Positions 1 to 64,000 of a DNA stretch of 64,000 nt are shown one piece after another. Within the stretch, counting starts at the first letter, position 1; every line of letters starts with the position of its first letter. The translations under genes were made by a program, and so were the position numbers. Source of the DNA: Arthrobacter sp. D5-1 (GTDB lineage Bacteria > Actinomycetota > Actinomycetes > Actinomycetales > Micrococcaceae); contig NZ_CP014571.1 of NCBI RefSeq assembly GCF_017357425.1, positions 3,906,001 through 3,970,000 on the forward strand. The letters run 5' to 3'. A model generated the notes under the pieces. The model worked only from the letters and a program-made list of their open reading frames with translations. It did not search any database and was not told the origin of the DNA.

Positions 1-1
1 A

Positions 2-43
2 CTGGCTGAGCGCCGTGCGGCGAAGGAGCACTCGGAAGCGTAG
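2..43 (+). CDS. 3' end of an unidentified gene
   Basis: An open frame runs in from the left edge and stops at TAG (41-43), giving the tail LAERRAAKEHSEA. It ends just before a strong bidirectional hairpin and converges on purC, which fits the end of a real gene. Thirteen residues are too few to name the product. Confidence 0.45.
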   Translation: MAERRAAKEHSEA

Positions 44-58
44 CCCGCGTCAAAGCAT

Positions 59-90
59 AACTGCCCCGGACCAGACGGTCCGGGGCAGTT
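59..90. terminator. Bidirectional intrinsic terminator before purC
   Basis: Perfect 14-bp inverted repeat (arms 59-72 and 77-90, AACTGCCCCGGACC and its complement) with a 4-nt loop. A-rich sequence on the left and T-rich sequence on the right let it act in both directions, between the incoming + strand gene and purC on the minus strand. Confidence 0.85.
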
Positions 91-101
91 TGCGTTAACG
101 C

Positions 102-1040
102 TTAGGCGAACGTACGGCCGGTGAGTTTCTCGTAAGCCTCCACATAGCGGGCGCGGGTGCGCTCCACAACCTCGGCAGGCAGGGCGGGCGGCGGTATGTC
201 GGAGGACTTGTCCCAGCCGGACTCGGCGGACGTCAGCCAGTCGCGGACGTACTGCTTGTCATAGGAGGGCTGCGACTTGCCCGGGGCGTACGTGGACGCG
301 TCCCAGAAGCGCGAAGAATCCGGGGTGAGGACTTCGTCGCCCAGCGTGATGATGCCAGTGGCTGCATCAATGCCGAACTCCACCTTGGTGTCGGCCAGGA
401 TGATGCCGCGTTCGCGGGCGATCTCCTCGGCGCGGGTGTAGATCTTCAACGTCAGCTCGCTGAGTCGTGCGGCGATATCATCGCCCACCATGGCCACAAC
501 GTCGTCGTAGGTGATGTTGACGTCGTGTTCGCCCACCTCGGCCTTGGCCGACGGAGTGAACAGCGCCTTGTCCAGGCGGGAGCCGTCCACGAGGCCTTCG
601 GGCAACGGAATCTCGCAGACCGTACCGGATTCCTTGTACTCCACCAGGCCGGAGCCAGTGAGGTAGCCGCGGGCAATGCACTCCACCGGGAACATGTCCA
701 GCTTCTTGCAGATCATGGCCCGGCCCTCGACGGCGGCAGGAACGCCACCGTCAACCGTGGACGCCAGCACATGGTGCTCCACGTCCAACTGGTCGAACCA
801 CCACAGGCTCAGCTGCGTCAGGACGCGGCCCTTGTCCGGAATTTCGCTGCTCAGAACATGGTCGTAGGCGCTGATGCGGTCGCTGGCCACTACCAGGACG
901 CACTCTTGGCCGATCTTCTCCGTGATGGCTTCATCGGCCGGGATGTAGAGGTCGCGGACCTTGCCGGAGTAGACGTGCGTCCAGCCCGGAAGCTCCAGGG
1001 TCTCCGTTTCGAACCCGCCGGTGGGGAGTCCTTCAGTCAT
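102..1040 (-). CDS. purC: Phosphoribosylaminoimidazole-succinocarboxamide synthase (SAICAR synthase)
   Basis: Catalyses the ATP-dependent joining of aspartate to CAIR in de novo purine synthesis, in the cytoplasm. The 312-residue protein shows the family N-terminus YSGKVRDLY (residues 24-32), the nucleotide-site segment DRISAYD (54-60), signature CIARGYLTGSG (121-131) and signature DTKVEFG (217-223). The length fits the longer actinobacterial and fungal-type form. The ATG at 1040 lies 2 bp after the purD stop, so the two are almost certainly translated from one mRNA. The hairpin at 59-90 closes the unit. Nothing looks damaged. Confidence 0.97.
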   Translation of the reverse strand: MTEGLPTGGFETETLELPGWTHVYSGKVRDLYIPADEAITEKIGQECVLVVASDRISAYDHVLSSEIPDKGRVLTQLSLWWFDQLDVEHHVLASTVDGGVPAAVEGRAMICKKLDMFPVECIARGYLTGSGLVEYKESGTVCEIPLPEGLVDGSRLDKALFTPSAKAEVGEHDVNITYDDVVAMVGDDIAARLSELTLKIYTRAEEIARERGIILADTKVEFGIDAATGIITLGDEVLTPDSSRFWDASTYAPGKSQPSYDKQYVRDWLTSAESGWDKSSDIPPPALPAEVVERTRARYVEAYEKLTGRTFA

Positions 1041-1042
1041 GC

Positions 1043-2353
1043 CTAGGCCTGCACTTTCGGGATGGTTCCGGTGGCCGTGTGCGGTACGCGGATTTCACCC
1101 CGGGCGGCCTTGCCACCGATGTCCGTGCGGAACTGTGAGCCTTCAAGCTGAACCAGCTCCACGCCGTCGTACGCTTTTTCGCGCGCTTCCACCAGATCGG
1201 AACCAAGCGCGACAACCGCAAGGACGCGGCCGCCTGCGGAGATCACCTTGCCTTCGTCATCCAGCTTGGTGCCGGCGTGGACCACGTGCACGCCGTCCAG
1301 CTCATCAACCTTCTTCAGCCCGCGGATGCGGTCACCCGTCCGGGGTGCGTCCGGGTAGTTTTCGGCGGCTACGACGACGGCGACTGCTGTGTCCTTGGAC
1401 CAGCGCAGCTCCTCGGCGGTGTCCAGTTCGCCCTTGGCAGCTGCCAGCAGCAGCGCGCCGAGCGGCGTCTTGAGGCGGGCCAGGACAGCCTGCGTCTCGG
1501 GATCGCCGAAGCGGACGTTGAACTCGATGACTCGGGTTCCGCGGGAGGTCAGGGCCAGGCCGCAGTAGAGCACGCCGACGAAGGGGGTGCCGCGGCGGGC
1601 CATCTCGTCCACGGTGGGCTGGGCCACGCGGTCGATGACTTCCTGGACCAGGCCTTCGGGAGCCCACTCAAGCGGGGTGTACGCACCCATGCCGCCGGTG
1701 TTGGGGCCTTCGTCGTTGTCGAAGATGCGCTTGAAATCCTGCGCCGGGGACAGCGGGACAGTGGTGCGGCCGTCGCAGAGGACGAACAGGGAAACCTCGG
1801 GGCCGTCAAGGAATTCCTCGATCACCACGGTTCCACCGGCGTCGAAGCAAGCCTGCGCGTGGGCCAAAGCCTCCGCGCGGTCCTTGGTGACCACGACGCC
1901 CTTACCTGCGGCAAGGCCGTCGTCCTTGACGACGTGCGGCGCGCCGAACGTGTCCAGGGCGTCAGCAGCTTCCTCGGCGTTGGTGGCCACGCGGGCCATG
2001 GCCGTGGGGACGTTGGCTTCGGCCATGATCTGCTTGGCGAAAGCCTTGGAAGCCTCCAACTGGGCAGCTTCCTTGCTGGGACCGAACACCGGAATGCCGG
2101 CTTCGCGGACGGCGTCGGACACACCGGCAGCCAGCGGCGCCTCGGGTCCTACCACAACCAGGTCCACGCCGAGCTTGGTGGCGAGGGCAGACACGGCTTC
2201 CGGGTTGTTCCCATCAATCGCATGGGTGGGAACGAGTTTGCTGATGCCCGCGTTGCCCGGGGCCGCGTGGACCTCGGAAACGTTGGGATCTTCAAGCAGA
2301 GAGCGGACAATGGCGTGTTCGCGGCCGCCTGGGCCAATGACGAGTACCTTCAC
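1043..2353 (-). CDS. purD: Phosphoribosylamine-glycine ligase (GAR synthetase)
   Basis: ATP-grasp ligase that adds glycine to phosphoribosylamine, an early step of purine synthesis. I start it at the GTG at 2353, giving MKVLVIGPGGREHA, the usual PurD N-terminus, preceded by GAGGA; the open frame extends 16 codons upstream but those residues do not resemble PurD. From this start the protein is 436 residues, near the family length. The signature RFGDPETQ lies at 281-288, and glycine-rich ATP-grasp motifs (DGLAAGKG) near 145. It is the first gene of a purD-purC pair with a 2-bp gap. Its divergent neighbour is an asparaginase. Confidence 0.95.
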   Translation of the reverse strand: MKVLVIGPGGREHAIVRSLLEDPNVSEVHAAPGNAGISKLVPTHAIDGNNPEAVSALATKLGVDLVVVGPEAPLAAGVSDAVREAGIPVFGPSKEAAQLEASKAFAKQIMAEANVPTAMARVATNAEEAADALDTFGAPHVVKDDGLAAGKGVVVTKDRAEALAHAQACFDAGGTVVIEEFLDGPEVSLFVLCDGRTTVPLSPAQDFKRIFDNDEGPNTGGMGAYTPLEWAPEGLVQEVIDRVAQPTVDEMARRGTPFVGVLYCGLALTSRGTRVIEFNVRFGDPETQAVLARLKTPLGALLLAAAKGELDTAEELRWSKDTAVAVVVAAENYPDAPRTGDRIRGLKKVDELDGVHVVHAGTKLDDEGKVISAGGRVLAVVALGSDLVEAREKAYDGVELVQLEGSQFRTDIGGKAARGEIRVPHTATGTIPKVQA

Positions 2354-2434
2354 AGTCCTCAAGGGTACTTTGTGAAGGGCGCGCGGCCTAAGCTGTGTCA
2401 TTCACCGGACCTTGCTGCGCCCTAGACTTGGCTT

Positions 2435-3451
2435 ATGCCCATGAGTTCGCATGAAACGTTCAGCGTTGAGTCCGCGGTGGAACTGGCAGTGATCGAACGA
2501 AGTGGCTTTATAGAGTCCCGGCACATCGGCGCGGCCGTTGTTCTCGCCGGCGACGGCTCGGTGGTCACCCGTCTCGGTGACATCGATGCCCCCATCCTCG
2601 CCCGCTCCACTCTCAAGCCCTTCCAGGCCCTGGCCTCCATGCAGTCCGGCGTGCCCCTGCGTGGCGCACAGGTTGCTGTTGCCTGCGGCAGCCACACCGG
2701 GTCCCTGGATCACATGGACGTTGTAGAGGGAATGCTCAAAGCGGCTGGAGTGAAAGAAGAGAACCTCCAGTGCCCCACCGCCTGGCCGCAGGACGAGACT
2801 GCCCGAAACTGGCTGGTCCGGTCGGAGCGGGGCCAGTCCAAGCTGGCCTTCAACTGCTCCGGCAAGCACGCCGCTTTCCTGTGGGCCTGCACCGAAAACG
2901 GCTGGGACCTGCGCAGCTACCTTGAGCCGAACCACCCGCTCCAACAGAGGGTCCGGTCCGTCATTGAGGAATACAGCGGCGAACCCATCTCCCACCTGGG
3001 GATCGACGGGTGCGGTGCCCCTGTTGCCGCCATCTCGTTGACCGGCATTGCCCGCGCCTATTCCCGGTTGGCCAAGTCCCCGGGGGATAAATCCTCCAAC
3101 GCCCGGGCTGCCACCATCGCCACCTCCATGCTGGACTACCCTTGGGCCGTCCAAGGAACGGGCGAGTCCAACACCATCGTCATGGAAGAACTTGAGGTCC
3201 TGGCGAAAATCGGCGCCGAGGGCATTCTGGTCCTGGCCACGTCCACCGGCGCAACGGTGGCCGTGAAGATGCTGGACGGGAACCTCCGCGCCACGTCCTT
3301 GGTGGGACTCACCCTCTTGGCCGTGAGCGGAGCCGTGGACATTCCGGCCGTCTCCAACGTCCTGGAACGAGTAGTGGAGCCCGTCCTCGGAGGCGGACGC
3401 ACCGTGGGCAAAATCCGGCTGGGCCACGCCGTCTCGGCCCTGCTCGACTAG
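2435..3451 (+). CDS. Asparaginase (thermolabile Rhizobium-type, Asparaginase_II family)
   Basis: Predicted cytoplasmic hydrolase of L-asparagine to aspartate and ammonia. The 338-residue sequence belongs to the Rhizobium etli-type family, not the EcAI/EcAII fold. It shows the family blocks RSTLKPFQ (57-64), CGSHTG (84-89), NCSGKH (140-145) and DGCGAP (191-196), which carry the Ser/Lys/Cys residues of the beta-lactamase-like active site. There is no signal peptide. Either ATG at 2435 or ATG at 2441 could be used; neither has a convincing ribosome-binding site. It is 20 bp upstream of an SCP-family gene, so the two are probably cotranscribed. Confidence 0.9.
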   Translation: MPMSSHETFSVESAVELAVIERSGFIESRHIGAAVVLAGDGSVVTRLGDIDAPILARSTLKPFQALASMQSGVPLRGAQVAVACGSHTGSLDHMDVVEGMLKAAGVKEENLQCPTAWPQDETARNWLVRSERGQSKLAFNCSGKHAAFLWACTENGWDLRSYLEPNHPLQQRVRSVIEEYSGEPISHLGIDGCGAPVAAISLTGIARAYSRLAKSPGDKSSNARAATIATSMLDYPWAVQGTGESNTIVMEELEVLAKIGAEGILVLATSTGATVAVKMLDGNLRATSLVGLTLLAVSGAVDIPAVSNVLERVVEPVLGGGRTVGKIRLGHAVSALLD

Positions 3452-3471
3452 TACTTCAGAGGAGAAAACCC

Positions 3472-3876
3472 ATGGCCGTTGCACGACGCCGCGTCAACAT
3501 TGAGGAAGGCCGCGCCGCGCTGGGAGCCTGGCGGGCCGCCGTCGAATCTTCCGGCACCGTTGGTTCGCCGGGCACCGTTGCCGGGAACCCGCCGTCGCGC
3601 TCGTTAATTGCGACGGCGGTCCGCTACTCGCTGGAGGAAGTCACCGCCCGCGCTCCCGGCAATTCGGTGGAGGTCCGCGTGCCGCCGTTCGGCGTCACCC
3701 AATGCGTGGAGGGTCCCCGCCACACGCGCGGAACTCCTCCGAACGTGATCGAGTGCGACGCCGCCACGTGGCTTTCGTTGGTGACCGGCAGCCTTTCGTG
3801 GGCGGACGCGGTTTCAACCCACCGGGTGACCGCGTCCGGCCTGCGCGCGGACCTCTCCGGGCTCCTCCCCCTCTAG
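3472..3876 (+). CDS. Sterol carrier (SCP)-family protein
   Basis: A 134-residue protein resembling the actinobacterial SCP-2-like family that sits beside purine genes in many Actinobacteria. The C-terminal part (PPNVIECDAATWLSL, then SHRV-type strands) matches the end of an SCP fold, which in other proteins binds hydrophobic ligands. No catalytic residues are evident. The start ATG at 3472 follows AGAGGAG at good spacing. It is downstream of the asparaginase and ahead of a strong hairpin. Its biochemical role is not known; the family call is from sequence resemblance only. Confidence 0.75.
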   Translation: MAVARRRVNIEEGRAALGAWRAAVESSGTVGSPGTVAGNPPSRSLIATAVRYSLEEVTARAPGNSVEVRVPPFGVTQCVEGPRHTRGTPPNVIECDAATWLSLVTGSLSWADAVSTHRVTASGLRADLSGLLPL

Positions 3877-3887
3877 GGAGTTTTTCT

Positions 3888-3930
3888 ACAGCCAATGCCC
3901 CTAAGACCGTGTCTTAAGGGCATTGGCTGT
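3888..3930. terminator. Bidirectional intrinsic terminator
   Basis: Long inverted repeat: ACAGCCAATGCCC (from 3888) with the complementary arm ending at 3930, stem of about 20 bp with one bulge. It separates the convergent SCP-family gene and the DctA-type carrier. Confidence 0.85.
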
Positions 3931-3944
3931 CTAAAACTCTGGAG

Positions 3945-5426
3945 TTAGTCCGGGGTGGACGCCTGGCCACTCCGCTTGCTCATTTCGAATTGCGGGATGT
4001 CCTCCGCCGCGGGGCCACCGCGGAACTTCGGGGACGGTTCCTGGCCACCGCTGATGCGTTCGAGTTCTTGCTCCTCAAACACCTCTTCCTTGCCGAGCAT
4101 GATGGCGGAGTCATGGTTGGTGATTTCGCCGTTGAAGGCGCGCAGCATGACGCTGCGGTCAAACTGGCCTTCCCATTTGGCCACCACGAACGTTGCCACG
4201 CAGTTGCCCAGCAGGTTCACCACCACGCGCATGGAGTCCATGAGGCGGTCGGCTCCGAGGAGGAGTGCAACACCGGCTACAGGGAAGATGCCCAACGCTG
4301 CTGCCGTGGCGGAAAGCGCCAGGAAGGAGGAGCCCGGCACGCCCGCCATGCCCTTGGAGGTCAGGAGCAGCACGCCGAGGGCAGCCAACTGCTGGCCGAG
4401 GTCAAGATTGTGGCCGAACGCCTGGGCCAGGAACAGCAGCGAGATGGAGAGGTAGATCGCGGCGCCGTCGAGGTTGAAGGAGTAGCCCGTGGGAACTACC
4501 AGACCCGTGGTGGCACGCGAGCAGCCGGCATTGGTCAGCTTGGTCATGATGCGCGGCATGACCGCTTCGGTGGAAGCCGTACCGAGCGCCAGCAGGAACT
4601 CTTCACGGGTGTATTTGAGGAAGGACCAGAGTGGTACGCGGGCGAAGCCCCAGGCCACCAGGAACAGCAACGCGATGAAGACAATCGCTGCACCGTAGCA
4701 GGCAGCTATCAGGAGGGCGTAGGTACTGAGCGTGCCCAGCCCGTACTGGCCGATGATGAACGCCATGGCACCGAACGCGCCGATGGGGGCCACCTTCATG
4801 ATCCAGGACATGATCTTGAAGATCAGCTCCAGGACGGTCTCCATGAGGCTGATGACCGGCATGCAGCGTTCCCGCCCGATAACCACGATCGCCGCACCGA
4901 AGAAGACCGAAAAGAACAGGACCTGGAGCAGGCTGTTGTTGGCGAAGGCGCCAATCACGCTGACGGGAATAACATCCAGGATGAATGCTGCTGCGTCCTT
5001 GGGAGGCGCGTTTCCGGTCTTGGCGTTGAGGGCGTCCTGGGACAGCGTGGAGGGGTCGATGTTCAGCCCGGCGCCGGGCTGAACGATGTTTCCCACGATG
5101 AGGCCGAAAACCAGGGCAAAGAGGGTGGCGCCGGTGAAGTACAGGAGCGCCTTGACCCCGACCCTTCCGACCGCCTTGACGTCGCCCACTGCCGAGATGC
5201 CTGTGACGATCACGAGGAAAATCAGCGGGGCAATGATCATTTTGATGAGTTGAATGAATCCATCACCCAGTGGCCGGAGGGCGGACCCGATGGTCGGCCA
5301 AAAATGGCCGATGAGTACACCTGCGACGACGGCGATCAGGATTTGAAAAAAGAGCGACTGGTACAGCCGCTTTTTCTTCTGCGGGGCCGAACTCGCCTTC
5401 AGCGCCGCGGGGTCTGGGATCTTCAT
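3945..5426 (-). CDS. dctA: Dicarboxylate:cation symporter (DAACS family, DctA-like)
   Basis: Inner-membrane carrier that imports C4-dicarboxylates or acidic amino acids with protons or sodium. The sequence is clearly DAACS: hydrophobic segments throughout, the IIAPLIFLVIVTGI segment near the N-terminus, a serine-poor re-entrant loop and the ligand-binding region FNLDGAAIY near residue 320. From the ATG at 5426 it has 493 residues; a 12-codon extension to ATG 5462 is possible and neither start has a clear ribosome-binding site. The upstream region has two TTCC-N7-GGAA palindromes (5501-5536), which suggests coregulation with the NCS1 and MFS carriers of this window. Substrate is inferred, and malate fits the context. 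Confidence 0.88.
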   Translation of the reverse strand: MKIPDPAALKASSAPQKKKRLYQSLFFQILIAVVAGVLIGHFWPTIGSALRPLGDGFIQLIKMIIAPLIFLVIVTGISAVGDVKAVGRVGVKALLYFTGATLFALVFGLIVGNIVQPGAGLNIDPSTLSQDALNAKTGNAPPKDAAAFILDVIPVSVIGAFANNSLLQVLFFSVFFGAAIVVIGRERCMPVISLMETVLELIFKIMSWIMKVAPIGAFGAMAFIIGQYGLGTLSTYALLIAACYGAAIVFIALLFLVAWGFARVPLWSFLKYTREEFLLALGTASTEAVMPRIMTKLTNAGCSRATTGLVVPTGYSFNLDGAAIYLSISLLFLAQAFGHNLDLGQQLAALGVLLLTSKGMAGVPGSSFLALSATAAALGIFPVAGVALLLGADRLMDSMRVVVNLLGNCVATFVVAKWEGQFDRSVMLRAFNGEITNHDSAIMLGKEEVFEEQELERISGGQEPSPKFRGGPAAEDIPQFEMSKRSGQASTPD

Positions 5427-5500
5427 TGATCTGAACCAATCAGTTTGGGAACAGCCCCACATTTTCGGGGGATATTTTCAATGTAATCCCGCTCACATCA

Positions 5501-5536
5501 TTCCGCAAGGGGGAAATGCGTTTCCGTATTATGGAA
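5501..5536. promoter_or_regulatory. Two tandem TTCC-N7-GGAA palindromes upstream of dctA
   Basis: TTCCGCAAGGGGGAA (5501-5515) and TTCCGTATTATGGAA (5522-5536), 21 bp apart centre to centre, i.e. two helical turns. Both are 75-110 bp upstream of the likely dctA start. The same pattern occurs at 8971-8985 and 53747-53761. It looks like an IclR-type operator, but binding is inferred. Confidence 0.55.
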
Positions 5537-5595
5537 GTCACATTTGGTTTAGAAGGTCCGCGCCTGCACCTCCACAACCTTCTTTGAGCACGGAA

Positions 5596-5635
5596 ATGCC
5601 CGCGACACACCCCTTGTGAGGCGTGTCGCGGGCAT
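5596..5635 (-). terminator. Hairpin downstream of the SDR gene
   Basis: Inverted repeat ATGCCCGCGACAC (5596-5608) with its complement ending at 5635. It lies 60 bp past the short-chain dehydrogenase stop and would end the NCS1-racemase-SDR transcript. A T-run is lacking on the minus strand, so strength is uncertain. Confidence 0.65.
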
Positions 5636-5694
5636 ACGGCTTTCAAAGTGGGTGGTGGCGGTACGCGGCCTGGCGGTCGGGGCAGGCTCTTGGG

Positions 5695-6462
5695 TTAGCC
5701 GCGGCCTACGAAGGGCATGCCGGCAGCCGTCACCACCAGGGAACCCACACTGGCTGACGCCGGCATGTTGGCCATCATCAGCACAGCCCGGGCGGCGTCG
5801 TCCACGGGGAACATGGGTTCCACTTTGCGGCTCCCGTCTGCCTGCAACGCGCCGGAGCCGACGCCGATGGTGTCCATGATTTCGGTGCGGGTATTGCCGA
5901 TGTCGATCTGCCCACAGGTGATGCCAAACTCCCGGCCATCCAACTCGATGCTCTTGGTCAACCCCGTCATCGCGTGCTTGGTCACCGTATACGCCACAGA
6001 TCTGGGCCTGGGCGAATGCGCCGAAATGGAGCCGTTGTTGATGATGCGGCCACCCTGGGGCTCTTGGGACTTCATCGCCCGCACAGCCTCGGCCGCACAC
6101 AGCATGGAGCCGGTCACGTTGACCCGCAGCGTCGCTTCCCACTCGTCCACACTGATCTCGCCGACGTCTCCGGCCGGCCCAAAGATCCCGGCGTTGTTGA
6201 ACAGCACATCAACCCGGCCCCAGCGCTGGCGGACCTCCGCGAAAAGATGCGCGACGTCGTCGGGCGCTGTCACGTCGCACGGAACCGCAAGCGCCTCCGG
6301 ATGGTCGCCGGCGGTCTCCAGCAGTTGCGCCTCACGGCGCCCGGCCAGCGCAACGCGGTAACCCTCGGCGAGCATCAGCCGGGCAACGGCCCGCCCGATC
6401 CCCGAACCTGCCCCGGTGACGACGGCGACCCTCGGGTTGGTGGGCGGACTGGAGTCGGTCAT
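5695..6462 (-). CDS. Short-chain dehydrogenase/reductase
   Basis: NAD(P)-dependent oxidoreductase of the classical SDR type, 255 residues. It has the cofactor motif TGAGSGIG near residue 17, NNAG near 90, and the catalytic Ser with YTVTK near residue 158. Third gene of an operon after an NCS1 permease and a racemase-like protein; the gaps are 36 and 115 bp. The ATG at 6462 follows GAAAGG. The substrate cannot be read from sequence. Its context suggests a product of hydantoin, allantoin or nucleobase breakdown, but that is inference. Confidence 0.88.
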   Translation of the reverse strand: MTDSSPPTNPRVAVVTGAGSGIGRAVARLMLAEGYRVALAGRREAQLLETAGDHPEALAVPCDVTAPDDVAHLFAEVRQRWGRVDVLFNNAGIFGPAGDVGEISVDEWEATLRVNVTGSMLCAAEAVRAMKSQEPQGGRIINNGSISAHSPRPRSVAYTVTKHAMTGLTKSIELDGREFGITCGQIDIGNTRTEIMDTIGVGSGALQADGSRKVEPMFPVDDAARAVLMMANMPASASVGSLVVTAAGMPFVGRG

Positions 6463-6498
6463 GTGGTTGCCTTTCGGGGAAATGAGAGGGTGGCAGCG

Positions 6499-7266
6499 TC
6501 AGCCCGCGGCTTGGCTTGCGGCTGGCTGGGGTGGCGTTGCTGGGGCTGAGGTTATCGGCCAGCCTATGACAGTCTTCGGACGCGGCGTGGCATAAGTCCT
6601 GACCTTGGACGTGGACAGGCCAAGACGGACCAAGGACTCGGCAATGGTGACCGCCGCCGCCACGCCGTCCACTACGGGGACGCCGGTGCGCTGACGGATC
6701 TCCTCATCGAGTCCGGCCATACCGCCACAGCCAAGGACTATCACTTCGGCTTTGTCTTCATGGACTGCCTGCTCGGCCTGGCCCACGATCGCCTCCACAG
6801 CACGCTCCGGATACTCCTCGAGTTCCAAGACAGCCATGCCGCTGGCCCTCACAGAAGCACAGCGCGCCTCCAGGCCAGCGAGCTTGAGGCGGTCCTCGAT
6901 GAGCGGAACCGCACGGTCCAGCGTGGTGACCACCGAATACTTGTGGCCCAGGAACATCGCGGTGCTGGCTGCGGCCTCGGTGATATCGACCACCGGGACA
7001 TCCAGGAGTTCCTGGAGGCCCTCGCGGCCGTGCTCGCCATAGCCGGCCTGGATGACGGCATCGAAAGGCCCGGCGTAGTTGACCACGGCGTCCATGACAG
7101 CGATCGCGGCGAGGTAGCTCTCAAAGTTCCCCTCGCAGGAGTCGGCGCCGAAACGCGGGGTGATGCCGATGATCTCGGTGCCGGGGGCAGCTGCGGCACG
7201 GGCCTGGGCTGCGATGGAGTCCGTCATGGACTGGGTGGTGTTGACGTTTGCGACAAGGATGCGCAT
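6499..7266 (-). CDS. Asp/Glu/hydantoin racemase family protein (single-cysteine type)
   Basis: A 255-residue member of the Asp/Glu racemase superfamily closest to hydantoin/allantoin racemases (start MRILVANVNTT; LGCGGMAGL near residue 175). These normally use two cysteines as acid and base. Here the second (VLGCGG) is present but the first position, usually IACFGDPG, reads IQAGYGEHG, so the cysteine is replaced by glycine. Arylmalonate decarboxylase has the same Gly/Cys arrangement. The protein may therefore be a decarboxylase or one-base enzyme, not a racemase. The last ~15 residues are Ala/Pro rich. It lies directly after an NCS1 permease, pointing to a heterocyclic imported substrate. RBS AGAGGAA precedes ATG 7266. 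Confidence 0.8.
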   Translation of the reverse strand: MRILVANVNTTQSMTDSIAAQARAAAAPGTEIIGITPRFGADSCEGNFESYLAAIAVMDAVVNYAGPFDAVIQAGYGEHGREGLQELLDVPVVDITEAAASTAMFLGHKYSVVTTLDRAVPLIEDRLKLAGLEARCASVRASGMAVLELEEYPERAVEAIVGQAEQAVHEDKAEVIVLGCGGMAGLDEEIRQRTGVPVVDGVAAAVTIAESLVRLGLSTSKVRTYATPRPKTVIGWPITSAPATPPQPAASQAAG

Positions 7267-7381
7267 GGAGTTCCTCTCAACGGCAGCGCCCGTCCCCTGC
7301 CGGCTGGCTTGGATCCGCTTGCTGGAACTCGTTATGCCAGTGGGATCCGGGAGGACGGGCGACGCCGTGACGTTCGGTGGG

Positions 7382-8947
7382 TCAGTGGGTGCTGGCGACG
7401 GCGATCGGCTCGCCGGAGACGTCCTCGTGGACCTGCTTCTTGTCCGCGACAGCGAAGTACGTCAAAGCGGCGACGCCGGCTCCGATGAACCAGGCGAACG
7501 GTGCAGCTGCTGCCAGCCCGGGAATGAAAGCGATGGCAATGGCAATGCCGGCTGCCGGAAGCATGGCAATGATCGCTTTCGGGTTCACGCCGCGCTTGTA
7601 GAAGTAGGCACCCTTGGGATCCTCGGTGTAAAGCTCGGGGACGTTGACCTTGCCGCGGCGGACCAGCCAGTAGTCGGCCATGACGACGCCGAACAGCGGG
7701 CCAAGCAGCGCACCGAGGCCACCCAGGAAGTACACGATGACAATCGGATTGTTGTAGAGGTTCCACGGAAGGATGACCAGGCCAATGGTGCCGCTGACCC
7801 ACGCAGCCTTGCGGAAGTTCAGGTGCCGCGGGAACAAGTTGGTCAGTGCGTAGACCGGAGCCACGAAGTTGGCCATCAGGTTCACCGCGATGGTGAGGAT
7901 CAGGAGGGCGAGGCAAGCCAGGACCAGCAGGAGGGTATTGGGAATGCTCTCCACAATGTCCGAGGGACTCTCAATGACAGTGCCGTTGATCTTGTACTGA
8001 CCACCGGCCATCACCACAACGATGGCGCCGAAGAGCAGCATGTTGATGGGGATGCCCCAGAAGTTGCCCTTGACGATCGACTTCTTGGAAGCCGAAGAGC
8101 GCGTGAAGTCGCAAAAGTTCAGGACGAAAGTTCCGTAGATGGAAACCCACAGTGCACCACCGGCAAAAATGGTGAGCCACATTTCGGTACCTTCCAGGCC
8201 CTTGATGCCGCTCCACTGGATGGCTCCGCCTGCTTCGATGAAGACCCATACCGCGATCGCAGCCATGGTCACCAGGATGATGGGCCCGGCGAAGGCCTCG
8301 TACTTTCGGATCATTTCCATGCCGAAGCTGACGATCACCAACTGCACAATCCACAGTGCCACGAAGGAAAACCAGCCCAACGTGGAGAGGCCAAGGATGG
8401 AGTTGCTGTCCAGGTCCTTCAGGCCGGGGGCCATGGCCACCAGCATGACGCGGAGGACCACCGAAGCCAGGTAGGTCTGGATGCCGAACCATGCCACTGC
8501 AACGGCGCCGCGGACCAGGCTGGCAATTTGTGCTCCGCGGATGCCAAAGCTGATCCGGCTCATGACCGGGAAGGGAACCCCGGTCTTCTCGCCCATGAAC
8601 CCCGAGAAGTTCAGGAGGGCGAAAAGGAGGATGGCGCCGATTCCGAGGGCCACCAGAATCTGCCAGCCGCCCAGACCAAGGGAGAACAGGCCGATGGCGA
8701 AGGCATAGTTACCCAGGCTGTGGACGTCATTGGCCCAGAGGGTAAAGATGCTGTAGCTGGTCCACTTGCGGCCTTTGGCCTTGGTGGGAGCGAGGTCGAT
8801 GTTGTAAAGACTGGGGCTGATGGTACGGCCTGATGCTTCGGAAGCAATGGCGCAGAGGTCAGTGTTGCCTACGACCGGATGGTTGGGGCCACCTGCGTCT
8901 TTGTCTCCCGGAGTCTCAGTGACGCCGACTGATGAAGTCGTCTGCAT
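7382..8947 (-). CDS. NCS1-family nucleobase/hydantoin/allantoin permease
   Basis: A 521-residue, 12-helix membrane symporter of the NCS1 family (Mhp1, PucI, FurA relatives). The N-terminal stretch LAPTKAKGRKWTSYSIFTLWANDVHS (split over residues ~50-75) and the block around the first helices are diagnostic for the family, as is KTGVPFPVM near residue 125. It imports hydantoins, allantoin or nucleobases with Na+ or H+. First gene of an operon with a racemase-like protein and an SDR. The ATG at 8947 follows GGAGATC. A perfect-half palindrome TTCCACAATGCGGAA lies 24 bp upstream of the start. The exact substrate is not settled by the sequence. Confidence 0.9.
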   Translation of the reverse strand: MQTTSSVGVTETPGDKDAGGPNHPVVGNTDLCAIASEASGRTISPSLYNIDLAPTKAKGRKWTSYSIFTLWANDVHSLGNYAFAIGLFSLGLGGWQILVALGIGAILLFALLNFSGFMGEKTGVPFPVMSRISFGIRGAQIASLVRGAVAVAWFGIQTYLASVVLRVMLVAMAPGLKDLDSNSILGLSTLGWFSFVALWIVQLVIVSFGMEMIRKYEAFAGPIILVTMAAIAVWVFIEAGGAIQWSGIKGLEGTEMWLTIFAGGALWVSIYGTFVLNFCDFTRSSASKKSIVKGNFWGIPINMLLFGAIVVVMAGGQYKINGTVIESPSDIVESIPNTLLLVLACLALLILTIAVNLMANFVAPVYALTNLFPRHLNFRKAAWVSGTIGLVILPWNLYNNPIVIVYFLGGLGALLGPLFGVVMADYWLVRRGKVNVPELYTEDPKGAYFYKRGVNPKAIIAMLPAAGIAIAIAFIPGLAAAAPFAWFIGAGVAALTYFAVADKKQVHEDVSGEPIAVASTH

Positions 8948-8970
8948 CGTGGATCTCCACTTCGTACTGA

Positions 8971-8985
8971 TTCCACAATGCGGAA
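8971..8985. promoter_or_regulatory. TTCC-N7-GGAA palindrome upstream of the NCS1 permease
   Basis: TTCCACAATGCGGAA, flanked by matching GA/TC to make a longer dyad. It lies 24-38 bp upstream of the permease start in the region divergent to aceE and fits a repressor site over or next to the promoter. Its complement differs from the dctA site at only a few central bases. Confidence 0.55.
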
Positions 8986-9237
8986 TCTAGTTATTGAATA
9001 GTGAAAGCACTCTATGACTCAGGTCACGTAACGTCAAGGGTTGCGGGTGTATGCAGGGTCACATTCGGTTGCTTGGGCAAAGCTTTCCCAGTTGACTGAT
9101 GCGGATACGCAATCCGTGTTGACGCTGCCCATCAGCAGACGTAATCTCGAATTGCAGAATTTTATTCTCACAATACGAAATTCCTTGAGCGCCCCCACAG
9201 AGCAAGCGCCCAGACATTCAATGAAGAGAGGTTGGAC

Positions 9238-12000
9238 GTGGCTGCAGGAGAAGAGACCTCACACATCCTCAGCGGGTTGACTGCCCAGCTGCCTGATCGT
9301 GATCCGGAAGAGACCGCGGAGTGGATTGAGTCCCTTGATGCGTTGATCGCGGAGCAGGGTACCGAGCGTGCCCAGTACATTATGCGTTCGTTGCTCCAGC
9401 GTGCCGGCGCGAGGTCGGTGGGTGTGCCGATGGTGACGACCACTGATTATGTGAACACGATCCCGGTGGACCAGGAAGCGCCGTTCCCGGGGAACGAGGA
9501 GTTCGAGCGCCGGTATCGTGCGTACATGCGGTGGAATGCCGCGGTCATGGTCCACCGTGCGCAGCGTTCCGATATTGGTGTGGGCGGGCATATTTCCACC
9601 TATGCCGGTGCTGCGACGTTGTATGAGGTGGGGTTCAACCACTTCTTCCGCGGCAAGGACCACCCCTCCGGCGGGGACCAGGTGTTCTTCCAGGGCCATG
9701 CTTCCCCTGGCATGTACGCCCGGGCGTTCATGGAAGGCCGTCTGACCGAGGAGGATTTGGACGGGTTCCGTCAGGAGAAGTCCAAGGCCGGCCATGCGTT
9801 GTCTTCGTACCCGCACCCGCGCCTGATGCCGGATTTCTGGGAGTTCCCGACCGTGTCGATGGGTATCGGCCCGATGAACGCGATCTACCAGGCCCAGTCC
9901 AACCGGTACCTGCAGAACCGTGGCATCAAAGACACCTCGGACCAGCAGGTCTGGGCGTTCCTCGGTGACGGGGAAATGGACGAGCCCGAGTCCCGTGGTT
10001 TGTTGCAGCTCGCCGCGAACGAGAACCTGGACAACCTGAACTTCGTGATCAACTGCAACCTCCAGCGCCTGGACGGACCGGTCCGCGGCAACGGCAAAAT
10101 CATGCAGGAACTCGAAGCGTTCTTCCGCGGTGCGGGCTGGAACGTGATCAAGGTCGTTTGGGGCCGGGAATGGGATTCCCTGCTGGAAGCAGACCAGGAC
10201 GGGGCGTTGGTGAAAATCATGAACGAAACCCCCGATGGTGACTACCAAACCTACAAAGCCGAGTCCGGCGGGTTCGTGAGGGAACACTTCTTCGGCAAAT
10301 CCCCGCAGACCAAGGACATGGTCGCGGATTTGGACGACGAACAGATCTGGGGCCTCAAACGCGGCGGCCACGACTACCGCAAGGTCTACGCCGCGTACAA
10401 GGCCGCGACCGAGTTCAAGGGCAAACCCACCGTGATCCTGGCCAAAACGGTCAAGGGCTACGGACTGGGCCCGCACTTCGAAGGCCGCAATGCCACCCAC
10501 CAGATGAAGAAACTGACCATGGAAGACCTCAAAGCCTTCCGTGACCACCTCCGCATCCCCATCAGCGATGACCAACTCGACGCTGACCTCTACCGGCCCC
10601 CGTACTACCACCCCGGCATGGACGCCCCCGAAATCAAGTACCTCATGGAACGCCGGGCCGAGCTCGGCGGGTTCGTCCCCGAACGCCGCCGCAAACACAC
10701 CGAGGTCACCTTGCCCGACGCGAAGTCCTACGACGTAGCCAAACGCGGATCCGGGAAACAACAAGCCGCCACCACCATGGCCTTCGTCCGTTTGCTCAAG
10801 GACCTGATGCGGGACAAGAACTTCGGCGCCCGGTTCGTGCCCGTCGTCCCCGACGAATCCCGGACCTTCGGGATGGACGCGTTCTTCCCGACCGCGAAAA
10901 TCTACAACCCCAAAGGCCAGAACTACCTCTCCGTGGACCGCGACCTCGTCCTGGCCTACAAAGAATCCCCCGCCGGACAACTGATCCACCCCGGCATCAA
11001 CGAAGCCGGCGCCGTCGCAGCCTTCACCGCCGCCGGGACCGCCTACGCCACCCACGGCGAACCCCTGGTCCCGATCTACGTGTTCTACTCCATGTTCGGC
11101 TTCCAACGCACCGGCGACTCCTTCTGGGCCGCAGCAGACCAAATGACCCGCGGCTTCATCATCGGCGCCACCGCAGGACGGACCACCCTCACCGGCGAAG
11201 GACTCCAACACGCCGACGGACACTCCCCCATCCTGGCCTCCACCAACCCCGCCGTGAAAACCTACGACCCCGCCTACGGCTACGAAATCGGCCACATCAT
11301 CCGCCACGGCCTCGAAGAAATGTACGGCGAGGCCTCCGAGGACCACAACGTGATGTACTACCTCACCGTCTACAACGAGCCCATCACCCAACCCGCGGAA
11401 CCAGAAAACCTGGACATCAACGGACTCCTCAAAGGCATCTACAAACTCGCAGACGCCCCCACCGCGGACAGCACCAACACAGCGAACCGCCCCACCGCGA
11501 ACATCCTCGCCTCCGGCGTGTCCGTGCCCTGGGCCCTCGAAGCCCAACGGATCCTCGCCGAAGACTGGAACGTCGCCGCCGAAGTCTGGTCCGTGACCTC
11601 CTGGAACGAACTCCGACGCGACGGACTCGCCGCCGAAGAACACGCCTTCCTCAACCCCGGCCAACCCGCCCGCACCCCGTTCATCACCGAACAACTCGCC
11701 GGCCACACCGGACCCGTCATCGCCGTCACCGACTACATGAAAGCCGTCCCCGACCAAATCCGCCAATTCATCCCCAACGACTTCGCCGCCCTCGGAGCAG
11801 ACGGCTTCGGCTTCTCCGACACCCGCCAAGCCGCACGCCGCTACTTCAAAAACGACACCCACTCCATCGTCGCCAAAACCCTGCAGTTGCTGGCGGCGAG
11901 GGGCGAAGTCGAGGAGGGCGCGCCGTCGTACGCCATTGACCGTTACAAACTGCTGGACGTGAACGCCGGCACCACCGGCGGCGCAGGCGGCGACGCCTGA
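9238..12000 (+). CDS. aceE: Pyruvate dehydrogenase E1 component (homodimeric type)
   Basis: Thiamine-diphosphate enzyme that decarboxylates pyruvate and acetylates the E2 lipoyl domain in the pyruvate dehydrogenase complex. I choose the GTG at 9238 (MAAGEETSH) since GAGAGG sits 6 bp upstream; a TTG at 9232 is an alternative. From there it has 920 residues, normal for AceE. The ThDP motif [10 protein letters not shown] is near residue 243 with the downstream [13 protein letters not shown] part. Regulatory and transketolase-like domains follow in order. The gene stands alone, as usual in Actinobacteria. Codon use changes along it: G/T-ending codons early, strongly C/A-ending codons from about 10.2 to 11.88 kb, then an abrupt return near 11881. 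Confidence 0.97.
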
Positions 12001-12010
12001 CAACCCGCAC

Positions 12011-12060
12011 AAAAAAGTTGGCGGCTGTGTTCGTATGGAACACTGCCGCCAACTTTTTTT
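12011..12060. terminator. Bidirectional intrinsic terminator after aceE
   Basis: AAAAAAGTTGGCGGC (from 12011) pairs with GCCGCCAACTTTTTTT ending at 12060. The A-run/stem/T-run layout serves both aceE and the convergent DUF1508 gene. Confidence 0.92.
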
Positions 12061-12082
12061 CGCTGGTTTCTTTGGACCGGAC

Positions 12083-12274
12083 CTAGGTACCCAGGTTCCT
12101 TCGGTCCACCACAAAGCCCGTTGCCGCATTTTCGCGGACGGCGTTGATGCCGGCCACCACGGCCTTGAGGTTCGGAAATTGTGGCGACACTGCCACAACC
12201 GTGCCGTCCTCGGCGGTGAGCCTGAACCGGAATGAGTTGGATCCTGCTTTGAGAATTTCGAAAGTGCCAGCCAT
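12083..12274 (-). CDS. Small DUF1508 (YegP-type) protein
   Basis: A 63-residue protein matching the DUF1508 fold: GTFEILKAGSNSFRFRLTAE followed by two more strands and a short helix (VVAGINAVRENA). The open frame extends 21 codons further upstream, but ATG 12274 with AAGGAA 8 bp before it is the better start and gives the usual domain length. Function of the family is unknown. It converges with aceE through a shared terminator. Confidence 0.82.
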   Translation of the reverse strand: MAGTFEILKAGSNSFRFRLTAEDGTVVAVSPQFPNLKAVVAGINAVRENAATGFVVDRRNLGT

Positions 12275-12434
12275 ATTTTCTGTTCCTTCACGCGTCGTTG
12301 CGTCTACGAGCTGACTGCACAACTCCCCCATCGACAATAATGGCCATTTACGCCGATCAAAAGGCCTACCCGCGGGTAATCTGCAACCGAATTAGGTAGA
12401 TGTACCAGAAAGCAAGCCAGGAGCTAGAGACCGC

Positions 12435-13073
12435 ATGCACCCCCGCGCGTATCGTGAGGATATGACTGACTCCGGCATGGCCCCCACCACGGGCGTGCTC
12501 CTCGCTGCAGGGGCCGGCACCCGCTTGGGGCGCGGCCCGAAGGCGCTGCTCCCATTCCGCGGCCGGACGTTGGTAGAGGTTCTGGCCAACACCCTGTTCG
12601 ACGGCGGTTGCCGCGAGGTTGTGGTGGTACTCGGCGCCGAAGCCGACCGCGTCAGAAGCGTCACGGATCTGGGCCCCTACGTGGTGGTGGAGAACGAGCA
12701 GTGGGGTAAAGGCATGGCGGGCTCTTTCCGCGCCGGAATCGACGCCGCCACCCCTGGCAACAGCATCATGGTGGCGCTGGTGGACCAGCCCGGATTAACT
12801 CCGACGGCGGTGAGCAGGCTGCTGGGCAGCCACCGTCCCGGCCGGGTTACCGCGGCCGCGTACCCTGATGAGTCGGGCCACCTGAAGCGCAGGCACCCGG
12901 TGATTTTCGACGTCGGACTCCGCGCCGAAGCCGCTGCCGCGGCTCATGGCGACACGGGAGCGCGATCGTTCCTGAAGGCCCATCCCGGCCTGGTGGACCT
13001 GGTGGACTGCAGCGACCTTTGCTCCGGCGAGGACCTGGACACGAAGGACCAGCTGCACTTGCTGGAGATGTAA
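12435..13073 (+). CDS. MobA-like nucleotidyltransferase (molybdenum cofactor cytidylyltransferase type)
   Basis: NTP-transferase of the MobA/MocA family, 212 residues. It has the N-terminal nucleotide-binding motif LAAGAGTRLGRGPKALLP (near residue 22-39) and the metal-site region VALVDQPG near residue 115. Such proteins attach CMP or GMP to molybdopterin; a MocA-type role would suit the xanthine dehydrogenase encoded 0.6 kb downstream. The start is uncertain: ATG 12435, or ATG 12462 with GAGGA just ahead of it. The second is 9 codons shorter. The substrate nucleotide is inferred from context. Confidence 0.82.
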   Translation: MHPRAYREDMTDSGMAPTTGVLLAAGAGTRLGRGPKALLPFRGRTLVEVLANTLFDGGCREVVVVLGAEADRVRSVTDLGPYVVVENEQWGKGMAGSFRAGIDAATPGNSIMVALVDQPGLTPTAVSRLLGSHRPGRVTAAAYPDESGHLKRRHPVIFDVGLRAEAAAAAHGDTGARSFLKAHPGLVDLVDCSDLCSGEDLDTKDQLHLLEM

Positions 13074-13114
13074 GTATTGGTGCCTGAGTCAAGGGCCCGG
13101 GTAACTTTGGACGC

Positions 13115-13582
13115 ATGATCCGCATTGATCTTGACGATCCCGCACGCCCCGATGTCCACCAACTCCTCAGCGAGCACCTGGCCGACATGTTCGCCACGTC
13201 GCCCGCTGAGAGCGTGCACGCGCTGGACCACTCGGCGTTGTCACACGAATCCATCACGTTCTGGACGGCACGCGAGGATGGTGTGTTGCTGGGATGCGGT
13301 GCGTTGAAGACGCTCTCCGCCGGGCAGGCCGAGATCAAGTCCATGCGCACTGCGGCCAGCGCGCGGGGACGCGGAGTGGCCACCTTGATGCTGGGGCACA
13401 TCGTGGCCGAAGCCCGTGTGCGAGGGTTCGAGCGCCTGAGCCTGGAAACGGGAACCGAGGATTATTTCGCTCCGGCCCGCCGGTTGTATGCCCGGCATGG
13501 TTTCACCGAATGCCCGCCTTTCGGGGACTACACCCTGGACCCGAACAGTGTGTTCATGGAGCTCGCCGTCTCACCCAAGTGA
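13115..13582 (+). CDS. GNAT-family N-acetyltransferase
   Basis: A 155-residue acetyl-CoA-dependent transferase. The acetyl-CoA motif reads ARGRGVATLML (near residue 87-97), followed by FERLSLETG and the C-terminal ARRLYARHGF typical of small-molecule or amino-group acetyltransferases. It begins 41 bp after the MobA-like gene and may share its transcript. The stop is at the edge of an inverted-repeat element (13573-13640). The acceptor is not predictable. Confidence 0.88.
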   Translation: MIRIDLDDPARPDVHQLLSEHLADMFATSPAESVHALDHSALSHESITFWTAREDGVLLGCGALKTLSAGQAEIKSMRTAASARGRGVATLMLGHIVAEARVRGFERLSLETGTEDYFAPARRLYARHGFTECPPFGDYTLDPNSVFMELAVSPK

Positions 13583-13640
13583 GTAACAGCAAACGTCGCA
13601 CTGAGGGCTCATACCGACGTTTGCTGTTACTCAGTTGGGC
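13573..13640. repeat. Dispersed inverted-repeat element, family B, copy 1
   Basis: Arms 13573-13598 and 13615-13640 are complementary except for one base (GAGTAACAGCAAACGTCG). It lies between convergent genes and overlaps both stop regions. A second copy at 36664-36730 keeps the 20-base string ACGTTTGCTGTTACTCAGTT and the loop core CTGAG-S-GCTCA, so it is a family and not just a terminator. It probably also terminates transcription. Confidence 0.75.
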
Positions 13641-16462
13641 TACACGGGCGCAGTGGTGCGGTCGCGGAGGGCCAGGTAGATCTTGTCCCGCGCGATGGGC
13701 AGCTCGCCAAAGCGGATCCCCGTCGCGTTGCGGATGGCGTTGGCCAGCGCGGGCGCCACCGGGTTGAACGGGCTCTCGCTCATGGACTTCGCGCCAAGGG
13801 GGCCAGTGGAGTCGTTGGTAGCGGCGAAGTACACCTCGCTCCGGGGCACGTCAGCGAACGACGGGATGTGGTACTGCCTCAGGATGTCCGTGGTGACCCG
13901 TCCGGCGTCGTCCACTTTCACTTCCTCGTACAGCACCGCTCCGAGGGCCTGCGCAATGCCGCCCTCGATCTGTCCACGGCATTGCCGCGGATTCACCACA
14001 ACACCGGCGTCGGCGGCCTGGACACTCTGCAGGATCCTCAGCTCACCGGTTCCCGTATTAACGGCAACCCGGAAGCCATGGACGTTGAACGCGACAGATC
14101 GCGGCGTCCCACCCCAGTTGCCGTCGGTGGCGAGCCGAACGCCCTGCAGCCGGGCGGCGTCGACGATTTCCGCCAGCGTCACCGTGCGGTCGCCACACTC
14201 GACGGCGCCATCCACCAGCCGGCAATCCGCCAGGGCCGCTCCGGTCAGCGAAGCGGCCACCGTCTGGATCCGGGTGGCGAGTTCCAACGCGGCACCGAGT
14301 GTCGCCTTGCCGGCCACCACGGTTCCAGCCGAGCCAAAAGCCCCGGTGTCGTGCTCCACGAGGTCGGTATCGGACTGGCGGACCGTCACCTTGGACGCCG
14401 TGGTCGCAAGCGCCGTGGCGGCCAGCTGCGCGTGAACAGTTGTGGTGCCGTTCCCAAATTCGGCAGTACCGACGTCGACGGCGAACCTTCCGTCCGCTTC
14501 CAGGCTCACCCGGGTGTGGGCGAAATGGCCGCGCGGCGGGACGGTGTCGATCATGGACAGGGCCGAGCCCTCCCCCACCACCCAGTCCGGTCCGAGGTCG
14601 TCCAGTCCGGCGGCGCGGTATCGTTCCTTGCCCCGGTCCAGGGCGTCCCGCACCAAAGCAACACACTGGTCCAGGCCGTAGCTTCCGTAGTGCACGTCTT
14701 CTTCCGGCTCGGGGGTGGTGGACAGCATGTGATCGCCGGGCCGGACCATGTTCTTGAGCCGGAATTCGAGCGGATCCATGCCGATGCCGACAGCCAGCTC
14801 ATCGATGGCCGACTCGATCGCGAAGATCATCTGGCTCAGCCCATACCCGCGGAAGGCACCGGCGGGGACGGTGTTGGTGTACACCGCGCGCGCGTCCACT
14901 TTCTTGTTCACGCACTTGTACACGGCCAACGATTCGCCACAACCGTGGAACATCACGCCCGGCGCATGGTTTCCGTAGGCACCGGTGTTGGTGAGGACGT
15001 TCAGTTGAAGCGCGGTGAGGGCACCGTCACGGCTGGCACCCGCCTTGAGGTGAATGGTGAAGGGGTGGCGCGTAGTGGTTGCCGTGAACTGCTCAGTACG
15101 GGTGAACTCCAGCTGGACGGGCCTGCGAAGAGCCAAAGCGGCAAGCGCCACCAGGTCCTCGGTGAGGACTTCCTGCTTGCCACCGAATCCGCCGCCAACC
15201 CGGCCGGCCACCACCCGGATGGTCTCCGGCGCCAGGTTGAACACCCGGCTCAGCGTCCGCTTTACCAAGAAGGGAACCTGCGTGGAGGAACGGATCATCA
15301 AGCGTCCCTCCTCGTCCAACCAGGCAATGGAAGCATGCGTTTCCATTGCCACGTGCTGCACCCGTTGGGTTTGGTACGTGTGCTCGTGGATGAAGTCCGC
15401 AGCCGCAAACCCATCAGCAACACTCCCAAGTTCGGCATGGACCTCTGCCACCACATTCTGGAGCGGGCGGGAAATGCGGGAGAAGACTCCGTCCTTTTCT
15501 CCGTGAATTGCCGGGGCTCCGGGAAGGATGGCTTCCTGCGGAGTGAAGACCGGTTCCAGCAGTTCGTACTCAACAGCCAAGGCGCGGGCGCCGGCCTCTG
15601 CCGCCCCAACGGACTCGGCGACGACGGCCGCAACCCGCTGGCCGATGAACCGCACCACGTTATCCAACACACGGGTGTCATCGGGATCGTCGGTGTAATT
15701 CTCGTGTTGGGCCGTGGAGAACAGCAGCTGCGGTGCGTCCTCATGCGTGAACACCGCCACGACGCCGGGAACCGCCAGCGCCGGGGCCTTGTTGATGGAC
15801 ACAATCCGGGCATGCGGGTGCGGCGAACGAAGGAGCTTCATGTGCAGCGGGCCCGGAAGTTGCCCGGCCGGGACATCAAGGGTGTAGCGGGCGGTTCCGG
15901 TGACCACAGCCTGACCGGCGGGTGCGGGAACGTTGTCGCCCAGCTGACCGGGAGTGGCGGGCACAACCGCGGTGGGAACGGCAGCTGGCGACTGCGCCCC
16001 CGAAACGTCAACTCCGGCGTCGTGCTGGTGATCGCCGCCGTGGCCGCAGACCGCGTCCGCGATGGAGCGGTAACCGGTGCAGCGGCATAGGTTGCCCTTG
16101 AGGTTGCGCGGCAGGTTGGCGCGTTGCTCGTCGTCGAAGGTGGCCGCGGTCATCATCATTCCGGCGGTACAGAACCCGCACTGGAAACCCTGGGCTTCCA
16201 GGAACTGCTCCTGCACTGGATGCAGGCCTTCTGCGCTGCCCAAGCCCTCGATGGTGGTGACTGCTTTGCCCTCGGCACGGACAGCCGGGTAGATGCAGCT
16301 GTGGACGGGTGTTCCGTCAACGTGGACGGTGCAGGCTCCGCAGTCGCCGCCGTCGCAGCCCTTCTTGACGCCAAAGTTGCCCTCTTCGCGGAGGAACGTG
16401 CGGAGGCACTGGCCGGGGCGGGGTGTGGCCTGCGAGGCAGTTCCGTTGATCTCAATTGCCAT
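13640..16462 (-). CDS. Xanthine dehydrogenase: fused 2Fe-2S and molybdopterin subunits
   Basis: Oxidises hypoxanthine/xanthine-type purines to urate in the cytoplasm. Residues 1-130 form the iron-sulfur subunit: C36, C41, C44, C56 for the first cluster and C95, C98, C126, C128 for the second. After a Pro/Ala linker (about 140-170), residues ~175-940 form the Mo-binding subunit with GRVGGGFGGKQ near 440 and the C-terminal GAKSMSESPFNP holding the conserved catalytic Glu. In most bacteria these are separate proteins or are fused with the FAD part in between, so the order here is notable. It overlaps the FAD-subunit gene by 11 bp. Purine specificity is inferred from neighbours. Confidence 0.9.
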   Translation of the reverse strand: MAIEINGTASQATPRPGQCLRTFLREEGNFGVKKGCDGGDCGACTVHVDGTPVHSCIYPAVRAEGKAVTTIEGLGSAEGLHPVQEQFLEAQGFQCGFCTAGMMMTAATFDDEQRANLPRNLKGNLCRCTGYRSIADAVCGHGGDHQHDAGVDVSGAQSPAAVPTAVVPATPGQLGDNVPAPAGQAVVTGTARYTLDVPAGQLPGPLHMKLLRSPHPHARIVSINKAPALAVPGVVAVFTHEDAPQLLFSTAQHENYTDDPDDTRVLDNVVRFIGQRVAAVVAESVGAAEAGARALAVEYELLEPVFTPQEAILPGAPAIHGEKDGVFSRISRPLQNVVAEVHAELGSVADGFAAADFIHEHTYQTQRVQHVAMETHASIAWLDEEGRLMIRSSTQVPFLVKRTLSRVFNLAPETIRVVAGRVGGGFGGKQEVLTEDLVALAALALRRPVQLEFTRTEQFTATTTRHPFTIHLKAGASRDGALTALQLNVLTNTGAYGNHAPGVMFHGCGESLAVYKCVNKKVDARAVYTNTVPAGAFRGYGLSQMIFAIESAIDELAVGIGMDPLEFRLKNMVRPGDHMLSTTPEPEEDVHYGSYGLDQCVALVRDALDRGKERYRAAGLDDLGPDWVVGEGSALSMIDTVPPRGHFAHTRVSLEADGRFAVDVGTAEFGNGTTTVHAQLAATALATTASKVTVRQSDTDLVEHDTGAFGSAGTVVAGKATLGAALELATRIQTVAASLTGAALADCRLVDGAVECGDRTVTLAEIVDAARLQGVRLATDGNWGGTPRSVAFNVHGFRVAVNTGTGELRILQSVQAADAGVVVNPRQCRGQIEGGIAQALGAVLYEEVKVDDAGRVTTDILRQYHIPSFADVPRSEVYFAATNDSTGPLGAKSMSESPFNPVAPALANAIRNATGIRFGELPIARDKIYLALRDRTTAPV

Positions 16463-17390
16463 TCGGGGCCTCCTTCTGCTGGGTGGTGGATGGTGCGGGC
16501 TGCGTGGACGGCTGGGGCGAGGTGTTGTGTGGCGGCCAGAAATCGCCGGACACGGTCATGGGCTCGCCCAGCAGTTCCGCCCGGATTTCTTCGGCCAGCT
16601 TGAACGTCATGTCGCGGCGCCAAGCGGGGAGCCCGTGGATATCGTCGTGGTACAGCGGCCAGGGAATTGATTCGCCGACGGCGTCAGCCAACGTCCCGGC
16701 GTCGGGAACCTGCCCGGCAGGGAACCTCAGTTGTACCGGCCTTTTGGTCGAGGCAGTCACAGTGATGACCAAGGCGCCGTCGGGGTCGAGCCGTCCGATC
16801 AGCAGCACGCCTGAGCGCCCGAGGTTGCTGAGGGACAAACGCCGGAAGGCAACCCTCGCGGAAAGGGCGCCGGCGGGGAGATGGATACTGCGCAGCAGCT
16901 CTCCCGGCGCCAGGTCAGTCTGCATATCCCCTGTAACGACGTCGGCCACCGGAACTTCCCGGCTGGTGCCATCCGCACTGAGGATGGTGGCGATGCCGTC
17001 CAGTCCGGCGCACAACGACGTCATGGGCCCTGCCGGGAGGCCGGTGCAAATATTGCCGCCCACCGTGGACATGTTCCAGATCTTGAACGAAGCCACGAAC
17101 GAGTCGCAGCAAGGGCGGATCAAGGCCAAGCCAGGCCATTCACGGCTGGCTGCTTCGGCAGTTTGCGGCAAGGCGTACAGCTGCGCAACGGTGCAGGTGG
17201 CGGCGAGTTCGATGCCCTTGTCCGTCACGGTCACGGCGGGCCAGCCGGCCTGGCCAAGGTCAAGAAGCCGTTTGAGGACGGTGCTTCCGTAGGAGAAAAG
17301 GACCGTGCCACCGGCGAGCCAGGCATCGCCGTCGCGCCATTGTGCGGGGTCCGTGGTGGGGACCACGGCCTCGATGGTGTTCATGTCCAT
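16452..17390 (-). CDS. Xanthine dehydrogenase FAD-binding subunit
   Basis: A 312-residue medium subunit that passes electrons from the Fe-S clusters to NAD+ through FAD. The FAD motifs are AGGTVLFSYGS near residue 26 and STVGGNICTGLPAG near residue 110; the CO_deh_flav_C-like domain follows. The C-terminus is Ser/Thr/Pro/Gln-rich tail. Its end overlaps the start of the Fe-S/Mo gene by 11 bp and its start overlaps the XdhC gene end by 10 bp, so the three are translationally coupled. Confidence 0.9.
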   Translation of the reverse strand: MDMNTIEAVVPTTDPAQWRDGDAWLAGGTVLFSYGSTVLKRLLDLGQAGWPAVTVTDKGIELAATCTVAQLYALPQTAEAASREWPGLALIRPCCDSFVASFKIWNMSTVGGNICTGLPAGPMTSLCAGLDGIATILSADGTSREVPVADVVTGDMQTDLAPGELLRSIHLPAGALSARVAFRRLSLSNLGRSGVLLIGRLDPDGALVITVTASTKRPVQLRFPAGQVPDAGTLADAVGESIPWPLYHDDIHGLPAWRRDMTFKLAEEIRAELLGEPMTVSGDFWPPHNTSPQPSTQPAPSTTQQKEAPNGN

Positions 17391-18727
17391 GGGTCCTCCT
17401 GAGTGAGGTGTTGAGGTGCTGGGTGGATCGGAGCCGGGTGAATCGGGCCAATGCTGTCCTTGAGTGAAGGGAAGCCCGGGGTCTTTCCGGCCGCACTGCC
17501 CCCTCGCTCCTGGGCGGCCGCCCCGCGTTCCGCCACGATTTCCGCCGTAATGGATACCGCTACTTCCGCGGGGGTCACGGCGCCAAGGTCCAGTCCGATA
17601 GGTGAATGCAGCCGTTCCAAGGACTCCGGCGTCGTGCCGGCCTCGAGCAAAGCGTCGACGCGCTGGCGATGGCTTCTACGTGATCCCATCGCCCCGACGT
17701 AGGCCAGGTTGAACCGGAGTGCCGTCTCCAGCAAGGGAATATCAAACTTGGGGTCATGGGTCAGGACGCACACCACAGTCCGGTTATCGATGCGGCGGGC
17801 CGCTGCTTCGGCTTCCAGATAGCGGTGCGGCCAATCAGTGACAACTTGGTCTGCCCCCGCGAAGCGGCTTTGCCGGGCGAAGGCAGGCCGGGCATCGCAG
17901 AGGGTGACGTTGTAGCCGAGCAGTTGTCCGGCGGGGAGCAACGCGGCGCCAAAGTCGTTGGCACCAAAGATCAGCATCCGCGCGGCCGGCAAGCGGCTTT
18001 CGACGAATAGTGTGATGGGCTCGGGCTGGGTTTCCTCTTCCTGGTGCTCAGCTGCCCACCTGTCCGTGGTGACCCAGCCATCGATGCAGCCCTCCGGCGG
18101 AGCGAGCCGGACCAAGCCGGCACGTCCGCCCTGGAGCAGCGGCTCCACCTGCGCGGCGGCCGCGAAGAGTGTGGAGGGATGGTCTCCCACCAGCTTGGCC
18201 AGTTCTTCCGATTCCATCGCGCGGAACCTCACAGGATCATGCACGACGACGACACCGCCCGCCGCATCCAGCCTGCGGATCAGCGCCACGGCAGGAGGGG
18301 CCACGGAAGGCTGGGCTTCGGAAGGGTGTGCCGTGGTGGACTGGCCTTTGAAGGATGACAGTCCGGATAAAACCGAAAGTTCAGTGAAAACGGAAAGTTC
18401 CGGAGAGCCTGCTCCGAGCGGCTGGATGTGGACTTCCAGTTCTCCTCCACAGGTGAGCCCTGCAGCGAAGGCGTCCTCGGAACTGTAGCCGAACGACTCA
18501 AGGCGGGGGCCGCCGTCGCGCATTGCTTCCAGGGCCGCTTCCACCACGGCACCTTCCACGCAGCCTCCGGACAGGCTGCCCAGTATTTCGCCATGTTCGG
18601 AGACCATCATGGAGGTCCCCATGGGCCGCGGCACGGAGCCGCCGGTCCCTACGATCGTGGCCACAGCACATCGCTGGCCGGAGACCGCAGGCCGCCAGCT
18701 GCCCAGTGAAGGCATCAGATCCAGCAT
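17381..18727 (-). CDS. XdhC/CoxI-family maturation protein
   Basis: Chaperone that binds molybdopterin and helps sulfurate and insert it into xanthine dehydrogenase. The 448-residue protein has an N-terminal XdhC_CoxI domain (VGTGGSVPRPMGTSM near 27-41; SLSGGCVEGAV near 52-62) and a C-terminal Rossmann domain (IFGANDFG near residue 255; HDPKFDIPLL; VGAMGSRRS near 340). First gene of the xdh operon, with overlaps to the FAD subunit. The middle (~140-150) is a low-complexity Ser/Val/Leu repeat (SVFTELSVLSGLSS). The ATG at 18727 follows AAAAGGACG. Confidence 0.88.
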   Translation of the reverse strand: MLDLMPSLGSWRPAVSGQRCAVATIVGTGGSVPRPMGTSMMVSEHGEILGSLSGGCVEGAVVEAALEAMRDGGPRLESFGYSSEDAFAAGLTCGGELEVHIQPLGAGSPELSVFTELSVLSGLSSFKGQSTTAHPSEAQPSVAPPAVALIRRLDAAGGVVVVHDPVRFRAMESEELAKLVGDHPSTLFAAAAQVEPLLQGGRAGLVRLAPPEGCIDGWVTTDRWAAEHQEEETQPEPITLFVESRLPAARMLIFGANDFGAALLPAGQLLGYNVTLCDARPAFARQSRFAGADQVVTDWPHRYLEAEAAARRIDNRTVVCVLTHDPKFDIPLLETALRFNLAYVGAMGSRRSHRQRVDALLEAGTTPESLERLHSPIGLDLGAVTPAEVAVSITAEIVAERGAAAQERGGSAAGKTPGFPSLKDSIGPIHPAPIHPAPQHLTQEDPWT

Positions 18728-19057
18728 GGCAACACGTCCTTTTTCCAGGTGTCCCGGCCGGGTGGCCCGGCCGGAGCAGTGCGCGATCTTGCCTCATATT
18801 CTCATTTCCAGAGGTTGTTGAGGGGAAGTCGCGGCTAAGTCAGTAAGAGTTCAGTCAGTCAGAGTTCATAGGAACGGGGGCAAGGGCTTCATCTCCCTGC
18901 CCCCGTTCCTTGACGGAGCGTCGACCGCCCAACCGCCGCCCGCCGTCGTGCCTGTATTAAGAGGACGACGACGGCGGACGCCTATTCGTGCGGTGGGTAC
19001 CGACGGACCGCCGATCAGAGTGCCGGAATGACCGCCGGCGCGGGGTGCGGCTCCGGG
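18728..19057. other. 330-bp gap between xdhC and the NCS2 permease, without a gene
   Basis: Holds the presumed xdh promoter region, the terminator at 18870-18910 and a second hairpin (CCGCCGTCGT at 18940-18949 pairing with 18968-18977). No open frame with a ribosome-binding site and no palindrome of the TTCC-N7-GGAA type was found, so xdh may not share that operator. Confidence 0.6.
18870..18910 (-). terminator. Intrinsic terminator after the NCS2 permease operon
   Basis: Perfect 13-bp stem (AGGAACGGGGGCA at 18870-18882 with the complement 18898-18910). It lies downstream of the permease gene on the minus strand and upstream of xdhC. Confidence 0.75.
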
Positions 19058-20641
19058 TCAGACGCCCATCAGGGCGTTGATGGGGCCGCGGGCGAAGTAG
19101 ATGATGAAGCCTGCCGTGACCACCCACATGAGCGGGTGAACTTTCTTGGCCTTACCCGACGCTGCGCTGATCACGGCGAAGGAGATAAATCCGACGCCGA
19201 TGCCGTTGGCGATCGAGTAGGTCAGCGGCATGGTCACGATGGTCAGGAACGCAGGGAGCGCGATGGAGAACTTGGTGAACTTGATCTCGCGGATCTGCGC
19301 CATCATCATTGCACCCACCACCACCAGGGCTGCTGCTGCAACTTCCAGCGGCACCACCGAGGTGAGCGGCGTGAAGAACATCGAACCCAGGAACAACAGG
19401 CCGGTGACCACGGAGGCCAAGCCGGTACGGGCACCTTCGCCGATGCCGGCAGCGGAGTCGATGTAGACGGTGTTGGATGAACCGGACGTTGCGCCACCCA
19501 CCACTGCGCCCATGCCTTCAACAATGAAAGCCGACTTCAGCTTGGGGAAGGTACCGTCCTTGTGTGCCACGCCTGCGCTCTTGGCCAGGCCGGTCATGGT
19601 GCCCATGGCGTCGAAGAAATTGGTGAACACCAGGGTGAAGACCAACATGGTGGCCGCCAATCCACCGATCCTGGCGAAGGAGCCGAAGAGATCGAACTGG
19701 CCCACCAGGCTAAGGTCCGGGACGGACACCAGCTGGCTGGACAGGATGGGTACGTTGAGGTGCCAGCCGCCGGGGTTGTCGGCGCTGCCTGGACCAATGC
19801 GGAACACGGCCTCGGCAACAGCGGCGAGGACAGTGGTGGCGACGATGCCGATCAGGAGGCCGCCTTGGATTTTGCGTGCCACGAGGATGCCCATGGTCAG
19901 CAGTCCGATGATGAAGACAAGGGTGGGGATGGAGGTGATGGAGCCGTTGTCGCCGAGCTGAACCGGTGGGCCGCCCGTGGTGGCGCGGACAAAGCCGGAG
20001 TCCACAAAGCCGATGAAGGCGATGAACAAGCCGATGCCAACGGTGATGGCTGCCTTGAGCTCCTTGGGAACTGCCTTGAAGATCGCCGTCCGGGCGCCGG
20101 TGGCACCGAAGATGACAATCAGGATGCCGTTGATGACCACAAGTCCCATGGCTTCAGGCCACGTGACTTCCTGGATCACCGCGACGGCCAGGAAGGAGTT
20201 AATGCCCAGCCCGGCCGCGAGGCCGAAGGGCAGGTTGGCGATGAGACCGAAAACAATGGTCATGACGCCGGCGGTCAGGCCGGTGACGGCGCCAACCTGT
20301 GCAGCCGAAAGCCAGCCGCCGGCGACGTCGGTGGGAGCGTTTTCTGCCGAGAAGCCGCCAAGGATCAGCGGGTTCAGGATGACGATGTACGCCATGGTGA
20401 AGAACGTGACCAGGCCGCCGCGGAATTCGCGGGCCAGCGTGGATCCACGCTTGGAGATCTGGAAGAACTTGTCCAGGAAGGAGTTCGACACCGGGGGCTT
20501 CTTGTTGCCACCTGCCAGGCCGGTTGCCGTGTGCTTTGCCGCTGTGGGCTCTGCGCTGTCTCCCTGGGGAAAGAGCGCAGCCTGCTTTTCAGCTGCTGTC
20601 TGCTTTTCAGCGGAATTATCCAGGATTGTCATGTCAGCCAC
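19058..20641 (-). CDS. NCS2/AzgA-type purine permease
   Basis: Membrane carrier of the AzgA branch (hypoxanthine, guanine, adenine uptake), 527 residues from the GTG at 20641; ATG 20632 (MTILDNSAEK) is an alternative. A hydrophilic N-terminal segment of ~70 residues precedes about 12 helices. Family blocks are FFTMAYIVILNPLI near 90, GLGINSFLAVAVI near 145 and FDAMGTMTGLAKSAG near 355. It starts 6 bp after the guanine deaminase stop, so uptake and deamination of guanine are made together. Confidence 0.9.
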   Translation of the reverse strand: MADMTILDNSAEKQTAAEKQAALFPQGDSAEPTAAKHTATGLAGGNKKPPVSNSFLDKFFQISKRGSTLAREFRGGLVTFFTMAYIVILNPLILGGFSAENAPTDVAGGWLSAAQVGAVTGLTAGVMTIVFGLIANLPFGLAAGLGINSFLAVAVIQEVTWPEAMGLVVINGILIVIFGATGARTAIFKAVPKELKAAITVGIGLFIAFIGFVDSGFVRATTGGPPVQLGDNGSITSIPTLVFIIGLLTMGILVARKIQGGLLIGIVATTVLAAVAEAVFRIGPGSADNPGGWHLNVPILSSQLVSVPDLSLVGQFDLFGSFARIGGLAATMLVFTLVFTNFFDAMGTMTGLAKSAGVAHKDGTFPKLKSAFIVEGMGAVVGGATSGSSNTVYIDSAAGIGEGARTGLASVVTGLLFLGSMFFTPLTSVVPLEVAAAALVVVGAMMMAQIREIKFTKFSIALPAFLTIVTMPLTYSIANGIGVGFISFAVISAASGKAKKVHPLMWVVTAGFIIYFARGPINALMGV

Positions 20642-20647
20642 CGGGCC

Positions 20648-21142
20648 CTAGTAGTCAATCCTGGAATCAAGCGTGTTCCATGTGTTGAACGGCTGGAGGG
20701 CCGCCGGAGCCTGGGGGTCGCCCAGTTCCAGCTTGGCTACCGGCATCAGCGCGTCCCGGTTGTCATTCTCGAAGTACTCGTAGAAGACAGCGTCATCGAA
20801 GCCGACGGATGCGGCGTCGTGACGGTCTGCGGCAAAGAACACGCGGTCAACGCGTGCCCAGAGTGCGGAGGCCAGGCACATGGGGCATGGCTCGCAGCTG
20901 GTGTAGAGGGTTGCTCCGCTGAGATCGAAGGTTCCCAGTTCGCGGCAGGCGTTGCGGATGGCCGTGACTTCTGCGTGGGCGGTGGGATCGTTCGTGGCGG
21001 TGACGCGGTTGACGCCTTCGAAGGCTCGTCCGTCCGCGGTGACAATGACGGCGCCGAACGGGCCCCCACTGTTGAGGACATTGGCTGTAGCCAGCTCAAT
21101 GGATGTGGCCAGGAATTGCTCGGCCGTGACGGTTGTACTCAT
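20648..21142 (-). CDS. guaD: Guanine deaminase, cytidine-deaminase fold
   Basis: Zn hydrolase converting guanine to xanthine. The 164-residue protein has the CDA-fold zinc site: H56-A-E58 with E58 as proton shuttle, and P85-C86-P-M-C89. The family C-terminus swaps between subunits; here it carries DDAVFYEYFENDNR. The start ATG 21142 follows AAGGAAG. It is the first gene of an operon with an AzgA-type permease and upstream of xanthine dehydrogenase. A second, unrelated guanine-type deaminase fold (amidohydrolase) is encoded divergently. Confidence 0.88.
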   Translation of the reverse strand: MSTTVTAEQFLATSIELATANVLNSGGPFGAVIVTADGRAFEGVNRVTATNDPTAHAEVTAIRNACRELGTFDLSGATLYTSCEPCPMCLASALWARVDRVFFAADRHDAASVGFDDAVFYEYFENDNRDALMPVAKLELGDPQAPAALQPFNTWNTLDSRIDY

Positions 21143-21553
21143 GTTGCGACTTCCTTAGTGCTGAGGAAGCCAGGTGACCTATGTGGGGGCGCTACAGAGA
21201 AGAGCTCCAGTTAGCTTGGTTACCAGGCTTCAGCATGTGCGATGAAGGTTAAGTTGCGCCTGGTAGATAGCTTCCCGAGGTCCGGGTGCCCGCCTTTGGC
21301 AGTTAGAGCGTAGCACCAGCTTTGTGAGCCGCGCCATAGTTTTTTGAAAACTTAATTTCGTCATGCGAAATTACTTATTCCACGGTTCTGGTGGCCGAAT
21401 GTGACCGGGGACGCCCCACGGACGTTGACCGCCGCCGTCGGGCATTCTACGCTTTTCGGACTGGGCCGCATTCTGACGGTCCGGCACCTGGATCAGCAGA
21501 CAGGGCCTAACTGAGCTGGAACGCGTACACGCCGACCAGACAAGGAACCTGTC
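21143..21553. other. 410-bp divergent intergenic region with a TTTC-N7-GAAA palindrome
   Basis: Lies between guaD (minus) and the 8-oxoguanine-deaminase-like gene (plus). TTTCGTCATGCGAAA at 21356-21370 is a dyad within AATTTCGTCATGCGAAATT and is a relaxed form of the TTCC-N7-GGAA sites. Short GC-rich hairpins occur around 21270-21300 in the guaD leader. I searched by eye for purine-riboswitch-like cores and saw none. No gene is supported here. Confidence 0.45.
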
Positions 21554-22897
21554 ATGACCCCACTTTGGATCAAGAATCCGTTGGGCATTTTCACCGCTAA
21601 CGACCTCGACGCCGGTGGCGGCCTGGTGGTTTCCGACGGGAAAATCGTAGAGCTGGTGCCTTCGGGCGGGCAGCCTTCATCTCCCGCCGACGTCTTTGAT
21701 GCCTCCTCCCACGTGGTCCTGCCCGGCCTCATCAACACGCACCACCACTTCTACCAAACGCTCACCCGCGCGTGGGGTCCCGTGGCCAACGCTCCCCTGT
21801 TCCCATGGCTCCAGAACCTGTACCCGGTGTGGGCGCGGCTGACGCCCCGGAGCCTTGAGCTTGCCGTACAGGTTGCGCTGGCTGAGCTGCTGCTTTCCGG
21901 CTGCACCACCGCTGCCGACCACCACTACCTCTTCCCCGACGGCATGGAAGACGCGATTGACATTGAGGTTGCAGCCGTACGTTCCATGGGCATGCGCGCT
22001 ACCTTGACCCGCGGGTCCATGACCTTGGGAGAGGACGACGGCGGACTGCCGCCCAGGACCACGGTCCAGTCACCTGAGGCGATCCTTGCGGACAGCGAAC
22101 GGCTCATTCGCCAGTATCACGAGACCGGTGACGGAGCCGTTGTGCAGATCGCGCTGGCCCCCTGCTCGCCCTTCTCCGTGACCAAGGAAATCATGGCCGA
22201 GAGTGCCGCCATGGCCGAACGATTCGATGTCCGGTTGCACACGCATTTAGCCGAGACCATTGATGAAGAAGACTTCTGCCGGTCCATGTTTGGACTGCGG
22301 ACCGTGGATTACCTGGAGTCCGTGGGTTGGCTGGGCAACCGGACCTGGCTGGGACACGGCATCCACTTCAACGACGAGGAGATCGCCAGGCTGGGAGCGG
22401 CCGGCACAGCCGTCGCGCATTGCCCCACCTCCAACATGCGCCTGGCCTCCGGAACCGCGAGGGTCCTGGAACTCGAGGCTGCGGGTGTTCCCGTAGGGCT
22501 GGGAGTGGACGGATCGGCGTCGAACGATGCTTCCAACATGATCCTCGAAGCCCGGCAGGCACTGTATTTGCAGCGGCTCCGCTACGGCGCCTCGGTTCCT
22601 GTAGAGCGGGCCCTTGGCTGGGCCACCCGTGGATCCGCCGCGGTTCTTGGGCGCTCCGACATTGGGCAACTGGCTCCGGGTTTGCAGGCGGACTTGGCCC
22701 TGTTCAAACCCGACTCCTTGCGATTCTCGGGCAGCCACGACCCCGTTGCCGCGTTGCTGCTCTGCGGTGCGGACCGTGCCGACCGGGTGATGGTGGGGGG
22801 TGCTTGGCGGGTGGTTGACGGTGCGATTCCGGGGCTGGACGTCGCCGGTCTGATCGCTGAGCACTCGGCGGCGGCACGGAAGTTGGTTGCGGGGTAG
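21554..22897 (+). CDS. 8-oxoguanine deaminase-like amidohydrolase
   Basis: A 447-residue TIM-barrel metal hydrolase of the cytosine/8-oxoguanine deaminase group. It has the HxH metal motif (H63, H65 in NTHHHFYQ), a third His in HTHLAET near 230, HGIHFNDEE near 268, the S-N-M block CPTSNMRLASG and the metal Asp in GVDGSASND near 317. The NTHHHFYQTLTRAW stretch is typical of 8-oxoguanine deaminase, which yields urate-family products. The ATG at 21554 follows AAGGAACC. It is divergent from guaD, consistent with purine catabolism. Isocytosine or other purine substrates cannot be ruled out. Confidence 0.85.
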   Translation: MTPLWIKNPLGIFTANDLDAGGGLVVSDGKIVELVPSGGQPSSPADVFDASSHVVLPGLINTHHHFYQTLTRAWGPVANAPLFPWLQNLYPVWARLTPRSLELAVQVALAELLLSGCTTAADHHYLFPDGMEDAIDIEVAAVRSMGMRATLTRGSMTLGEDDGGLPPRTTVQSPEAILADSERLIRQYHETGDGAVVQIALAPCSPFSVTKEIMAESAAMAERFDVRLHTHLAETIDEEDFCRSMFGLRTVDYLESVGWLGNRTWLGHGIHFNDEEIARLGAAGTAVAHCPTSNMRLASGTARVLELEAAGVPVGLGVDGSASNDASNMILEARQALYLQRLRYGASVPVERALGWATRGSAAVLGRSDIGQLAPGLQADLALFKPDSLRFSGSHDPVAALLLCGADRADRVMVGGAWRVVDGAIPGLDVAGLIAEHSAAARKLVAG

Positions 22898-22913
22898 GTT
22901 CGGTGCCGCTTGC

Positions 22914-22984
22914 GCGAGATCGCCGGAACGCGTCCATTTCACAGGGAACGTTCCGGCGATTTCGCACTATTCCGGCGATCTCGC
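22914..22984. repeat. REP-like element, family A, copy 1 (one left arm, two right arms)
   Basis: Left arm GCGAGATCGCCGGAACG (22914-22930) can pair with either CGTTCCGGCGATTTCGC (22949-22965) or TTCCGGCGATCTCGC (22970-22984). It lies between convergent genes. Related copies are at 36255-36309, 47425-47475 and, inside a gene, 61663-61697. Confidence 0.75.
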
Positions 22985-23002
22985 TGCCGACCGCCAGTTG
23001 TA

Positions 23003-24592
23003 TCAGATCGTGATCTTGTAGATGTGATGTGTGTACTCGTTGGCGAACGAGTCTGTGAACTTTCCGTTCTGGACAGAGATGGTGCGGTTCTCGCCCACAA
23101 CCTCCACCTGCGTACCGGTGATCCCGGCCGGGAGGGTGAACGTCTTGGAACCTGTACCGCCGTTCAAGCCGATGCCTGCGAAGAGGTAGGCACTTCCATC
23201 CTTCGCCTTAAGCATCGTGTCCGTGCCCGCGGCGCCTGCGTCCCACACATAGCTCTGCGTGTTGAGTACAGGTGCCAAGGACTGGATACCGGCTAGGGCA
23301 GCCTTGATCTTCGCCTTCCTGTCAGCCGGCGCCTGAACCAGTGAGTACGTCCCGAAGCCTGCCTGGCCATTGTTGTTGTGCTGGAAGATACTGATCCCGC
23401 GTGCCTCATGGATGATGCCGGACCACATAGCGCCTTCCATCTGTTCCGGTGTGATGGTGCGGTCATTGGAGGCATTCAGGAACGGGCGTGCCGACTCAAC
23501 AAATATCCAGTTCGGATGGATACCCGGCGTCGACTGGAACTTGCGCATCTGGTCAATCTGCCAGCCGTAGGCCGCCGAGGTAGCAGTGTTCGCACCCTCC
23601 GGCCATGCCGGCGTCCGGTTCAACTCGTCCTGCAGATCCGCCCGCGTGTACATGTAGTTATCCACGGATGCCGCGTCAACAGCAGACATGAAGTCATCCA
23701 TGAGCCCCGGCGCCCAATAGGTTCCCAGGATGCCCTTGGAATAGTTGGCGAACGCAAACCTGCCGTCGTTGAACCCACGGATCTGGGCCACCTTGTTCTT
23801 CATCTGCTGAAGGTTCTGCTCATATGTTGAACCGTTGCAGCCAAGCCCCAGCATGTCGCACTCGTCATAGGTGTCCCAGCCAACCACGTTCGGGTTGCTG
23901 CCCACTTCACTCCGGGACCATTCTGTTCCGGCGATGACCAGCATTCCCGTGTTCGTAATGGACGCCATCGTGGAACCGTCATGCTCGGCGTTCTGGTAAA
24001 CGTTCACGCCAATGTCCTTCAATTGGGTGGCGTGCTCAGGTTTTCCGTAATAGACGCTGACGGGGAACAGATTAGGGTTGTTAAGCTTCGCTGCGCCGGG
24101 GAACTTTGCCCAGTACGCAGGGCCACCATCCCAGGGAACCCGAGCCAGATTGGCGAGGGTGCCGGTGGTTGGAGTTGTGGGGGTTGGGGTGGGCGTCGGG
24201 GTGGGCGTCGGCGTCGGCGTCGGCGTCGGGCTTTCGCTCGTCTCCGTCGGCGTCGGCGTCGGCGTTGGCGTCGGGCCAACCGTCGCCGCACTCGGCGAAG
24301 GCGTCGGGGACGGGCTTTCGCTCGTCTCCGTCGGCGAAGGCGTCGGGGACGGGCTTTCGCTCGTCTCCGTCGGCGAAGGCGTCGGGGACGGGCTTTCGCT
24401 CGTCTCCGTCGGCGAAGGCGTCGGGGTCGGGCTTTCGCTCGTCTCCGTCGGCGAAGGCGTCGGGGTCGGGCTTACGGTAGTCGGACTCGGCGATGCTTCC
24501 GTGGCAGTTATAGTCGGTGTCGGTGTCGGCGTCGTGCACCCTGCCAGAGCCAACGCGATCACCGCCCCAAGCATTGAGACCTTGAGTTTCAT
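23003..24592 (-). CDS. Repeat-linker lipoprotein with a glycoside-hydrolase-like C-terminal domain
   Basis: Predicted surface lipoprotein of 529 residues from ATG 24592, which follows AAAGGA. The signal peptide ends in a lipobox LALAGC with C19. Residues ~28-130 are Thr/Pro/Ser repeats, with about five near-identical 13-residue units ([13 protein letters not shown]) followed by TP dipeptides; this looks like a wall-spanning stalk. The remaining ~390 residues read like a secreted TIM-barrel glycosidase: [36 protein letters not shown] and a C-terminal beta-domain ending in HHIYKITI. I cannot assign a glycoside hydrolase family. The acidic residues WDTYDE and the FVESA Glu are candidates for catalysis. 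Long unexplained 5' leader. Confidence 0.72.
24291..24474 (-). repeat. 39-bp tandem repeat in the lipoprotein stalk
   Basis: About five direct copies of a 39-bp unit (13 codons) that encode [13 protein letters not shown] with Ser/Thr swaps at one position. The units differ at few bases, so copy number could change by slippage or recombination and alter stalk length. Confidence 0.85.
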
Positions 24593-24970
24593 GACAGTGT
24601 TCCTTTGGGGTAGCAGCCACAAGCAGGCTGCTGCGTTGCCGGAATCCCCACACCCGGCTCTCGTTGTCACCTGCCGAGGCAGGGATTTTCGGCCGGGGAT
24701 CGTGACCCGGCACGGCTCGATGACGAGCGTCCGTATTACTCGACATGCTGCGGTGCGACGCGTGCGGACGTAAGGCCGGCGCCATCGAGCGAGCAAACGC
24801 AACCCCTCAGTCAGGGTCGCCACGGCCTTCAAGACCCAAGGGGGTGGCCGTCAGCCCAGCTTACGTGAAGCCCCCAGCGCCCCGCCGATTGTTACGCAGA
24901 TCACATTCCACCATTTCGATGCTTCGCTGCGCATAAGACGGTAGGAGTCGCCCAATGCGCAGGGATTCGT
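24593..24970 (-). other. 378-bp gene-free leader of the lipoprotein gene
   Basis: No open frame is supported. Close to the start codon a stem AGCAGCC-N7-GGCTGCT (24612-24632) lies right before the ribosome-binding site. A little upstream are CCTGCCTCGGCAGG and a longer pairing GCCG..AATCCC with GGGATT..CGGC. Together these could form a structured 5' UTR. I compared it from memory with c-di-AMP, c-di-GMP, TPP, glycine and cobalamin motifs and found no match. One dispersed repeat copy lies at 24918-24949. Confidence 0.4.
24918..24949 (-). repeat. Dispersed repeat C, copy 1 (inverted)
   Basis: On the minus strand this reads GACTCCTACCGTCT, four bases, then GCAGCGAAGCATC, matching the cores of copies 2 and 3 on the other side of the broken DUF559 gene, but in opposite orientation. 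Confidence 0.7.
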
Positions 24971-25906
24971 CTATTCGGCCGCGCGGAGAGTTCGCAGCAC
25001 GCGCATCTTGAAGTCGCGCTCCTGGAACAGATCCCGCCATTTGATGCGAATGAACCTCCAGCCGAGCTCAGTCAGGGCCTTTTCGCGCTGACGTTCTTGG
25101 AAGACAACCTCATCCGTTGGCGCGTAGTCGAAGTACTTGATCCTGCCGTCGAACTCCAAGGCCACCTTCTTGTCGCGCCAGGCTAAGTCCAAACGGTGCC
25201 GGCCCTCAACCGTGCGGACTTCCACCTGAAGTTCCGGTGACTCAATGCGGAGTCGCACCAGAAGTTCCCGACTTAGGGTCTCACCCGGAGACTCAGAGCG
25301 GGGATCGGCATTTTCCAAAGCCCGTCGCAGCGAAAGCACTCCGTTTCTGCCGGAGAGAGCTGCGCACAATTGGGCCAGCCTCGTCGCATCCGCACCAATG
25401 CGGAGAGCATGATCCATCAAGACAAGGCTCTGCCGGTAGTCCAACATCAGGCAACAGTCCACCACTGTCCGCTCCAGCGAAGTACACGGCAGCCCGTCCA
25501 TGAGGACCACCTCGCCCTCCCCAAGCACTCTGGAATGGGCCGCTACATCGCGGCCATGCGAAATCGGCGACGGCGTCTTCTTCTGCGTAATGTGCACGCG
25601 GTCGTCAACATCCCACAGGAACAGGCGGTGGAGGCGGGCAGCGGAGGTGTGGCTGTAGACCAAGCCACCGCCCGACGTCGTGAGTGTCCCGTGGGCGTGC
25701 GCGGCGATCAGTTGCCGGCTTCGGACCCAAGGTTTTTGCGCCGCCTAGGTCCGCCCACGAATGTAGCAGCCTCGGCGGAGCCTCACCAGAACTCCCCCTC
25801 GCACTAGGGCTGCTATGGCCCGGGCATTGAATCCTGCCTCATTAAGCTGGCCTGTCCTCCACAAATCCATGCCGGGTGGGAGTTCCTTGGGGGCGGTAGT
25901 AGTCAT
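24971..25906 (-). pseudogene. DUF559/AbiEi-like protein gene interrupted by an in-frame amber stop
   Basis: Reading from ATG 25906 gives MTTTAPKELPPGMDLWRTG and a winged-helix-like start (ARAIAALVRGGVLVRLRRG), then TAG at 25745-25747 (codon 54). The same frame continues without break to 24971, giving 311 residues in all. The distal part has the actinobacterial DUF559 (Vsr-like nuclease fold) domain: HRLDLAWRDKKVALEFDGRIKY split around residues ~255, then FQERQREKALTELGWRFIRI. The usual D..E-x-K-type core residues are visible. Internal TTG or ATG starts could still give a C-terminal fragment. The single lesion looks recent. It is flanked by repeat C copies. Confidence 0.82.
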
Positions 25907-25970
25907 GAGCCAACTTTCGCCAAGCCCGCGAGTCCGGGACAGGTGCGTACGGCCCTATGTGGAAAAGTCC

Positions 25971-26029
25971 GATTCGATGGCTTGCTGCGGGCTGGATGAC
26001 TCCTACCGTCTAATCTGCAGCGAAGCATC
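25971..26029 (+). repeat. Dispersed repeat C, copy 2
   Basis: GATTCGATGGCTTGCTGCGG begins a 59-bp unit that ends GCAGCGAAGCATC. Its ends are imperfectly complementary, so it can fold. Four mismatches to copy 3, which starts 137 bp later. Confidence 0.8.
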
Positions 26030-26107
26030 TGCCTGGAGTCATTCCCGAGTTCCGGACAGACCGGGATCTCCCCCGAACCAGAATGCGTCGCGAGGCTAAC
26101 CCAGCCC

Positions 26108-26166
26108 GATTCGATGGCTTGCTGCGGGCTAGATGACTCCTACCGTCTAGTCTGCAGCGAGGCATC
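26108..26166 (+). repeat. Dispersed repeat C, copy 3
   Basis: Same 59-bp unit as copy 2 with four substitutions. The 78 bp between the copies has no recognisable gene, and the stretch 25907-26216 contains only these repeats and the terminator beyond. Confidence 0.8.
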
Positions 26167-26216
26167 GAAACGGGGGCCACAGCACTCGAGGCGGGCGGAG
26201 CGCACAGAAGGCGCAC

Positions 26217-26252
26217 AAAAGCGGGCGACACCTCCCCAGGTATCGCCCGCTT
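26217..26252 (-). terminator. Intrinsic terminator of the 58-residue protein gene
   Basis: On the minus strand AAGCGGGCGATACC pairs with GGTGTCGCCCGCTT and is followed by TTTT. It lies 45 bp past the stop at 26298. Confidence 0.88.
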
Positions 26253-26297
26253 CGTTGGCTCTGTTGCGCAGAGTCCGCGCCCCGAAGATGCAGGGTC

Positions 26298-26474
26298 TCA
26301 GGGGCGCTGCCGGCCGAATACCGGGAGTGCGCGCAGCCAACGGGAGAACCCGCCAGCCTTGCGGTCACAGTCGGCCGGAATGTAGAAGTCCGGATCTGTT
26401 GCACCGAAGGGCAGGTACAGCTCCTGACCGGGCGCCGGGAATTCCACGACGTTGTTCGTATCCTTCGAGTCCAT
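26298..26474 (-). CDS. Small protein of unknown function, 58 residues
   Basis: Starts at ATG 26474 with a consensus AGGAGG 5 bp upstream, one of the best ribosome-binding sites in the window, and ends before a strong terminator. Sequence begins MDSKDTNNVVEFPAPGQELY and has an acidic first half, one Cys (ADCDRKAGG near residue 36-44) and a basic Trp/Arg tail (FSRWLRALPVFGRQRP). No signal peptide or membrane helix. I do not recognise a family. Own promoter and terminator suggest an independent unit. A 58-codon upstream extension exists but lacks a comparable start site. Confidence 0.7.
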   Translation of the reverse strand: MDSKDTNNVVEFPAPGQELYLPFGATDPDFYIPADCDRKAGGFSRWLRALPVFGRQRP

Positions 26475-26725
26475 CTGTTCCTCCTCTTTCTCATGCATGC
26501 AGTTTCCGCTCTTCGGAAAACTTTTATTGTTATGTGGAAAGTGTAGGCAGGCGGCAAGGCAAGCGTCAAGACCCCCGAAAAGCCAAACCGAGTTGCCCCG
26601 GTCACATTTGGATGGTTCATAACGATCCTTCGGAATCCATATACACAAGCCGAAATCATGCGCTACTCTCGAATGAGTTCGTGGCGTAGGTCACGTAACC
26701 TGAGAGCAGCAGGCAGGGTCGTAAT

Positions 26726-26757
26726 GAGCTGGCATCAATGGATGTCGGCTCTTTTTT
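26726..26757 (+). terminator. Intrinsic terminator ahead of uricase: possible attenuator or sRNA end
   Basis: GAGCTGGCATC (26726-26736), loop AATG, GATGTCGGCTC (26741-26751) with two G-U pairs, then six T (26752-26757). No gene ends before it on the plus strand, so it either ends a small RNA or attenuates the uricase transcript, whose start codon is about 90 bp downstream. Confidence 0.7.
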
Positions 26758-26810
26758 GTTGGGTCGGCTCCACCAGAAACGCGGTGGAAACACGCGCTTA
26801 ATTTCATTGA

Positions 26811-26826
26811 TGGAACGTAGGTTCCA
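26811..26826. promoter_or_regulatory. Palindrome immediately upstream of uricase
   Basis: TGGAACGTAGGTTCCA, a dyad with only the central four bases unpaired, 18 bp before the uricase ATG. Suitable as an operator covering the ribosome-binding or +1 region. Different from the TTCC-N7-GGAA sites. Confidence 0.45.
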
Positions 26827-26844
26827 CCTCACAGAAGTTGGGAT

Positions 26845-27759
26845 ATGACCATGAGCAACAACATCGTCCTCGGCGAAAACCAGTACGGCAAAGCAGAAGT
26901 CCGCGTCGTCAAAGTCACTCGGGATACGGACCGCCACCACATCGAAGACCTGAACGTCACCTCGCAGCTGCGCGGCGACTTCCAGGCCGCGCACCTCGAA
27001 GGCGACAACGGCCACGTCGTTGCCACCGACACCCAGAAGAACACCGTTTATGCGTTCGCCCGTGAAGGCATCGGCTCCCCCGAGTCCTTCCTCCTGCGTC
27101 TTGCAGACCACTTCACAGGTGGGTTCGACTGGGTCACCGGCGGCCGCTGGGAAGCCGAGGCCTACAGCTGGGATCGCATCCAGGCCCATGGCGAGGGACA
27201 CGACCACAGCTTCGTCCGCAACGGACAAGAGGTGCGTACCGCCGTCGTCGTCCGTGATGGCGCAACCACGCACCTTATTTCCGGCCTCAAGGACCTGACC
27301 GTCCTGAAGACCACGCAGTCCGGCTTTGTCGGCTACCCGCGCGACAAGTACACCACCCTGCCGGAGACCACCGACCGCATCCTGGCCACCGATGTATCCG
27401 CCCGCTGGCGCTACAACACCAACCTGGACTTCGCCGGCACGGACTTCAACAAGAGCTACGAGGACATCAAGGCACTCCTGCTGGAAGGCTTCACCGAGAA
27501 CTACTCCCACGCCCTGCAGCAGACGCTGTTCGACATGGGCAAGAAGGTCCTGGAAGCACACAGCGAAGTGGACGAGATCAAGTTCTCCATGCCCAACAAG
27601 CACCACTTCCTGGTTGACCTGAGCCCATTCGGCCTGGACAACCCCAACGAGGTCTTCTTCGCCGCGGATCGCCCGTACGGCCTCATCGAAGCAACCGTCC
27701 AGCGCGAGAACATCGCCGCTGCCCCGGTTGCCTGGAGCGGCATCGCCGGCTTCTGCTAA
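26845..27759 (+). CDS. Urate oxidase (uricase)
   Basis: Cofactor-free oxidation of urate to 5-hydroxyisourate with release of H2O2. The 304-residue length and sequence fit bacterial uricases of Arthrobacter type: N-terminal VLGENQYGKAEVRVVKV, the T-N-T-type block VVATDTQKNTVYAFARE near residue 58-74 (catalytic Thr in DTQKNT and the GKAEVR Lys), FVRNGQEVRTA near 128, and FSMPNKHHFLVDL near 250. Starts ATG 26845 or ATG 26851; no strong ribosome-binding site. No 5-hydroxyisourate hydrolase or OHCU decarboxylase gene is nearby. A NCS2 permease follows 170 bp downstream beyond a perfect hairpin. Confidence 0.96.
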   Translation: MTMSNNIVLGENQYGKAEVRVVKVTRDTDRHHIEDLNVTSQLRGDFQAAHLEGDNGHVVATDTQKNTVYAFAREGIGSPESFLLRLADHFTGGFDWVTGGRWEAEAYSWDRIQAHGEGHDHSFVRNGQEVRTAVVVRDGATTHLISGLKDLTVLKTTQSGFVGYPRDKYTTLPETTDRILATDVSARWRYNTNLDFAGTDFNKSYEDIKALLLEGFTENYSHALQQTLFDMGKKVLEAHSEVDEIKFSMPNKHHFLVDLSPFGLDNPNEVFFAADRPYGLIEATVQRENIAAAPVAWSGIAGFC

Positions 27760-27795
27760 GCCAGCACCTAAACCGCACTAAACCGCACCATCCAA

Positions 27796-27851
27796 GGGTT
27801 TGTGTGCAGGTCCCACTACTTGCGCCCCGCAAAGGACCTGCACACAAACCC
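27796..27851. repeat. Perfect 18-bp inverted repeat between uricase and permease
   Basis: GGGTTTGTGTGCAGGTCC (27796-27813) and its exact complement (27834-27851), loop 20 nt. It lacks a T-run. It may be a partial terminator, an mRNA-stability stem or a mobile repeat like families A and B. Confidence 0.7.
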
Positions 27852-27931
27852 AACCCTAAAACCCCAAGATTTTGTTAGCCAGACACAGTTAGCCAGACGA
27901 AGACGTCTGCCATGAACCCAGAAAGTCTGCC

Positions 27932-29440
27932 ATGAACATCAAAAAGAAGTCCCGCCCTGCGAATACCACCTCTTCGCGGAAGCATCAGCCGGAACGCCCC
28001 GAGGACAAGCGCCTGTCAATTGGCAGCACCTTCGCTTACGGCTTCCAGCACGTCCTCACCATGTACGGCGGAATCATTGCCCCGCCGCTCATCATCGGTG
28101 CAGCTGCCGGCATGAACTCGCAGGACATCGGCCTCCTCATCGCCGCCTGTTTGTTTGTTGGCGGCCTGGCCACCATCCTGCAGACGGTTGGTATTCCGTT
28201 CTTCGGCTCGCAGTTGCCGCTGGTCCAGGGCGTGTCCTTCGCCGGTGTTTCCACCATGGTGGCGATCGTCCAAGGCGGCGGCGGGATACAGGCAGTGTTC
28301 GGCTCGGTCATTGTGGCATCGCTGATTGGCTTGGCGATCACCCCCCTGTTCTCCAAGATCATCAAATTCTTCCCACCAGTGGTCACGGGCACAGTCATCA
28401 CCACCATCGGCCTGACGCTGATGCCGGTGGCGGCAAACTGGGCCATGGGCGGCAACGCCAAGTCCGACAACTACGGCAGCATGGCCAACATTGGGCTCGC
28501 AGCGGCAACCATGGGCGTCGTCCTTCTCCTGAGCAAGGTTGGCAACGCCGCCATCTCCCGGCTCTCCATCCTGCTGGCCATGGTCATCGGCACCATCATC
28601 GCCCTCATTGCAGGCATGGCCGACTTCTCCAAGGTTGGCCAAGGCGACATCGTCGCGTTCCCCACACCGTTCGCTTTCGGCGCGCCGACCTTTGAAATCG
28701 CCGCCATCATCTCCATGCTCATCGTCATCCTGGTCACCCTGACAGAGACCTCGGCCGACATCATCGCAGTGGGCGAGATCGTGGACACCAAGGTGGACTC
28801 CCGCCGCATCGGCGACGGCCTCCGCGCAGATATGCTCTCCAGCGCCATCTCCCCGCTGTTCAACTCCTTCACGCAGAGCGCCTTCGCCCAGAACGTGGGA
28901 CTGGTGGCCATCACGGGCATCAAGAGCCGCTTCGTGGTCAGCGCCGGCGGCCTTATCCTGGTGATCCTCGGCCTCTTGCCGATCCTGGGCCGCGTTGTAG
29001 CAGCGGTTCCGACGCCCGTTTTGGGCGGCGCCGGTGTGGTGCTGTTCGGCACGGTGGCCGCCAGCGGTATCCGCACCTTGGCCAAGGTGGAGTACAAGAA
29101 CAACATGAACCTGATCATCGTCGCGGCATCCATCGGCTTCGGCATGATCCCCATCGCCGCACCGTCCTTCTACGACGCGTTCCCGTCCTGGTTCTCCACG
29201 ATCTTCCACTCCGGCATCAGCTCGGCAGCCGTCATGGCCATCCTGCTGAACATCCTCTTCAACCACTTCAAAGCCGGCAATTCAGACAACCAGTCGGTGT
29301 TCGTCGCCGGTACTGACCGGGTTGTCAGCGAAGAGGACATCAAGTGCCTGAGCGAAGGCGACCGCTTCGAAAACGGCAAGCTCATCGACGCCGACGGCAA
29401 GGAAGTCCCGCTCAAGACCTCCAGCGCGTCGGAGCACTAG
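27932..29440 (+). CDS. NCS2-family urate/xanthine permease
   Basis: Nucleobase:cation symporter of the UraA/PbuX/UapA group, 502 residues. After a basic N-terminus it has about 14 membrane segments. The family signature around helix 8 reads TETSADIIAVGEIVD near residue 270-284, and QSAFAQNVGLVAITGIKSR is the helix 10 NCS2 motif near 313-331; both belong to the xanthine/urate branch. The gene follows uricase, so urate uptake is the simplest reading. The 14-bp string AGTCTGCCATGAAC is duplicated at the start codon, with the first ATG out of frame. Confidence 0.9.
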   Translation: MNIKKKSRPANTTSSRKHQPERPEDKRLSIGSTFAYGFQHVLTMYGGIIAPPLIIGAAAGMNSQDIGLLIAACLFVGGLATILQTVGIPFFGSQLPLVQGVSFAGVSTMVAIVQGGGGIQAVFGSVIVASLIGLAITPLFSKIIKFFPPVVTGTVITTIGLTLMPVAANWAMGGNAKSDNYGSMANIGLAAATMGVVLLLSKVGNAAISRLSILLAMVIGTIIALIAGMADFSKVGQGDIVAFPTPFAFGAPTFEIAAIISMLIVILVTLTETSADIIAVGEIVDTKVDSRRIGDGLRADMLSSAISPLFNSFTQSAFAQNVGLVAITGIKSRFVVSAGGLILVILGLLPILGRVVAAVPTPVLGGAGVVLFGTVAASGIRTLAKVEYKNNMNLIIVAASIGFGMIPIAAPSFYDAFPSWFSTIFHSGISSAAVMAILLNILFNHFKAGNSDNQSVFVAGTDRVVSEEDIKCLSEGDRFENGKLIDADGKEVPLKTSSASEH

Positions 29441-29463
29441 CTTTCAACCGGGCAAACAACAGC

Positions 29464-29501
29464 AGGCGGCAGTGTTTCCTTGGGGGACACTGCCGCCTTT
29501 T
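29464..29501 (+). terminator. Intrinsic terminator after the NCS2 permease
   Basis: AGGCGGCAGTGT (29464-29475) pairs with ACACTGCCGCCT (29487-29498), followed by TTTT. Confidence 0.9.
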
Positions 29502-29617
29502 GTCGCCTCGCGCGGAAAGCGGACAGGAACAGAATGTACGACGCCGGAACCCGCCCACGTGGCGCCCTCGCCACCGCAGGCACTCGCTTCCCACGCGCCG
29601 CGCCGTAGGATCAGCCC

Positions 29618-30085
29618 ATGACCGAACAGGCTCCTTGCTTCCACTCATTGGCCTTACGCAAGATCCCGACGCCGGACTATGCGGACGTCTGCTTGGCCGT
29701 CCTTCCCCAAGGGGCCGGCACGGACCCCACGGAATGGGCAGAGCGGCTGTTCGCCGTGGAGTCCATGCCCCGCTGGGTTGCCGGAGCCATGGGTTTGCGG
29801 CAGGCACTGGTCCCTTTGATCGGCGTTCCCAAGGCCCCGCTGGACACATTCAGAGTGACGGAGCAGTCCGGGGAAGAAGCCCTGATTTTTGTCCGGGACA
29901 AACACCTGGACTTCGCGGCCGCCGTCGGAGTCGATCCGGTGGGCCGACTGATCAGGGTGACCACCGCCGTCGTACTTAAGGGGTGGCGGGGGAAGCTGTA
30001 CTTCAGCCTCGTGCGGCCGGTGCACCCCATTGTGGTGAACTCCATGCTGAAGAAAGCCACCCGCCCACAACCAACGCCGAGGTAA
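29618..30085 (+). CDS. DUF2867-domain protein
   Basis: A 155-residue protein resembling DUF2867 (the domain also found C-terminal to some NAD-dependent epimerases). It carries LIFVRDKHLDFAAAVGVD near 95-112 and the end block LVRPVHPIVVNSMLKKA typical of the family. The fold is SRPBCC-like and no catalytic residue is known. It is monocistronic between two hairpins. Role unknown. Confidence 0.72.
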   Translation: MTEQAPCFHSLALRKIPTPDYADVCLAVLPQGAGTDPTEWAERLFAVESMPRWVAGAMGLRQALVPLIGVPKAPLDTFRVTEQSGEEALIFVRDKHLDFAAAVGVDPVGRLIRVTTAVVLKGWRGKLYFSLVRPVHPIVVNSMLKKATRPQPTPR

Positions 30086-30090
30086 CAAAA

Positions 30091-30120
30091 GATGGCAATG
30101 CTTTGGGAAACATTGCCATC
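30091..30120 (-). terminator. Intrinsic terminator after the IclR gene
   Basis: GATGGCAATG (30091-30100) pairs with CATTGCCATC (30111-30120). On the minus strand the stem is followed by TTTTG, so it mainly serves the IclR gene and may also end DUF2867 transcription. Confidence 0.8.
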
Positions 30121-30152
30121 AAATGACACCTCGGCGGGTGCGGGCGGTAAGC

Positions 30153-30908
30153 CTAGTTCTGGTTCAGCTCCGCGGAGATCGCCATGGCAGCTTCACGCAG
30201 CATGGGCACGGCGCGGTCAGCGAAGCTCTGGTCAACGCGGGTGATCGGTCCGGACACGGAGATTGCGGTGGGCGTGGGCGCGTTGGGCACGGCCATCGCG
30301 AAGCAACGGACGCCGAGCTCCTGCTCTTCCTCGTCAATGGAGTAGCCACGTTCGCGGATGAGCTTGAGGTCAGCAAGCAGGGAGTCGATGTCGCCGATGC
30401 TCTTGGCCGTGGGAGTGGGCATGCCGGTGCGGGCCACGATGCCGCGGACAACCTCGTCGTCCAACTGGGCGAGGATGGCTTTGCCCACGCCGGTATCGTG
30501 CGTGTGGGCGCGGCGGCCGACCTCGGTGAACATGCGCATGGAGTGCATGGACGGGACCTGGGCCACGTAGATGACCATGTCCGAATCAAGGACGGCCATG
30601 TTGGAGGTCTCGCCGAGGCGTTCCACCAGTGTCTTGAGCTGCGGACGGGCCACTGCGCCGAGTTGCTTGCTGGCACCTTCGCCGAGCCGGATCAGGCGCG
30701 GGCCCAAGGCGTAGCGGCGGTTGGGCAGCTGGCGGATGTAGCCCAGGGACACCAGCGTGCGGAGCAGGCGGTGGATGGTGGGCAAGGGCAGGTCGGTGGA
30801 CGACGAGAGTTCGCTGAGCGTGACGTCGCCGCCCGCGTCCGTGATCAGTTCCAGCAGTTCAAAGACGCGCTCAACGGACTGCACGCCTCCGGAGGCTTTT
30901 TCAGCCAT
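30153..30908 (-). CDS. IclR-family transcriptional regulator
   Basis: Regulator with an N-terminal winged helix (SVERVFELLELI to PTIHRLLRTLVSLGYI, residues ~11-60) and a C-terminal ligand-binding IclR domain (GETSNMAVLDSDMVIYVAQV; THDTGVGKAIL; GYSIDEEEQELGVRCFA; SGPITRVD). I prefer ATG 30908 (GGAG 8 bp upstream); ATG 30923 adds five residues. It is divergent from the malic enzyme operon, whose promoter holds a TTCC-N7-GGAA-like site. It is related to AllR-type regulators of allantoin/glyoxylate genes, which respond to glyoxylate or allantoin. That ligand is inferred from context. Confidence 0.9.
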   Translation of the reverse strand: MAEKASGGVQSVERVFELLELITDAGGDVTLSELSSSTDLPLPTIHRLLRTLVSLGYIRQLPNRRYALGPRLIRLGEGASKQLGAVARPQLKTLVERLGETSNMAVLDSDMVIYVAQVPSMHSMRMFTEVGRRAHTHDTGVGKAILAQLDDEVVRGIVARTGMPTPTAKSIGDIDSLLADLKLIRERGYSIDEEEQELGVRCFAMAVPNAPTPTAISVSGPITRVDQSFADRAVPMLREAAMAISAELNQN

Positions 30909-31062
30909 TCCCTTGTCTCCCATGACTCAGATTCCGACAACTCTTATCCGCATCGTGAAAAGAATTGCTTAGAACACCCAACATACAGCACAGCGCGCAC
31001 CTGCGCGATGACACCGAACATGACCAAGCAAGGGGTTGTGTTTCCACTTTGTAGATAATAAT

Positions 31063-31077
31063 ATCCATAATACGAAA
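31063..31077. promoter_or_regulatory. Degenerate TTCC-N7-GGAA operator before the malic enzyme operon
   Basis: On the minus strand this is TTTCGTATTATGGAT, two changes from the dctA site TTCCGTATTATGGAA. It lies 53 bp upstream of the malic enzyme start and about 150 bp upstream of iclR, so it could control both. Confidence 0.5.
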
Positions 31078-31129
31078 ACATTCAGTTTGGAACGGCGGCC
31101 CGGGAACGGGCCTTACAGGAGGAATTTCA

Positions 31130-32530
31130 ATGGCGAATCCGAGCCCCGGAAACTCGATCACCCTGCGCGTCGCCGCACCGTCGAGCTTCACCGCTACCAG
31201 CGAACTGGCAGCAGCCGTCGGCGCAGCCGGTGCAGCAATCACCGCCCTGGACGTCACGGAATCCCACCACGAGACGATCGTTGTTGACGTCACCTGCAAC
31301 ACCACCGACGACGACCATGCAGCCCGCGTGAAGGACGCCCTGAACGCCCTCGACGGCGTCACCGTCCAGCACGTCTCGGACCGCACCTTCCTCATGCACC
31401 TCGGCGGCAAGCTCGAAGTCGTCCCCAAGGTAGCCCTGCGCAACCGTGACGATCTTTCACGCGCCTACACTCCCGGCGTCGCGCGTGTTTGCATGGCCAT
31501 TGCCGAAGACCCGGCCGCAGCCCGCAACCTGACCGTCAAGCGCAACACCATCGCCGTCCTCACCGACGGCTCGGCCGTGCTGGGCCTGGGCAACATCGGC
31601 CCCGCCGCTGCACTTCCCGTGATGGAAGGCAAGGCAGCACTCTTCAAGCAGTTCGCCAACGTTGACGCCTGGCCGGTCTGCCTGGATACCCAGGACACTG
31701 AAGAAATCATCATGATCGCCAAGGCCATGGCCCCCGTCTACGGTGGCATCAACCTTGAAGACATCGCCGCACCGCGCTGCTTCGAGATCGAGAACCGCCT
31801 CCGCGAAGAACTCGACATCCCCGTCTTCCACGATGACCAGCACGGCACAGCGATCGTCACGCTGGCTGCCCTTGTCAACGCCCTCCGCGTGGTGGACAAG
31901 AAGCTCTCCGAGGTCAAGATCGTGGTTTCGGGCGTCGGCGCTGCCGGCTCGGCCATCATCCAGCTTCTCAAGGCCCAGGGCGCGCAGCACATCATCGCCG
32001 CCGGCCGCTCCGGCGCCATCCACTCCGGCGAGGAATATGGCGACGAGCACCGCAGCTGGATTGCCGCGAACACCAATGAAGAAGGCTTCTCCGGAACCCT
32101 GCACGACGCCCTCAAGGGAGCGGACGTCTTCATCGGCGTCAGTGCCCCGCACGTGATCGGCGAAGAGCAGGTGGCCTCCATGGCCGAGGATGCAATCGTG
32201 TTCGCCATGGCCAACCCGACGCCGGAAATCGATCCGGTGATCGCGTCGAAGCACGCAGCCGTGGTTGCTACCGGCCGCAGCGACTTCCCGAACCAGATCA
32301 ACAACGTGCTGGCCTTCCCCGGCTTCTTCCGCGGACTGCTGGACGCCGGAGCATCGGACATTACGCCGAACATGCTGGTGGCCGCAGCCGAGGCCATTGC
32401 CAACCGGGTAGCTGACGATGAGCTCAACGCGAGTTACATTATCCCCAGCGTCTTCGATCCCCATGTTGCCGCCGATGTGGCCAGTGCCGTAGCAGCAGCT
32501 GCGCATGCCAACGCCGCCAGCGCACTCTAG
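31130..32530 (+). CDS. Malic enzyme with N-terminal ACT-like domain
   Basis: Oxidatively decarboxylates malate to pyruvate with NAD(P)+. The 466-residue protein has an ACT-like regulatory segment (residues ~8-85), then the malic enzyme domain: [12 protein letters not shown] near 113, [16 protein letters not shown] near 142-157 and DDQHGTAIV near 236; the NAD-binding domain follows with [11 protein letters not shown] near 265. The start ATG is preceded by AGGAGG. First gene of the operon with malate synthase, DUF6986 and ureidoglycine aminohydrolase. It moves the malate formed from glyoxylate to pyruvate. Confidence 0.92.
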
Positions 32531-32549
32531 AAAAAAGGAATCCGCTCAC

Positions 32550-34148
32550 ATGGCTATCACAGTCACCGATCCCCGGCCGATCGATCGCGCCGAGGAAATC
32601 CTCACTCCCAAGGCACTGGCCTTCGTCGAGGAACTGCACAGGCGCTTCGCCGGCACCCGCAACGACCTCCTTGAAGCCCGTAAAGTCAAGCGCCAGAAGG
32701 TTGCCGACACGTCCCGCCTGGACTTCCTCCCGGAGACCCAGGACATCCGCGACGGCGACTGGAAGGTCGCCGAGGCACCGGCAGCCTTGCAGGACCGCCG
32801 GGTCGAAATGACCGGCCCGGCAACCCCGGCCAAGATGGCCATCAACGCCCTGAACTCCGGCGCCAAGGTGTGGCTGGCGGACCTCGAAGATGCCAGCACG
32901 CCCACGTGGCCCAACGTCATCGACGCCATCCTCAACCTTCGCGACGCCGCCCAGGGAACCCTGAGCTACACCTCGCCGGAAGGCAAGGAATACCGACTTC
33001 GCACGGACGCTCCCCTGGCTGTCGTTGTCGCCCGCCCCCGCGGCTGGCACATGGAAGAACGCCACCTGCTGATCGACGGCGAACCCGCCGTGGGTGCGTT
33101 GGTGGACTTCGGCCTGCACTTCTTCCACATCGCCAAGCAGCTGCTCCTCAACGGCCACGGCCCGTACTACTACCTGCCCAAGATGGAGAGCCACCTGGAG
33201 GCACGCCTCTGGAACGACGTCTTCGTTTTCGCCCAGGATTTCCTCGGCATCCCGCAGGGCAGCGTCCGCGCCACGGTGCTCATCGAAACCATCCCGGCGG
33301 CGTTCGAGATGGACGAGATCCTCTACGAACTGCGCGATCACGCCTCGGGCCTGAACGCCGGCCGCTGGGACTACCTCTTCAGCATCATCAAGTACTTCCG
33401 TGATGCCGGCGAAGAGTTCGTCCTCCCGGACCGCGCCACCGTTGCCATGACGGCACCGTTCATGCGGGCCTACACCGAACTCCTGGTCAAGACCTGCCAC
33501 AAGCGCGGCGCCTTCGCCATGGGTGGCATGGCCGCCGTCATCCCCAACCGCAAGCAGCCCGACGTCACCGCCGCAGCCTTCGACAAGGTCCGCGCCGACA
33601 AGACCCGCGAGGCAAACGATGGCTTTGACGGTTCCTGGGTGGCCCACCCGGACCTGGTTCCCACGTGCCGCGAGGTGTTCGATTCCGTGCTGGGTGACCG
33701 TCCCAACCAGCTGGACAAGCAGCGCCCCGAGGTGAGCGTCACGGCTGAGCAGCTGATCGACGTCGCATCAGCCGAAGGCCACGTCACCGAAGCCGGCCTG
33801 CGGCTGAACCTGTACGTCGCCGTCGCTTACACGGGCGTGTGGATCTCCGGCAGCGGTGCCGTGGCCATCCACAACCTCATGGAGGATGCCGCAACCGCGG
33901 AGATCTCCCGCTCGCAGGTCTGGCAGCAGATCCGTAACAAGTCAGTGCTCGCGGACACGGGCAACACCGTGACCCGCGAACTCGTCACCCGGATCCTGGG
34001 CGAAGAGACCGAGCGCCTGCGCATCGAATTCGGCGACGAGAACTTCACCAAGTACTACGAGCCGGCGTCGAAGCTGATCGAGGACATCTGTTTGTCCGAC
34101 GATTACACCGACTTCCTCACCACGCCCGCGTATGAGCTGGTGGGCTGA
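32550..34148 (+). CDS. aceB: Malate synthase (A type)
   Basis: Condenses glyoxylate with acetyl-CoA to malate. The ATG at 32550 (AAGGAA 9 bp upstream) gives 532 residues, the usual length of isoform A; the open frame extends 15 codons upstream. Diagnostic blocks are FVEELHRRFAGTR near 23, KVWLADLEDASTPTW near 108-122, LETIPAAFEMDEILYELRDH (split, near 247-266; Glu is the acid-binding residue), GRWDYLFS and FAMGGMAAVIP. It begins 19 bp after malic enzyme. No isocitrate lyase is nearby; the glyoxylate here probably comes from ureidoglycolate. Confidence 0.96.
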   Translation: MAITVTDPRPIDRAEEILTPKALAFVEELHRRFAGTRNDLLEARKVKRQKVADTSRLDFLPETQDIRDGDWKVAEAPAALQDRRVEMTGPATPAKMAINALNSGAKVWLADLEDASTPTWPNVIDAILNLRDAAQGTLSYTSPEGKEYRLRTDAPLAVVVARPRGWHMEERHLLIDGEPAVGALVDFGLHFFHIAKQLLLNGHGPYYYLPKMESHLEARLWNDVFVFAQDFLGIPQGSVRATVLIETIPAAFEMDEILYELRDHASGLNAGRWDYLFSIIKYFRDAGEEFVLPDRATVAMTAPFMRAYTELLVKTCHKRGAFAMGGMAAVIPNRKQPDVTAAAFDKVRADKTREANDGFDGSWVAHPDLVPTCREVFDSVLGDRPNQLDKQRPEVSVTAEQLIDVASAEGHVTEAGLRLNLYVAVAYTGVWISGSGAVAIHNLMEDAATAEISRSQVWQQIRNKSVLADTGNTVTRELVTRILGEETERLRIEFGDENFTKYYEPASKLIEDICLSDDYTDFLTTPAYELVG

Positions 34149-34149
34149 G

Positions 34150-35412
34150 ATGGGCTCATTCTCTGCATCCGATCTGGCCCACATCGAGTCGCAGCTTGCC
34201 GCGACGGACCAGCTGCTCGACCGGAACTACCCTGGCGACGACGGCTCACGACAGCCCATCCACACCGTCTACATCCCGGCTGACCGCTTCACACCAGCTC
34301 TCGCAGCTGAGTGGGGCGCCCAGGCCCTCGCGACGGCGGAAGCGCACGGCGGCCTTGAAAAGCTGGGTCAGCTGTTGGGCCAGGAGCCTCACTTGGCTGC
34401 TGCTGTTGCCGAACGGGTTGCTGCAAAGCTTTCGGCTGAGCCGATCGAGGACCTGCGTTTGGACTTCGAAGACGGCTACGGCGACCGCGGGGATGAGGCA
34501 GAAGACGCCGACGCCGTTGCTGCCGCCAAGGCTGTTGCAGCCGCAGTTGCGGCCGGAACAGCTCCGCCGTTCATCGGCATCCGCTTCAAGTGCTTCGAAG
34601 CCCCCACCCGGGCCCGCGGCCTCAAGACCCTGGACCTGTTCGTCTCTACTTTGGCTGAGTCCGGCGAGCTCCCCGCCGGCCTGGTCCTTACCCTGCCCAA
34701 GGTCACCACTGTGGCACAGGTCCAGGCCATGGACTTCGCAGTGTCCCGCCTGGAGGAAGTCCACGGGCTTCCCGCCGGACGGCTACGTTTTGAGGTCCAG
34801 GTGGAAACACCGCAGCTCATCATCGGCGCCGACGGAACCTCACCTGTTGCCCAGCTCCCCCACGTTGTTCCGGGACGCATCAGCGCCCTGCACTACGGGA
34901 CCTACGACTACAGCGCATCATTGGGAATCTCCGCGGAATACCAGTCCATGGAGCACCCGGTGGCCGACTTCGCCAAGGAAGTCATGCAGCTCGCTGTTGC
35001 CGGCACGGGCATCCGTCTCTCCGACGGTTCCACCAACATCATTCCCGTGGGCGATGCCGTGGAAGATGCTTGGAAACTGCACGGCCGACTGGTCCGACGT
35101 TCCCTGGAAAACGGCTACTACCAGGGGTGGGACCTCCACGCCGCCCAACTGCCCAGCCGCTTCTCGGCGTCGTACGCTTTCTACCGCGAAGGCCTGCCCG
35201 CCGCGGCGCTCCGCCTCCGCAACTACGTCGAACGCACCGAAGGCGGCGTTATGGATGAGCCCGCCACCGCCCGCGCGCTTGCCGGCTTCGTCCTCCGCGG
35301 CGTCCAGTGCGGCGCAGTGGGGACCGACGAGGTCAAGGCGCTTGCCGGCGTCGAACTTTCACAGCTGACCGCACTGGCGCACCCGCGGCTCGCACAACCA
35401 ACTTCGCACTGA
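34150..35412 (+). CDS. DUF6986 (HpcH/citrate-lyase-like) protein of unknown activity
   Basis: A 420-residue protein from ATG 34150, right after the malate synthase stop; ATG 34132 overlapping that gene is possible. It resembles a family, usually annotated as DUF6986 or aldolase-like, seen next to malate synthase in Actinobacteria. The acid motifs LRLDFEDGYGDRGDEAED (near 105) and LRFEVQVETPQLII (near 220) match the metal and substrate sites of the citrate lyase/malate synthase superfamily (conserved E and D). A lyase or hydrolase on a malate- or ureidoglycolate-like compound is possible. The exact reaction is unknown. It lies between malate synthase and ureidoglycine aminohydrolase. Confidence 0.8.
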   Translation: MGSFSASDLAHIESQLAATDQLLDRNYPGDDGSRQPIHTVYIPADRFTPALAAEWGAQALATAEAHGGLEKLGQLLGQEPHLAAAVAERVAAKLSAEPIEDLRLDFEDGYGDRGDEAEDADAVAAAKAVAAAVAAGTAPPFIGIRFKCFEAPTRARGLKTLDLFVSTLAESGELPAGLVLTLPKVTTVAQVQAMDFAVSRLEEVHGLPAGRLRFEVQVETPQLIIGADGTSPVAQLPHVVPGRISALHYGTYDYSASLGISAEYQSMEHPVADFAKEVMQLAVAGTGIRLSDGSTNIIPVGDAVEDAWKLHGRLVRRSLENGYYQGWDLHAAQLPSRFSASYAFYREGLPAAALRLRNYVERTEGGVMDEPATARALAGFVLRGVQCGAVGTDEVKALAGVELSQLTALAHPRLAQPTSH

Positions 35413-35426
35413 TAGGAGCAATTCGC

Positions 35427-36239
35427 ATGGGCAAGTATTACTACCCGCAGGGCGGCCTGCCGCCGCAGACGCAGCTGACCACCGAACGGGCGATCGTCAC
35501 CGAGGCCTACACGGTGATCCCCAAGGGCGTGATGACGGACATCGTCACCAGCAACCTGCCGGGTTTCTCCAACACGCGGTCATGGATCATCGCGCGGCCG
35601 ATCTCCGGTTTCGCCACCACGTTCTCGCAGCTGATCGTTGAGATCGGCCCTGGCGGCGGGGCTCCCAAAGCCGAGTTCGAGGCCGGGGTTGAAGGCGTCA
35701 TCTTCGTCACCAAGGGCCAGGTGAACCTGACCCTCGACGGCGAACTGCACCACCTCGAAGAGGGTGGCTACGCCTACCTCGCTGCCGGTGCAGAGTGGGG
35801 CTTGGAGAACGTTTCCGACGACATCGTGTCCTTCCACTGGATCCGCAAGGCCTACGAGCGGCTCGAAGGGTTCGAAGCCAAGTCCTTCGTCACCAACGAG
35901 AAGGACGTGGAGCCCACCTCCATGCCGGACACCGACGACGTCTGGAAGACCACGCGCTTCACGGACTCCAGCGACCTCGCGCACGACATGCAGGTCAACA
36001 TCGTCACCTTCCAGCCCGGCGGTGTGATCCCCTTCCCGGAGACGCACGTCATGGAGCACGGCCTGTACGTGCTTGAGGGCAAGGCCATGTACCTGCTCAA
36101 CAACGACTGGGTTGAGGTGGAGGCCGGCGACTTCATGTGGCTGCGCGCGTTCTGCCCCCAGGCTTGCTACGCCGGCGGTCCGGGCGAGTTCCGTTACCTG
36201 CTCTACAAGGACATGAACCGCCAGGTGAAGCTCACCTAG
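35427..36239 (+). CDS. (S)-ureidoglycine aminohydrolase (bicupin)
   Basis: Mn-dependent bicupin that deaminates (S)-ureidoglycine to ureidoglycolate and ammonia. The start ATG 35427 follows AGGAGC; the frame is open further upstream but overlaps the previous gene. The 270 residues form two cupin domains; the C-terminal one has the metal motif FPETHVMEHGLYVLEGKAMYL split near 205-225 (Glu, His, His, plus a distal Gln). The N-terminus KYYYPQGGLPPQTQLTTERAIVTE is typical of the AllE/UGHY family. Last gene of the operon that recycles the resulting glyoxylate through malate synthase. Allantoinase and allantoate amidohydrolase are not in the window. Confidence 0.9.
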   Translation: MGKYYYPQGGLPPQTQLTTERAIVTEAYTVIPKGVMTDIVTSNLPGFSNTRSWIIARPISGFATTFSQLIVEIGPGGGAPKAEFEAGVEGVIFVTKGQVNLTLDGELHHLEEGGYAYLAAGAEWGLENVSDDIVSFHWIRKAYERLEGFEAKSFVTNEKDVEPTSMPDTDDVWKTTRFTDSSDLAHDMQVNIVTFQPGGVIPFPETHVMEHGLYVLEGKAMYLLNNDWVEVEAGDFMWLRAFCPQACYAGGPGEFRYLLYKDMNRQVKLT

Positions 36240-36254
36240 TCTGTTGTTTGCTTG

Positions 36255-36309
36255 CGCCGAGATCGCCGGAACGCTGCCAGTTCGCCTGGAGCTTTCCGGC
36301 GATTTCGCG
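36255..36309. repeat. REP-like element, family A, copy 2
   Basis: GAGATCGCCGGAACG (within 36255-36274) pairs imperfectly with CTTTCCGGCGATTTCGCG (36292-36309). Lies between the ureidoglycine aminohydrolase and a convergent membrane protein, so it may stop both transcripts. Confidence 0.72.
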
Positions 36310-36323
36310 TTTCTGCGGCGGAC

Positions 36324-36635
36324 TCAGCGCTCTGGGTGGCTTCTGCGACGGCCGACGGCGAGTCCCGCCCAGAACGCGAGGACCAACAGGCCACCCCCCG
36401 CCACGGCCAAGCCGAGCTGGGTCCCTTTACTCACGAAGGAGCCGTTGTCCCCTACGAACACACTGTCGCTCAGTGGCGCGTAGGCAAACCAGCCAATCTG
36501 GTCACTCATGCCGTTCCACGCCACGATCACGCCCACAACCACGGCGATTAACCCCAGCAAAGGTACGACGACGGCTGCCAGTTTGCGGGCAGGCTGCGGT
36601 GTGTTGTGTTCCCCAAGTGTGTTGTGATCCCCCAT
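36324..36635 (-). CDS. Small membrane protein, two helices
   Basis: A 103-residue hydrophobic protein from ATG 36635; an 11-codon extension is possible. Two predicted transmembrane helices: LAAVVVPLLGLIAVVVGVIV (residues ~19-38) and TQLGLAVAGGGLLVLAFWAG (near 72-91), with a basic C-terminus RRRSHPER. The order suggests both ends inside. No conserved domain recognised. Similar small proteins are common in Micrococcaceae. Function unknown. Confidence 0.6.
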   Translation of the reverse strand: MGDHNTLGEHNTPQPARKLAAVVVPLLGLIAVVVGVIVAWNGMSDQIGWFAYAPLSDSVFVGDNGSFVSKGTQLGLAVAGGGLLVLAFWAGLAVGRRRSHPER

Positions 36636-36663
36636 GCGGCCGAGTCTAGCCCGACCGCCCGCA

Positions 36664-36730
36664 TCCAACTGGGTAACAGCACATGTTCTACTGAGCGCTC
36701 AATGGGACGTTTGCTGTTACTCAGTTGGGT
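36664..36730. repeat. Dispersed inverted-repeat element, family B, copy 2
   Basis: Left arm TCCAACTGGGTAACAGCACA (36664-36683), right arm containing ACGTTTGCTGTTACTCAGTT (from 36708). The right arm is identical to copy 1 (13615-13640), and the loop keeps CTGAGCGCTCA. The left arm has drifted. It overlaps the stop codon of the MmcQ/YjbR gene. Confidence 0.75.
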
Positions 36731-37035
36731 TTGCCTGGGCCGCCGGCGATTCGGTACGACTCCTGCAGCAGCTCATCCAACTCGTCCGTGCCGATTCGCT
36801 CGAGCCTGATCAGCATGAGTTGCGGGGATTGGTCGTGATGTGGGGTCCAGAAGAAGGTATCCGGATTCATGGCTGCGAGCGCTTCGCGTTCATCGGTTTT
36901 GACGGTGCCCACGCCTTCTTCCCAGATGCGGGCCATGAGGGTCTTTGCGAACCAGGCGGGCTGTCCCCAACTGGGACGCTCACTTACACCGGGCATGCCC
37001 AGGCAGATGCGCCGGATATCGTCTTCTGTGGCCAT
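36721..37035 (-). CDS. MmcQ/YjbR-family protein
   Basis: A 104-residue protein of the MmcQ/YjbR family (CyaY-like fold). It starts MATEDDIRRICLGMPGVSE, carries the typical WGQPAWFAKTLMARIW segment (near 24-39) and ends with an LDELLQESYRIAG helix. Some members are called DNA-binding but activity is unproven. Its stop lies inside repeat B copy 2. Divergent from the VOC gene. Confidence 0.85.
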   Translation of the reverse strand: MATEDDIRRICLGMPGVSERPSWGQPAWFAKTLMARIWEEGVGTVKTDEREALAAMNPDTFFWTPHHDQSPQLMLIRLERIGTDELDELLQESYRIAGGPGKPN

Positions 37036-37103
37036 GGTTCACTGTGGCACTGGTGCTGCGCAATGGACAAGACATGCCAGTTCACCGCCGCTACGCTGGC
37101 CCC

Positions 37104-37463
37104 ATGTTGACTATCGGCAGCACAGTCCTGGGCATCAATGACATGGCCCGCGCCACCCGGTTCTGGCACCAAGCCCTTGGATACGTCCCACGGGAACCGG
37201 GCGATGACACGTGGGTGATCCTGGAACCGGCGTCCGGCACCGGACCCCAACTGGCCCTCATGCTCAGTGAAACACCGGTACAGGATCACCCCCGCACTCA
37301 CCTTGACCTCTACGCGGATGACCAGGCTGCCGAGGTGGAGCGGCTCATCGGGCTCGGCGCCCAACGAGTTGACTGGGACCTGTACCCCGAGGATCCGGAC
37401 TTCGTGGTCCTCGCTGACCCGGACGGCAACCGCTTCTGCGTGATCGACAAAAGTCCGCGGTAG
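37104..37463 (+). CDS. VOC-superfamily (glyoxalase/bleomycin resistance-like) protein
   Basis: A 119-residue vicinal-oxygen-chelate protein starting at ATG 37104. It has the paired beta-alpha-beta-beta-beta modules: TVLGINDMARATRFWHQALG near residue 7-26 and FVVLADPDGNRFCVID near 100-115 with the end-module metal Glu position replaced by Cys-Val-Ile. Many such proteins bind small hydrophobic compounds and few have known substrates. The gene is short and alone, convergent with the ABC importer cluster. Confidence 0.82.
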   Translation: MLTIGSTVLGINDMARATRFWHQALGYVPREPGDDTWVILEPASGTGPQLALMLSETPVQDHPRTHLDLYADDQAAEVERLIGLGAQRVDWDLYPEDPDFVVLADPDGNRFCVIDKSPR

Positions 37464-37479
37464 CCCCGGCGTCGGGGGT

Positions 37480-38388
37480 CTATTTGCCCATCCCCAGCGT
37501 CAGTCCCTCGGTGAGGCGCCTGCCCAGCCACACGTAGATAACCAGCATGGGCAGCACAACCATCACAAGGCCGGCAAACAGCCCGCCCCAGTCAGCGCCC
37601 GAGTAAGTCTGCTGCTGAACGAACGAAATCAGCGCTACCGGGAGCGTGTACTTCTCAGTGGATTGCAGCAGGGTCAAGGCCAGAAGGGTTTCGTTCCAGT
37701 GCGAGATGACCTGGAGGATGAAGGCTGTGAGGATGCCTCCCTTGGCCAAGGGCAGGGTGATGCGCCAAAACGTTCCGAAGGCCGTGGTCCCGTCCAGGGC
37801 TGCGGCTTCTTCCATCTCCAGGGGGAGGGAACGGAAGAAGGCGGTCAGCAGGAAGACCGTGAAGGGCATGGAAACCCCAATGTAGACGAGGTTCAATCCG
37901 ATGATGCTGTCCGTGAGATACACCTTGTTCAGCATGACGAAGAGTGGAATCAGAATGACCTGCGCCGGAATACCCAGGCCCAGGATGAAGTAGAGGCTCA
38001 GGCCGCGGGTCAGCCTGTTGTCCACACGGCTCAGGTAGTAGGCACACGGCGCGGCGATGGCGACCGTCAGGACCGAGGACACCACCGTGGTCAGCAGGCT
38101 GTTCCATGTGGCCACCGCGAAGTCTCCCACCGTCCAGGCCCGCACGAAGTTGCCGAAGTCCAGGGACGACGGCACCCCCCAAGGGTCATCAAGAATGGCA
38201 CGGGTATCCCGAAATGCCTGTGCCACCATCCACACCAGTGCCGCGATGCTGATCGCGACCACCAACCACAGCAGACCCACCCCGATCCCACGGACCACGC
38301 TGCGCTCGCCGCGCAACGCGGGACTGACGCCCCGGCGTCCCCGCCTGCGGGTGGTAGCCATGGGTCCCAGCAGTTTGTATTCGCTCAT
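37480..38388 (-). CDS. ABC sugar importer permease (MalG type)
   Basis: Inner-membrane component of a carbohydrate ABC importer (CUT1). The ATG at 38388 follows AAAGGA and gives 302 residues; upstream sequence in frame is unlike the family. Six helices and the EAA loop MEEAAALDGTTAFGTFWRITLPLAKGG (split near 190-215) that docks on the ATPase. It is third in an operon after the binding protein and the other permease. No ATPase gene is present, so a shared MsiK/MalK-type ATPase elsewhere is needed. Confidence 0.92.
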   Translation of the reverse strand: MSEYKLLGPMATTRRRGRRGVSPALRGERSVVRGIGVGLLWLVVAISIAALVWMVAQAFRDTRAILDDPWGVPSSLDFGNFVRAWTVGDFAVATWNSLLTTVVSSVLTVAIAAPCAYYLSRVDNRLTRGLSLYFILGLGIPAQVILIPLFVMLNKVYLTDSIIGLNLVYIGVSMPFTVFLLTAFFRSLPLEMEEAAALDGTTAFGTFWRITLPLAKGGILTAFILQVISHWNETLLALTLLQSTEKYTLPVALISFVQQQTYSGADWGGLFAGLVMVVLPMLVIYVWLGRRLTEGLTLGMGK

Positions 38389-38398
38389 GACATTTCCT

Positions 38399-39397
38399 TT
38401 AGAACTCGACGGCGTCGCGACGCATTGCGCGGCGCAGCAGGACAACCAGGATGGAGATCAGCGCCAGGGACAACACGGCAGAGGCCGTTGCGGCTCCATA
38501 GGCCGGCGTGGACTGTCCGGAGAAGGCGTTGACGTAGGTGTAGACGGCGGCCGTCCAGCTCTGGGTTGGCGGCACCCCGGCCCCGGAACTTCCACCGAAG
38601 ACCCAGACGATCTCGAAGATCTTCACCGACGAGATGGTCCACAGCACGGCACAGGTACCGAAGACGTCCCAGGTCAGCGGGAGGATGACATACCGCAGCC
38701 TCTGGAACGCGGTGGCCCCGGCCAGTGCACAGTCCTCGTAGTAGTAAGGCGGAATACGGTCGACGCCGGCCATCAGGATGGTGGTGAAGTAGCCGGTGGT
38801 AGTGCAGACCAGCGTGACCATGATGAGCGGGAAGATGTTGTCCTGCGCCAGCCACTTTGGCGGATCCGTCACACCAAGAGGTGCCAGGATGCTGTTCACC
38901 ATGCCGCCCGGGTTGAAGATGAAGCCTGCCAGGACGCCGAACACGAGCGCGTTGATGAGGTGCGGGAAGAAGATGACGTTACGGACCACTTTCTTCCCTG
39001 CCATGTCCCGGAGGACGAGCGTCATGGCAAAAGCGAGAATGAAGATCGCGGCTCCCACCACGAACAGCAGAAGCAGGGTGTTGCCGAACGATGACAGGAA
39101 CAGCGGGTCCCGGAAAATCCGGCCGTAATTGTCCAGGCCCACGAATTTCATGGGTCCGGAACCTGCCCACTTGTGGAGGCTGATCCAGACTGCGCCCAGG
39201 GCGGGGACGATGAAGAGGACGGTGTACAAGACGAATGCCGGACCCACGAAGGGAATCAGCAGTTTCTTGCGCTGCACGTCAATGGAACTTCCCGGCCGGC
39301 GGCCTTGAGCTGATGCCCTTGTGGCCACTGGATTGCGGGAGGCCGGATTCTGCAGTGCCGCTTTCCTGGCGCGTGGCTCCTTCAGACCCACGGACAT
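38399..39397 (-). CDS. ABC sugar importer permease (MalF type)
   Basis: Partner permease of the CUT1 importer, 332 residues. A basic N-terminus of ~50 residues precedes six helices; the EAA loop reads DCALAGATAFQRLRYVILPLTW (split near residues 215-236). It overlaps the binding-protein stop by one base (TGATG) and is followed 10 bp later by the second permease. Membrane-bound, with substrate determined by the binding protein. Confidence 0.92.
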   Translation of the reverse strand: MSVGLKEPRARKAALQNPASRNPVATRASAQGRRPGSSIDVQRKKLLIPFVGPAFVLYTVLFIVPALGAVWISLHKWAGSGPMKFVGLDNYGRIFRDPLFLSSFGNTLLLLFVVGAAIFILAFAMTLVLRDMAGKKVVRNVIFFPHLINALVFGVLAGFIFNPGGMVNSILAPLGVTDPPKWLAQDNIFPLIMVTLVCTTTGYFTTILMAGVDRIPPYYYEDCALAGATAFQRLRYVILPLTWDVFGTCAVLWTISSVKIFEIVWVFGGSSGAGVPPTQSWTAAVYTYVNAFSGQSTPAYGAATASAVLSLALISILVVLLRRAMRRDAVEF

Positions 39398-40734
39398 CAG
39401 CCGTTGTCCTTCCAGTACTGGATCTGGGCTTCCTTCATCTTGGCCACGAACTCTGCGGCTGTGGTCTTTCCAAGGAACAGTTCATCGTCCCTGGGGAAGA
39501 AGACTTTCTCGGTGTAACCGGGGAACGTCACGCCGTCGTTCTGCAGGTGCGTGGCCGGAGCGGCGTCGATGGCGGCTTTGACGCTTGCGACGGCGGGGTC
39601 CACCGGTGCGTCCTGCCTCACCGGCAGCACCTTGGCGTCTGTTCCGAGGGCGTCCTGGTACTTGGCGCCCAGCAGGTACGCCGCAAGTCGCTGGGCAGGA
39701 ACCTGGTTCTTGGATTTTGCTGGAACAGCGAAACCAATGAAGTCCACGCGGGCACTGGCTGGCTTGCCGCCGATGGCCGGAAACTGGAAGGAGGAATATT
39801 CGAAGCCGGGTGCGGCATATGAGCCGGTTTCCGTGGGCGTCCATGAGCCGTTGAGGATCAGTGCCGCATCGCCGTTCGCCCAGAGCTGTTGTTGCGCCGG
39901 GAACTTGCTGGCGTTGTAGCCACTGTTGAGGTATCCGCCCTTAACCAGGGTTTCCACCTTTCGGGCTGCTTCAAGGACAGCGGGATCGTCCCACCCTTCA
40001 CCGGACTTGTCTTCGGCGAGGGCCTTGAAGCTGCCTGCGCCTTTGAGCCGGAGCAGCGCGGTGACGAACCATGTGGAGTTGTAGCCGGCGATGTCACCGT
40101 CCGCGGCAATGGGTGCTGTTCCACCGGCCTTCAGCTTGTCCAGGACCTCAATAAATTCATCCCAGGTTGCGGGCGGCGTGGCTTTGAGCTCCGGGTGTTT
40201 GGCGGCATCGAACCAGATGCCGTCGGAGCTGATGCTGTAGGGAACCATCCAGGGCTGTCCGTCTTCTCCCTTGAAGACGCCGTTGCTGGTGAACTTCTCC
40301 GGGATCACTGAGCTGACGGTCTTCCCATCCAGCTCGTACGAGTAGACGGACGTCAGGGGGCTGGCTTGCCCGGTTTCGCCGATCACCGGGGCGAGCTTGG
40401 CGAGCGTTCCGTCCACCAGGTCCGGGACGTTGTTGGTGTTCAGCGCGGGGACGAGCTTTTCGGTGTTGCTTCGTCCCTGCCATTGGACGCTGACTTTGGC
40501 TCCGGTTTCTTTTTCGAAGTCCGCGATGGCAGTGGCGATGACCTTTTGCTGTGGTTCGCCGTCCTTCCACATCGACCAATAGTTGATGGTCTGGCCGGAA
40601 ATGGACCCGGAAATATCCACGGCTTCGGCGGCCGGGGAGGCATCGGTGGCTCCGCCGCAAGCAGTGGTGGACAAGGCAAGCGCTGCACCCAACAGTGCGG
40701 CCAGCGGGCGAAGATGACGGGCTGTTTTGCCCAT
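39397..40734 (-). CDS. ABC sugar-binding lipoprotein (family 1)
   Basis: Extracellular solute-binding protein that feeds the two downstream permeases. From ATG 40734 (AAAGG upstream; GTG 40743 is an alternative) it has 445 residues. The signal peptide ends in a lipobox (LALSTTAC-G) near residue 26. The family-1 region TINYWSMWKDGEPQQKVIATAIADFEKETG follows. The ligand is unknown; the cluster (sulfatase, PL8 lyase) points to a glycosaminoglycan-derived disaccharide. A GAGTATTTT motif lies ~85 bp upstream of the start. Confidence 0.9.
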   Translation of the reverse strand: MGKTARHLRPLAALLGAALALSTTACGGATDASPAAEAVDISGSISGQTINYWSMWKDGEPQQKVIATAIADFEKETGAKVSVQWQGRSNTEKLVPALNTNNVPDLVDGTLAKLAPVIGETGQASPLTSVYSYELDGKTVSSVIPEKFTSNGVFKGEDGQPWMVPYSISSDGIWFDAAKHPELKATPPATWDEFIEVLDKLKAGGTAPIAADGDIAGYNSTWFVTALLRLKGAGSFKALAEDKSGEGWDDPAVLEAARKVETLVKGGYLNSGYNASKFPAQQQLWANGDAALILNGSWTPTETGSYAAPGFEYSSFQFPAIGGKPASARVDFIGFAVPAKSKNQVPAQRLAAYLLGAKYQDALGTDAKVLPVRQDAPVDPAVASVKAAIDAAPATHLQNDGVTFPGYTEKVFFPRDDELFLGKTTAAEFVAKMKEAQIQYWKDNG

Positions 40735-40987
40735 GGGAATCACCTTTCGAGTGAGGGGGAACCAGCCGGATGCGGTTCAGTGAGACGACTCTCACAGCCC
40801 CCGAAAGCAGGATTCAATGAGTATTTTGGAAAGTTTCGATGATGGTTTGGCATCCCCGGCGTACCCCAGGTGAGTCCGGCCCAATTAGGCATTTATTCCT
40901 CTTTTCAGGCTGCCCAACAATCGAGGAGACCTGCGCGGTGTTCCGATCAAACGGGCCCGCGCTCCGGCTCCGAGCTAAAGAGGGAAA
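40735..40987. promoter_or_regulatory. Divergent promoter region with a TGAGTATTTT motif
   Basis: Divergent region of the importer operon and the Gfo/Idh gene. TGAGTATTTT at 40818-40827 recurs as its complement AAAATACTCA at 43567-43576 ahead of the regulator gene. This is the best candidate operator for the GntR/LacI hybrid. Confidence 0.45.
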
Positions 40988-42013
40988 TTGATACGACTTG
41001 GGATCATTGGCGCGGGCGCCGTGGCACACTTCCATGCAGCATCCGCAGCGCGGATCAGCAACGTGGAGTTGGCCGCCGTCTGCGACCTGCGGGATGAAGC
41101 CGCACAGAGGGTCGCATCGCCATGGGGGGCTTCCGTCTATGGGGACTATCGGGCCATGTTCCGTGAGGCTGGCCTGCACGCGGTCATCATCAATACTCCG
41201 CATGCACTGCACCTCGAGATGGTGGTGGCCGCAGCGGACCACGGGTTACACGTGCTGGTGGAAAAGCCCATGGCCACCACGGTCGCCGACTGTGATCGCA
41301 TGATCCGTGCCTGTGACGAGGCCGGAGTGGCCTTGGTGATCGGCCAGATTCAGCATTTCCTTCCGGAGAAGCTGGCGGCGGAGGAGGTGCTGGCGAGCGG
41401 AGAACTCGGCCGTGTCCTGATGATCCGCGATTACAGGACTACCGACTACCGTCCCGGGAGCCGTCCGGACTGGTTCTTCAGCGAGGCCATGGCTGGTGGT
41501 GGCGCACTCATGAACATCGGCGGCCACTGCCTTGACCGCTCCATCTGGTTTGGTGGCGCCGCAGTTGGCTCGTTGAACGCCTCCACCCTCAATCGCTTCG
41601 GTGTTCCCGTAGAAACCGACGGTGCCATCGCGCTGACGCTCAGAAACGGAGTCCACGTCAGCATCTCGGTGGTGTCCGATGCTGCCCAACGCGTGGACGA
41701 GGTCCTTGTCGTGTGCGAACACGGCACCATTTCCTGCAGCCCACACAACGGAACGTTGGTCCGCAGCAATGGTGCCACCCGCACCGTGTGGGAGCCACAG
41801 CCGGAGGATATCCAGCAAGGCTTCTTCCTGCAGTTGCAGGACTTCGTCACAGTACTCGACGGCGGAACACCGAAAGTCAGCGTCGACCACGCCCGCCACA
41901 TCGTCGAGGTAGTCCTGGCGTCCTACGAGGCAGCCACATCAGGCAACCCCGTGGTTCTCAACGCGTCCCGCGATGCCACGAATACCGCTCGGATCCTGAG
42001 CGAAGTCCCCTAG
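40988..42013 (+). CDS. Gfo/Idh/MocA-family oxidoreductase
   Basis: NAD(P)-dependent sugar oxidoreductase of 341 residues. The Rossmann motif is LGIIGAGAVAHFHAA (residues 4-18), followed by the conserved VEKPMATTV near 91 (EKP catalytic Lys) and GGGALMNIGGHCLD near 170-183 with the His of the active site. It starts at a TTG (40988) behind AGAGGG. Its stop overlaps the sulfatase stop by 4 bp on the opposite strand. Likely converts the imported or desulfated sugar; the exact sugar is unknown. Confidence 0.88.
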   Translation: MIRLGIIGAGAVAHFHAASAARISNVELAAVCDLRDEAAQRVASPWGASVYGDYRAMFREAGLHAVIINTPHALHLEMVVAAADHGLHVLVEKPMATTVADCDRMIRACDEAGVALVIGQIQHFLPEKLAAEEVLASGELGRVLMIRDYRTTDYRPGSRPDWFFSEAMAGGGALMNIGGHCLDRSIWFGGAAVGSLNASTLNRFGVPVETDGAIALTLRNGVHVSISVVSDAAQRVDEVLVVCEHGTISCSPHNGTLVRSNGATRTVWEPQPEDIQQGFFLQLQDFVTVLDGGTPKVSVDHARHIVEVVLASYEAATSGNPVVLNASRDATNTARILSEVP

Positions 42014-43509
42014 AAGGCGTGGCCGGCTGCGGCTGTGCCATCCCAGTTGGGTGGAATGAATGCCCCCAGGGGATCGTCCAGCACGGACGCAGTCTGGCCT
42101 GCGCCGGCCACCGGAAGCCAGCTGCCATCGAGCCCGGGGGCAGCGTGGCGCTGGAACCATTCCTGCAGTTGGGCCCGCATGCCGGCCACCCGCGTTGAAT
42201 GCGCCGGCAGATCCACCAGATTGAGGCGTTCACCCGGATCAGCCACGAGGTCGTAAAGTTCGTGGGGACCATGAGGAAAGCGGTGCACATACTTCCACTC
42301 CGTGCTGCGAATCATCCGGACCGGTCCGTATTCGTCAAAGACCACGACGGCGCGGTCCCCGGCAGCGGCGGGCGGGCCGCCGCCGTCGGGGTTCCTACCG
42401 CCAGCGTCCCCCGCGGGGTCCGGCAGCGCGCGCAACAGCTCCGCGAAGGACTGCCCAGGCCCGCGCTCGAAGGGACGGGAGTCCAGGCCCGCTAGCTCCA
42501 GCACGGTGGCAGCTACGTCATAAGCGGACAACAGCTCCGTCAGCACCAGCCCCTGCTGGACCCTGCCCGGGAGCGCGAAGATCGCGGGGACCTTGACGGA
42601 GGAATCGTAGACGTTCTGCGGGAACGTCCCGTTGCCCTTGCCCCAAATACCGTGGTGGCCGCAGTTGAAGCCGTTATCACTGCTGAAGACCACAAGGGTG
42701 TTGTCCCTGATCCCCAGTTCCTCCAGGCGGCGCAGGATCTTGCCAATCCCGGCGTCCATGGCGCTCACCGCGGCAAAGTACCCCACCAACGCGGCCCGCA
42801 CGTCCGCCTCGCCGCCGACTGGGACACCCTCCACGGTTGGAGTCCATGGGTGCATTGCCTCCTGCGGGCAACTGATGAACTCGCAGTCGCTGTAGAGTTC
42901 CTCGAACCCGGGCGGGTGCTGGCCCTTCCACGGCTTGTGGGGAGCCGTGTAGTTCACGGCAAGGAAGAAGGGTTCGGATTCCTGCGAAGCCTCATCGACG
43001 AAGCCCACTGCGTCGCGGGTAATCGCGTCCGTCAAGTATTCGGTGACCAGTTCCCGGTGGCTGGTGCCGCCGTCGAACCTGTACATCACCGAGCTGTCAT
43101 AGGGACTGCCGCCACCCTCCAGCGCAAACCAGTGGCTGAAGCCTTTCCTCGGAACGTCATTGGCCCCCAGATGCCATTTGCCGGAGAGGCCCAGGCGGTA
43201 GCCGGCATCGGCCAGGGCATCCGTGAACAGTGCTTGCCCTTGGAGGTAGTCCACTGCTTCAGGTCCCGTTTCAACGCCGGCCAAGTAGTCGTGGACGCCG
43301 TGCCGTGAGGGGATCTCCCCGGTCATCAGGCTGGCGCGCGCTGGTGAGCACACGGGAGAGACGCAGAAGAAATTCTCCAAGCGCGTCCCACGGGCAGCGA
43401 GGGCATCAAGATGTGAGGTGTGGATCTCAGTGTTTCCCGCGCAGCCCAGGGCCCACGCACCTTGGTCGTCGCTGAGGATGAAGAGAATATTTGGCTTCTT
43501 GTTGGACAC
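42010..43509 (-). CDS. Type I sulfatase (formylglycine-dependent)
   Basis: Arylsulfatase-fold hydrolase, 499 residues. The metal Asp pair is D14-D15 (ILSDDQG), and the formylglycine site is C54-S-P-A-R58 followed by SLMTG, so a sulfatase-modifying enzyme must act on it. Other blocks: GKWHLG near 116, HGIWGKGNG near 290. There is no signal peptide, so it is probably cytoplasmic and removes sulfate from an already imported sugar. The middle insert (PDPAGDAGGRNPDGGGPPAA, near 361-380) is low-complexity. Neighbours point to glycosaminoglycan degradation. Confidence 0.92.
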   Translation of the reverse strand: MSNKKPNILFILSDDQGAWALGCAGNTEIHTSHLDALAARGTRLENFFCVSPVCSPARASLMTGEIPSRHGVHDYLAGVETGPEAVDYLQGQALFTDALADAGYRLGLSGKWHLGANDVPRKGFSHWFALEGGGSPYDSSVMYRFDGGTSHRELVTEYLTDAITRDAVGFVDEASQESEPFFLAVNYTAPHKPWKGQHPPGFEELYSDCEFISCPQEAMHPWTPTVEGVPVGGEADVRAALVGYFAAVSAMDAGIGKILRRLEELGIRDNTLVVFSSDNGFNCGHHGIWGKGNGTFPQNVYDSSVKVPAIFALPGRVQQGLVLTELLSAYDVAATVLELAGLDSRPFERGPGQSFAELLRALPDPAGDAGGRNPDGGGPPAAAGDRAVVVFDEYGPVRMIRSTEWKYVHRFPHGPHELYDLVADPGERLNLVDLPAHSTRVAGMRAQLQEWFQRHAAPGLDGSWLPVAGAGQTASVLDDPLGAFIPPNWDGTAAAGHAF

Positions 43510-43566
43510 CCTCCATTGCTACGGACGGCGAAGGCAAGGAATCAATGAGCATTCCCGAACAGCATA

Positions 43567-43609
43567 AAAATACTCACGAGGGGAGGAAATTACTCCCTGA
43601 ATACTCTCT
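43567..43609. promoter_or_regulatory. Candidate operator sites before the regulator and sulfatase genes
   Basis: AAAATACTCA (43567-43576) is the complement of the motif at 40818-40827; GAATACTCTCT (43599-43609) is a second, weaker version. They lie in the divergent region between the sulfatase and regulator genes. Confidence 0.45.
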
Positions 43610-43661
43610 AAATTGTGAGGCATGATAAGAGAAATTGTCTGTCCACAGGTGGAGATGGATC

Positions 43662-44855
43662 ATGCCAAAGAGGAAACAGGAACCGCAAGCGGACTCCGGT
43701 ACCACAGCACTTCGAGACACGGCCAAGGCCAATTTGAAGTTCCAGGACCTGAGTGACGACCTCCGCAGGGACATCATCGCCGGTACGTGGGCGGTGGGGA
43801 CGAAGCTCCCCACAGAGCAGCAACTGGCAGCAGAGACCGGACTCTCCCTGACCACGGTGCGGCGGGCCTTCGAGGACCTTGTGGGCAAAGGGCTCGTGGT
43901 CCGGCGGCAGGGTGCAGGCAGTTTCGTCGCCGCACCCCAGCGTGCGCAGAAGCGCTCCCGTTTTGTCATCGGCGTACTGCTCCCGGACACGCAGCTCTAT
44001 TACCCGCGCGTTCTTCAGGGGATCGAGGAACATCTCTCCGCCCGCGGTGCAAGCCTGCAGTTGTCCACGTACCATTACGACTTCACCCGGGAGAACGCCA
44101 GCATCCAGTTCCTCCTGGACGCCGGAGTGGATGGCCTCATCCTGGTGCCAACGCTGACCGGCTTGGCCAACCCCCAGCAGCGCGTTGCCGAGCTCATGGC
44201 CTTGCCCGTGCCGGTTGTCCTCCTGGAGCGGAGCCTGGACGACCTGGGGCCAGGCGACCTCACAGAACACGTCTGCTCTGATCACCAAGGCGGAGCGTAC
44301 GACGCCGTCATGCACCTCCACCGCTTGGGTCACCGAAAGATTGGGCTGCTCACGCGGGCGAACGAGGCCGCTCGCAGCAGCAATCCCACGCAGGCTGCGG
44401 TCATCGCAGGGTATACGGCTGCCATCGCGGCGTTGGGGTTGGAGACCGACACGCGCATGGCATTCAGCGCAACGAAGCCGGAGTGGGAAGCCGATCAGGC
44501 GGAGCACATGTTCGAGCTGCTGGCAGGAAGTGGCGCCACAGCGGCCTTGGTCTTCGGAGACCGGGAAGCGGCTTTGCTGGAAGGAGCGGCGTCCAGGCAC
44601 GGGGTTCGGGTGCCGGAGGACCTCGCCCTGGTTTCTTACGACGACGAAATGGCCGACCTCGCCCGAATACCACTCACGGCGGTCTCGCCGGCCAAGCACA
44701 GACTGGGCGTCATGGCCGCCGATGTCCTGTTGCGTCGGCTGACCGAAGGCGACGCATGTCCGTTGTACCAAATCCGGTTGCGGCCACGCATTGTTGTCCG
44801 TGATTCGTGTGGGGCCAGGAAGAGCGGGGTTCCCCAGGTTTCGCGTGCGTTGTGA
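43662..44855 (+). CDS. GntR-HTH / LacI-type effector domain regulator
   Basis: Regulator of 397 residues from ATG 43662 (GGAG 8 bp upstream); a TTG at 43635 is less likely. Residues ~25-90 form a GntR winged helix (DDLRRDIIAGTW, GTKLPTEQQLAAETGLSLTTVRRAF). Residues ~100-385 are a periplasmic-binding-like sugar-effector domain of LacI type (LILVPTLTG, HRLGHRKIGLLT, ALVSYDDEM). This pairing is known from AraR of Bacillus and relatives. It is divergent from the sulfatase and sits beside the importer. Sugar released from a sulfated polymer probably acts as inducer. Confidence 0.9.
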   Translation: MPKRKQEPQADSGTTALRDTAKANLKFQDLSDDLRRDIIAGTWAVGTKLPTEQQLAAETGLSLTTVRRAFEDLVGKGLVVRRQGAGSFVAAPQRAQKRSRFVIGVLLPDTQLYYPRVLQGIEEHLSARGASLQLSTYHYDFTRENASIQFLLDAGVDGLILVPTLTGLANPQQRVAELMALPVPVVLLERSLDDLGPGDLTEHVCSDHQGGAYDAVMHLHRLGHRKIGLLTRANEAARSSNPTQAAVIAGYTAAIAALGLETDTRMAFSATKPEWEADQAEHMFELLAGSGATAALVFGDREAALLEGAASRHGVRVPEDLALVSYDDEMADLARIPLTAVSPAKHRLGVMAADVLLRRLTEGDACPLYQIRLRPRIVVRDSCGARKSGVPQVSRAL

Positions 44856-44910
44856 GGCCCGCTTAGCAGCCGTTCAGGGCGAAATGGGGTGCAGAACGGG
44901 CCTCACAACG
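44848..44910. terminator. Bidirectional hairpin between regulator and PL8 lyase
   Basis: Perfect 14-bp arms CGTTGTGAGGCCCG (44848-44861) and 44897-44910 with a 35-nt loop that has a smaller internal pairing. The stop codon of the regulator lies inside the left arm. It ends both convergent genes or may be a repeat of unknown origin. Confidence 0.65.
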
Positions 44911-44915
44911 AGGGT

Positions 44916-47287
44916 CTAGCGGCTGAGCTTGATAAGCTTTGTCTGGCCGCTGAGCCCGGCGGTGTCCAACGTCAGTGTGGTTTGTCCCGCAGCATTTGTC
45001 CCCAGTGTGCCGGCACCCTCCACCACGCTGGACCACGTGCCCTCGGGCAGGGTCAGTGTGAGGCTGGCAGCCTTTTGCGTTGGCTCGCTGAAAGCCAGAT
45101 TGAGGACGTTGCCGTGCCTCGAGAACACCACACAGGCAGCTCCGGACGCTCCCAAGTCCCCTGCTGTCCCGGGCTTCCAGAACGTAGCTGCCGTGGTCTT
45201 CGCGGCTTTGAATTCCACGGATTGCGCTGTGGAATCATTGCGGATCACCCTGTATTTGTTTCCCTGCACCAGTTCTTGGGTCACGTTCAGCGAGGCTCCT
45301 GGCGCCACCACATACGCATAGCTGGCCGGGGCAGATCCGGCGCCGTGGTCTATGTAGAGCGTGGCGAAGTTACGCTGGTGGACCGTGGTACTGCCGTTGA
45401 CGTTGACCCCAGCCCAACTGCCTGACCTGGTTTCCCGAAGCACGTGAAGTGGAGAATCGTCCAGCATGGCGTAGCCTCCGAAACCCTCCAAATGGACCCA
45501 GCGCCCATCGCTCAGTACCTCAGCGCTGCCAGCCGATCCGGCGATGGTGCCTGCCGTCGTCGTGAGTGCATTGCTGCCTTGGTGGAGGTTGCGGTGGTCA
45601 ACGATGGTTTCCACGCGGGCGCCGGACCCAGTCCTGATGTCCGCCCCGAGGCATACGGTGACATCGCCGCTGACAAACCAGGACTTTCTTGCAGACAAGC
45701 CCGTGCGGCCCGGCCCCACCAGATGCTGCCCGACGGCGGCAACCTCGCCCAGCGCTGTGGCGCCGCTCCACTCATTGGCCGGGACCGCAGCGCCCCATTC
45801 ACCCTCCACCTTGTCCGGCAAGGGCGTGGTGTCCACGGTGGTGCCGGGGAGGCGGTTGTAGTTGGCCGTGGCCCAGAACGCGTCATCGTACTGGGCGAGG
45901 TCGGACGTGTAGAAGTAGGTCATGCCGGAACCCGTGTGATAGCCGCGGTTATTCTCTCCATTGCCGCATTCGTACCAGGCAATGCGATTGCTGGACATGG
46001 AGAGCGACAATGCCCATCCGGGTCCCCGGTGCATGGTGCGGTCCATCGCCGGGAAGAGCCTGTGGCCTGCCGGTTCTGCTACGGGAGCAACGCCTGTGGC
46101 TTGGAGTTCCTTCACCAGTGCCGTCCTGGGCACGCTTGCACTGCCAAGGATCGGGCGGTAGGTATTGCGGGTAATCCAGCCAGCGCATAATCCCCTCCAC
46201 CGGGCGGCAGTGGCCGGATCCATGGCCCGGGCCAGGAGCAGGATGGCCTCGATGGCCGACGCCCCGAGGTCGTAGCCGGTGTTGGCCTCCCTGCTGATGC
46301 TTCTGCCGCGAACAGAATCGGCCATGGCTCCGTTGATCATCACGGGAGCAAACGAACCCTCCACGGCGTCGAAGAAGATGTTGCGCGACGGGTCGGAAAC
46401 CTCGAATGCCGAGCCTCCCAGCACCGAGAACAGCTTGGACAAACCGGTGAGGAGGACTACACCGTAAGAGCCCGTGTAAGGGGTGGTGCTGTGTTGGATG
46501 AACGAACCATCGCGGAAGATTCCATCCCCGCTGGTGACGAACTGCCACACTTGGCTGAGTCCGGCGACTGCATGTTTGAGTTTGGCCGGATCTTCGCCAG
46601 CCAGGGACCGGATGATGATTCCCTGGCACAGGTCCACCCTGTTGGCCCCACGGACGTGATCTTTCCGCGTTTGGGTGGGAACTGCAGCCAGGGGTCGGGC
46701 ACAAAGTGGTCAATCGCCGCTGAGTAGGCCTGGATTTCGACGGCGGACAGCTCGGCGTGCAGCAGGACCATGGCGTCCGCGAGTGCACGGGGAACGCCGA
46801 TCTCCCACGACCACCAGTTGCCAACCTCTTCCTTGGCGTCGTTGTAGCAAAGGGTGTTGGCATCAGCAAGCCCGGCTTTGATATCTGCCAGCACTGAGGC
46901 ATCCCCAAACACCGCCGCCGTGGGTGTCGCCCAGGCAGTGGCGAGCTGGGAAAGGCGCGTGTACGTGGTGACCATCTCCGCATCCTTGGCGAAGGACAGA
47001 TCCGTGAAGACCGATGTCCGCCCGGACGCCCGGTTGAGTTTTGCCAAGGAGTCGGCGGCTTTGGTGTTCACGGCAGCGACCGCTTTGGCGAAGTCCGGAT
47101 CGCCCGCTTGGATGACATTACGGCCGGTGATCTGGTCCACCCAACGGTTTCGCAGCGCTGCGAACTCCGCTGCGCCCGGTTCGGTTTCGGCCCACGCGTT
47201 CTGGGCGAACATCGAGCTGACCATTGCTGCCAGGGACAGGGCACCGGCGCCCTGAAGAAGCGTTCTGCGGGGGAATTGAAGTGACAA
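44916..47287 (-). pseudogene. Polysaccharide lyase family 8 (hyaluronate/chondroitin/xanthan lyase), frameshifted
   Basis: Read as one gene it encodes a Tat-exported lyase of ~790 residues. Best start is TTG 47287 behind AGGAG; residues RRTLLQGAGALSLAAMVSS form the Tat signal. The N-terminal alpha-toroid is in one frame until GKITSVG, then the next frame continues at [14 protein letters not shown]. The junction lies at a run of four C on the plus strand (46646-46649); inserting one base restores [13 protein letters not shown]. After it come [23 protein letters not shown] (Asn/His/Tyr catalytic region; His in FIQHS and Tyr in TGSYG) and the C-terminal beta domains. Lesion or sequencing error. 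It degrades uronic-acid polysaccharides outside the cell. Confidence 0.9.
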
Positions 47288-47424
47288 GGAGTTGCTCCTA
47301 ACACTCGTGGCTGGACAGGGTCCGGCGTCCTTCGCCGGGTCCGCCACTGGCTTGGGTTGAAGTCAACGCGATGCCGAAGAGAGGAATAAAGCAGTACCTG
47401 GTACGTCCCCGTCGCTGGAAACGT

Positions 47425-47475
47425 GCGAGACCGCTGGAACTTTCCGGCGAAGCCACAGTGTTCCAGCGAAGTCGC
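47425..47475. repeat. REP-like element, family A, divergent copy 3
   Basis: GCGAGACCGCTGGAAC (47425-47440) pairs with GTTCCAGCGAAGTCGC (47460-47475). Compared with copy 1, paired substitutions (GCCGG to GCTGG and CCGGC to CCAGC) keep the stem. It lies between the PL8 start and the DinB gene. Confidence 0.65.
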
Positions 47476-47504
47476 GGGTCCCGCCTTTCTGTAGAGTGCT
47501 CCCC

Positions 47505-48092
47505 ATGGATGACAAAGCGATGTTGCTCGGCTATTTGCGGCTCCGGAGGGCGGACCTGCTCGGCAAGGTGGAGAACCTCAGCGAGTACGACGCCCGCAGG
47601 CCCATGACTCCCACAGGAACCAATCTGCTGGGCCTCGTGAAGCACGTGGCCAGCGTGGAGCTCGACTATTTCGGGGTGACATTCGGGCGGCCCAGCGGCA
47701 GGGAGATGCCGTGGCTGGCGGAGGACGCCGAACCGGATTCCGATATGTGGGTCCCTGCCACCGAGAGCCGGGAAGAAGTCCTGGAGTTGCACCGCTTTTC
47801 CGCGAAGCACAGCGATGAAACCATCGAGACCCTCCCGTTGGATGCTCCGGGCGTGGTGCCGTGGTGGTCGGAGGAGAAGAAGAACGTCACGCTCCACCAG
47901 ATCCTGGTCCACATGTGCGTGGAAACCGCCAGGCACGCGGGGCACGCAGACATCATCCGCGAGCTCATCGATGGCTCCGCGGGGCAGAGGCCGGGCGATC
48001 CCAACATCCCCGGCCGTAACTCCGAGGAGTGGGCAGCCCACCGGTACCGCATCGAAGAAGCAGCCCGGGAGGCAGACCGCCGGCACTGGTGA
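47505..48092 (+). CDS. DinB-family (DUF664) protein
   Basis: A 195-residue four-helix protein of the DinB/YfiT superfamily. Blocks: LGLVKHVASVELDYFG near 47-62 (the metal His), and LHQILVHMCVETARHAGHADIIRE near 130-153 with two more His. Such proteins bind zinc or nickel; some are mycothiol- or bacillithiol-dependent transferases. Start ATG 47505. It is monocistronic, downstream of a REP-like element. Substrate unknown. Confidence 0.85.
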   Translation: MDDKAMLLGYLRLRRADLLGKVENLSEYDARRPMTPTGTNLLGLVKHVASVELDYFGVTFGRPSGREMPWLAEDAEPDSDMWVPATESREEVLELHRFSAKHSDETIETLPLDAPGVVPWWSEEKKNVTLHQILVHMCVETARHAGHADIIRELIDGSAGQRPGDPNIPGRNSEEWAAHRYRIEEAAREADRRHW

Positions 48093-48157
48093 ACCTTCAC
48101 AGCCCCTGCATATGTTGGGCAAACCTCCGGCGTAGCCTCGCTCCGTAGAAACGAGGC

Positions 48158-49144
48158 ATGACTCCTGCACAGACCAAGAACCGTAAGGGCAGCCGGACCC
48201 GGCGCGCCGTCGTCTCCGCCGTTCTGGCGGTCACTCTCTCTGCCGGGGGCGCCGCCGCCTGGGCCCTGGACCGCTTCGTCATTCCGCACGCACAGATCAC
48301 CAACGTCTCCGAATACGAAGCAAGCCAGGCCGGCACTACGACAAACAGCTCGACGGAGGGGACTTCCGCTGACACGGCCGCGACCGCCGTTGTCACCGAT
48401 ACTTCGTACACCTCCGGGGACACCGGCGTCACCATCTCAACGGTGACCACCGGCAGCGGTGACGACACCGTGACGTACTACGTTGCCGACGTCGTGCTTG
48501 AGGATGCCACCACGCTGAAGTCGGCGTTCGCCGAGGATACCTACGGCGGGAACATCACAGAAACAACGTCTGCGATCGCAGGGGACCACAACGCCATCTT
48601 CGCCATCAACGGCGACTACTACGGCTTCCGGGACACGGGCATCGTGATCCGCAACGGCGTGGTGTACCGCGACGAGGGAGCGCGCCAAGGCTTGGCGTTC
48701 TACAAAGACGGCTCCGTCAAGGTCTACGACGAAACCACCACCTCGGCCGACCAACTCATCGCGGACGGTGTCTGGAACACCCTCTCGTTTGGCCCGTCGC
48801 TGCTGGACAACGGTGAAATTGCCTCGGGCATCGAGGACGTGGAAGTAGATACCAACTTCGGCAACCACTCCATCCAGGGCGAACAACCACGAACCGCCGT
48901 CGGCGTCATTGATGGGAACCATCTGGTGTTCGTGGTGGTGGACGGCCGCAGCCCGGGCTATTCCGCCGGCGTCACCATGACCGGCCTGGCGCAGATCATG
49001 AAGGACTTGGGTGCCACCACCGCCTACAACATCGACGGCGGCGGCTCCTCCACCATGTACTTCAACGGCTCCCTGGTGAACAACCCGCTCGGCGAGAACA
49101 AAGAGCGCGGTACCTCGGACATCCTCTACATCGCCCAGTCATGA
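48158..49144 (+). CDS. Exported phosphodiester glycosidase (NAGPA-domain) protein
   Basis: A 328-residue membrane-anchored or secreted protein: basic N-terminus, one hydrophobic segment (AVVSAVLAVTLSAGGAAAW, residues ~17-35), a Ser/Thr-rich stretch and then the NAGPA domain (YYVADVVLEDATTLKSAFA; FAINGDYYGFRDTGIVIRNG; the signature NIDGGGSSTMYFNG near 298-311). Homologs remove GlcNAc-phosphodiester or process exopolysaccharide. It ends with an ATGA overlap onto the glycosyltransferase gene, so it is the first gene of a coupled five-gene operon with a VTC-type polymerase. Confidence 0.85.
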   Translation: MTPAQTKNRKGSRTRRAVVSAVLAVTLSAGGAAAWALDRFVIPHAQITNVSEYEASQAGTTTNSSTEGTSADTAATAVVTDTSYTSGDTGVTISTVTTGSGDDTVTYYVADVVLEDATTLKSAFAEDTYGGNITETTSAIAGDHNAIFAINGDYYGFRDTGIVIRNGVVYRDEGARQGLAFYKDGSVKVYDETTTSADQLIADGVWNTLSFGPSLLDNGEIASGIEDVEVDTNFGNHSIQGEQPRTAVGVIDGNHLVFVVVDGRSPGYSAGVTMTGLAQIMKDLGATTAYNIDGGGSSTMYFNGSLVNNPLGENKERGTSDILYIAQS

Positions 49145-50286
49145 TCGTCCTGATACCGGCGTACGAGCCGGACCACCAGCTCACTTCCCTTGTCCGCAGT
49201 CTTCGGGAAGCCGATCCGTGGCTGACCATCGTGGTGGTGGACGACGGCTCCGGACCGGACTACCAGACCACGTTCGACGACGCCGCCCGGCTTGGGTGCC
49301 AAGTGCTCAGTTACGCGGTGAACGGCGGAAAAGGCCACGCCCTCAAGAGCGGGTTTACCTTCGTCGCGGAACGTTTTCCGGGCCACGACGTTGTCTGCGC
49401 TGACAGCGACGGACAGCACGGGGTGGCCGACATCCTCGCCGTTGCTGACCGCGTCCGGCACGTCACAGCTGCGATGGTACTTGGCTGCCGCAATTTCACC
49501 GGTGATGTCCCGGCCAAAAGCAAGTTGGGAAACACGGTGACGCGCTGGCTGTTCAGGCTCGCGACGGGTCAACGGATCACGGACACGCAGACAGGCCTTC
49601 GCGGCTACAAGGCTGACATGCTTCCGTGGCTGGTGACAGTCCGCGGACAACGCTACGAATACGAACTCAATCTGCTGCTCGAGGCGAAACAGGCCGGATA
49701 CGGCATTGAGAGCGTGGAAATAGCCACGGTCTATCTCGACGGGAATTCGGGATCGCACTTCAGGCCCGTTGCCGATTCGCTGCGGATTTATGCGCCCTTG
49801 CTGAAGTTCCTTGGCTCGTCGCTGTCCGCGTTCGTGGTGGACACGGTGATGTTCGTGGTCCTCAGTGCCCTCACGGACTCCCTGCTGATGGCGGTGGTGG
49901 GGGCCCGCTTGTTCAGCGCTTCGGTGAACTTCATGGTTAATCGAAGGCTGGTGTTTGAGCATGGCCAAGACACGTCGTTCCGTGCCGCAGCCACGGGATA
50001 TGTGGCCTTGGTGACTGTCCTGTTGTGCGCCAATTACGCCGCGATGTGGGCCCTGACGTCCCTGGCCGTCCCGGACCTGCTGGCCAAACTGGTGGCCGAA
50101 GTGACCCTCTTGGGTGTCAGCTATGCCGTGCAGCAGCGCTTCCTTTTTGTGCGCACGGCGCGGGCAGCCGCAACGAAACCGGCCCCCGTCGAAACGCATA
50201 TCCCAGCATTGGTCCCGACACAGTTTCAGCACAGCATGACCGGGAAAAGTGGAGACCAATCCCCCAAGAGATTCCGGAGTAACTGA
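49141..50286 (+). CDS. GT2 glycosyltransferase fused to a GtrA-like membrane domain
   Basis: Residues ~1-235 are a GT-A fold polyprenyl-phosphate glycosyltransferase with VVVDDGSG (31-38) and the metal site DSDGQH (88-93); GQRITDTQTGLRGY near 150-163 is the DPM1/GtrB-like block. Residues ~245-380 carry the GtrA-like domain with four helices, implicated in flipping the lipid-linked sugar. The fusion thus combines making and flipping a polyprenyl-phosphate sugar in one protein. It overlaps the NAGPA gene by 4 bp and the DUF4956 gene by one base (TGATG). Confidence 0.88.
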   Translation: MIVLIPAYEPDHQLTSLVRSLREADPWLTIVVVDDGSGPDYQTTFDDAARLGCQVLSYAVNGGKGHALKSGFTFVAERFPGHDVVCADSDGQHGVADILAVADRVRHVTAAMVLGCRNFTGDVPAKSKLGNTVTRWLFRLATGQRITDTQTGLRGYKADMLPWLVTVRGQRYEYELNLLLEAKQAGYGIESVEIATVYLDGNSGSHFRPVADSLRIYAPLLKFLGSSLSAFVVDTVMFVVLSALTDSLLMAVVGARLFSASVNFMVNRRLVFEHGQDTSFRAAATGYVALVTVLLCANYAAMWALTSLAVPDLLAKLVAEVTLLGVSYAVQQRFLFVRTARAAATKPAPVETHIPALVPTQFQHSMTGKSGDQSPKRFRSN

Positions 50287-50972
50287 TGAACACCATCATT
50301 CTTATCGCGGCAGATTTGGCCGCCATCGCCATTCTGACGCTCGCTCTCTACCTCCGCCGGCACCGGCGCCGCGACCTGGTGGTGTCCTACTTGGGCATGA
50401 ACGTTGGCGTCCTGGCCGTGGCAACGGCGTTGTCCGGATCAGCTGCCGGTGTTGGCTTGGGACTTGGCCTGTTCGGAGTGCTGTCGATCATCCGGCTCCG
50501 GTCCACGGAACTCGCCCAGCACGAGGTGGCCTACTACTTCTCAGCCCTGGCCCTGGGCCTGATCGCGGGTATCGGCGTGGAACCGCTCTGGCTGACCCTG
50601 TCCCTCATGGCGCTGGTGCTCCTGGTGATGTTCGTCGGCGACAACCCACGGGTCCTGCCGGCCTACCGTCACCAGACCGTAGTCCTGGACCGCGCCATCA
50701 ACAACGAGCCCGAGCTCTACGCCCGGCTGGAGGAGGTTCTCGACGGCACGGTCCATTCGGCCACCATCCAGGAGTTGGACATGGTCAACGACAAGACGAT
50801 CGTGGACGTCCGTTACGCAGTCCACCCCCAGCAGCAGCCACAACCCCCACAGCTTGGTTTCAACCAGCCTGCCGGCGCCCTCTCGCCCGCACCTCAGGAA
50901 CTGCCCGCGCAGCCCGGGCCGGCAGCGGAGCACACCCAGCAGTCCGTGCCCACCTCGGCTGGTGTAGCGTGA
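50286..50972 (+). CDS. DUF4956 membrane protein
   Basis: A 228-residue protein with ~4 membrane helices in the first 125 residues (ADLAAIAILTLALYL; MNVGVLAVATALSGSAAG), the block FGVLSIIRLRSTELAQHEVAYYF near 63-85, and a soluble C-terminal domain (residues ~135-180) with a Pro/Gln-rich tail. The family is known to be next to VTC-domain polyphosphate polymerases in many bacteria; its activity is not defined. Coupled to both neighbours by overlaps of 1 and 4 bp. Confidence 0.85.
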   Translation: MNTIILIAADLAAIAILTLALYLRRHRRRDLVVSYLGMNVGVLAVATALSGSAAGVGLGLGLFGVLSIIRLRSTELAQHEVAYYFSALALGLIAGIGVEPLWLTLSLMALVLLVMFVGDNPRVLPAYRHQTVVLDRAINNEPELYARLEEVLDGTVHSATIQELDMVNDKTIVDVRYAVHPQQQPQPPQLGFNQPAGALSPAPQELPAQPGPAAEHTQQSVPTSAGVA

Positions 50973-51757
50973 GCCGCGTCGATGCCGCACCGATCATGCC
51001 GCAGCTGGGCGGCCTGCCCGCCGTCGGACTTGAAGAACTCACCACGGAAGCCGCACTGCTGACCCGGGTCGACCGAAAGTACCTGGTTCCGTCGGCGACG
51101 GCCCGCCAGATCCTGAGCACGTTCAGCACAGAGGCCCGGGTCCTGGAAATGGACGGGAAACGCACCTTCGCCTACGACTCCGTCTACTTCGACACCCCGG
51201 GATTGGACAGTTACCTTCTGGCCGCCCATGGACGGCGCCGCCGGTTCAAGATCCGTACGCGGACCTACCTCGACAGTGCGGTCAGCTTCCTGGAAGTGAA
51301 GACCGAAGGCGCCCGGGAGGCAACGGTCAAGGAACGGATTCCGTACGAGGTGTGCGACCGGGACCGGCTGACCGCGGAAGGCCTGGCCTACGTGAACGAG
51401 ACCTTGGCCGCCACGATTGGAGATGTCACCTTCAGCCCCTTGGAGCCCGTCCTTTCCACACGATACGACCGCACCACCTTGTTCCTCCCCGGGTCCGGCA
51501 GCCGCGCGACCATCGACAACGACGTCACGTGGCAGAGCCCCTACGGCCAACCATGGGTGCTGGACAACGCCGTGGTGGTCGAGACGAAATCCGGCTCCGC
51601 CCCCGGCCCTTTGGACAGGCATTTGTGGGCGCACGGCGTCCGGCCGTGCCGCATCTCGAAGTTCGCCACCGGGATGGCTGCGCTCCACCCGGAGCTCCCT
51701 GCCAACCGCTGGAACCAGACCCTTCGGCGCAGGTTGCCCCTGACCCCCCTCCACTGA
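50969..51757 (+). CDS. VTC-domain polyphosphate polymerase
   Basis: A 262-residue VTC tunnel-fold protein; the GTG at 50969 overlaps the upstream stop (GTGA). All basic tunnel blocks are present: RVDRKYLV (33-40), RRRFKIRTR (near 89-98), FLEVKTEGAREATVKER (107-123), STRYDRTTLF and VVETKSG. In eukaryotes Vtc4 makes polyphosphate from ATP at the membrane; bacterial homologs are only partly characterised. Here it lies between a DUF4956 membrane protein and a DUF4353 lipoprotein. Polymerase activity is inferred from the intact tunnel residues. Confidence 0.85.
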   Translation: MSRVDAAPIMPQLGGLPAVGLEELTTEAALLTRVDRKYLVPSATARQILSTFSTEARVLEMDGKRTFAYDSVYFDTPGLDSYLLAAHGRRRRFKIRTRTYLDSAVSFLEVKTEGAREATVKERIPYEVCDRDRLTAEGLAYVNETLAATIGDVTFSPLEPVLSTRYDRTTLFLPGSGSRATIDNDVTWQSPYGQPWVLDNAVVVETKSGSAPGPLDRHLWAHGVRPCRISKFATGMAALHPELPANRWNQTLRRRLPLTPLH

Positions 51758-51787
51758 CCTTCCCTCCACAGACTAAGGAATCCCACC

Positions 51788-53398
51788 ATGCGCTCCTTCC
51801 GCACGTCCCTTTCCGTTGCCGCCGTCGCCCTGGCCATCTCCCTGGCCGGGTGCTCCACGGCCGCCACCAACTCCACCTCCACAGGCACCACCGGTACTTC
51901 CACCACGACAACAACCACCCAGCAGGCAGTCACCGCCGCCACCATCGAGGAAGACACCCACTACGACAGCGACGACCTCAACTGGGATACCGCTGCTGAA
52001 GTGGCAATCAGCCTGGCCGACGGCGGCAGCAAAGTGACGTCGTCGTCGTCCACCGGCGTGGCGGTAGACGGCAACACCATCACGATCAGCGCAGCCGGAA
52101 CGTACCGCCTCAGCGGCTCGCTGACGGACGGCCGGATCGAGGTGGCTGCCAGCGATTCGGACACCGTGCGCATCATTCTGGATGGAGTCGAACTGGGCAA
52201 CTCCGGCGGTTCGCCGTTCGTGGTGCAGAGCGCCGACGAAGCAATCGTGTACCTGGAAGAGAGCAGTACCAACGCGTTGACCGACGCCGCCACGTACACA
52301 GACCAAGGCGACGACGCCCCCAACGCTGCGCTTTACTCCATGGCGGACCTGACCATCGCAGGAACCGGATCCCTCAGCGTCAACGGCAAGTTCAACGACG
52401 GCATTGTTTCCAAGGACGGACTGGTGATGGCCGCCGGCAAGGTCACTGTGGACGCCGTGGACGATGGAATCCGTGGCAAGGACTACACGGTCCTGCTGGA
52501 CGGCGCCTACCAAGTCACAGCCGGCGGGGACGGCGTCAAGGCCGACAACGAAATGGACGAAGGCCGGGGCTGGCTGCTCGTCAGCGGCGGCTCACTGACG
52601 GTCAACGCCGGCGACGACGGCGTAAAAGCCTTCAACACCCTCACGGTTTCGGGCGGGACGGTCACTGTGGCCGAATCGGAAGAAGGACTCGAAGCGCAGC
52701 ACATCGCCATCTCCGGCGGCGATGTCACCGTCACCTCACACGACGACGGCGTGAACGCCTCGGGAAGTTCGTCCACATCAGCGGATGCCGGTGCGGGGGA
52801 CGCCGGTGCCGCCGCCGGCGGGATGGGTGGACCCGGCGGTGGCGGCATAGGCGGTGAGTCTGCCGCCGGGGATTACACCGTGGACGTTTCGGGTGGAACA
52901 CTGACCATCAATTCCGACGGAGACGGGCTGGATTCCAACGGCAGCGCCACGATCTCCGGCGGCACCGTGGTGGTCAACGGCCCCACCAACGACGGCAACG
53001 GCGCACTCGATGTGAACGGCGAACTGGTAGTCACCGGCGGAACCGTGGCAGCAGCAGGAAGCGCCGGAATGGCAGTCACCCCGGGGACCTCGTCCACGCA
53101 GTCGGGCGTACAGCTGACCTTCAATTCCTCGGTTGCCGCCGGCACTCCGGTGCACATCGTTGACCCGTCCGGGGCTGTGATTGCCACGTTCGTGACCACT
53201 AAGTCCATTGCGTCCTTGGTGTTGTCCTCCGCAGCGATCACCGCTGGGGAAAGCTACACGGTGTACACGGGTGGCACCGCAGATACGAAAGCGGGTCTGA
53301 CCACGGGATCCATTGAGGGTGCTGAGGAACAGGGAACCGTCACCGCTGGGCAGTACACCCAGGCCCAGGGGCCCGGGGGTGGTGGCGGCCGCCGCTAG
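51788..53398 (+). CDS. DUF4353 carbohydrate-binding lipoprotein
   Basis: A 536-residue surface lipoprotein: signal ISLAGC with C22 as the lipidated residue, a Thr/Ser-rich linker, then repetitive parallel-beta-helix-like sequence (SADEAIVYLEESSTN; FNDGIVSKDGLVMAAGKVTVDAVDDGIRGKD; SGGSLTVNAGDDGVKAFNTL). Repeated GGDV/GDDGV turns suggest a solenoid. The C-terminus ends with a Gly/Arg tail GPGGGGGRR. Family members occur near VTC/DUF4956 clusters. Gap of 30 bp to VTC; last gene of the operon before a hairpin. Confidence 0.8.
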   Translation: MRSFRTSLSVAAVALAISLAGCSTAATNSTSTGTTGTSTTTTTTQQAVTAATIEEDTHYDSDDLNWDTAAEVAISLADGGSKVTSSSSTGVAVDGNTITISAAGTYRLSGSLTDGRIEVAASDSDTVRIILDGVELGNSGGSPFVVQSADEAIVYLEESSTNALTDAATYTDQGDDAPNAALYSMADLTIAGTGSLSVNGKFNDGIVSKDGLVMAAGKVTVDAVDDGIRGKDYTVLLDGAYQVTAGGDGVKADNEMDEGRGWLLVSGGSLTVNAGDDGVKAFNTLTVSGGTVTVAESEEGLEAQHIAISGGDVTVTSHDDGVNASGSSSTSADAGAGDAGAAAGGMGGPGGGGIGGESAAGDYTVDVSGGTLTINSDGDGLDSNGSATISGGTVVVNGPTNDGNGALDVNGELVVTGGTVAAAGSAGMAVTPGTSSTQSGVQLTFNSSVAAGTPVHIVDPSGAVIATFVTTKSIASLVLSSAAITAGESYTVYTGGTADTKAGLTTGSIEGAEEQGTVTAGQYTQAQGPGGGGGRR

Positions 53399-53423
53399 AT
53401 CCGCCGTTGGTCCGACGCAAGGA

Positions 53424-53449
53424 GCGGGCAGGGTACCGGTCCTGCCCGC
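53424..53449 (+). terminator. Hairpin after the DUF4353 gene
   Basis: GCGGGCAGG (53424-53432) with CCTGCCCGC (53441-53449). GC-rich stem without a strong T-run; a plausible operon end. Confidence 0.65.
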
Positions 53450-53811
53450 CCCTTCGCGTGTTTACGATGGCATACTACGTTGCGTTCGGGGCTCGGATAC
53501 TCGGCGGGTCCTTGGTGAGGCCCCGTGGTCATGACAGCGAGGCTTCCTGACGTCTGTTGATGCTTTTTAGCCTCAAAATCAACCTTTTTCGAGTGTATTC
53601 CGACCCTTACCCGTCTGGAAAAGCTCGGGAAGCCACGGCCCACTCTCCGCGTTGAGCTCACGGTCACATTCTGTTTACACGCCAACCATGGCCTTTTGGT
53701 ATCCCAAAGTGTAATCTCCATCACATTCCCTCATGTGATATTCGCATTCCGCATGACGGAACCATTCGCGTGGCAATGAATGAACCTTCAGAGCTCAGAT
53801 AGGAGCGCACT
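53450..53811. other. 360-bp gap upstream of the MFS carrier with an operator
   Basis: Holds TTCCGCATGACGGAA at 53747-53761 (51 bp ahead of the MFS start) and two imperfect hairpins around 53490-53575 (GGGGC..GCCCC and GAGGCT..AGCCTC). No gene and no riboswitch motif recognised. Confidence 0.5.
53747..53761. promoter_or_regulatory. TTCC-N7-GGAA palindrome upstream of the MFS carrier
   Basis: TTCCGCATGACGGAA, close to the complement of the NCS1 site (TTCCGCATTGTGGAA). It is the third transporter with the same 15-bp pattern in this window. Confidence 0.55.
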
Positions 53812-55251
53812 GTGGAAAAAGACCTTGCCCAGGAGGCTGCAAAACCGCGGACCGGATCCCTGGCCAAACAAATCGAAGGCGCGTATCAGCGGATCGGGGT
53901 GACCGGCGCCCACCGCCAGATCGTCTTCATGATCCTGTTGGGCGTCTTCTTCGACGCCCTCGAACAAAATGCCGTGGGCATTACCGGCCCCATCCTCCGT
54001 CAGTCCTGGGGATTGGGTGCCACCGAAATCGGTTTGCTGAACACAATGACGTTTACGGCAACCGCACTCGGACGGCTGGCAACGGGCCTCATTGTCGACA
54101 AATACGGCCGGCGGCACATGCTGGTCATCAACCTCATCATCTTCGCCGGTGGCTCATTGCTGTGCGCCGTGGCTCCCAACTACCCCATCCTCGCAGCAGG
54201 CCGCTTCGTAGTAGGCTTCGGGCTCGGCGGTGAAATCGCTGTTGCCGTGATCATGATGGCTGAATTCTTCGCAGCCAAACACCGCGGCACTGCCGTAGGA
54301 CTCATCAACGTTACAGCTGCAGGTCTGGGCAATATGTTGGCCCCGGCATTCGGCATCCTGGTCTTCACGCTCTTCGATGGCCCCGACAAATGGCGCTGGG
54401 TGTTCGGCCTGTTGTTCATCCCCGCCCTTCTGGTGATGTTCTTCCGGCGCTTCGTTCCCGAAACGCCCCGGTTCCTGGCCTCGCAGGGAAAGATCGACGA
54501 AGCCAACCTCGTCATCACCCGGCTGGCACGCAACAAACTCTCCGGCCCCATCACCGATCCCGAAACCTACATCACCGCAGTCCCCGACCCCGTCGTGGCC
54601 AAGTCCTCCGGGCACTGGAAGGATGCACTCCGCGGCAAGCTCCTCAAGCGCACCGTCCTGCTGTGCATCGCCGTCTGCATGTCCTATGCCGCCCAGATTT
54701 CGATGCTCACTCTGATGCCAACCATCCTGGTTTCGCGGGGATATGCCGTGAACACCAGCCTCTGGTTCACCCTGATCATGCAGTCCGGTTCGTTGCTGGG
54801 CGCCTGTACCGCCGCCTACCTTGCAAGCAGGTTGCCCCGTAAGAAGGTCCTGACCGCCGCAGCGATACTGGGTTGCCTGTCCGGGCTGTCCATGGCGTTC
54901 CTGGCCAGCGACATCGTTCTCATTGTCATCTTCGGGGTTCTGTTCAACTTCTCCGTCATCATCCTGAACACCACCATTTGGCTGTTCGCGCCGGAGCTGT
55001 ATCCAACACGCACCCGCGGCTTCGGAACCTCGATCATCCTTGCAGCGGGTTCCCTTTCCGGCGGCTTGTTCCCGCTCATCTCGGGAGCCGTGTTCGACTC
55101 CGCCGGGCTGCCCGGCATGTTCACCACGCTGGCCGTGCTGTTCATTGTTCTGGCCATCGTGGTCCAATTCCCGCCGGAAACCTTCAACAAGCCATTGGAA
55201 GAAGACGCTGAACCCAGCGGCGACGAGGAAGCTGCGATCTATGGACACTAA
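53812..55251 (+). CDS. MFS transporter (metabolite:proton symporter type)
   Basis: A 479-residue, 12-helix carrier. GTG start 53812 with AGGAG 6 bp ahead. The MFS signature between helices 2 and 3 reads GLIVDKYGRRHML near 104-116, and helices 4-5 show RFVVGFGLGGEIAV near 132-145 and the RGTAVG motif. The pattern fits sugar/aromatic-acid or hydantoin-type acid porters; substrate cannot be read. Its end overlaps the start of a racemase-like gene by 11 bp, and its promoter carries a TTCC-N7-GGAA site. Confidence 0.88.
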   Translation: MEKDLAQEAAKPRTGSLAKQIEGAYQRIGVTGAHRQIVFMILLGVFFDALEQNAVGITGPILRQSWGLGATEIGLLNTMTFTATALGRLATGLIVDKYGRRHMLVINLIIFAGGSLLCAVAPNYPILAAGRFVVGFGLGGEIAVAVIMMAEFFAAKHRGTAVGLINVTAAGLGNMLAPAFGILVFTLFDGPDKWRWVFGLLFIPALLVMFFRRFVPETPRFLASQGKIDEANLVITRLARNKLSGPITDPETYITAVPDPVVAKSSGHWKDALRGKLLKRTVLLCIAVCMSYAAQISMLTLMPTILVSRGYAVNTSLWFTLIMQSGSLLGACTAAYLASRLPRKKVLTAAAILGCLSGLSMAFLASDIVLIVIFGVLFNFSVIILNTTIWLFAPELYPTRTRGFGTSIILAAGSLSGGLFPLISGAVFDSAGLPGMFTTLAVLFIVLAIVVQFPPETFNKPLEEDAEPSGDEEAAIYGH

Positions 55252-55963
55252 CGTTGCCGGTACCGACGGAAAGCTCCAACCCACCACCGTTCTGCTGGTC
55301 AATCCCAACACCAACCGTGGCACCACCGCCATGATGGTGGACCTGGCCACGGAGACCTTGGCACCACAGGGCTTCCACGTAGTGGGCATCACGGCAGCCG
55401 CCGGACCGTCCATGATCGTGGACCCGGTGTCCTTGGCGGAGTCTGAGGTGCACGTCCGCGAGGCAGTGCACGGCTATCTTTCAGGGCCCGACGGCGAAAG
55501 GGTCACCGCGGTGATCATCGCGGCGATCGGTGATCCGGGGCGGGCCCGGTTGGACGCCGAACTGGGCATTCCGGTGATCGGCATTGGACAAGGCTCCGTC
55601 CATGCCGCGGCCCATGGCCCCGACGGTTCGACCCGGCGCTTCGGTATGGCAACAAGCACGCCCTTGCTGGTGGATGCCTTGGCCAAACTGGTGGCGGACC
55701 ACGGGTTCCAGGAGCACTTCACTGGCGTGCGACTGACGCAGTCGGAGCCCTTGGCGTTGGCCGCAGACCCTGAATGGCAGTTCCAGGAGTTGGCCCAGGC
55801 GGTCGCATCGGCCACGGAGGCTGACCGTGCCGAGGCCGTCATCATCGCCGGGGGCCCGCTCAGTGCCACCGCCCGACGGCTGGCCGGAGTGACCGCCGTC
55901 GACATCATCCAGCCGATCCCCAGCGCCTGCCAGCTGGTGGTCACCGCCCTGCGTCAGGAATAG
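55241..55963 (+). CDS. Asp/Glu/hydantoin racemase-fold protein lacking both catalytic cysteines
   Basis: A 240-residue protein of the hydantoin-racemase branch, from ATG 55241 (GAGGA ~10 bp upstream), overlapping the MFS gene. It begins TTVLLVNPNTNRGTTAMMVD as these enzymes do. At the first cysteine position (normally ACFGDPG) it has AAIGDPG, and at the second (normally LGCAGM) it has IAGGPLS. So neither catalytic thiol is present. It may use other acid-base residues, be a lyase, or bind without catalysis. The MFS plus racemase-fold arrangement parallels the NCS1 plus racemase-like pair at 6.5-8.9 kb. A strong terminator follows. Confidence 0.75.
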   Translation: MDTNVAGTDGKLQPTTVLLVNPNTNRGTTAMMVDLATETLAPQGFHVVGITAAAGPSMIVDPVSLAESEVHVREAVHGYLSGPDGERVTAVIIAAIGDPGRARLDAELGIPVIGIGQGSVHAAAHGPDGSTRRFGMATSTPLLVDALAKLVADHGFQEHFTGVRLTQSEPLALAADPEWQFQELAQAVASATEADRAEAVIIAGGPLSATARRLAGVTAVDIIQPIPSACQLVVTALRQE

Positions 55964-55969
55964 TAGCCC

Positions 55970-56007
55970 GCGCCCGACGACGGCACCCGCCTGCCGTCGT
56001 CGGGCGC
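55970..56007 (+). terminator. Strong intrinsic hairpin after the racemase-like gene
   Basis: Perfect 16-bp stem: GCGCCCGACGACGGCA (55970-55985) with complement 55992-56007; loop 6 nt. Begins 7 bp after the stop codon. Confidence 0.85.
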
Positions 56008-56194
56008 TTCCAACCGACCCACCACGCACGAGGCATGACTCCTGCAAGCCTCCCCCACAAACTTGATGCGAACTTGAGCCAAACGAAAAGGTTCCTTGAT
56101 ATAGCGGCGCCACGCTGGAATCAGTCGGAACACCAATACCGAGGGGTTTCGGCAACGAATCTCAAGTATGAAAGACATCGATGTGGGGGACGCA

Positions 56195-56668
56195 ATGGAG
56201 CAGTCATCAGCACTCAGTGAGGTAGTTGCCGTTAAGGGCATCATCCAGGATCAACACCCCGTGGATTTTTACGCGCTGGGCGTCGCTGGATGCATCGACC
56301 GACTCGCCGCGCCGCTCCGACGCACCGGCGTCACCGTGCACTGGCACACCCCGCATCATGGCATCGAGATCTCATCGAAAGCCGCCGCCCTCCTTTATCA
56401 CGTGGCGCAGGAAACCTTCAGCAACACCCTCAATTACGCCGGCGCCAGCGAGCTCACCGTCCGCCTCAACGCCGTCTACCACGGCATCCAGCTGACCATC
56501 ACGGACGACGGCGCCGGTTTTGAAATCCACGCCTCGCCCAGCGGCCGGCGGCACGGTTTTGGCTTGCTGCTGATGTCCATCGCAGTGCACGACGCCGGCG
56601 GGACAGTAGACATCGACTCCGCACTCGGGCGGGGCACCAGCGTCAGGGTCACGCTGCCGCTGGATTGA
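56195..56668 (+). CDS. Orphan HATPase_c-domain protein (sensor-kinase C-terminus without DHp)
   Basis: Probably starts at ATG 56195 (GGGGGA upstream) or ATG 56168 and encodes 157-166 residues. It contains only the ATP-binding half of a NarL-type histidine kinase: N-box-like ETFSNTLNYAGA near residue 78-89 (numbered from 56195), D-box DDGAGFE near 110, G-box GFGLLLM near 128 and GRGTSVRVTLPLD at the end. The conserved N is kept. There is no phospho-accepting His domain, sensor or partner response regulator nearby. It could be a truncated kinase or an anti-sigma-like ATPase. Confidence 0.78.
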   Translation: MEQSSALSEVVAVKGIIQDQHPVDFYALGVAGCIDRLAAPLRRTGVTVHWHTPHHGIEISSKAAALLYHVAQETFSNTLNYAGASELTVRLNAVYHGIQLTITDDGAGFEIHASPSGRRHGFGLLLMSIAVHDAGGTVDIDSALGRGTSVRVTLPLD

Positions 56669-56774
56669 GTCCGATTTGCGACCTTATTTGGGCTCCCAGC
56701 CATTTCCCAACCGCATTGCCGGACGTATTCTGTAGCTACTTTTCAGCCTGACATCCCGACGGAATGGCACGAAA

Positions 56775-58970
56775 ATGGCGCGCAACAAGGGTCCAAAGAT
56801 CGGTCTCGGCAAGGTCCTCCTGAGGGTCTTCGGTTACTTCCTGGTAAGTATCCTCTGCGGAGTGTTGATCTCCGGGTTGGTGGTCCCCGTGGTGGCCTTC
56901 ACCAGCACCACCGTGGGCGGGTCGATCGGCTTCTATGAGGACCTGCCGAGCGAGCTGAACGTCGATTCCCCCTCCCTTTCCAGCACTATGGTCTCCGCAG
57001 ACGGCCAACACATCGCCACGTTCTACGCAGAAAACCGGGTCAAGGTTCCCTTGGAGGAGATGTCGCCGTTCATCCGGGAAGCCATCGTGGCCATCGAAGA
57101 CAGCCGCTTTTACGATCACGCCGGCGTAGACGCGCAAGGCATCATCCGGGCGTTGAGTTCCAACCTGACAAAAGGGACACGGCAAGGGGCATCCACGCTG
57201 ACCCAGCAATACGTCACCAACGTGCTCAACGAGTCGCGGCTGTCCGAGGGGCGTCCTGAAGACGTGGTGCTCAGCGGCCAGAAAACCATGGGAGACAAAC
57301 TCCGTGAGGTCAAACTCGCCCTCGAGCTGGAGAAGCGGTTCAACAAGGAACAGATCCTTGAGGGCTACCTGAACATCGTGTTCTTCAACCGGGACGCCTA
57401 CGGCATTGAAGCCGCATCGCGATACTTCTTCAGCACCTCCGCGAAGGACCTGACCCTTCCACAGGCCGCGCTCCTTGCCGGCCTGGTCAATGGGCCCAGC
57501 ATTTACGACCCCACCGTGGACCCGGATGCAGCGTTGAGCCGGCGCAACCTCGTCCTGGACCGGATGCTGGAACAGGGCATGATCACGGCAGTAGACCACG
57601 GCGTGGCAGTGGCAACACCCATAGGGCTGAACATCACGCCTTCCCGGCAGGGGTGCGCGGGGGCAGCTATAGCCACCTACTTCTGTGACTACGTCTCCCA
57701 CCTGATCCTCAACGACGAGACGTATGGTTCCACCGTTAACGAGCGCGAACGCCTGCTCTACCGGGGCGGCCTCACTATCACCACCACCTTGGACAGCAGG
57801 CTCCAAGCAGTTGCCCAGGCCCAAGTGGACGCCTCGGCCGGGGACAACCCGGACAAGTGGGGCGCGGCCATGACCACAGTGCAGCCCGGCACCGGAAAGA
57901 TCCTGTCGATGGCCCAAAACACGGTCTTCGTGCCGCAGGAAGGAAAATACGATACCCAGCTGAACTTCAACGTGGACGCCAAGGACGAGAACGGATACGA
58001 CCTCAACGGCGCCGGCGGGTTCCAGCCGGGGTCCACCATGAAACCGTTCATTTACGCCGAGTGGCTCAACCAAGGCAAGCACCCCACCGCCGTGGTTGAC
58101 GCCTCACGCAGGGTCTACCCCGTGGGGTTCCCGTGGCGTTCCAGCTGCGGAAGGGTGTTGGGCGGCTACAGCTCCGCCCAGAAGGCACAGAACCTGGGGG
58201 CCGACGACGACCTGCAAAACAACGATCCGGGCTATTACCGCGCCATGCCTATCAACTACGGCCTCTACAACTCCATCAACACGGCCACTTTCGCTACCGC
58301 AGCCCAGTTGGATTTCTGCGGCATCCAGAAAATGGTGGATACGGTGGGCCTGCACAGCGGGCTCGACAACGCTCCGGTGAACATGCACCAGATCGGCAAT
58401 CTGCTTGGCTCCATCGGCGTTGCGCCACTGGTCCTGGCGAGCGCCTACGCAACCTTCGCCAATGACGGCACGTACTGCGCCCCCATCGCGATTACTGAGA
58501 TCAGCGATGCCCAGGGCCGCCAGTTCGAAGCCCAAACACCCCAATGCCGGGAGGCGGTGAAACCAGCGGTGGCCCGTGGTGTTAATGCCGTCCTGCAGGA
58601 TGTACTCAAGATGGGCTCCGGTGTGTGGATCGAGCCCAAGGTCCACACCAAGGTTCCCGTGGCTGCCAAGACCGGCACGTCCAACAACAACGGGGCCACG
58701 TGGGTGGCCGGCTACACCACCTCTCTTTCCACGGCGTCGTTCTTCGGCGATACGACGGCTGGACAGCAGCGGGCCGGGCAGAACGTCACCATCAACGGAA
58801 AGTTCTACAAATCCCTGGACGGCTACATGATCGCTGGACCCCAATGGGCCAACTACATGGTGGAAGCCACTGCCCTTTACCCCAGCGGACCCTTCGCAGC
58901 ACCTGCTCCCCCACCGGCTCCGGCACCCGTCACCACGGTGCCCGCGGTTCCGCGGTTGACGGGACGGTAG
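56775..58970 (+). CDS. Class A penicillin-binding protein (transglycosylase/transpeptidase)
   Basis: Bifunctional cell-wall synthase of 731 residues. One N-terminal membrane segment (~15-42), then a GT51 domain with the catalytic Glu in EDSRFYDHAG (108-117) and QGASTLTQQ (137-145), and a transpeptidase domain with S420-T-M-K423, S500-I-N502 and K632-T-G634. The C-terminus is Pro/Ala rich (APAPPPAPAPVTTVP). All key residues are present. Monocistronic, with its promoter in the 106-bp gap behind the HATPase gene. Confidence 0.95.
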   Translation: MARNKGPKIGLGKVLLRVFGYFLVSILCGVLISGLVVPVVAFTSTTVGGSIGFYEDLPSELNVDSPSLSSTMVSADGQHIATFYAENRVKVPLEEMSPFIREAIVAIEDSRFYDHAGVDAQGIIRALSSNLTKGTRQGASTLTQQYVTNVLNESRLSEGRPEDVVLSGQKTMGDKLREVKLALELEKRFNKEQILEGYLNIVFFNRDAYGIEAASRYFFSTSAKDLTLPQAALLAGLVNGPSIYDPTVDPDAALSRRNLVLDRMLEQGMITAVDHGVAVATPIGLNITPSRQGCAGAAIATYFCDYVSHLILNDETYGSTVNERERLLYRGGLTITTTLDSRLQAVAQAQVDASAGDNPDKWGAAMTTVQPGTGKILSMAQNTVFVPQEGKYDTQLNFNVDAKDENGYDLNGAGGFQPGSTMKPFIYAEWLNQGKHPTAVVDASRRVYPVGFPWRSSCGRVLGGYSSAQKAQNLGADDDLQNNDPGYYRAMPINYGLYNSINTATFATAAQLDFCGIQKMVDTVGLHSGLDNAPVNMHQIGNLLGSIGVAPLVLASAYATFANDGTYCAPIAITEISDAQGRQFEAQTPQCREAVKPAVARGVNAVLQDVLKMGSGVWIEPKVHTKVPVAAKTGTSNNNGATWVAGYTTSLSTASFFGDTTAGQQRAGQNVTINGKFYKSLDGYMIAGPQWANYMVEATALYPSGPFAAPAPPPAPAPVTTVPAVPRLTGR

Positions 58971-59000
58971 CTGGAGCCCTGCGTTGCCGGCAGTTCCGGG

Positions 59001-60764
59001 CTAGTGAGAGATCTCCGCGTCAGCGCGCGTGCCGTCGTCCTCGTAGCTGTCCACGCCGGCGAGGTGACGGCCCGCGATGTACCCGAACGTCAGCGCCGGG
59101 CCCAGGTTGATGCCGCCCGCCGGGTAATGCCCGCCCATGACGTTGGCTTGGTCGTTGCCGGCGACGTACAGGCCCTCGATGGGGACGCCGTCGTCATTGA
59201 GGGCCCTGGACCGGCCATCCGTGTCGACCCCCGCAAACGTGCCGAAGCTGCCCGGCACCACACGCACCGCGTAGAACGGCCCCTTCTCGATGGGCCCCAA
59301 TGACGGGTTCGGCTGGTTGGTAGGATCGCCGCCGTAGCGGTTGAAGGCCGTCTCGCCGCGTCCGAAGTCGGGATCTACGCCGTCACGGGCGTTGGCGTTG
59401 AACCTCGCCACAGTGCGGCGCAACTCTGCGGGGTCGATGCCGCATTTCGTGGCAAGTTCTTCCAGCGTCCGGCCCTTGAGGAGGTATGCGGAACGCAGAT
59501 AGGGAAACAACGGCACGGGCAGCGGTTTGGCCATTCCGAGCGGGAATTTACGCACAAACCGGCTGTCCGCGATCTGCCACGACTCCACGGTCTCCCCTTC
59601 CGGGGTCGCTGCGATGAGTGCGTCAACGTAGTCGTAGTAACCGTTGGCCTCGTTCACGAACCGCTTCCCATCCGAACGGACACCGATGCTGCCGGGCTTG
59701 GCTCGGTCCATGATGTGCGGGAACACCCCAGTCCGGCCGTTGCGGTATGGCACCAGCGACACCGGGCACCATGCGGCCGGCGACTTCACATCCGTCTTGA
59801 AGCGCGCACCGACGGATTGGGCCAGGTTGATGCCGTCGCCGGCCGTCTCGCGCGGTGAAAGTGTCCAGTGCTCCCGTCCGGTGGGAGTCTTGGGAAACAG
59901 CTCCTTGCGACGCTGGACATCGTTGGGGAAACCGCCGGTGGCCAGCACGACGCCGCGGCCAGCGTTGATCTGCAGCCCGCCTTCCGGAGAACGCACGACG
60001 GCGCCGGTCACCTTGCCGTCGTCGTCGCTGAGCAACGCTGTGGCAGGGGTAGAGACGCGGATGTCGACGCCCAGGTCATCCGCGGACTTCATAAGCCTGC
60101 CGGTGAGCGCTGTGCCGTTGACCAACTGCATGTTGCGGCGGTGGGTCAGCAGGTCCAGGAGGTGGAAGCCGAAACGCCACCCCGCGTGGAAGATCCCTTT
60201 GAGGTTGCCCTGTGACGCTGAGAGGAACTTGCTGAGGTCCGGCCCTGCCATGATGCCCATGCCGAGGAAGGACGTCTCGTACAGCTGATGGCGCATCTTG
60301 TGACGAAGGGCCGGCTTGATGGTCCGGGCATTAAGGGGTTTGGGCCCTACAGAGCGGTTGCCTTTGCCGGCGCCTGGGAGCTTGCCGTAGATGTCGTTGA
60401 TCTTGCTGCCCGGAACGAATTGCAGTGACGTCTTTTCCTGGAAGAAGCCCACCATGTGTGGGGCAGCCTCGAGGAAGGCCTCTACGTTCTGCTCCCGATA
60501 GTCGTCGCCGAGGACGGCACGGAGATAAGCCCGGAATGTCTCCTTGTCTTCGTTGACGCCCCCGGCTTTCGCCAGTGGGTTACCGGGAGCCCACGCCCAG
60601 CCGCCGGACCACGAGGTTGCGCCGCCGCAGACTCCGGACTTTTCCACGACGATGACTTTCAGCCCGTGGTAGGCCGCTGTCACTGCCGCAGCGAGGCCTC
60701 CGGCTCCTGAGCCGATGACGAGGACATCGCAGTCAAGGGTGGGGAGGGATGGGGTGTTGTTCAC
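59001..60764 (-). CDS. FAD-dependent dehydrogenase of the fumarate reductase/3-ketosteroid dehydrogenase type
   Basis: Flavoprotein of 587 residues from GTG 60764 (GGAG 7 bp upstream), overlapping the upstream stop (GTGA). The Rossmann motif is VLVIGSGAGGLAAAVTA near 15-31, followed by CGGATSWSGGWAW near 47-59, ATGGFPND near 270, and the C-terminal GLYVAGNDQANVMGGHYPAGGINLGPALTFGY (split near 530-560). These match FAD_binding_2 dehydrogenases such as KstD and flavocytochrome c. The substrate is unclear; the OYE-like fusion next door suggests reduction/dehydrogenation of a cyclic compound. Confidence 0.87.
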   Translation of the reverse strand: MNNTPSLPTLDCDVLVIGSGAGGLAAAVTAAYHGLKVIVVEKSGVCGGATSWSGGWAWAPGNPLAKAGGVNEDKETFRAYLRAVLGDDYREQNVEAFLEAAPHMVGFFQEKTSLQFVPGSKINDIYGKLPGAGKGNRSVGPKPLNARTIKPALRHKMRHQLYETSFLGMGIMAGPDLSKFLSASQGNLKGIFHAGWRFGFHLLDLLTHRRNMQLVNGTALTGRLMKSADDLGVDIRVSTPATALLSDDDGKVTGAVVRSPEGGLQINAGRGVVLATGGFPNDVQRRKELFPKTPTGREHWTLSPRETAGDGINLAQSVGARFKTDVKSPAAWCPVSLVPYRNGRTGVFPHIMDRAKPGSIGVRSDGKRFVNEANGYYDYVDALIAATPEGETVESWQIADSRFVRKFPLGMAKPLPVPLFPYLRSAYLLKGRTLEELATKCGIDPAELRRTVARFNANARDGVDPDFGRGETAFNRYGGDPTNQPNPSLGPIEKGPFYAVRVVPGSFGTFAGVDTDGRSRALNDDGVPIEGLYVAGNDQANVMGGHYPAGGINLGPALTFGYIAGRHLAGVDSYEDDGTRADAEISH

Positions 60765-63739
60765 GTGGTGCTCCAGGTAAATACGGGGGTGGTGAGGACT
60801 GAGTTGGCTGCTGCCTTCAGCTGTTTGGCCCATGCGAGTTCGCCCATGACGGCCACTCTGCTTCCGGAAGGGGTTTCGACGCTGACGGGGGTGTCGGCGG
60901 GGAACGACGCGAGCATGGCTGGAAGGTCGAATTGGCCTTCACCCGGCACACCCCGTTCCGAGCGTGACTCAAGGATCAGTCCTTCCCTGCCGGGCGGCGG
61001 GATGGACGGACCGTCGCAGAGCTGGATCATGGGGACCAGGCCCGCGGCGTCTTCGAGTTGGGCCCATGTGCCGCCGAAGCGGTTGACGTGGAGTGCATCC
61101 ACCACGATCTTGCAGCCTGCCCGGTCCGCGAGTTCAACGGCCTGCGGGATCGAACGGACGGTCTGATATGCGATGGGTTCCAACGTGGGGACGATTCCGT
61201 AGGCTTTGCCGTCCTGGGTCATCTGCGCCAGATGATCCCCGAAACGGTCCAGGTCCTGATCCGCACACGCAACTGTCAGCGTGGACGCTCCCAGAGCTTG
61301 ACCCGCCTCCATCATCCGCAGCCAGGCTTCGCGTTGATCGGCGCCATTCTGCAGGCCGGTTCCGTCCAGAAGCAGGAACTCGATGTCTTCAACGGTGATT
61401 CCCGTGTCGGCCATTCGAACCAAGGTTTCGCGAAGCATGGGCGAGCCGGGCTGGAGGTTGTACGGGCGCTCCGTGGGTGTCACTGGACGTACGCGTGCTC
61501 CGATGAAGTCGAAGCCGGCCTCAGCGGCGATGCTTACCAGGTCCGGGGGTGCGGTTCCCACAAGGGAGAGCTGTGCAAGTCCGAGCCGACGCACTGGCGT
61601 GCCGAGGGGTGGATTGGCGACGGGGGCAGAGGCACCGGGAGAAGCGGGATCGCCGGTCAGCTGCGAGATCGCCGAAAAGCTACGGCGATCCGGCACGTTT
61701 CCAGCGAGCCCGGCACCATCAGTGTCATCACTCGCAGTCAGGGCAGCGGCAATTCGTTGGGCTGCGTCGTAGCCGCTCTTGACCGCGTTGGACACGATGG
61801 CTGGCGTCTTATCTACGACCGTTCCGGCCACTGCGACGGGAACGGAAGCGGACAGGCTGAGCCCAGCTTCCCGTTGCTCCAGAGTGAGGGGACCGTCCAA
61901 GGGCAGGACCGAACTCGAGACCAGCAGTTCCCCCGGGGCTTCAATCCACTCGTCCTGAACACCCGCCCGGCTGATCCGTACGCGGCTGCCGTCAAACTCC
62001 TCGATGGTGCTGGCCAGGAAGATCCGCACTTTCGGGTTGGCTTCAAGGCGCGGCACGGCCAGGATCTTGGCGCGACGTCCGGATTCCGGGGCCAGCGCTT
62101 CCTGCGGTCCGACCACCAGCACGGAAGTTCCGAGGGCCGCCAGGGTGTCGGCCACGCTCATGGCCACGGAATCAGCGCCCCAGATGGTCACGGCTTCCGG
62201 AAAGACCTCCGCAGAACCGTCCAGAATCTCCGGGTGGGCAGCGAGCCAGTCACGGATATCGGAGACGAGAGGCAAGCCGCCGCCAACAAACCCTGCCTCA
62301 GGCCGACGACCACCAGTAGCGATGACAACTGCGTCGGCGCCGAAATCGCGGACCAACCCACCGACGTCGGACGTGTCAGCGTGGGTACCCAAGCGGACCT
62401 CCACGCCGAGGCGCTCGTTCTCCGAGGCTGACCAGTCGGCGAAACGGTGGAAGTCCGGCGTGGACCTCATGCGCTCGGCGAGCGCGAACTGCCCGCCGGG
62501 CCGTGCGCCGTCGTCCACCAAGGTCACAAGGGCGCCCGCTTCGGCGAGTTCGCGGGCAGCGGTAAGCCCGGCGGGACCGGCACCCACCACCAGCACTCGC
62601 GAGGCGGAGCGGACGGCCGGGGTTGAAACGGGAACACGCGAACGACCCACGGCAGGATTGACCGTGCAGGTGACTTGGCCGAGCCCTAAGTTATCAATGC
62701 AGACGTTGCAGGCGATGCACGGCCGGTAGCGTTCGCCGCGCAGCACGCCGCCCACAAAAGCAGGATCCGCGTGGATGGCGCGCGCCAGGCTCACGAAATC
62801 GCAGGTGCCGCTTGCGAGGACTTCTTCAATGATTTCCGGGCTGTTGAGTCGTCCGGCCATGCCCAAAGGGAGACCGAACTGGCGGTAGGCCTGGGCGTAG
62901 TCGGACAAGATTCCGGGCTTCCACTCCCCCGACTGCACAATCCATTCGCCGGCGTCGTAGCTGCCTGCGGAAAGGTCCAGGAAGTCGAGCTTGTCAAGAT
63001 GGGCTTTCCCGATGATGGCCACTTGCTGTTCTGCGCTGATGCCATCGGCTGGACCTTCCAGCACGGAAACGCGCATGCCCACGATCGTGTCCGGCACTGC
63101 TTCGCGAACGGCATCGATGACCAGGTTCATGAAGAACTCCGGGGCCGCGAACTCGTCCTTACGGTGATTGGAAATGGGCGACATGAATTGGTGGATCAGG
63201 TACCCGTGCGCGCCGTGGAGGTTGATGACATCGAACCCGGCAGCCACCGCGCGCTTCGCCGCAGCAGCGTAGGCAGCCACGAGTTCATAACACTCGGCGG
63301 CGGTGAGTTCCCGCGGAACCTCGCCACCCGCCGTCGAGCAGGGAACCGGCGACGGCGCGAGGTTCTTGAACCCGGAAACGGCGGACTGCGCGGTGCGGCC
63401 ACCGTGATTAAGTTCGACGGCGGCCAGCGCACCTTCGGCGTGCAGGGCGTCGGTGAGGCGGCGGAGCCCGGGGATCATGTGGTCCGTGTGCAGGCCGAGT
63501 TGGTGCGTGCGGCCCTTGCCGTCGGCGCGGACAAACGTCGCTTCGGTGGTCACCATGCCAAGGCCGGCCTTGGCGCGGGTCACGAGGTAGTCAATGTATT
63601 GCTCGGTGATGTGCCCATCCGTGGTGCCGTAATTGCGTTCCATGGGGGCCGACGCGAGGCGGTTGCGGAGTGTCTTGGGGGTGCGGCCGTTGCGGCCCAG
63701 GGTCAGCGGCGTGCCCGCTGAGGGCGTGGTGGAAACCAT
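60761..63739 (-). CDS. OYE/2,4-dienoyl-CoA-reductase-like flavoprotein fused to a sugar-isomerase-type TIM barrel
   Basis: A 992-residue multidomain protein. Residues ~1-335: FMN barrel of the NADH:flavin oxidoreductase type (RLASAPMERNYGT; INLHGAHGYLIHQFMSP; ISNHRKDEFA). Near 343-360: CxxCxxC-x10-C iron-sulfur ligands. ~375-660: FAD/NAD(P) Rossmann domains (VLVVGAGPAGLTAARELAEAG; VIATGGRRPE). ~668-716: Gly/Ala/Pro linker that is partly encoded by a REP-like sequence. ~717-992: xylose-isomerase-like barrel (EFLLLDG; PTLEPIAYQTVRSIPQAVELA; VVDALHVNRFGGTW; QLCDGPS). Typical DadH-like reductases end at ~670 residues, so the last domain is an added fusion. The substrate is unknown. Confidence 0.88.
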   Translation of the reverse strand: MVSTTPSAGTPLTLGRNGRTPKTLRNRLASAPMERNYGTTDGHITEQYIDYLVTRAKAGLGMVTTEATFVRADGKGRTHQLGLHTDHMIPGLRRLTDALHAEGALAAVELNHGGRTAQSAVSGFKNLAPSPVPCSTAGGEVPRELTAAECYELVAAYAAAAKRAVAAGFDVINLHGAHGYLIHQFMSPISNHRKDEFAAPEFFMNLVIDAVREAVPDTIVGMRVSVLEGPADGISAEQQVAIIGKAHLDKLDFLDLSAGSYDAGEWIVQSGEWKPGILSDYAQAYRQFGLPLGMAGRLNSPEIIEEVLASGTCDFVSLARAIHADPAFVGGVLRGERYRPCIACNVCIDNLGLGQVTCTVNPAVGRSRVPVSTPAVRSASRVLVVGAGPAGLTAARELAEAGALVTLVDDGARPGGQFALAERMRSTPDFHRFADWSASENERLGVEVRLGTHADTSDVGGLVRDFGADAVVIATGGRRPEAGFVGGGLPLVSDIRDWLAAHPEILDGSAEVFPEAVTIWGADSVAMSVADTLAALGTSVLVVGPQEALAPESGRRAKILAVPRLEANPKVRIFLASTIEEFDGSRVRISRAGVQDEWIEAPGELLVSSSVLPLDGPLTLEQREAGLSLSASVPVAVAGTVVDKTPAIVSNAVKSGYDAAQRIAAALTASDDTDGAGLAGNVPDRRSFSAISQLTGDPASPGASAPVANPPLGTPVRRLGLAQLSLVGTAPPDLVSIAAEAGFDFIGARVRPVTPTERPYNLQPGSPMLRETLVRMADTGITVEDIEFLLLDGTGLQNGADQREAWLRMMEAGQALGASTLTVACADQDLDRFGDHLAQMTQDGKAYGIVPTLEPIAYQTVRSIPQAVELADRAGCKIVVDALHVNRFGGTWAQLEDAAGLVPMIQLCDGPSIPPPGREGLILESRSERGVPGEGQFDLPAMLASFPADTPVSVETPSGSRVAVMGELAWAKQLKAAANSVLTTPVFTWSTT
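61663..61697 (-). repeat. REP-like sequence (family A relative) inside a coding linker
   Basis: GCGAGATCGCCGAAAAGC-TACGGCGATCCGGCACG. The first 12 bases (GCGAGATCGCCG) are identical to copies 1 and 2 and a complementary CGGCGATC follows. It lies in the linker between reductase and isomerase barrel of the 992-residue protein. Confidence 0.5.
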
Positions 63740-63741
63740 GG

Positions 63742-64000
63742 TCAGCGAGCCACCTTTTCACGTCCGCGCAGCTCTGGAATGGCTGCGTGGGTAGGCTGTA
63801 CTGCGGCGAAGCGGACGGGTTGGCCGGTGCGTGAGGACTCGTAGACTGCCAGCAGGATCCGCAAGGATTTCAGCGCGTCTTTGCCCGTGATGGCCGGTTC
63901 GGCGCCGGTTTCCAGCGCCTGCACGAAGTCCTTCACCTGCAGTTTGTGGAACGGGATCAGCTGGCCGTTGATGACGGACAGGTCGACGTTCGGTTCAACG
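63742..64000 (-). CDS. Gfo/Idh/MocA-family oxidoreductase, 3' part (runs off the window)
   Basis: The frame is open from the right edge to the stop at 63742 and reads VEPNVDLSVINGQLIPFHKL, then VKDFVQALETGAEPAITGKDALKSLRILLAVYES (split), the typical C-terminal alpha/beta part of Gfo/Idh/MocA sugar dehydrogenases. It ends 2 bp before the OYE-fusion start, so it is likely the upstream gene of the same operon. The N-terminal nucleotide-binding half lies outside the window. Confidence 0.82.
   Translation of the reverse strand, partial: VEPNVDLSVINGQLIPFHKLQVKDFVQALETGAEPAITGKDALKSLRILLAVYESSRTGQPVRFAAVQPTHAAIPELRGREKVAR

Follow-up and report, generated by a model that had tools for sequence, protein, structure and literature searches.

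Among the described systems closest to the locus reported here is the eukaryotic VTC complex (Vtc1/Vtc3/Vtc4), in which cytosolic synthesis of polyphosphate (polyP) is reported to be coupled to membrane passage, through a channel that in yeast is lined by lysine and arginine (PMC9911596). Among bacteria, Gram-positive pel loci carry the accessory genes cotH-PPP-DUF4956-DUF4832, a set to which the accessible text of that report assigns no function (PMC7112168); the co-occurrence of VTC and DUF4956 is thus already in print, as pel accessory genes. In the NELoc-2 locus of C. perfringens, a gene for a membrane-localised 'tubulin' protein of 222-226 aa is described as coming after each of the two VTC genes, with CotH next (PMC2879425); from its size and place, this protein is probably DUF4956. 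The bacterial PPK1 and PPK2 enzymes have polyP chemistry in common with the activity proposed below for VTC, but belong to different families, and the PPK1 and two PPK2 matches in the genome studied here are encoded outside the operon.

The locus lies in a 64,000-nucleotide stretch (the window) of the genome of Arthrobacter sp. D5-1, a soil bacterium. Five co-directional genes on the + strand encode an NAGPA-type phosphodiester glycosidase (48158..49144, 328 aa; PF09992), a GT2 glycosyltransferase fused to a GtrA/DPMS membrane domain (49141..50286, 381 aa; PF00535, PF04138), a DUF4956 membrane protein (50286..50972, 228 aa; PF16316), a VTC/TTM-type putative polyphosphate polymerase with a GTG start (50969..51757, 262 aa; PF09359), and a beta-helix lipoprotein of the Cthe_2159 family, presumably the family formerly named DUF4353 (51788..53398, 536 aa; PF14262). 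Pfam matches for all five agree with the identities given in the first-pass annotation, and the ORF coordinates reproduce its overlaps of 4, 1, and 4 bp and its one 30-bp gap. That annotation was also right to see a surface-directed set with an intact VTC active site. Two roles suggested there, display of a phosphate-bearing surface polymer and coupling of polyP synthesis to glycan export, are conjectural. It missed the modular build of the unit, which consists of a VTC and DUF4956 core, an exchangeable third gene, and an NAGPA and GT2-GtrA add-on. Like the operon, the pel accessory genes, which belong to surface-polymer loci, combine a VTC-type polymerase with DUF4956; unlike the operon, they have CotH rather than Cthe_2159 and adjoin pel genes, and the accessible text does not name NAGPA or GT2-GtrA among them (PMC7112168). 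NELoc-2 likewise differs in its other surface genes and its unrelated host (PMC2879425).

The assignment of the window's VTC protein to its family is supported by both sequence and fold, which match across the domain. Its PF09359 match has an E-value of 7e-27 (94.9 bits against a cut-off of 23), and a profile comparison with Vtc4 (3g3q) gives 5.2e-23. When its structure model (pLDDT 92.8) was used in a fold search, the top 13 PDB matches were all VTC chains, the best being yeast Vtc4 (3g3r, 2.8e-13), and triphosphatases and other tunnel enzymes followed at weaker E-values. The tunnel residues had been claimed to be intact, and this holds for 12 of the 13 Vtc4 positions chosen as tunnel sites. 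K200, R264, R266, E279, K281, and K294 correspond to K37, R96, R98, E109, K111, and K121 in the window, and R361, R373, D377, E426, K428, and K458 to R168, R179, D183, E205, K207, and K231, each invariant in 52 of 52 sequences; at the remaining position, K455, the lysine is not kept (R228 in the window, with arginine in 19 of 52). The choice of R264, R266, and E426 is backed by the yeast work, where a Vtc4 R264A/R266A/E426N complex is reported to be catalytically impaired (PMC9911596). The conservation and the model point to a polyphosphate polymerase that would convert ATP to polyP. The window's protein has the VTC domain only, with neither an SPX domain nor a fused membrane domain, and does not qualify as a eukaryotic-type VTC complex; at most it would act in the manner of one, and DUF4956 would have to be the membrane part. 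The window's type further differs from the eukaryotic complex in having exported neighbors and in coexisting with PPK enzymes in the genome.

VTC and DUF4956 form the conserved core of the operon. In genome-wide Pfam searches, VTC was present in 42 of 396 Actinomycetota genomes, each of which also had a DUF4956 match with E <= 0.001; in 41 genomes this match exceeded the family cut-off. The first-pass annotation had stated that the pair co-occurs, as has been published for Gram-positive pel loci (PMC7112168). DUF4956 without VTC occurred in only two of the 396 genomes, one of these below the cut-off, and among 14 control genomes both families matched in the same three. These genomes are not independent, so p-values computed from the genome counts are overstated in strength, and a VTC tree is the better control. 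Gene neighborhoods were compared in phylum (40 loci), family (39), genus (12), and named (22) samples, after excluding seven loci with identical VTC ends and two loci with no VTC match (L195 and L206); 37 of the 42 VTC genomes were examined in this way, the window's own was counted separately, and four fell outside the neighborhood set. Locus counts used local models built from the same loci, genome-wide counts Pfam. The two genes lie less than 1 kb apart in 39/40, 39/39, 12/12, and 22/22 loci of the respective samples, and they adjoin in all 11 plasmid-record loci, from four phyla. One locus (L113) has VTC with CotH and no DUF4956 within 1 kb, and in L206 DUF4956 is retained while VTC and GT2 are reduced to fragments.

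The DUF4956 protein itself is a clear family member (PF16316, E = 7.5e-59, 198.7 bits against a cut-off of 30.6), and the literature mentioning DUF4956, as far as its text is accessible, gives no function for the family. An AlphaFold2 model (pLDDT 84.2, pTM 0.64) predicts five long helices (2-25, 29-50, 55-74, 78-96, and 101-119) and a soluble-looking C-terminal beta-alpha-beta-beta domain. Y22, R70, R72, and G91 are invariant in 40 sequences, and in the model the two arginines sit in the final part of helix 3. We propose that DUF4956 is most likely a polyP conduit; a fold search with the model backs neither this reading nor its contrary. As a probe for homology to the MgtC membrane domain (PF02308), hhalign against one MgtC-like protein gave a probability of 0.37 out of a possible 100, with an E-value of 0.16.

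The third gene beside the core is exchangeable and can be a CotH kinase, a Cthe_2159, or a phytase-like gene, the last on the four alphaproteobacterial plasmids examined. The window's version is a strong Cthe_2159 match (E = 6.8e-69, 232.5 bits; PDB relative 4peu, 5.1e-35) with a lipobox, LAGC, visible by eye; no CotH match was found in the window's genome, which therefore does not carry the CotH-type version of the module. Genome-wide, a CotH or Cthe_2159 gene occurs in 41 of the 42 VTC genomes. The best VTC tree, in which 31 of 80 inner branches are open, requires at least seven exchanges between CotH and Cthe_2159, and its starred branches alone require five changes for CotH and six for Cthe_2159, each label being scored against all others. 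A script that read ORF starts only picked out signal-like segments in 25 of the 32 CotH copies near VTC and in 62 of the 66 for Cthe_2159; it overlooked the one in the L133 fusion, although this can be made out by eye. Six proteins are fusions of VTC, a hydrophobic or lipobox segment, and CotH. In an alignment of 33 CotH proteins, three aspartate columns are retained by 31-32 of them. Neither CotH nor Cthe_2159 lies near VTC in 15 of the 39 family-sample loci, or anywhere in the genome for 11 of these 15; such loci thus do not require an exported partner, and one clade of the VTC tree has neither partner.

Deduplication left 114 VTC loci, counting the window's, and the complete five-gene set is clustered in 42 of them; the set is thus conserved outside this strain, and the first-pass annotation withstands its own refuting condition of non-conservation. 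In four loci (L066, L073, L077, and L164) at least one of the genes is split into two ORF pieces, and these genes were scored as present. The clustering is beyond chance, and the 42 loci share the set although their flanks differ: no more than 16 have the upstream mycothiol-S-transferase family, and only six have a close relative of the flanking MFS gene. By mechanical ORF start, 37 of the 42 keep the window's gene order. NAGPA and GT2-GtrA lie near VTC in 43 of the 114 loci, accompanied by Cthe_2159 in 42 (the remaining locus is cut by a contig end), but in only one of the 40 phylum-sample loci; their hosts are Micrococcaceae plus a single genome from a different family, and they are best read as a lineage-specific add-on. 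The NAGPA protein matches PF09992 across the domain (E = 6.3e-40, 137.6 bits against a cut-off of 25; PDB relatives 6ozd, 1.9e-12, and 6pki, 1.5e-9). Its N-terminus is hydrophobic by eye and 39 of 43 nearby copies have a signal-like segment, and it is probably extracytoplasmic. GT2-GtrA (GtrA_DPMS_TM, 1.8e-11; Glycos_transf_2, 2.2e-7) is a probable polyprenyl-phosphate-sugar synthase; it falls within the broader GT2 and GtrA/DPMS families only, and its score of 58 bits comes nowhere near the 370-bit cut-off of the NCBIfam PpgS equivalog.

We tentatively favor, at somewhat under an even chance, a split bacterial VTC complex in which VTC and DUF4956 make polyP and hand it out to a surface partner. 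VTC would be a cytosolic tunnel enzyme extending polyP from ATP, as its fold and invariant Vtc4 residues suggest, and DUF4956 would most likely be its membrane partner, with an arginine-rich cytosolic mouth that takes the growing chain and lets it out, filling the role of the Vtc1/3/4 membrane domains in yeast. The linked exported protein, here a Cthe_2159 lipoprotein and elsewhere a CotH kinase or phytase-like protein, would receive or use the polymer. In keeping with this reading, DUF4956-VTC is followed by a phosphate transporter and a phytase-like gene in Nitratireductor. GT2-GtrA could supply a lipid-linked sugar and NAGPA cut sugar-phosphate diester bonds, the two probably tying the polymer to, or freeing it from, a surface glycan; this is the weakest step, and the role of both in the operon is guesswork. 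Alternatively, the polyP could stay cytosolic, with DUF4956 merely anchoring or regulating VTC and the exported neighbor co-controlled without contacting polyP. The C-terminal domain of DUF4956 could then be a sensor, and the partnerless VTC clade would fit, but we consider this fairly unlikely given the PPK1 and PPK2 matches already in the genome, the near-constant presence and mutual replacement of CotH and Cthe_2159, and the fusion of CotH to VTC behind a hydrophobic segment.

That the whole region's gene order is kept by plain shared ancestry is very improbable: close relatives do share flanks, including the upstream gene family in the 16 loci above, but 26 of the 42 lack that family, and this explanation is contradicted because the set is rearranged in three loci (L164, L165, and L172) and collinear with the window in L146, from another family. 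It is distinctly improbable that exported VTC-DUF4956 polyP is the extracellular phosphate donor for CotH where present, with Cthe_2159 binding the polymer in the window's version; the interchange of the two beside VTC, the VTC-CotH fusions, and the retained aspartates are all in keeping with it, but CotH kinases use ATP, Cthe_2159 is not a kinase, and the window's genome has no CotH. Bacterial VTC might instead be no polyP polymerase and carry out a different phosphoryl or nucleotidyl transfer in its tunnel, in the synthesis of a phosphodiester-linked surface glycan that NAGPA trims. The weaker fold matches to triphosphatases and other tunnel enzymes, the presence of NAGPA and GT2-GtrA in the operon, and the location of VTC-DUF4956-CotH sets in glycan or pel loci (pel: PMC7112168) speak for such an activity, which we nevertheless regard as quite unlikely given that the leading fold matches are all VTC chains, that 12 of the 13 Vtc4 positions are invariant, and that the add-on is so rare in the phylum sample.

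A more far-reaching version of the split-complex reading, which we consider unlikely, is that VTC-DUF4956 is a widespread prokaryotic polyP exporter, that the exported polyP feeds phosphorylation of surface proteins or glycans by secreted CotH kinases or VTC-CotH fusions, and that lipoproteins of the Cthe_2159 type retain the polymer at the cell wall. PolyP would then be an energy-rich phosphate source outside the cell, where ATP is lacking, and the window would represent the form that has Cthe_2159, extended by genes for linkage to a glycan. If the split-complex reading is correct, bacteria own a VTC machine, apart from PPK1, that places polyP outside the cell, DUF4956, a family of unknown function, gains a role, and there is a possible answer to the phosphate supply of exported CotH kinases.

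The operon at 48158-53398 of the window (+ strand; overlaps of 4, 1, and 4 bp, then a 30-bp gap) encodes, by Pfam and in order, NAGPA, a Glycos_transf_2 plus GtrA_DPMS_TM protein (GT2-GtrA), DUF4956, VTC, and Cthe_2159, the last protein with the lipobox LAGC (by eye); the closest named relatives are Paenarthrobacter and Arthrobacter. Comparison across genomes gives good support to VTC and DUF4956 as a conserved module whose partners are exchangeable. When the same 396 Actinomycetota genomes were searched with four families (VTC, DUF4956, CotH, and Cthe_2159), VTC matched in 42 and DUF4956 in 44: DUF4956 is found at E <= 0.001 in 42/42 VTC genomes, above the family cut-off in 41 and below it in genome G477, and occurs without VTC in G557 and, below cut-off, in G527. 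The same 3 of 14 control genomes match both families (Bacteroides ihuae, Corynebacterium glutamicum, and Methanosarcina acetivorans). The two genes lie less than 1 kb apart in 39/40 phylum-sample loci (from 37 genomes; the sole exception is L113), 39/39 family-sample, 12/12 genus-sample, and 22/22 named loci, and the 4-bp overlap of the window recurs in 58 of the 114 loci when ORF starts are set mechanically, a count that is a lower bound. On plasmids, the pair is present in 11/11 loci examined (Bacillota, Deinococcota, Pseudomonadota, and Actinomycetota), which were picked out of 19 matches, 7 of the 8 omitted being from Aminobacter or Shinella. Parts of this association have been published: PMC7112168 lists some of these genes as accessory to pel loci, and PMC2879425 places some in a C. 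perfringens locus. In the literature searched, we found no account of a general VTC-DUF4956 rule, partner exchange, fusions, or the five-gene form.

CotH occurs in 30/396 genomes (25 among the 42 with VTC, 5 outside) and Cthe_2159 in 23 (21 with VTC, 2 without), so distributed that 41/42 VTC genomes have one or both, with both in 5; the VTC contig of the genome with neither, G477, is 5,885 bases long. Within 4 kb of VTC, the 40 phylum-sample loci have CotH in 22, Cthe_2159 in 16, either in 37, and both in 1. A signal-like segment was found in 25/32 nearby CotH copies and 62/66 nearby Cthe_2159 copies. The label switches between CotH and Cthe_2159 at least seven times on the best tree (83 VTC proteins), one switch falling between L154 and L155, a supported pair of sisters. 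An exchangeable third gene fits the three control genomes, two of which have CotH (C. glutamicum, M. acetivorans) and one Cthe_2159 (B. ihuae). In the alphaproteobacterial plasmids examined (L223, L224, L225, and L227; two Aminobacter, Shinella, and Nitratireductor), the gene after DUF4956-VTC carries a phytase-like annotation, which Pfam backs in two of them; in the Nitratireductor plasmid a phosphate transporter lies between the pair and this gene. The VTC polymerase and the CotH kinase can also share one chain: in L133 (7410-9782), a 790-residue protein runs from VTC through a hydrophobic stretch with a lipobox to CotH, and at least five more proteins of 698-826 residues (P0243 and P0246-P0249, among the 120 listed of 407 matches) have both Pfam domains. 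The hydrophobic lipobox stretch lies between the domains in 6/6 fusion proteins (by eye), and as an alternative to a fused product, CotH may restart inside the fused frame.

The VTC-DUF4956 pair can exist without a recognizable exported partner. Neither CotH nor Cthe_2159 was found within 4 kb of VTC in 15/39 family-sample loci (Micrococcaceae; L175 and L177-L190), in 3/40 phylum-sample loci (L118, L125, and L142), and in the named locus L074, where the contig ends. Genome-wide, 3 of the 15 family genomes have CotH and 2 have Cthe_2159; one of these has both, which leaves 11 with neither. Of the 15 loci, 11 were retained in the tree, where they cluster in a single group (support 91). In L175, a histidine kinase gene follows the pair on the opposite strand.

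In 43/114 loci, both NAGPA and GT2-GtrA are found no more than 6 kb from VTC; 42 of these loci have Cthe_2159 (two also with CotH), and the remaining one is the truncated L074. The gene order of the window, judged by ORF start, is kept in 37/42 full five-gene sets, including one from another family of the order (L146); the set is rearranged in L164, L165, and L172, and L070 and L077 fail the order test owing to odd ORF calls. Because of this linkage and order across loci, the association looks selected. GT2-GtrA would make a lipid-linked sugar and NAGPA would cut a sugar-phosphate diester, predicted activities that would fit a polymer-glycan link. In L071, an fn3-domain gene lies between GT2-GtrA and DUF4956, and L206 is a decayed copy with a whole DUF4956 and only fragments of VTC and GT2-GtrA.

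Judged from sequence and model, the window VTC polymerase looks active. A single-sequence search found no PDB relative, and a profile built from 52 VTC proteins matched yeast Vtc4 at 5.2e-23. In a fold search with the AlphaFold2 model (pLDDT 92.8), the top 13 PDB matches are VTC chains (best Vtc4 3g3r, 2.8e-13), ahead of other tunnel enzymes, E. coli ygiF (3.3e-8) among them. Among 13 Vtc4 positions checked, 12 map to residues conserved in 52/52 sequences; the K455 position varies (R in 19, S in 15, A in 10). In yeast, a complex that carries the substitutions R264A, R266A, and E426N is impaired in catalysis (PMC9911596). We consider it likely that the VTC-DUF4956 module makes polyP. PPK1 (one match) and PPK2 (two) are encoded elsewhere in the window's genome, and therefore the VTC enzyme probably serves something besides ordinary polyP storage.

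The best reading of DUF4956, one we hold with as much doubt as confidence, is that it passes polyP out. Its AlphaFold2 model (pLDDT 84.2, pTM 0.64) has five helices of membrane-spanning length and a C-terminal beta-alpha-beta-beta domain, and across 40 sequences Y22, R70, R72, and G91 are invariant and R25 nearly so. The positive-inside rule would place three parts of the protein on the cytosolic side: the arginine-rich loop that follows helix 1, the end of helix 3, and the C-terminal domain. Invariant arginines would then sit at the point that a polyP chain emerging from VTC would reach. Arginines at this proposed entry resemble the lysine and arginine lining of the yeast VTC channel (PMC9911596).

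Directly 3' of the operon, the two 9-bp arms of a perfect inverted repeat flank an 8-base loop at 53424-53449 (by eye), with no T run. A 166-aa ORF at 56168-56668 has a lone histidine-kinase-type ATPase domain. On the other side of the operon, a PL8 polysaccharide lyase (44916-47347, - strand) is encoded in pieces by two ORFs that differ in frame (46457-47347 and 44916-46637), owing either to gene disruption or to a sequencing error, and adjoins a GntR-type regulator (43635-44855). A tandem array of a 39-bp unit occupies 24206-24473 (6.7 copies, 85% matches).
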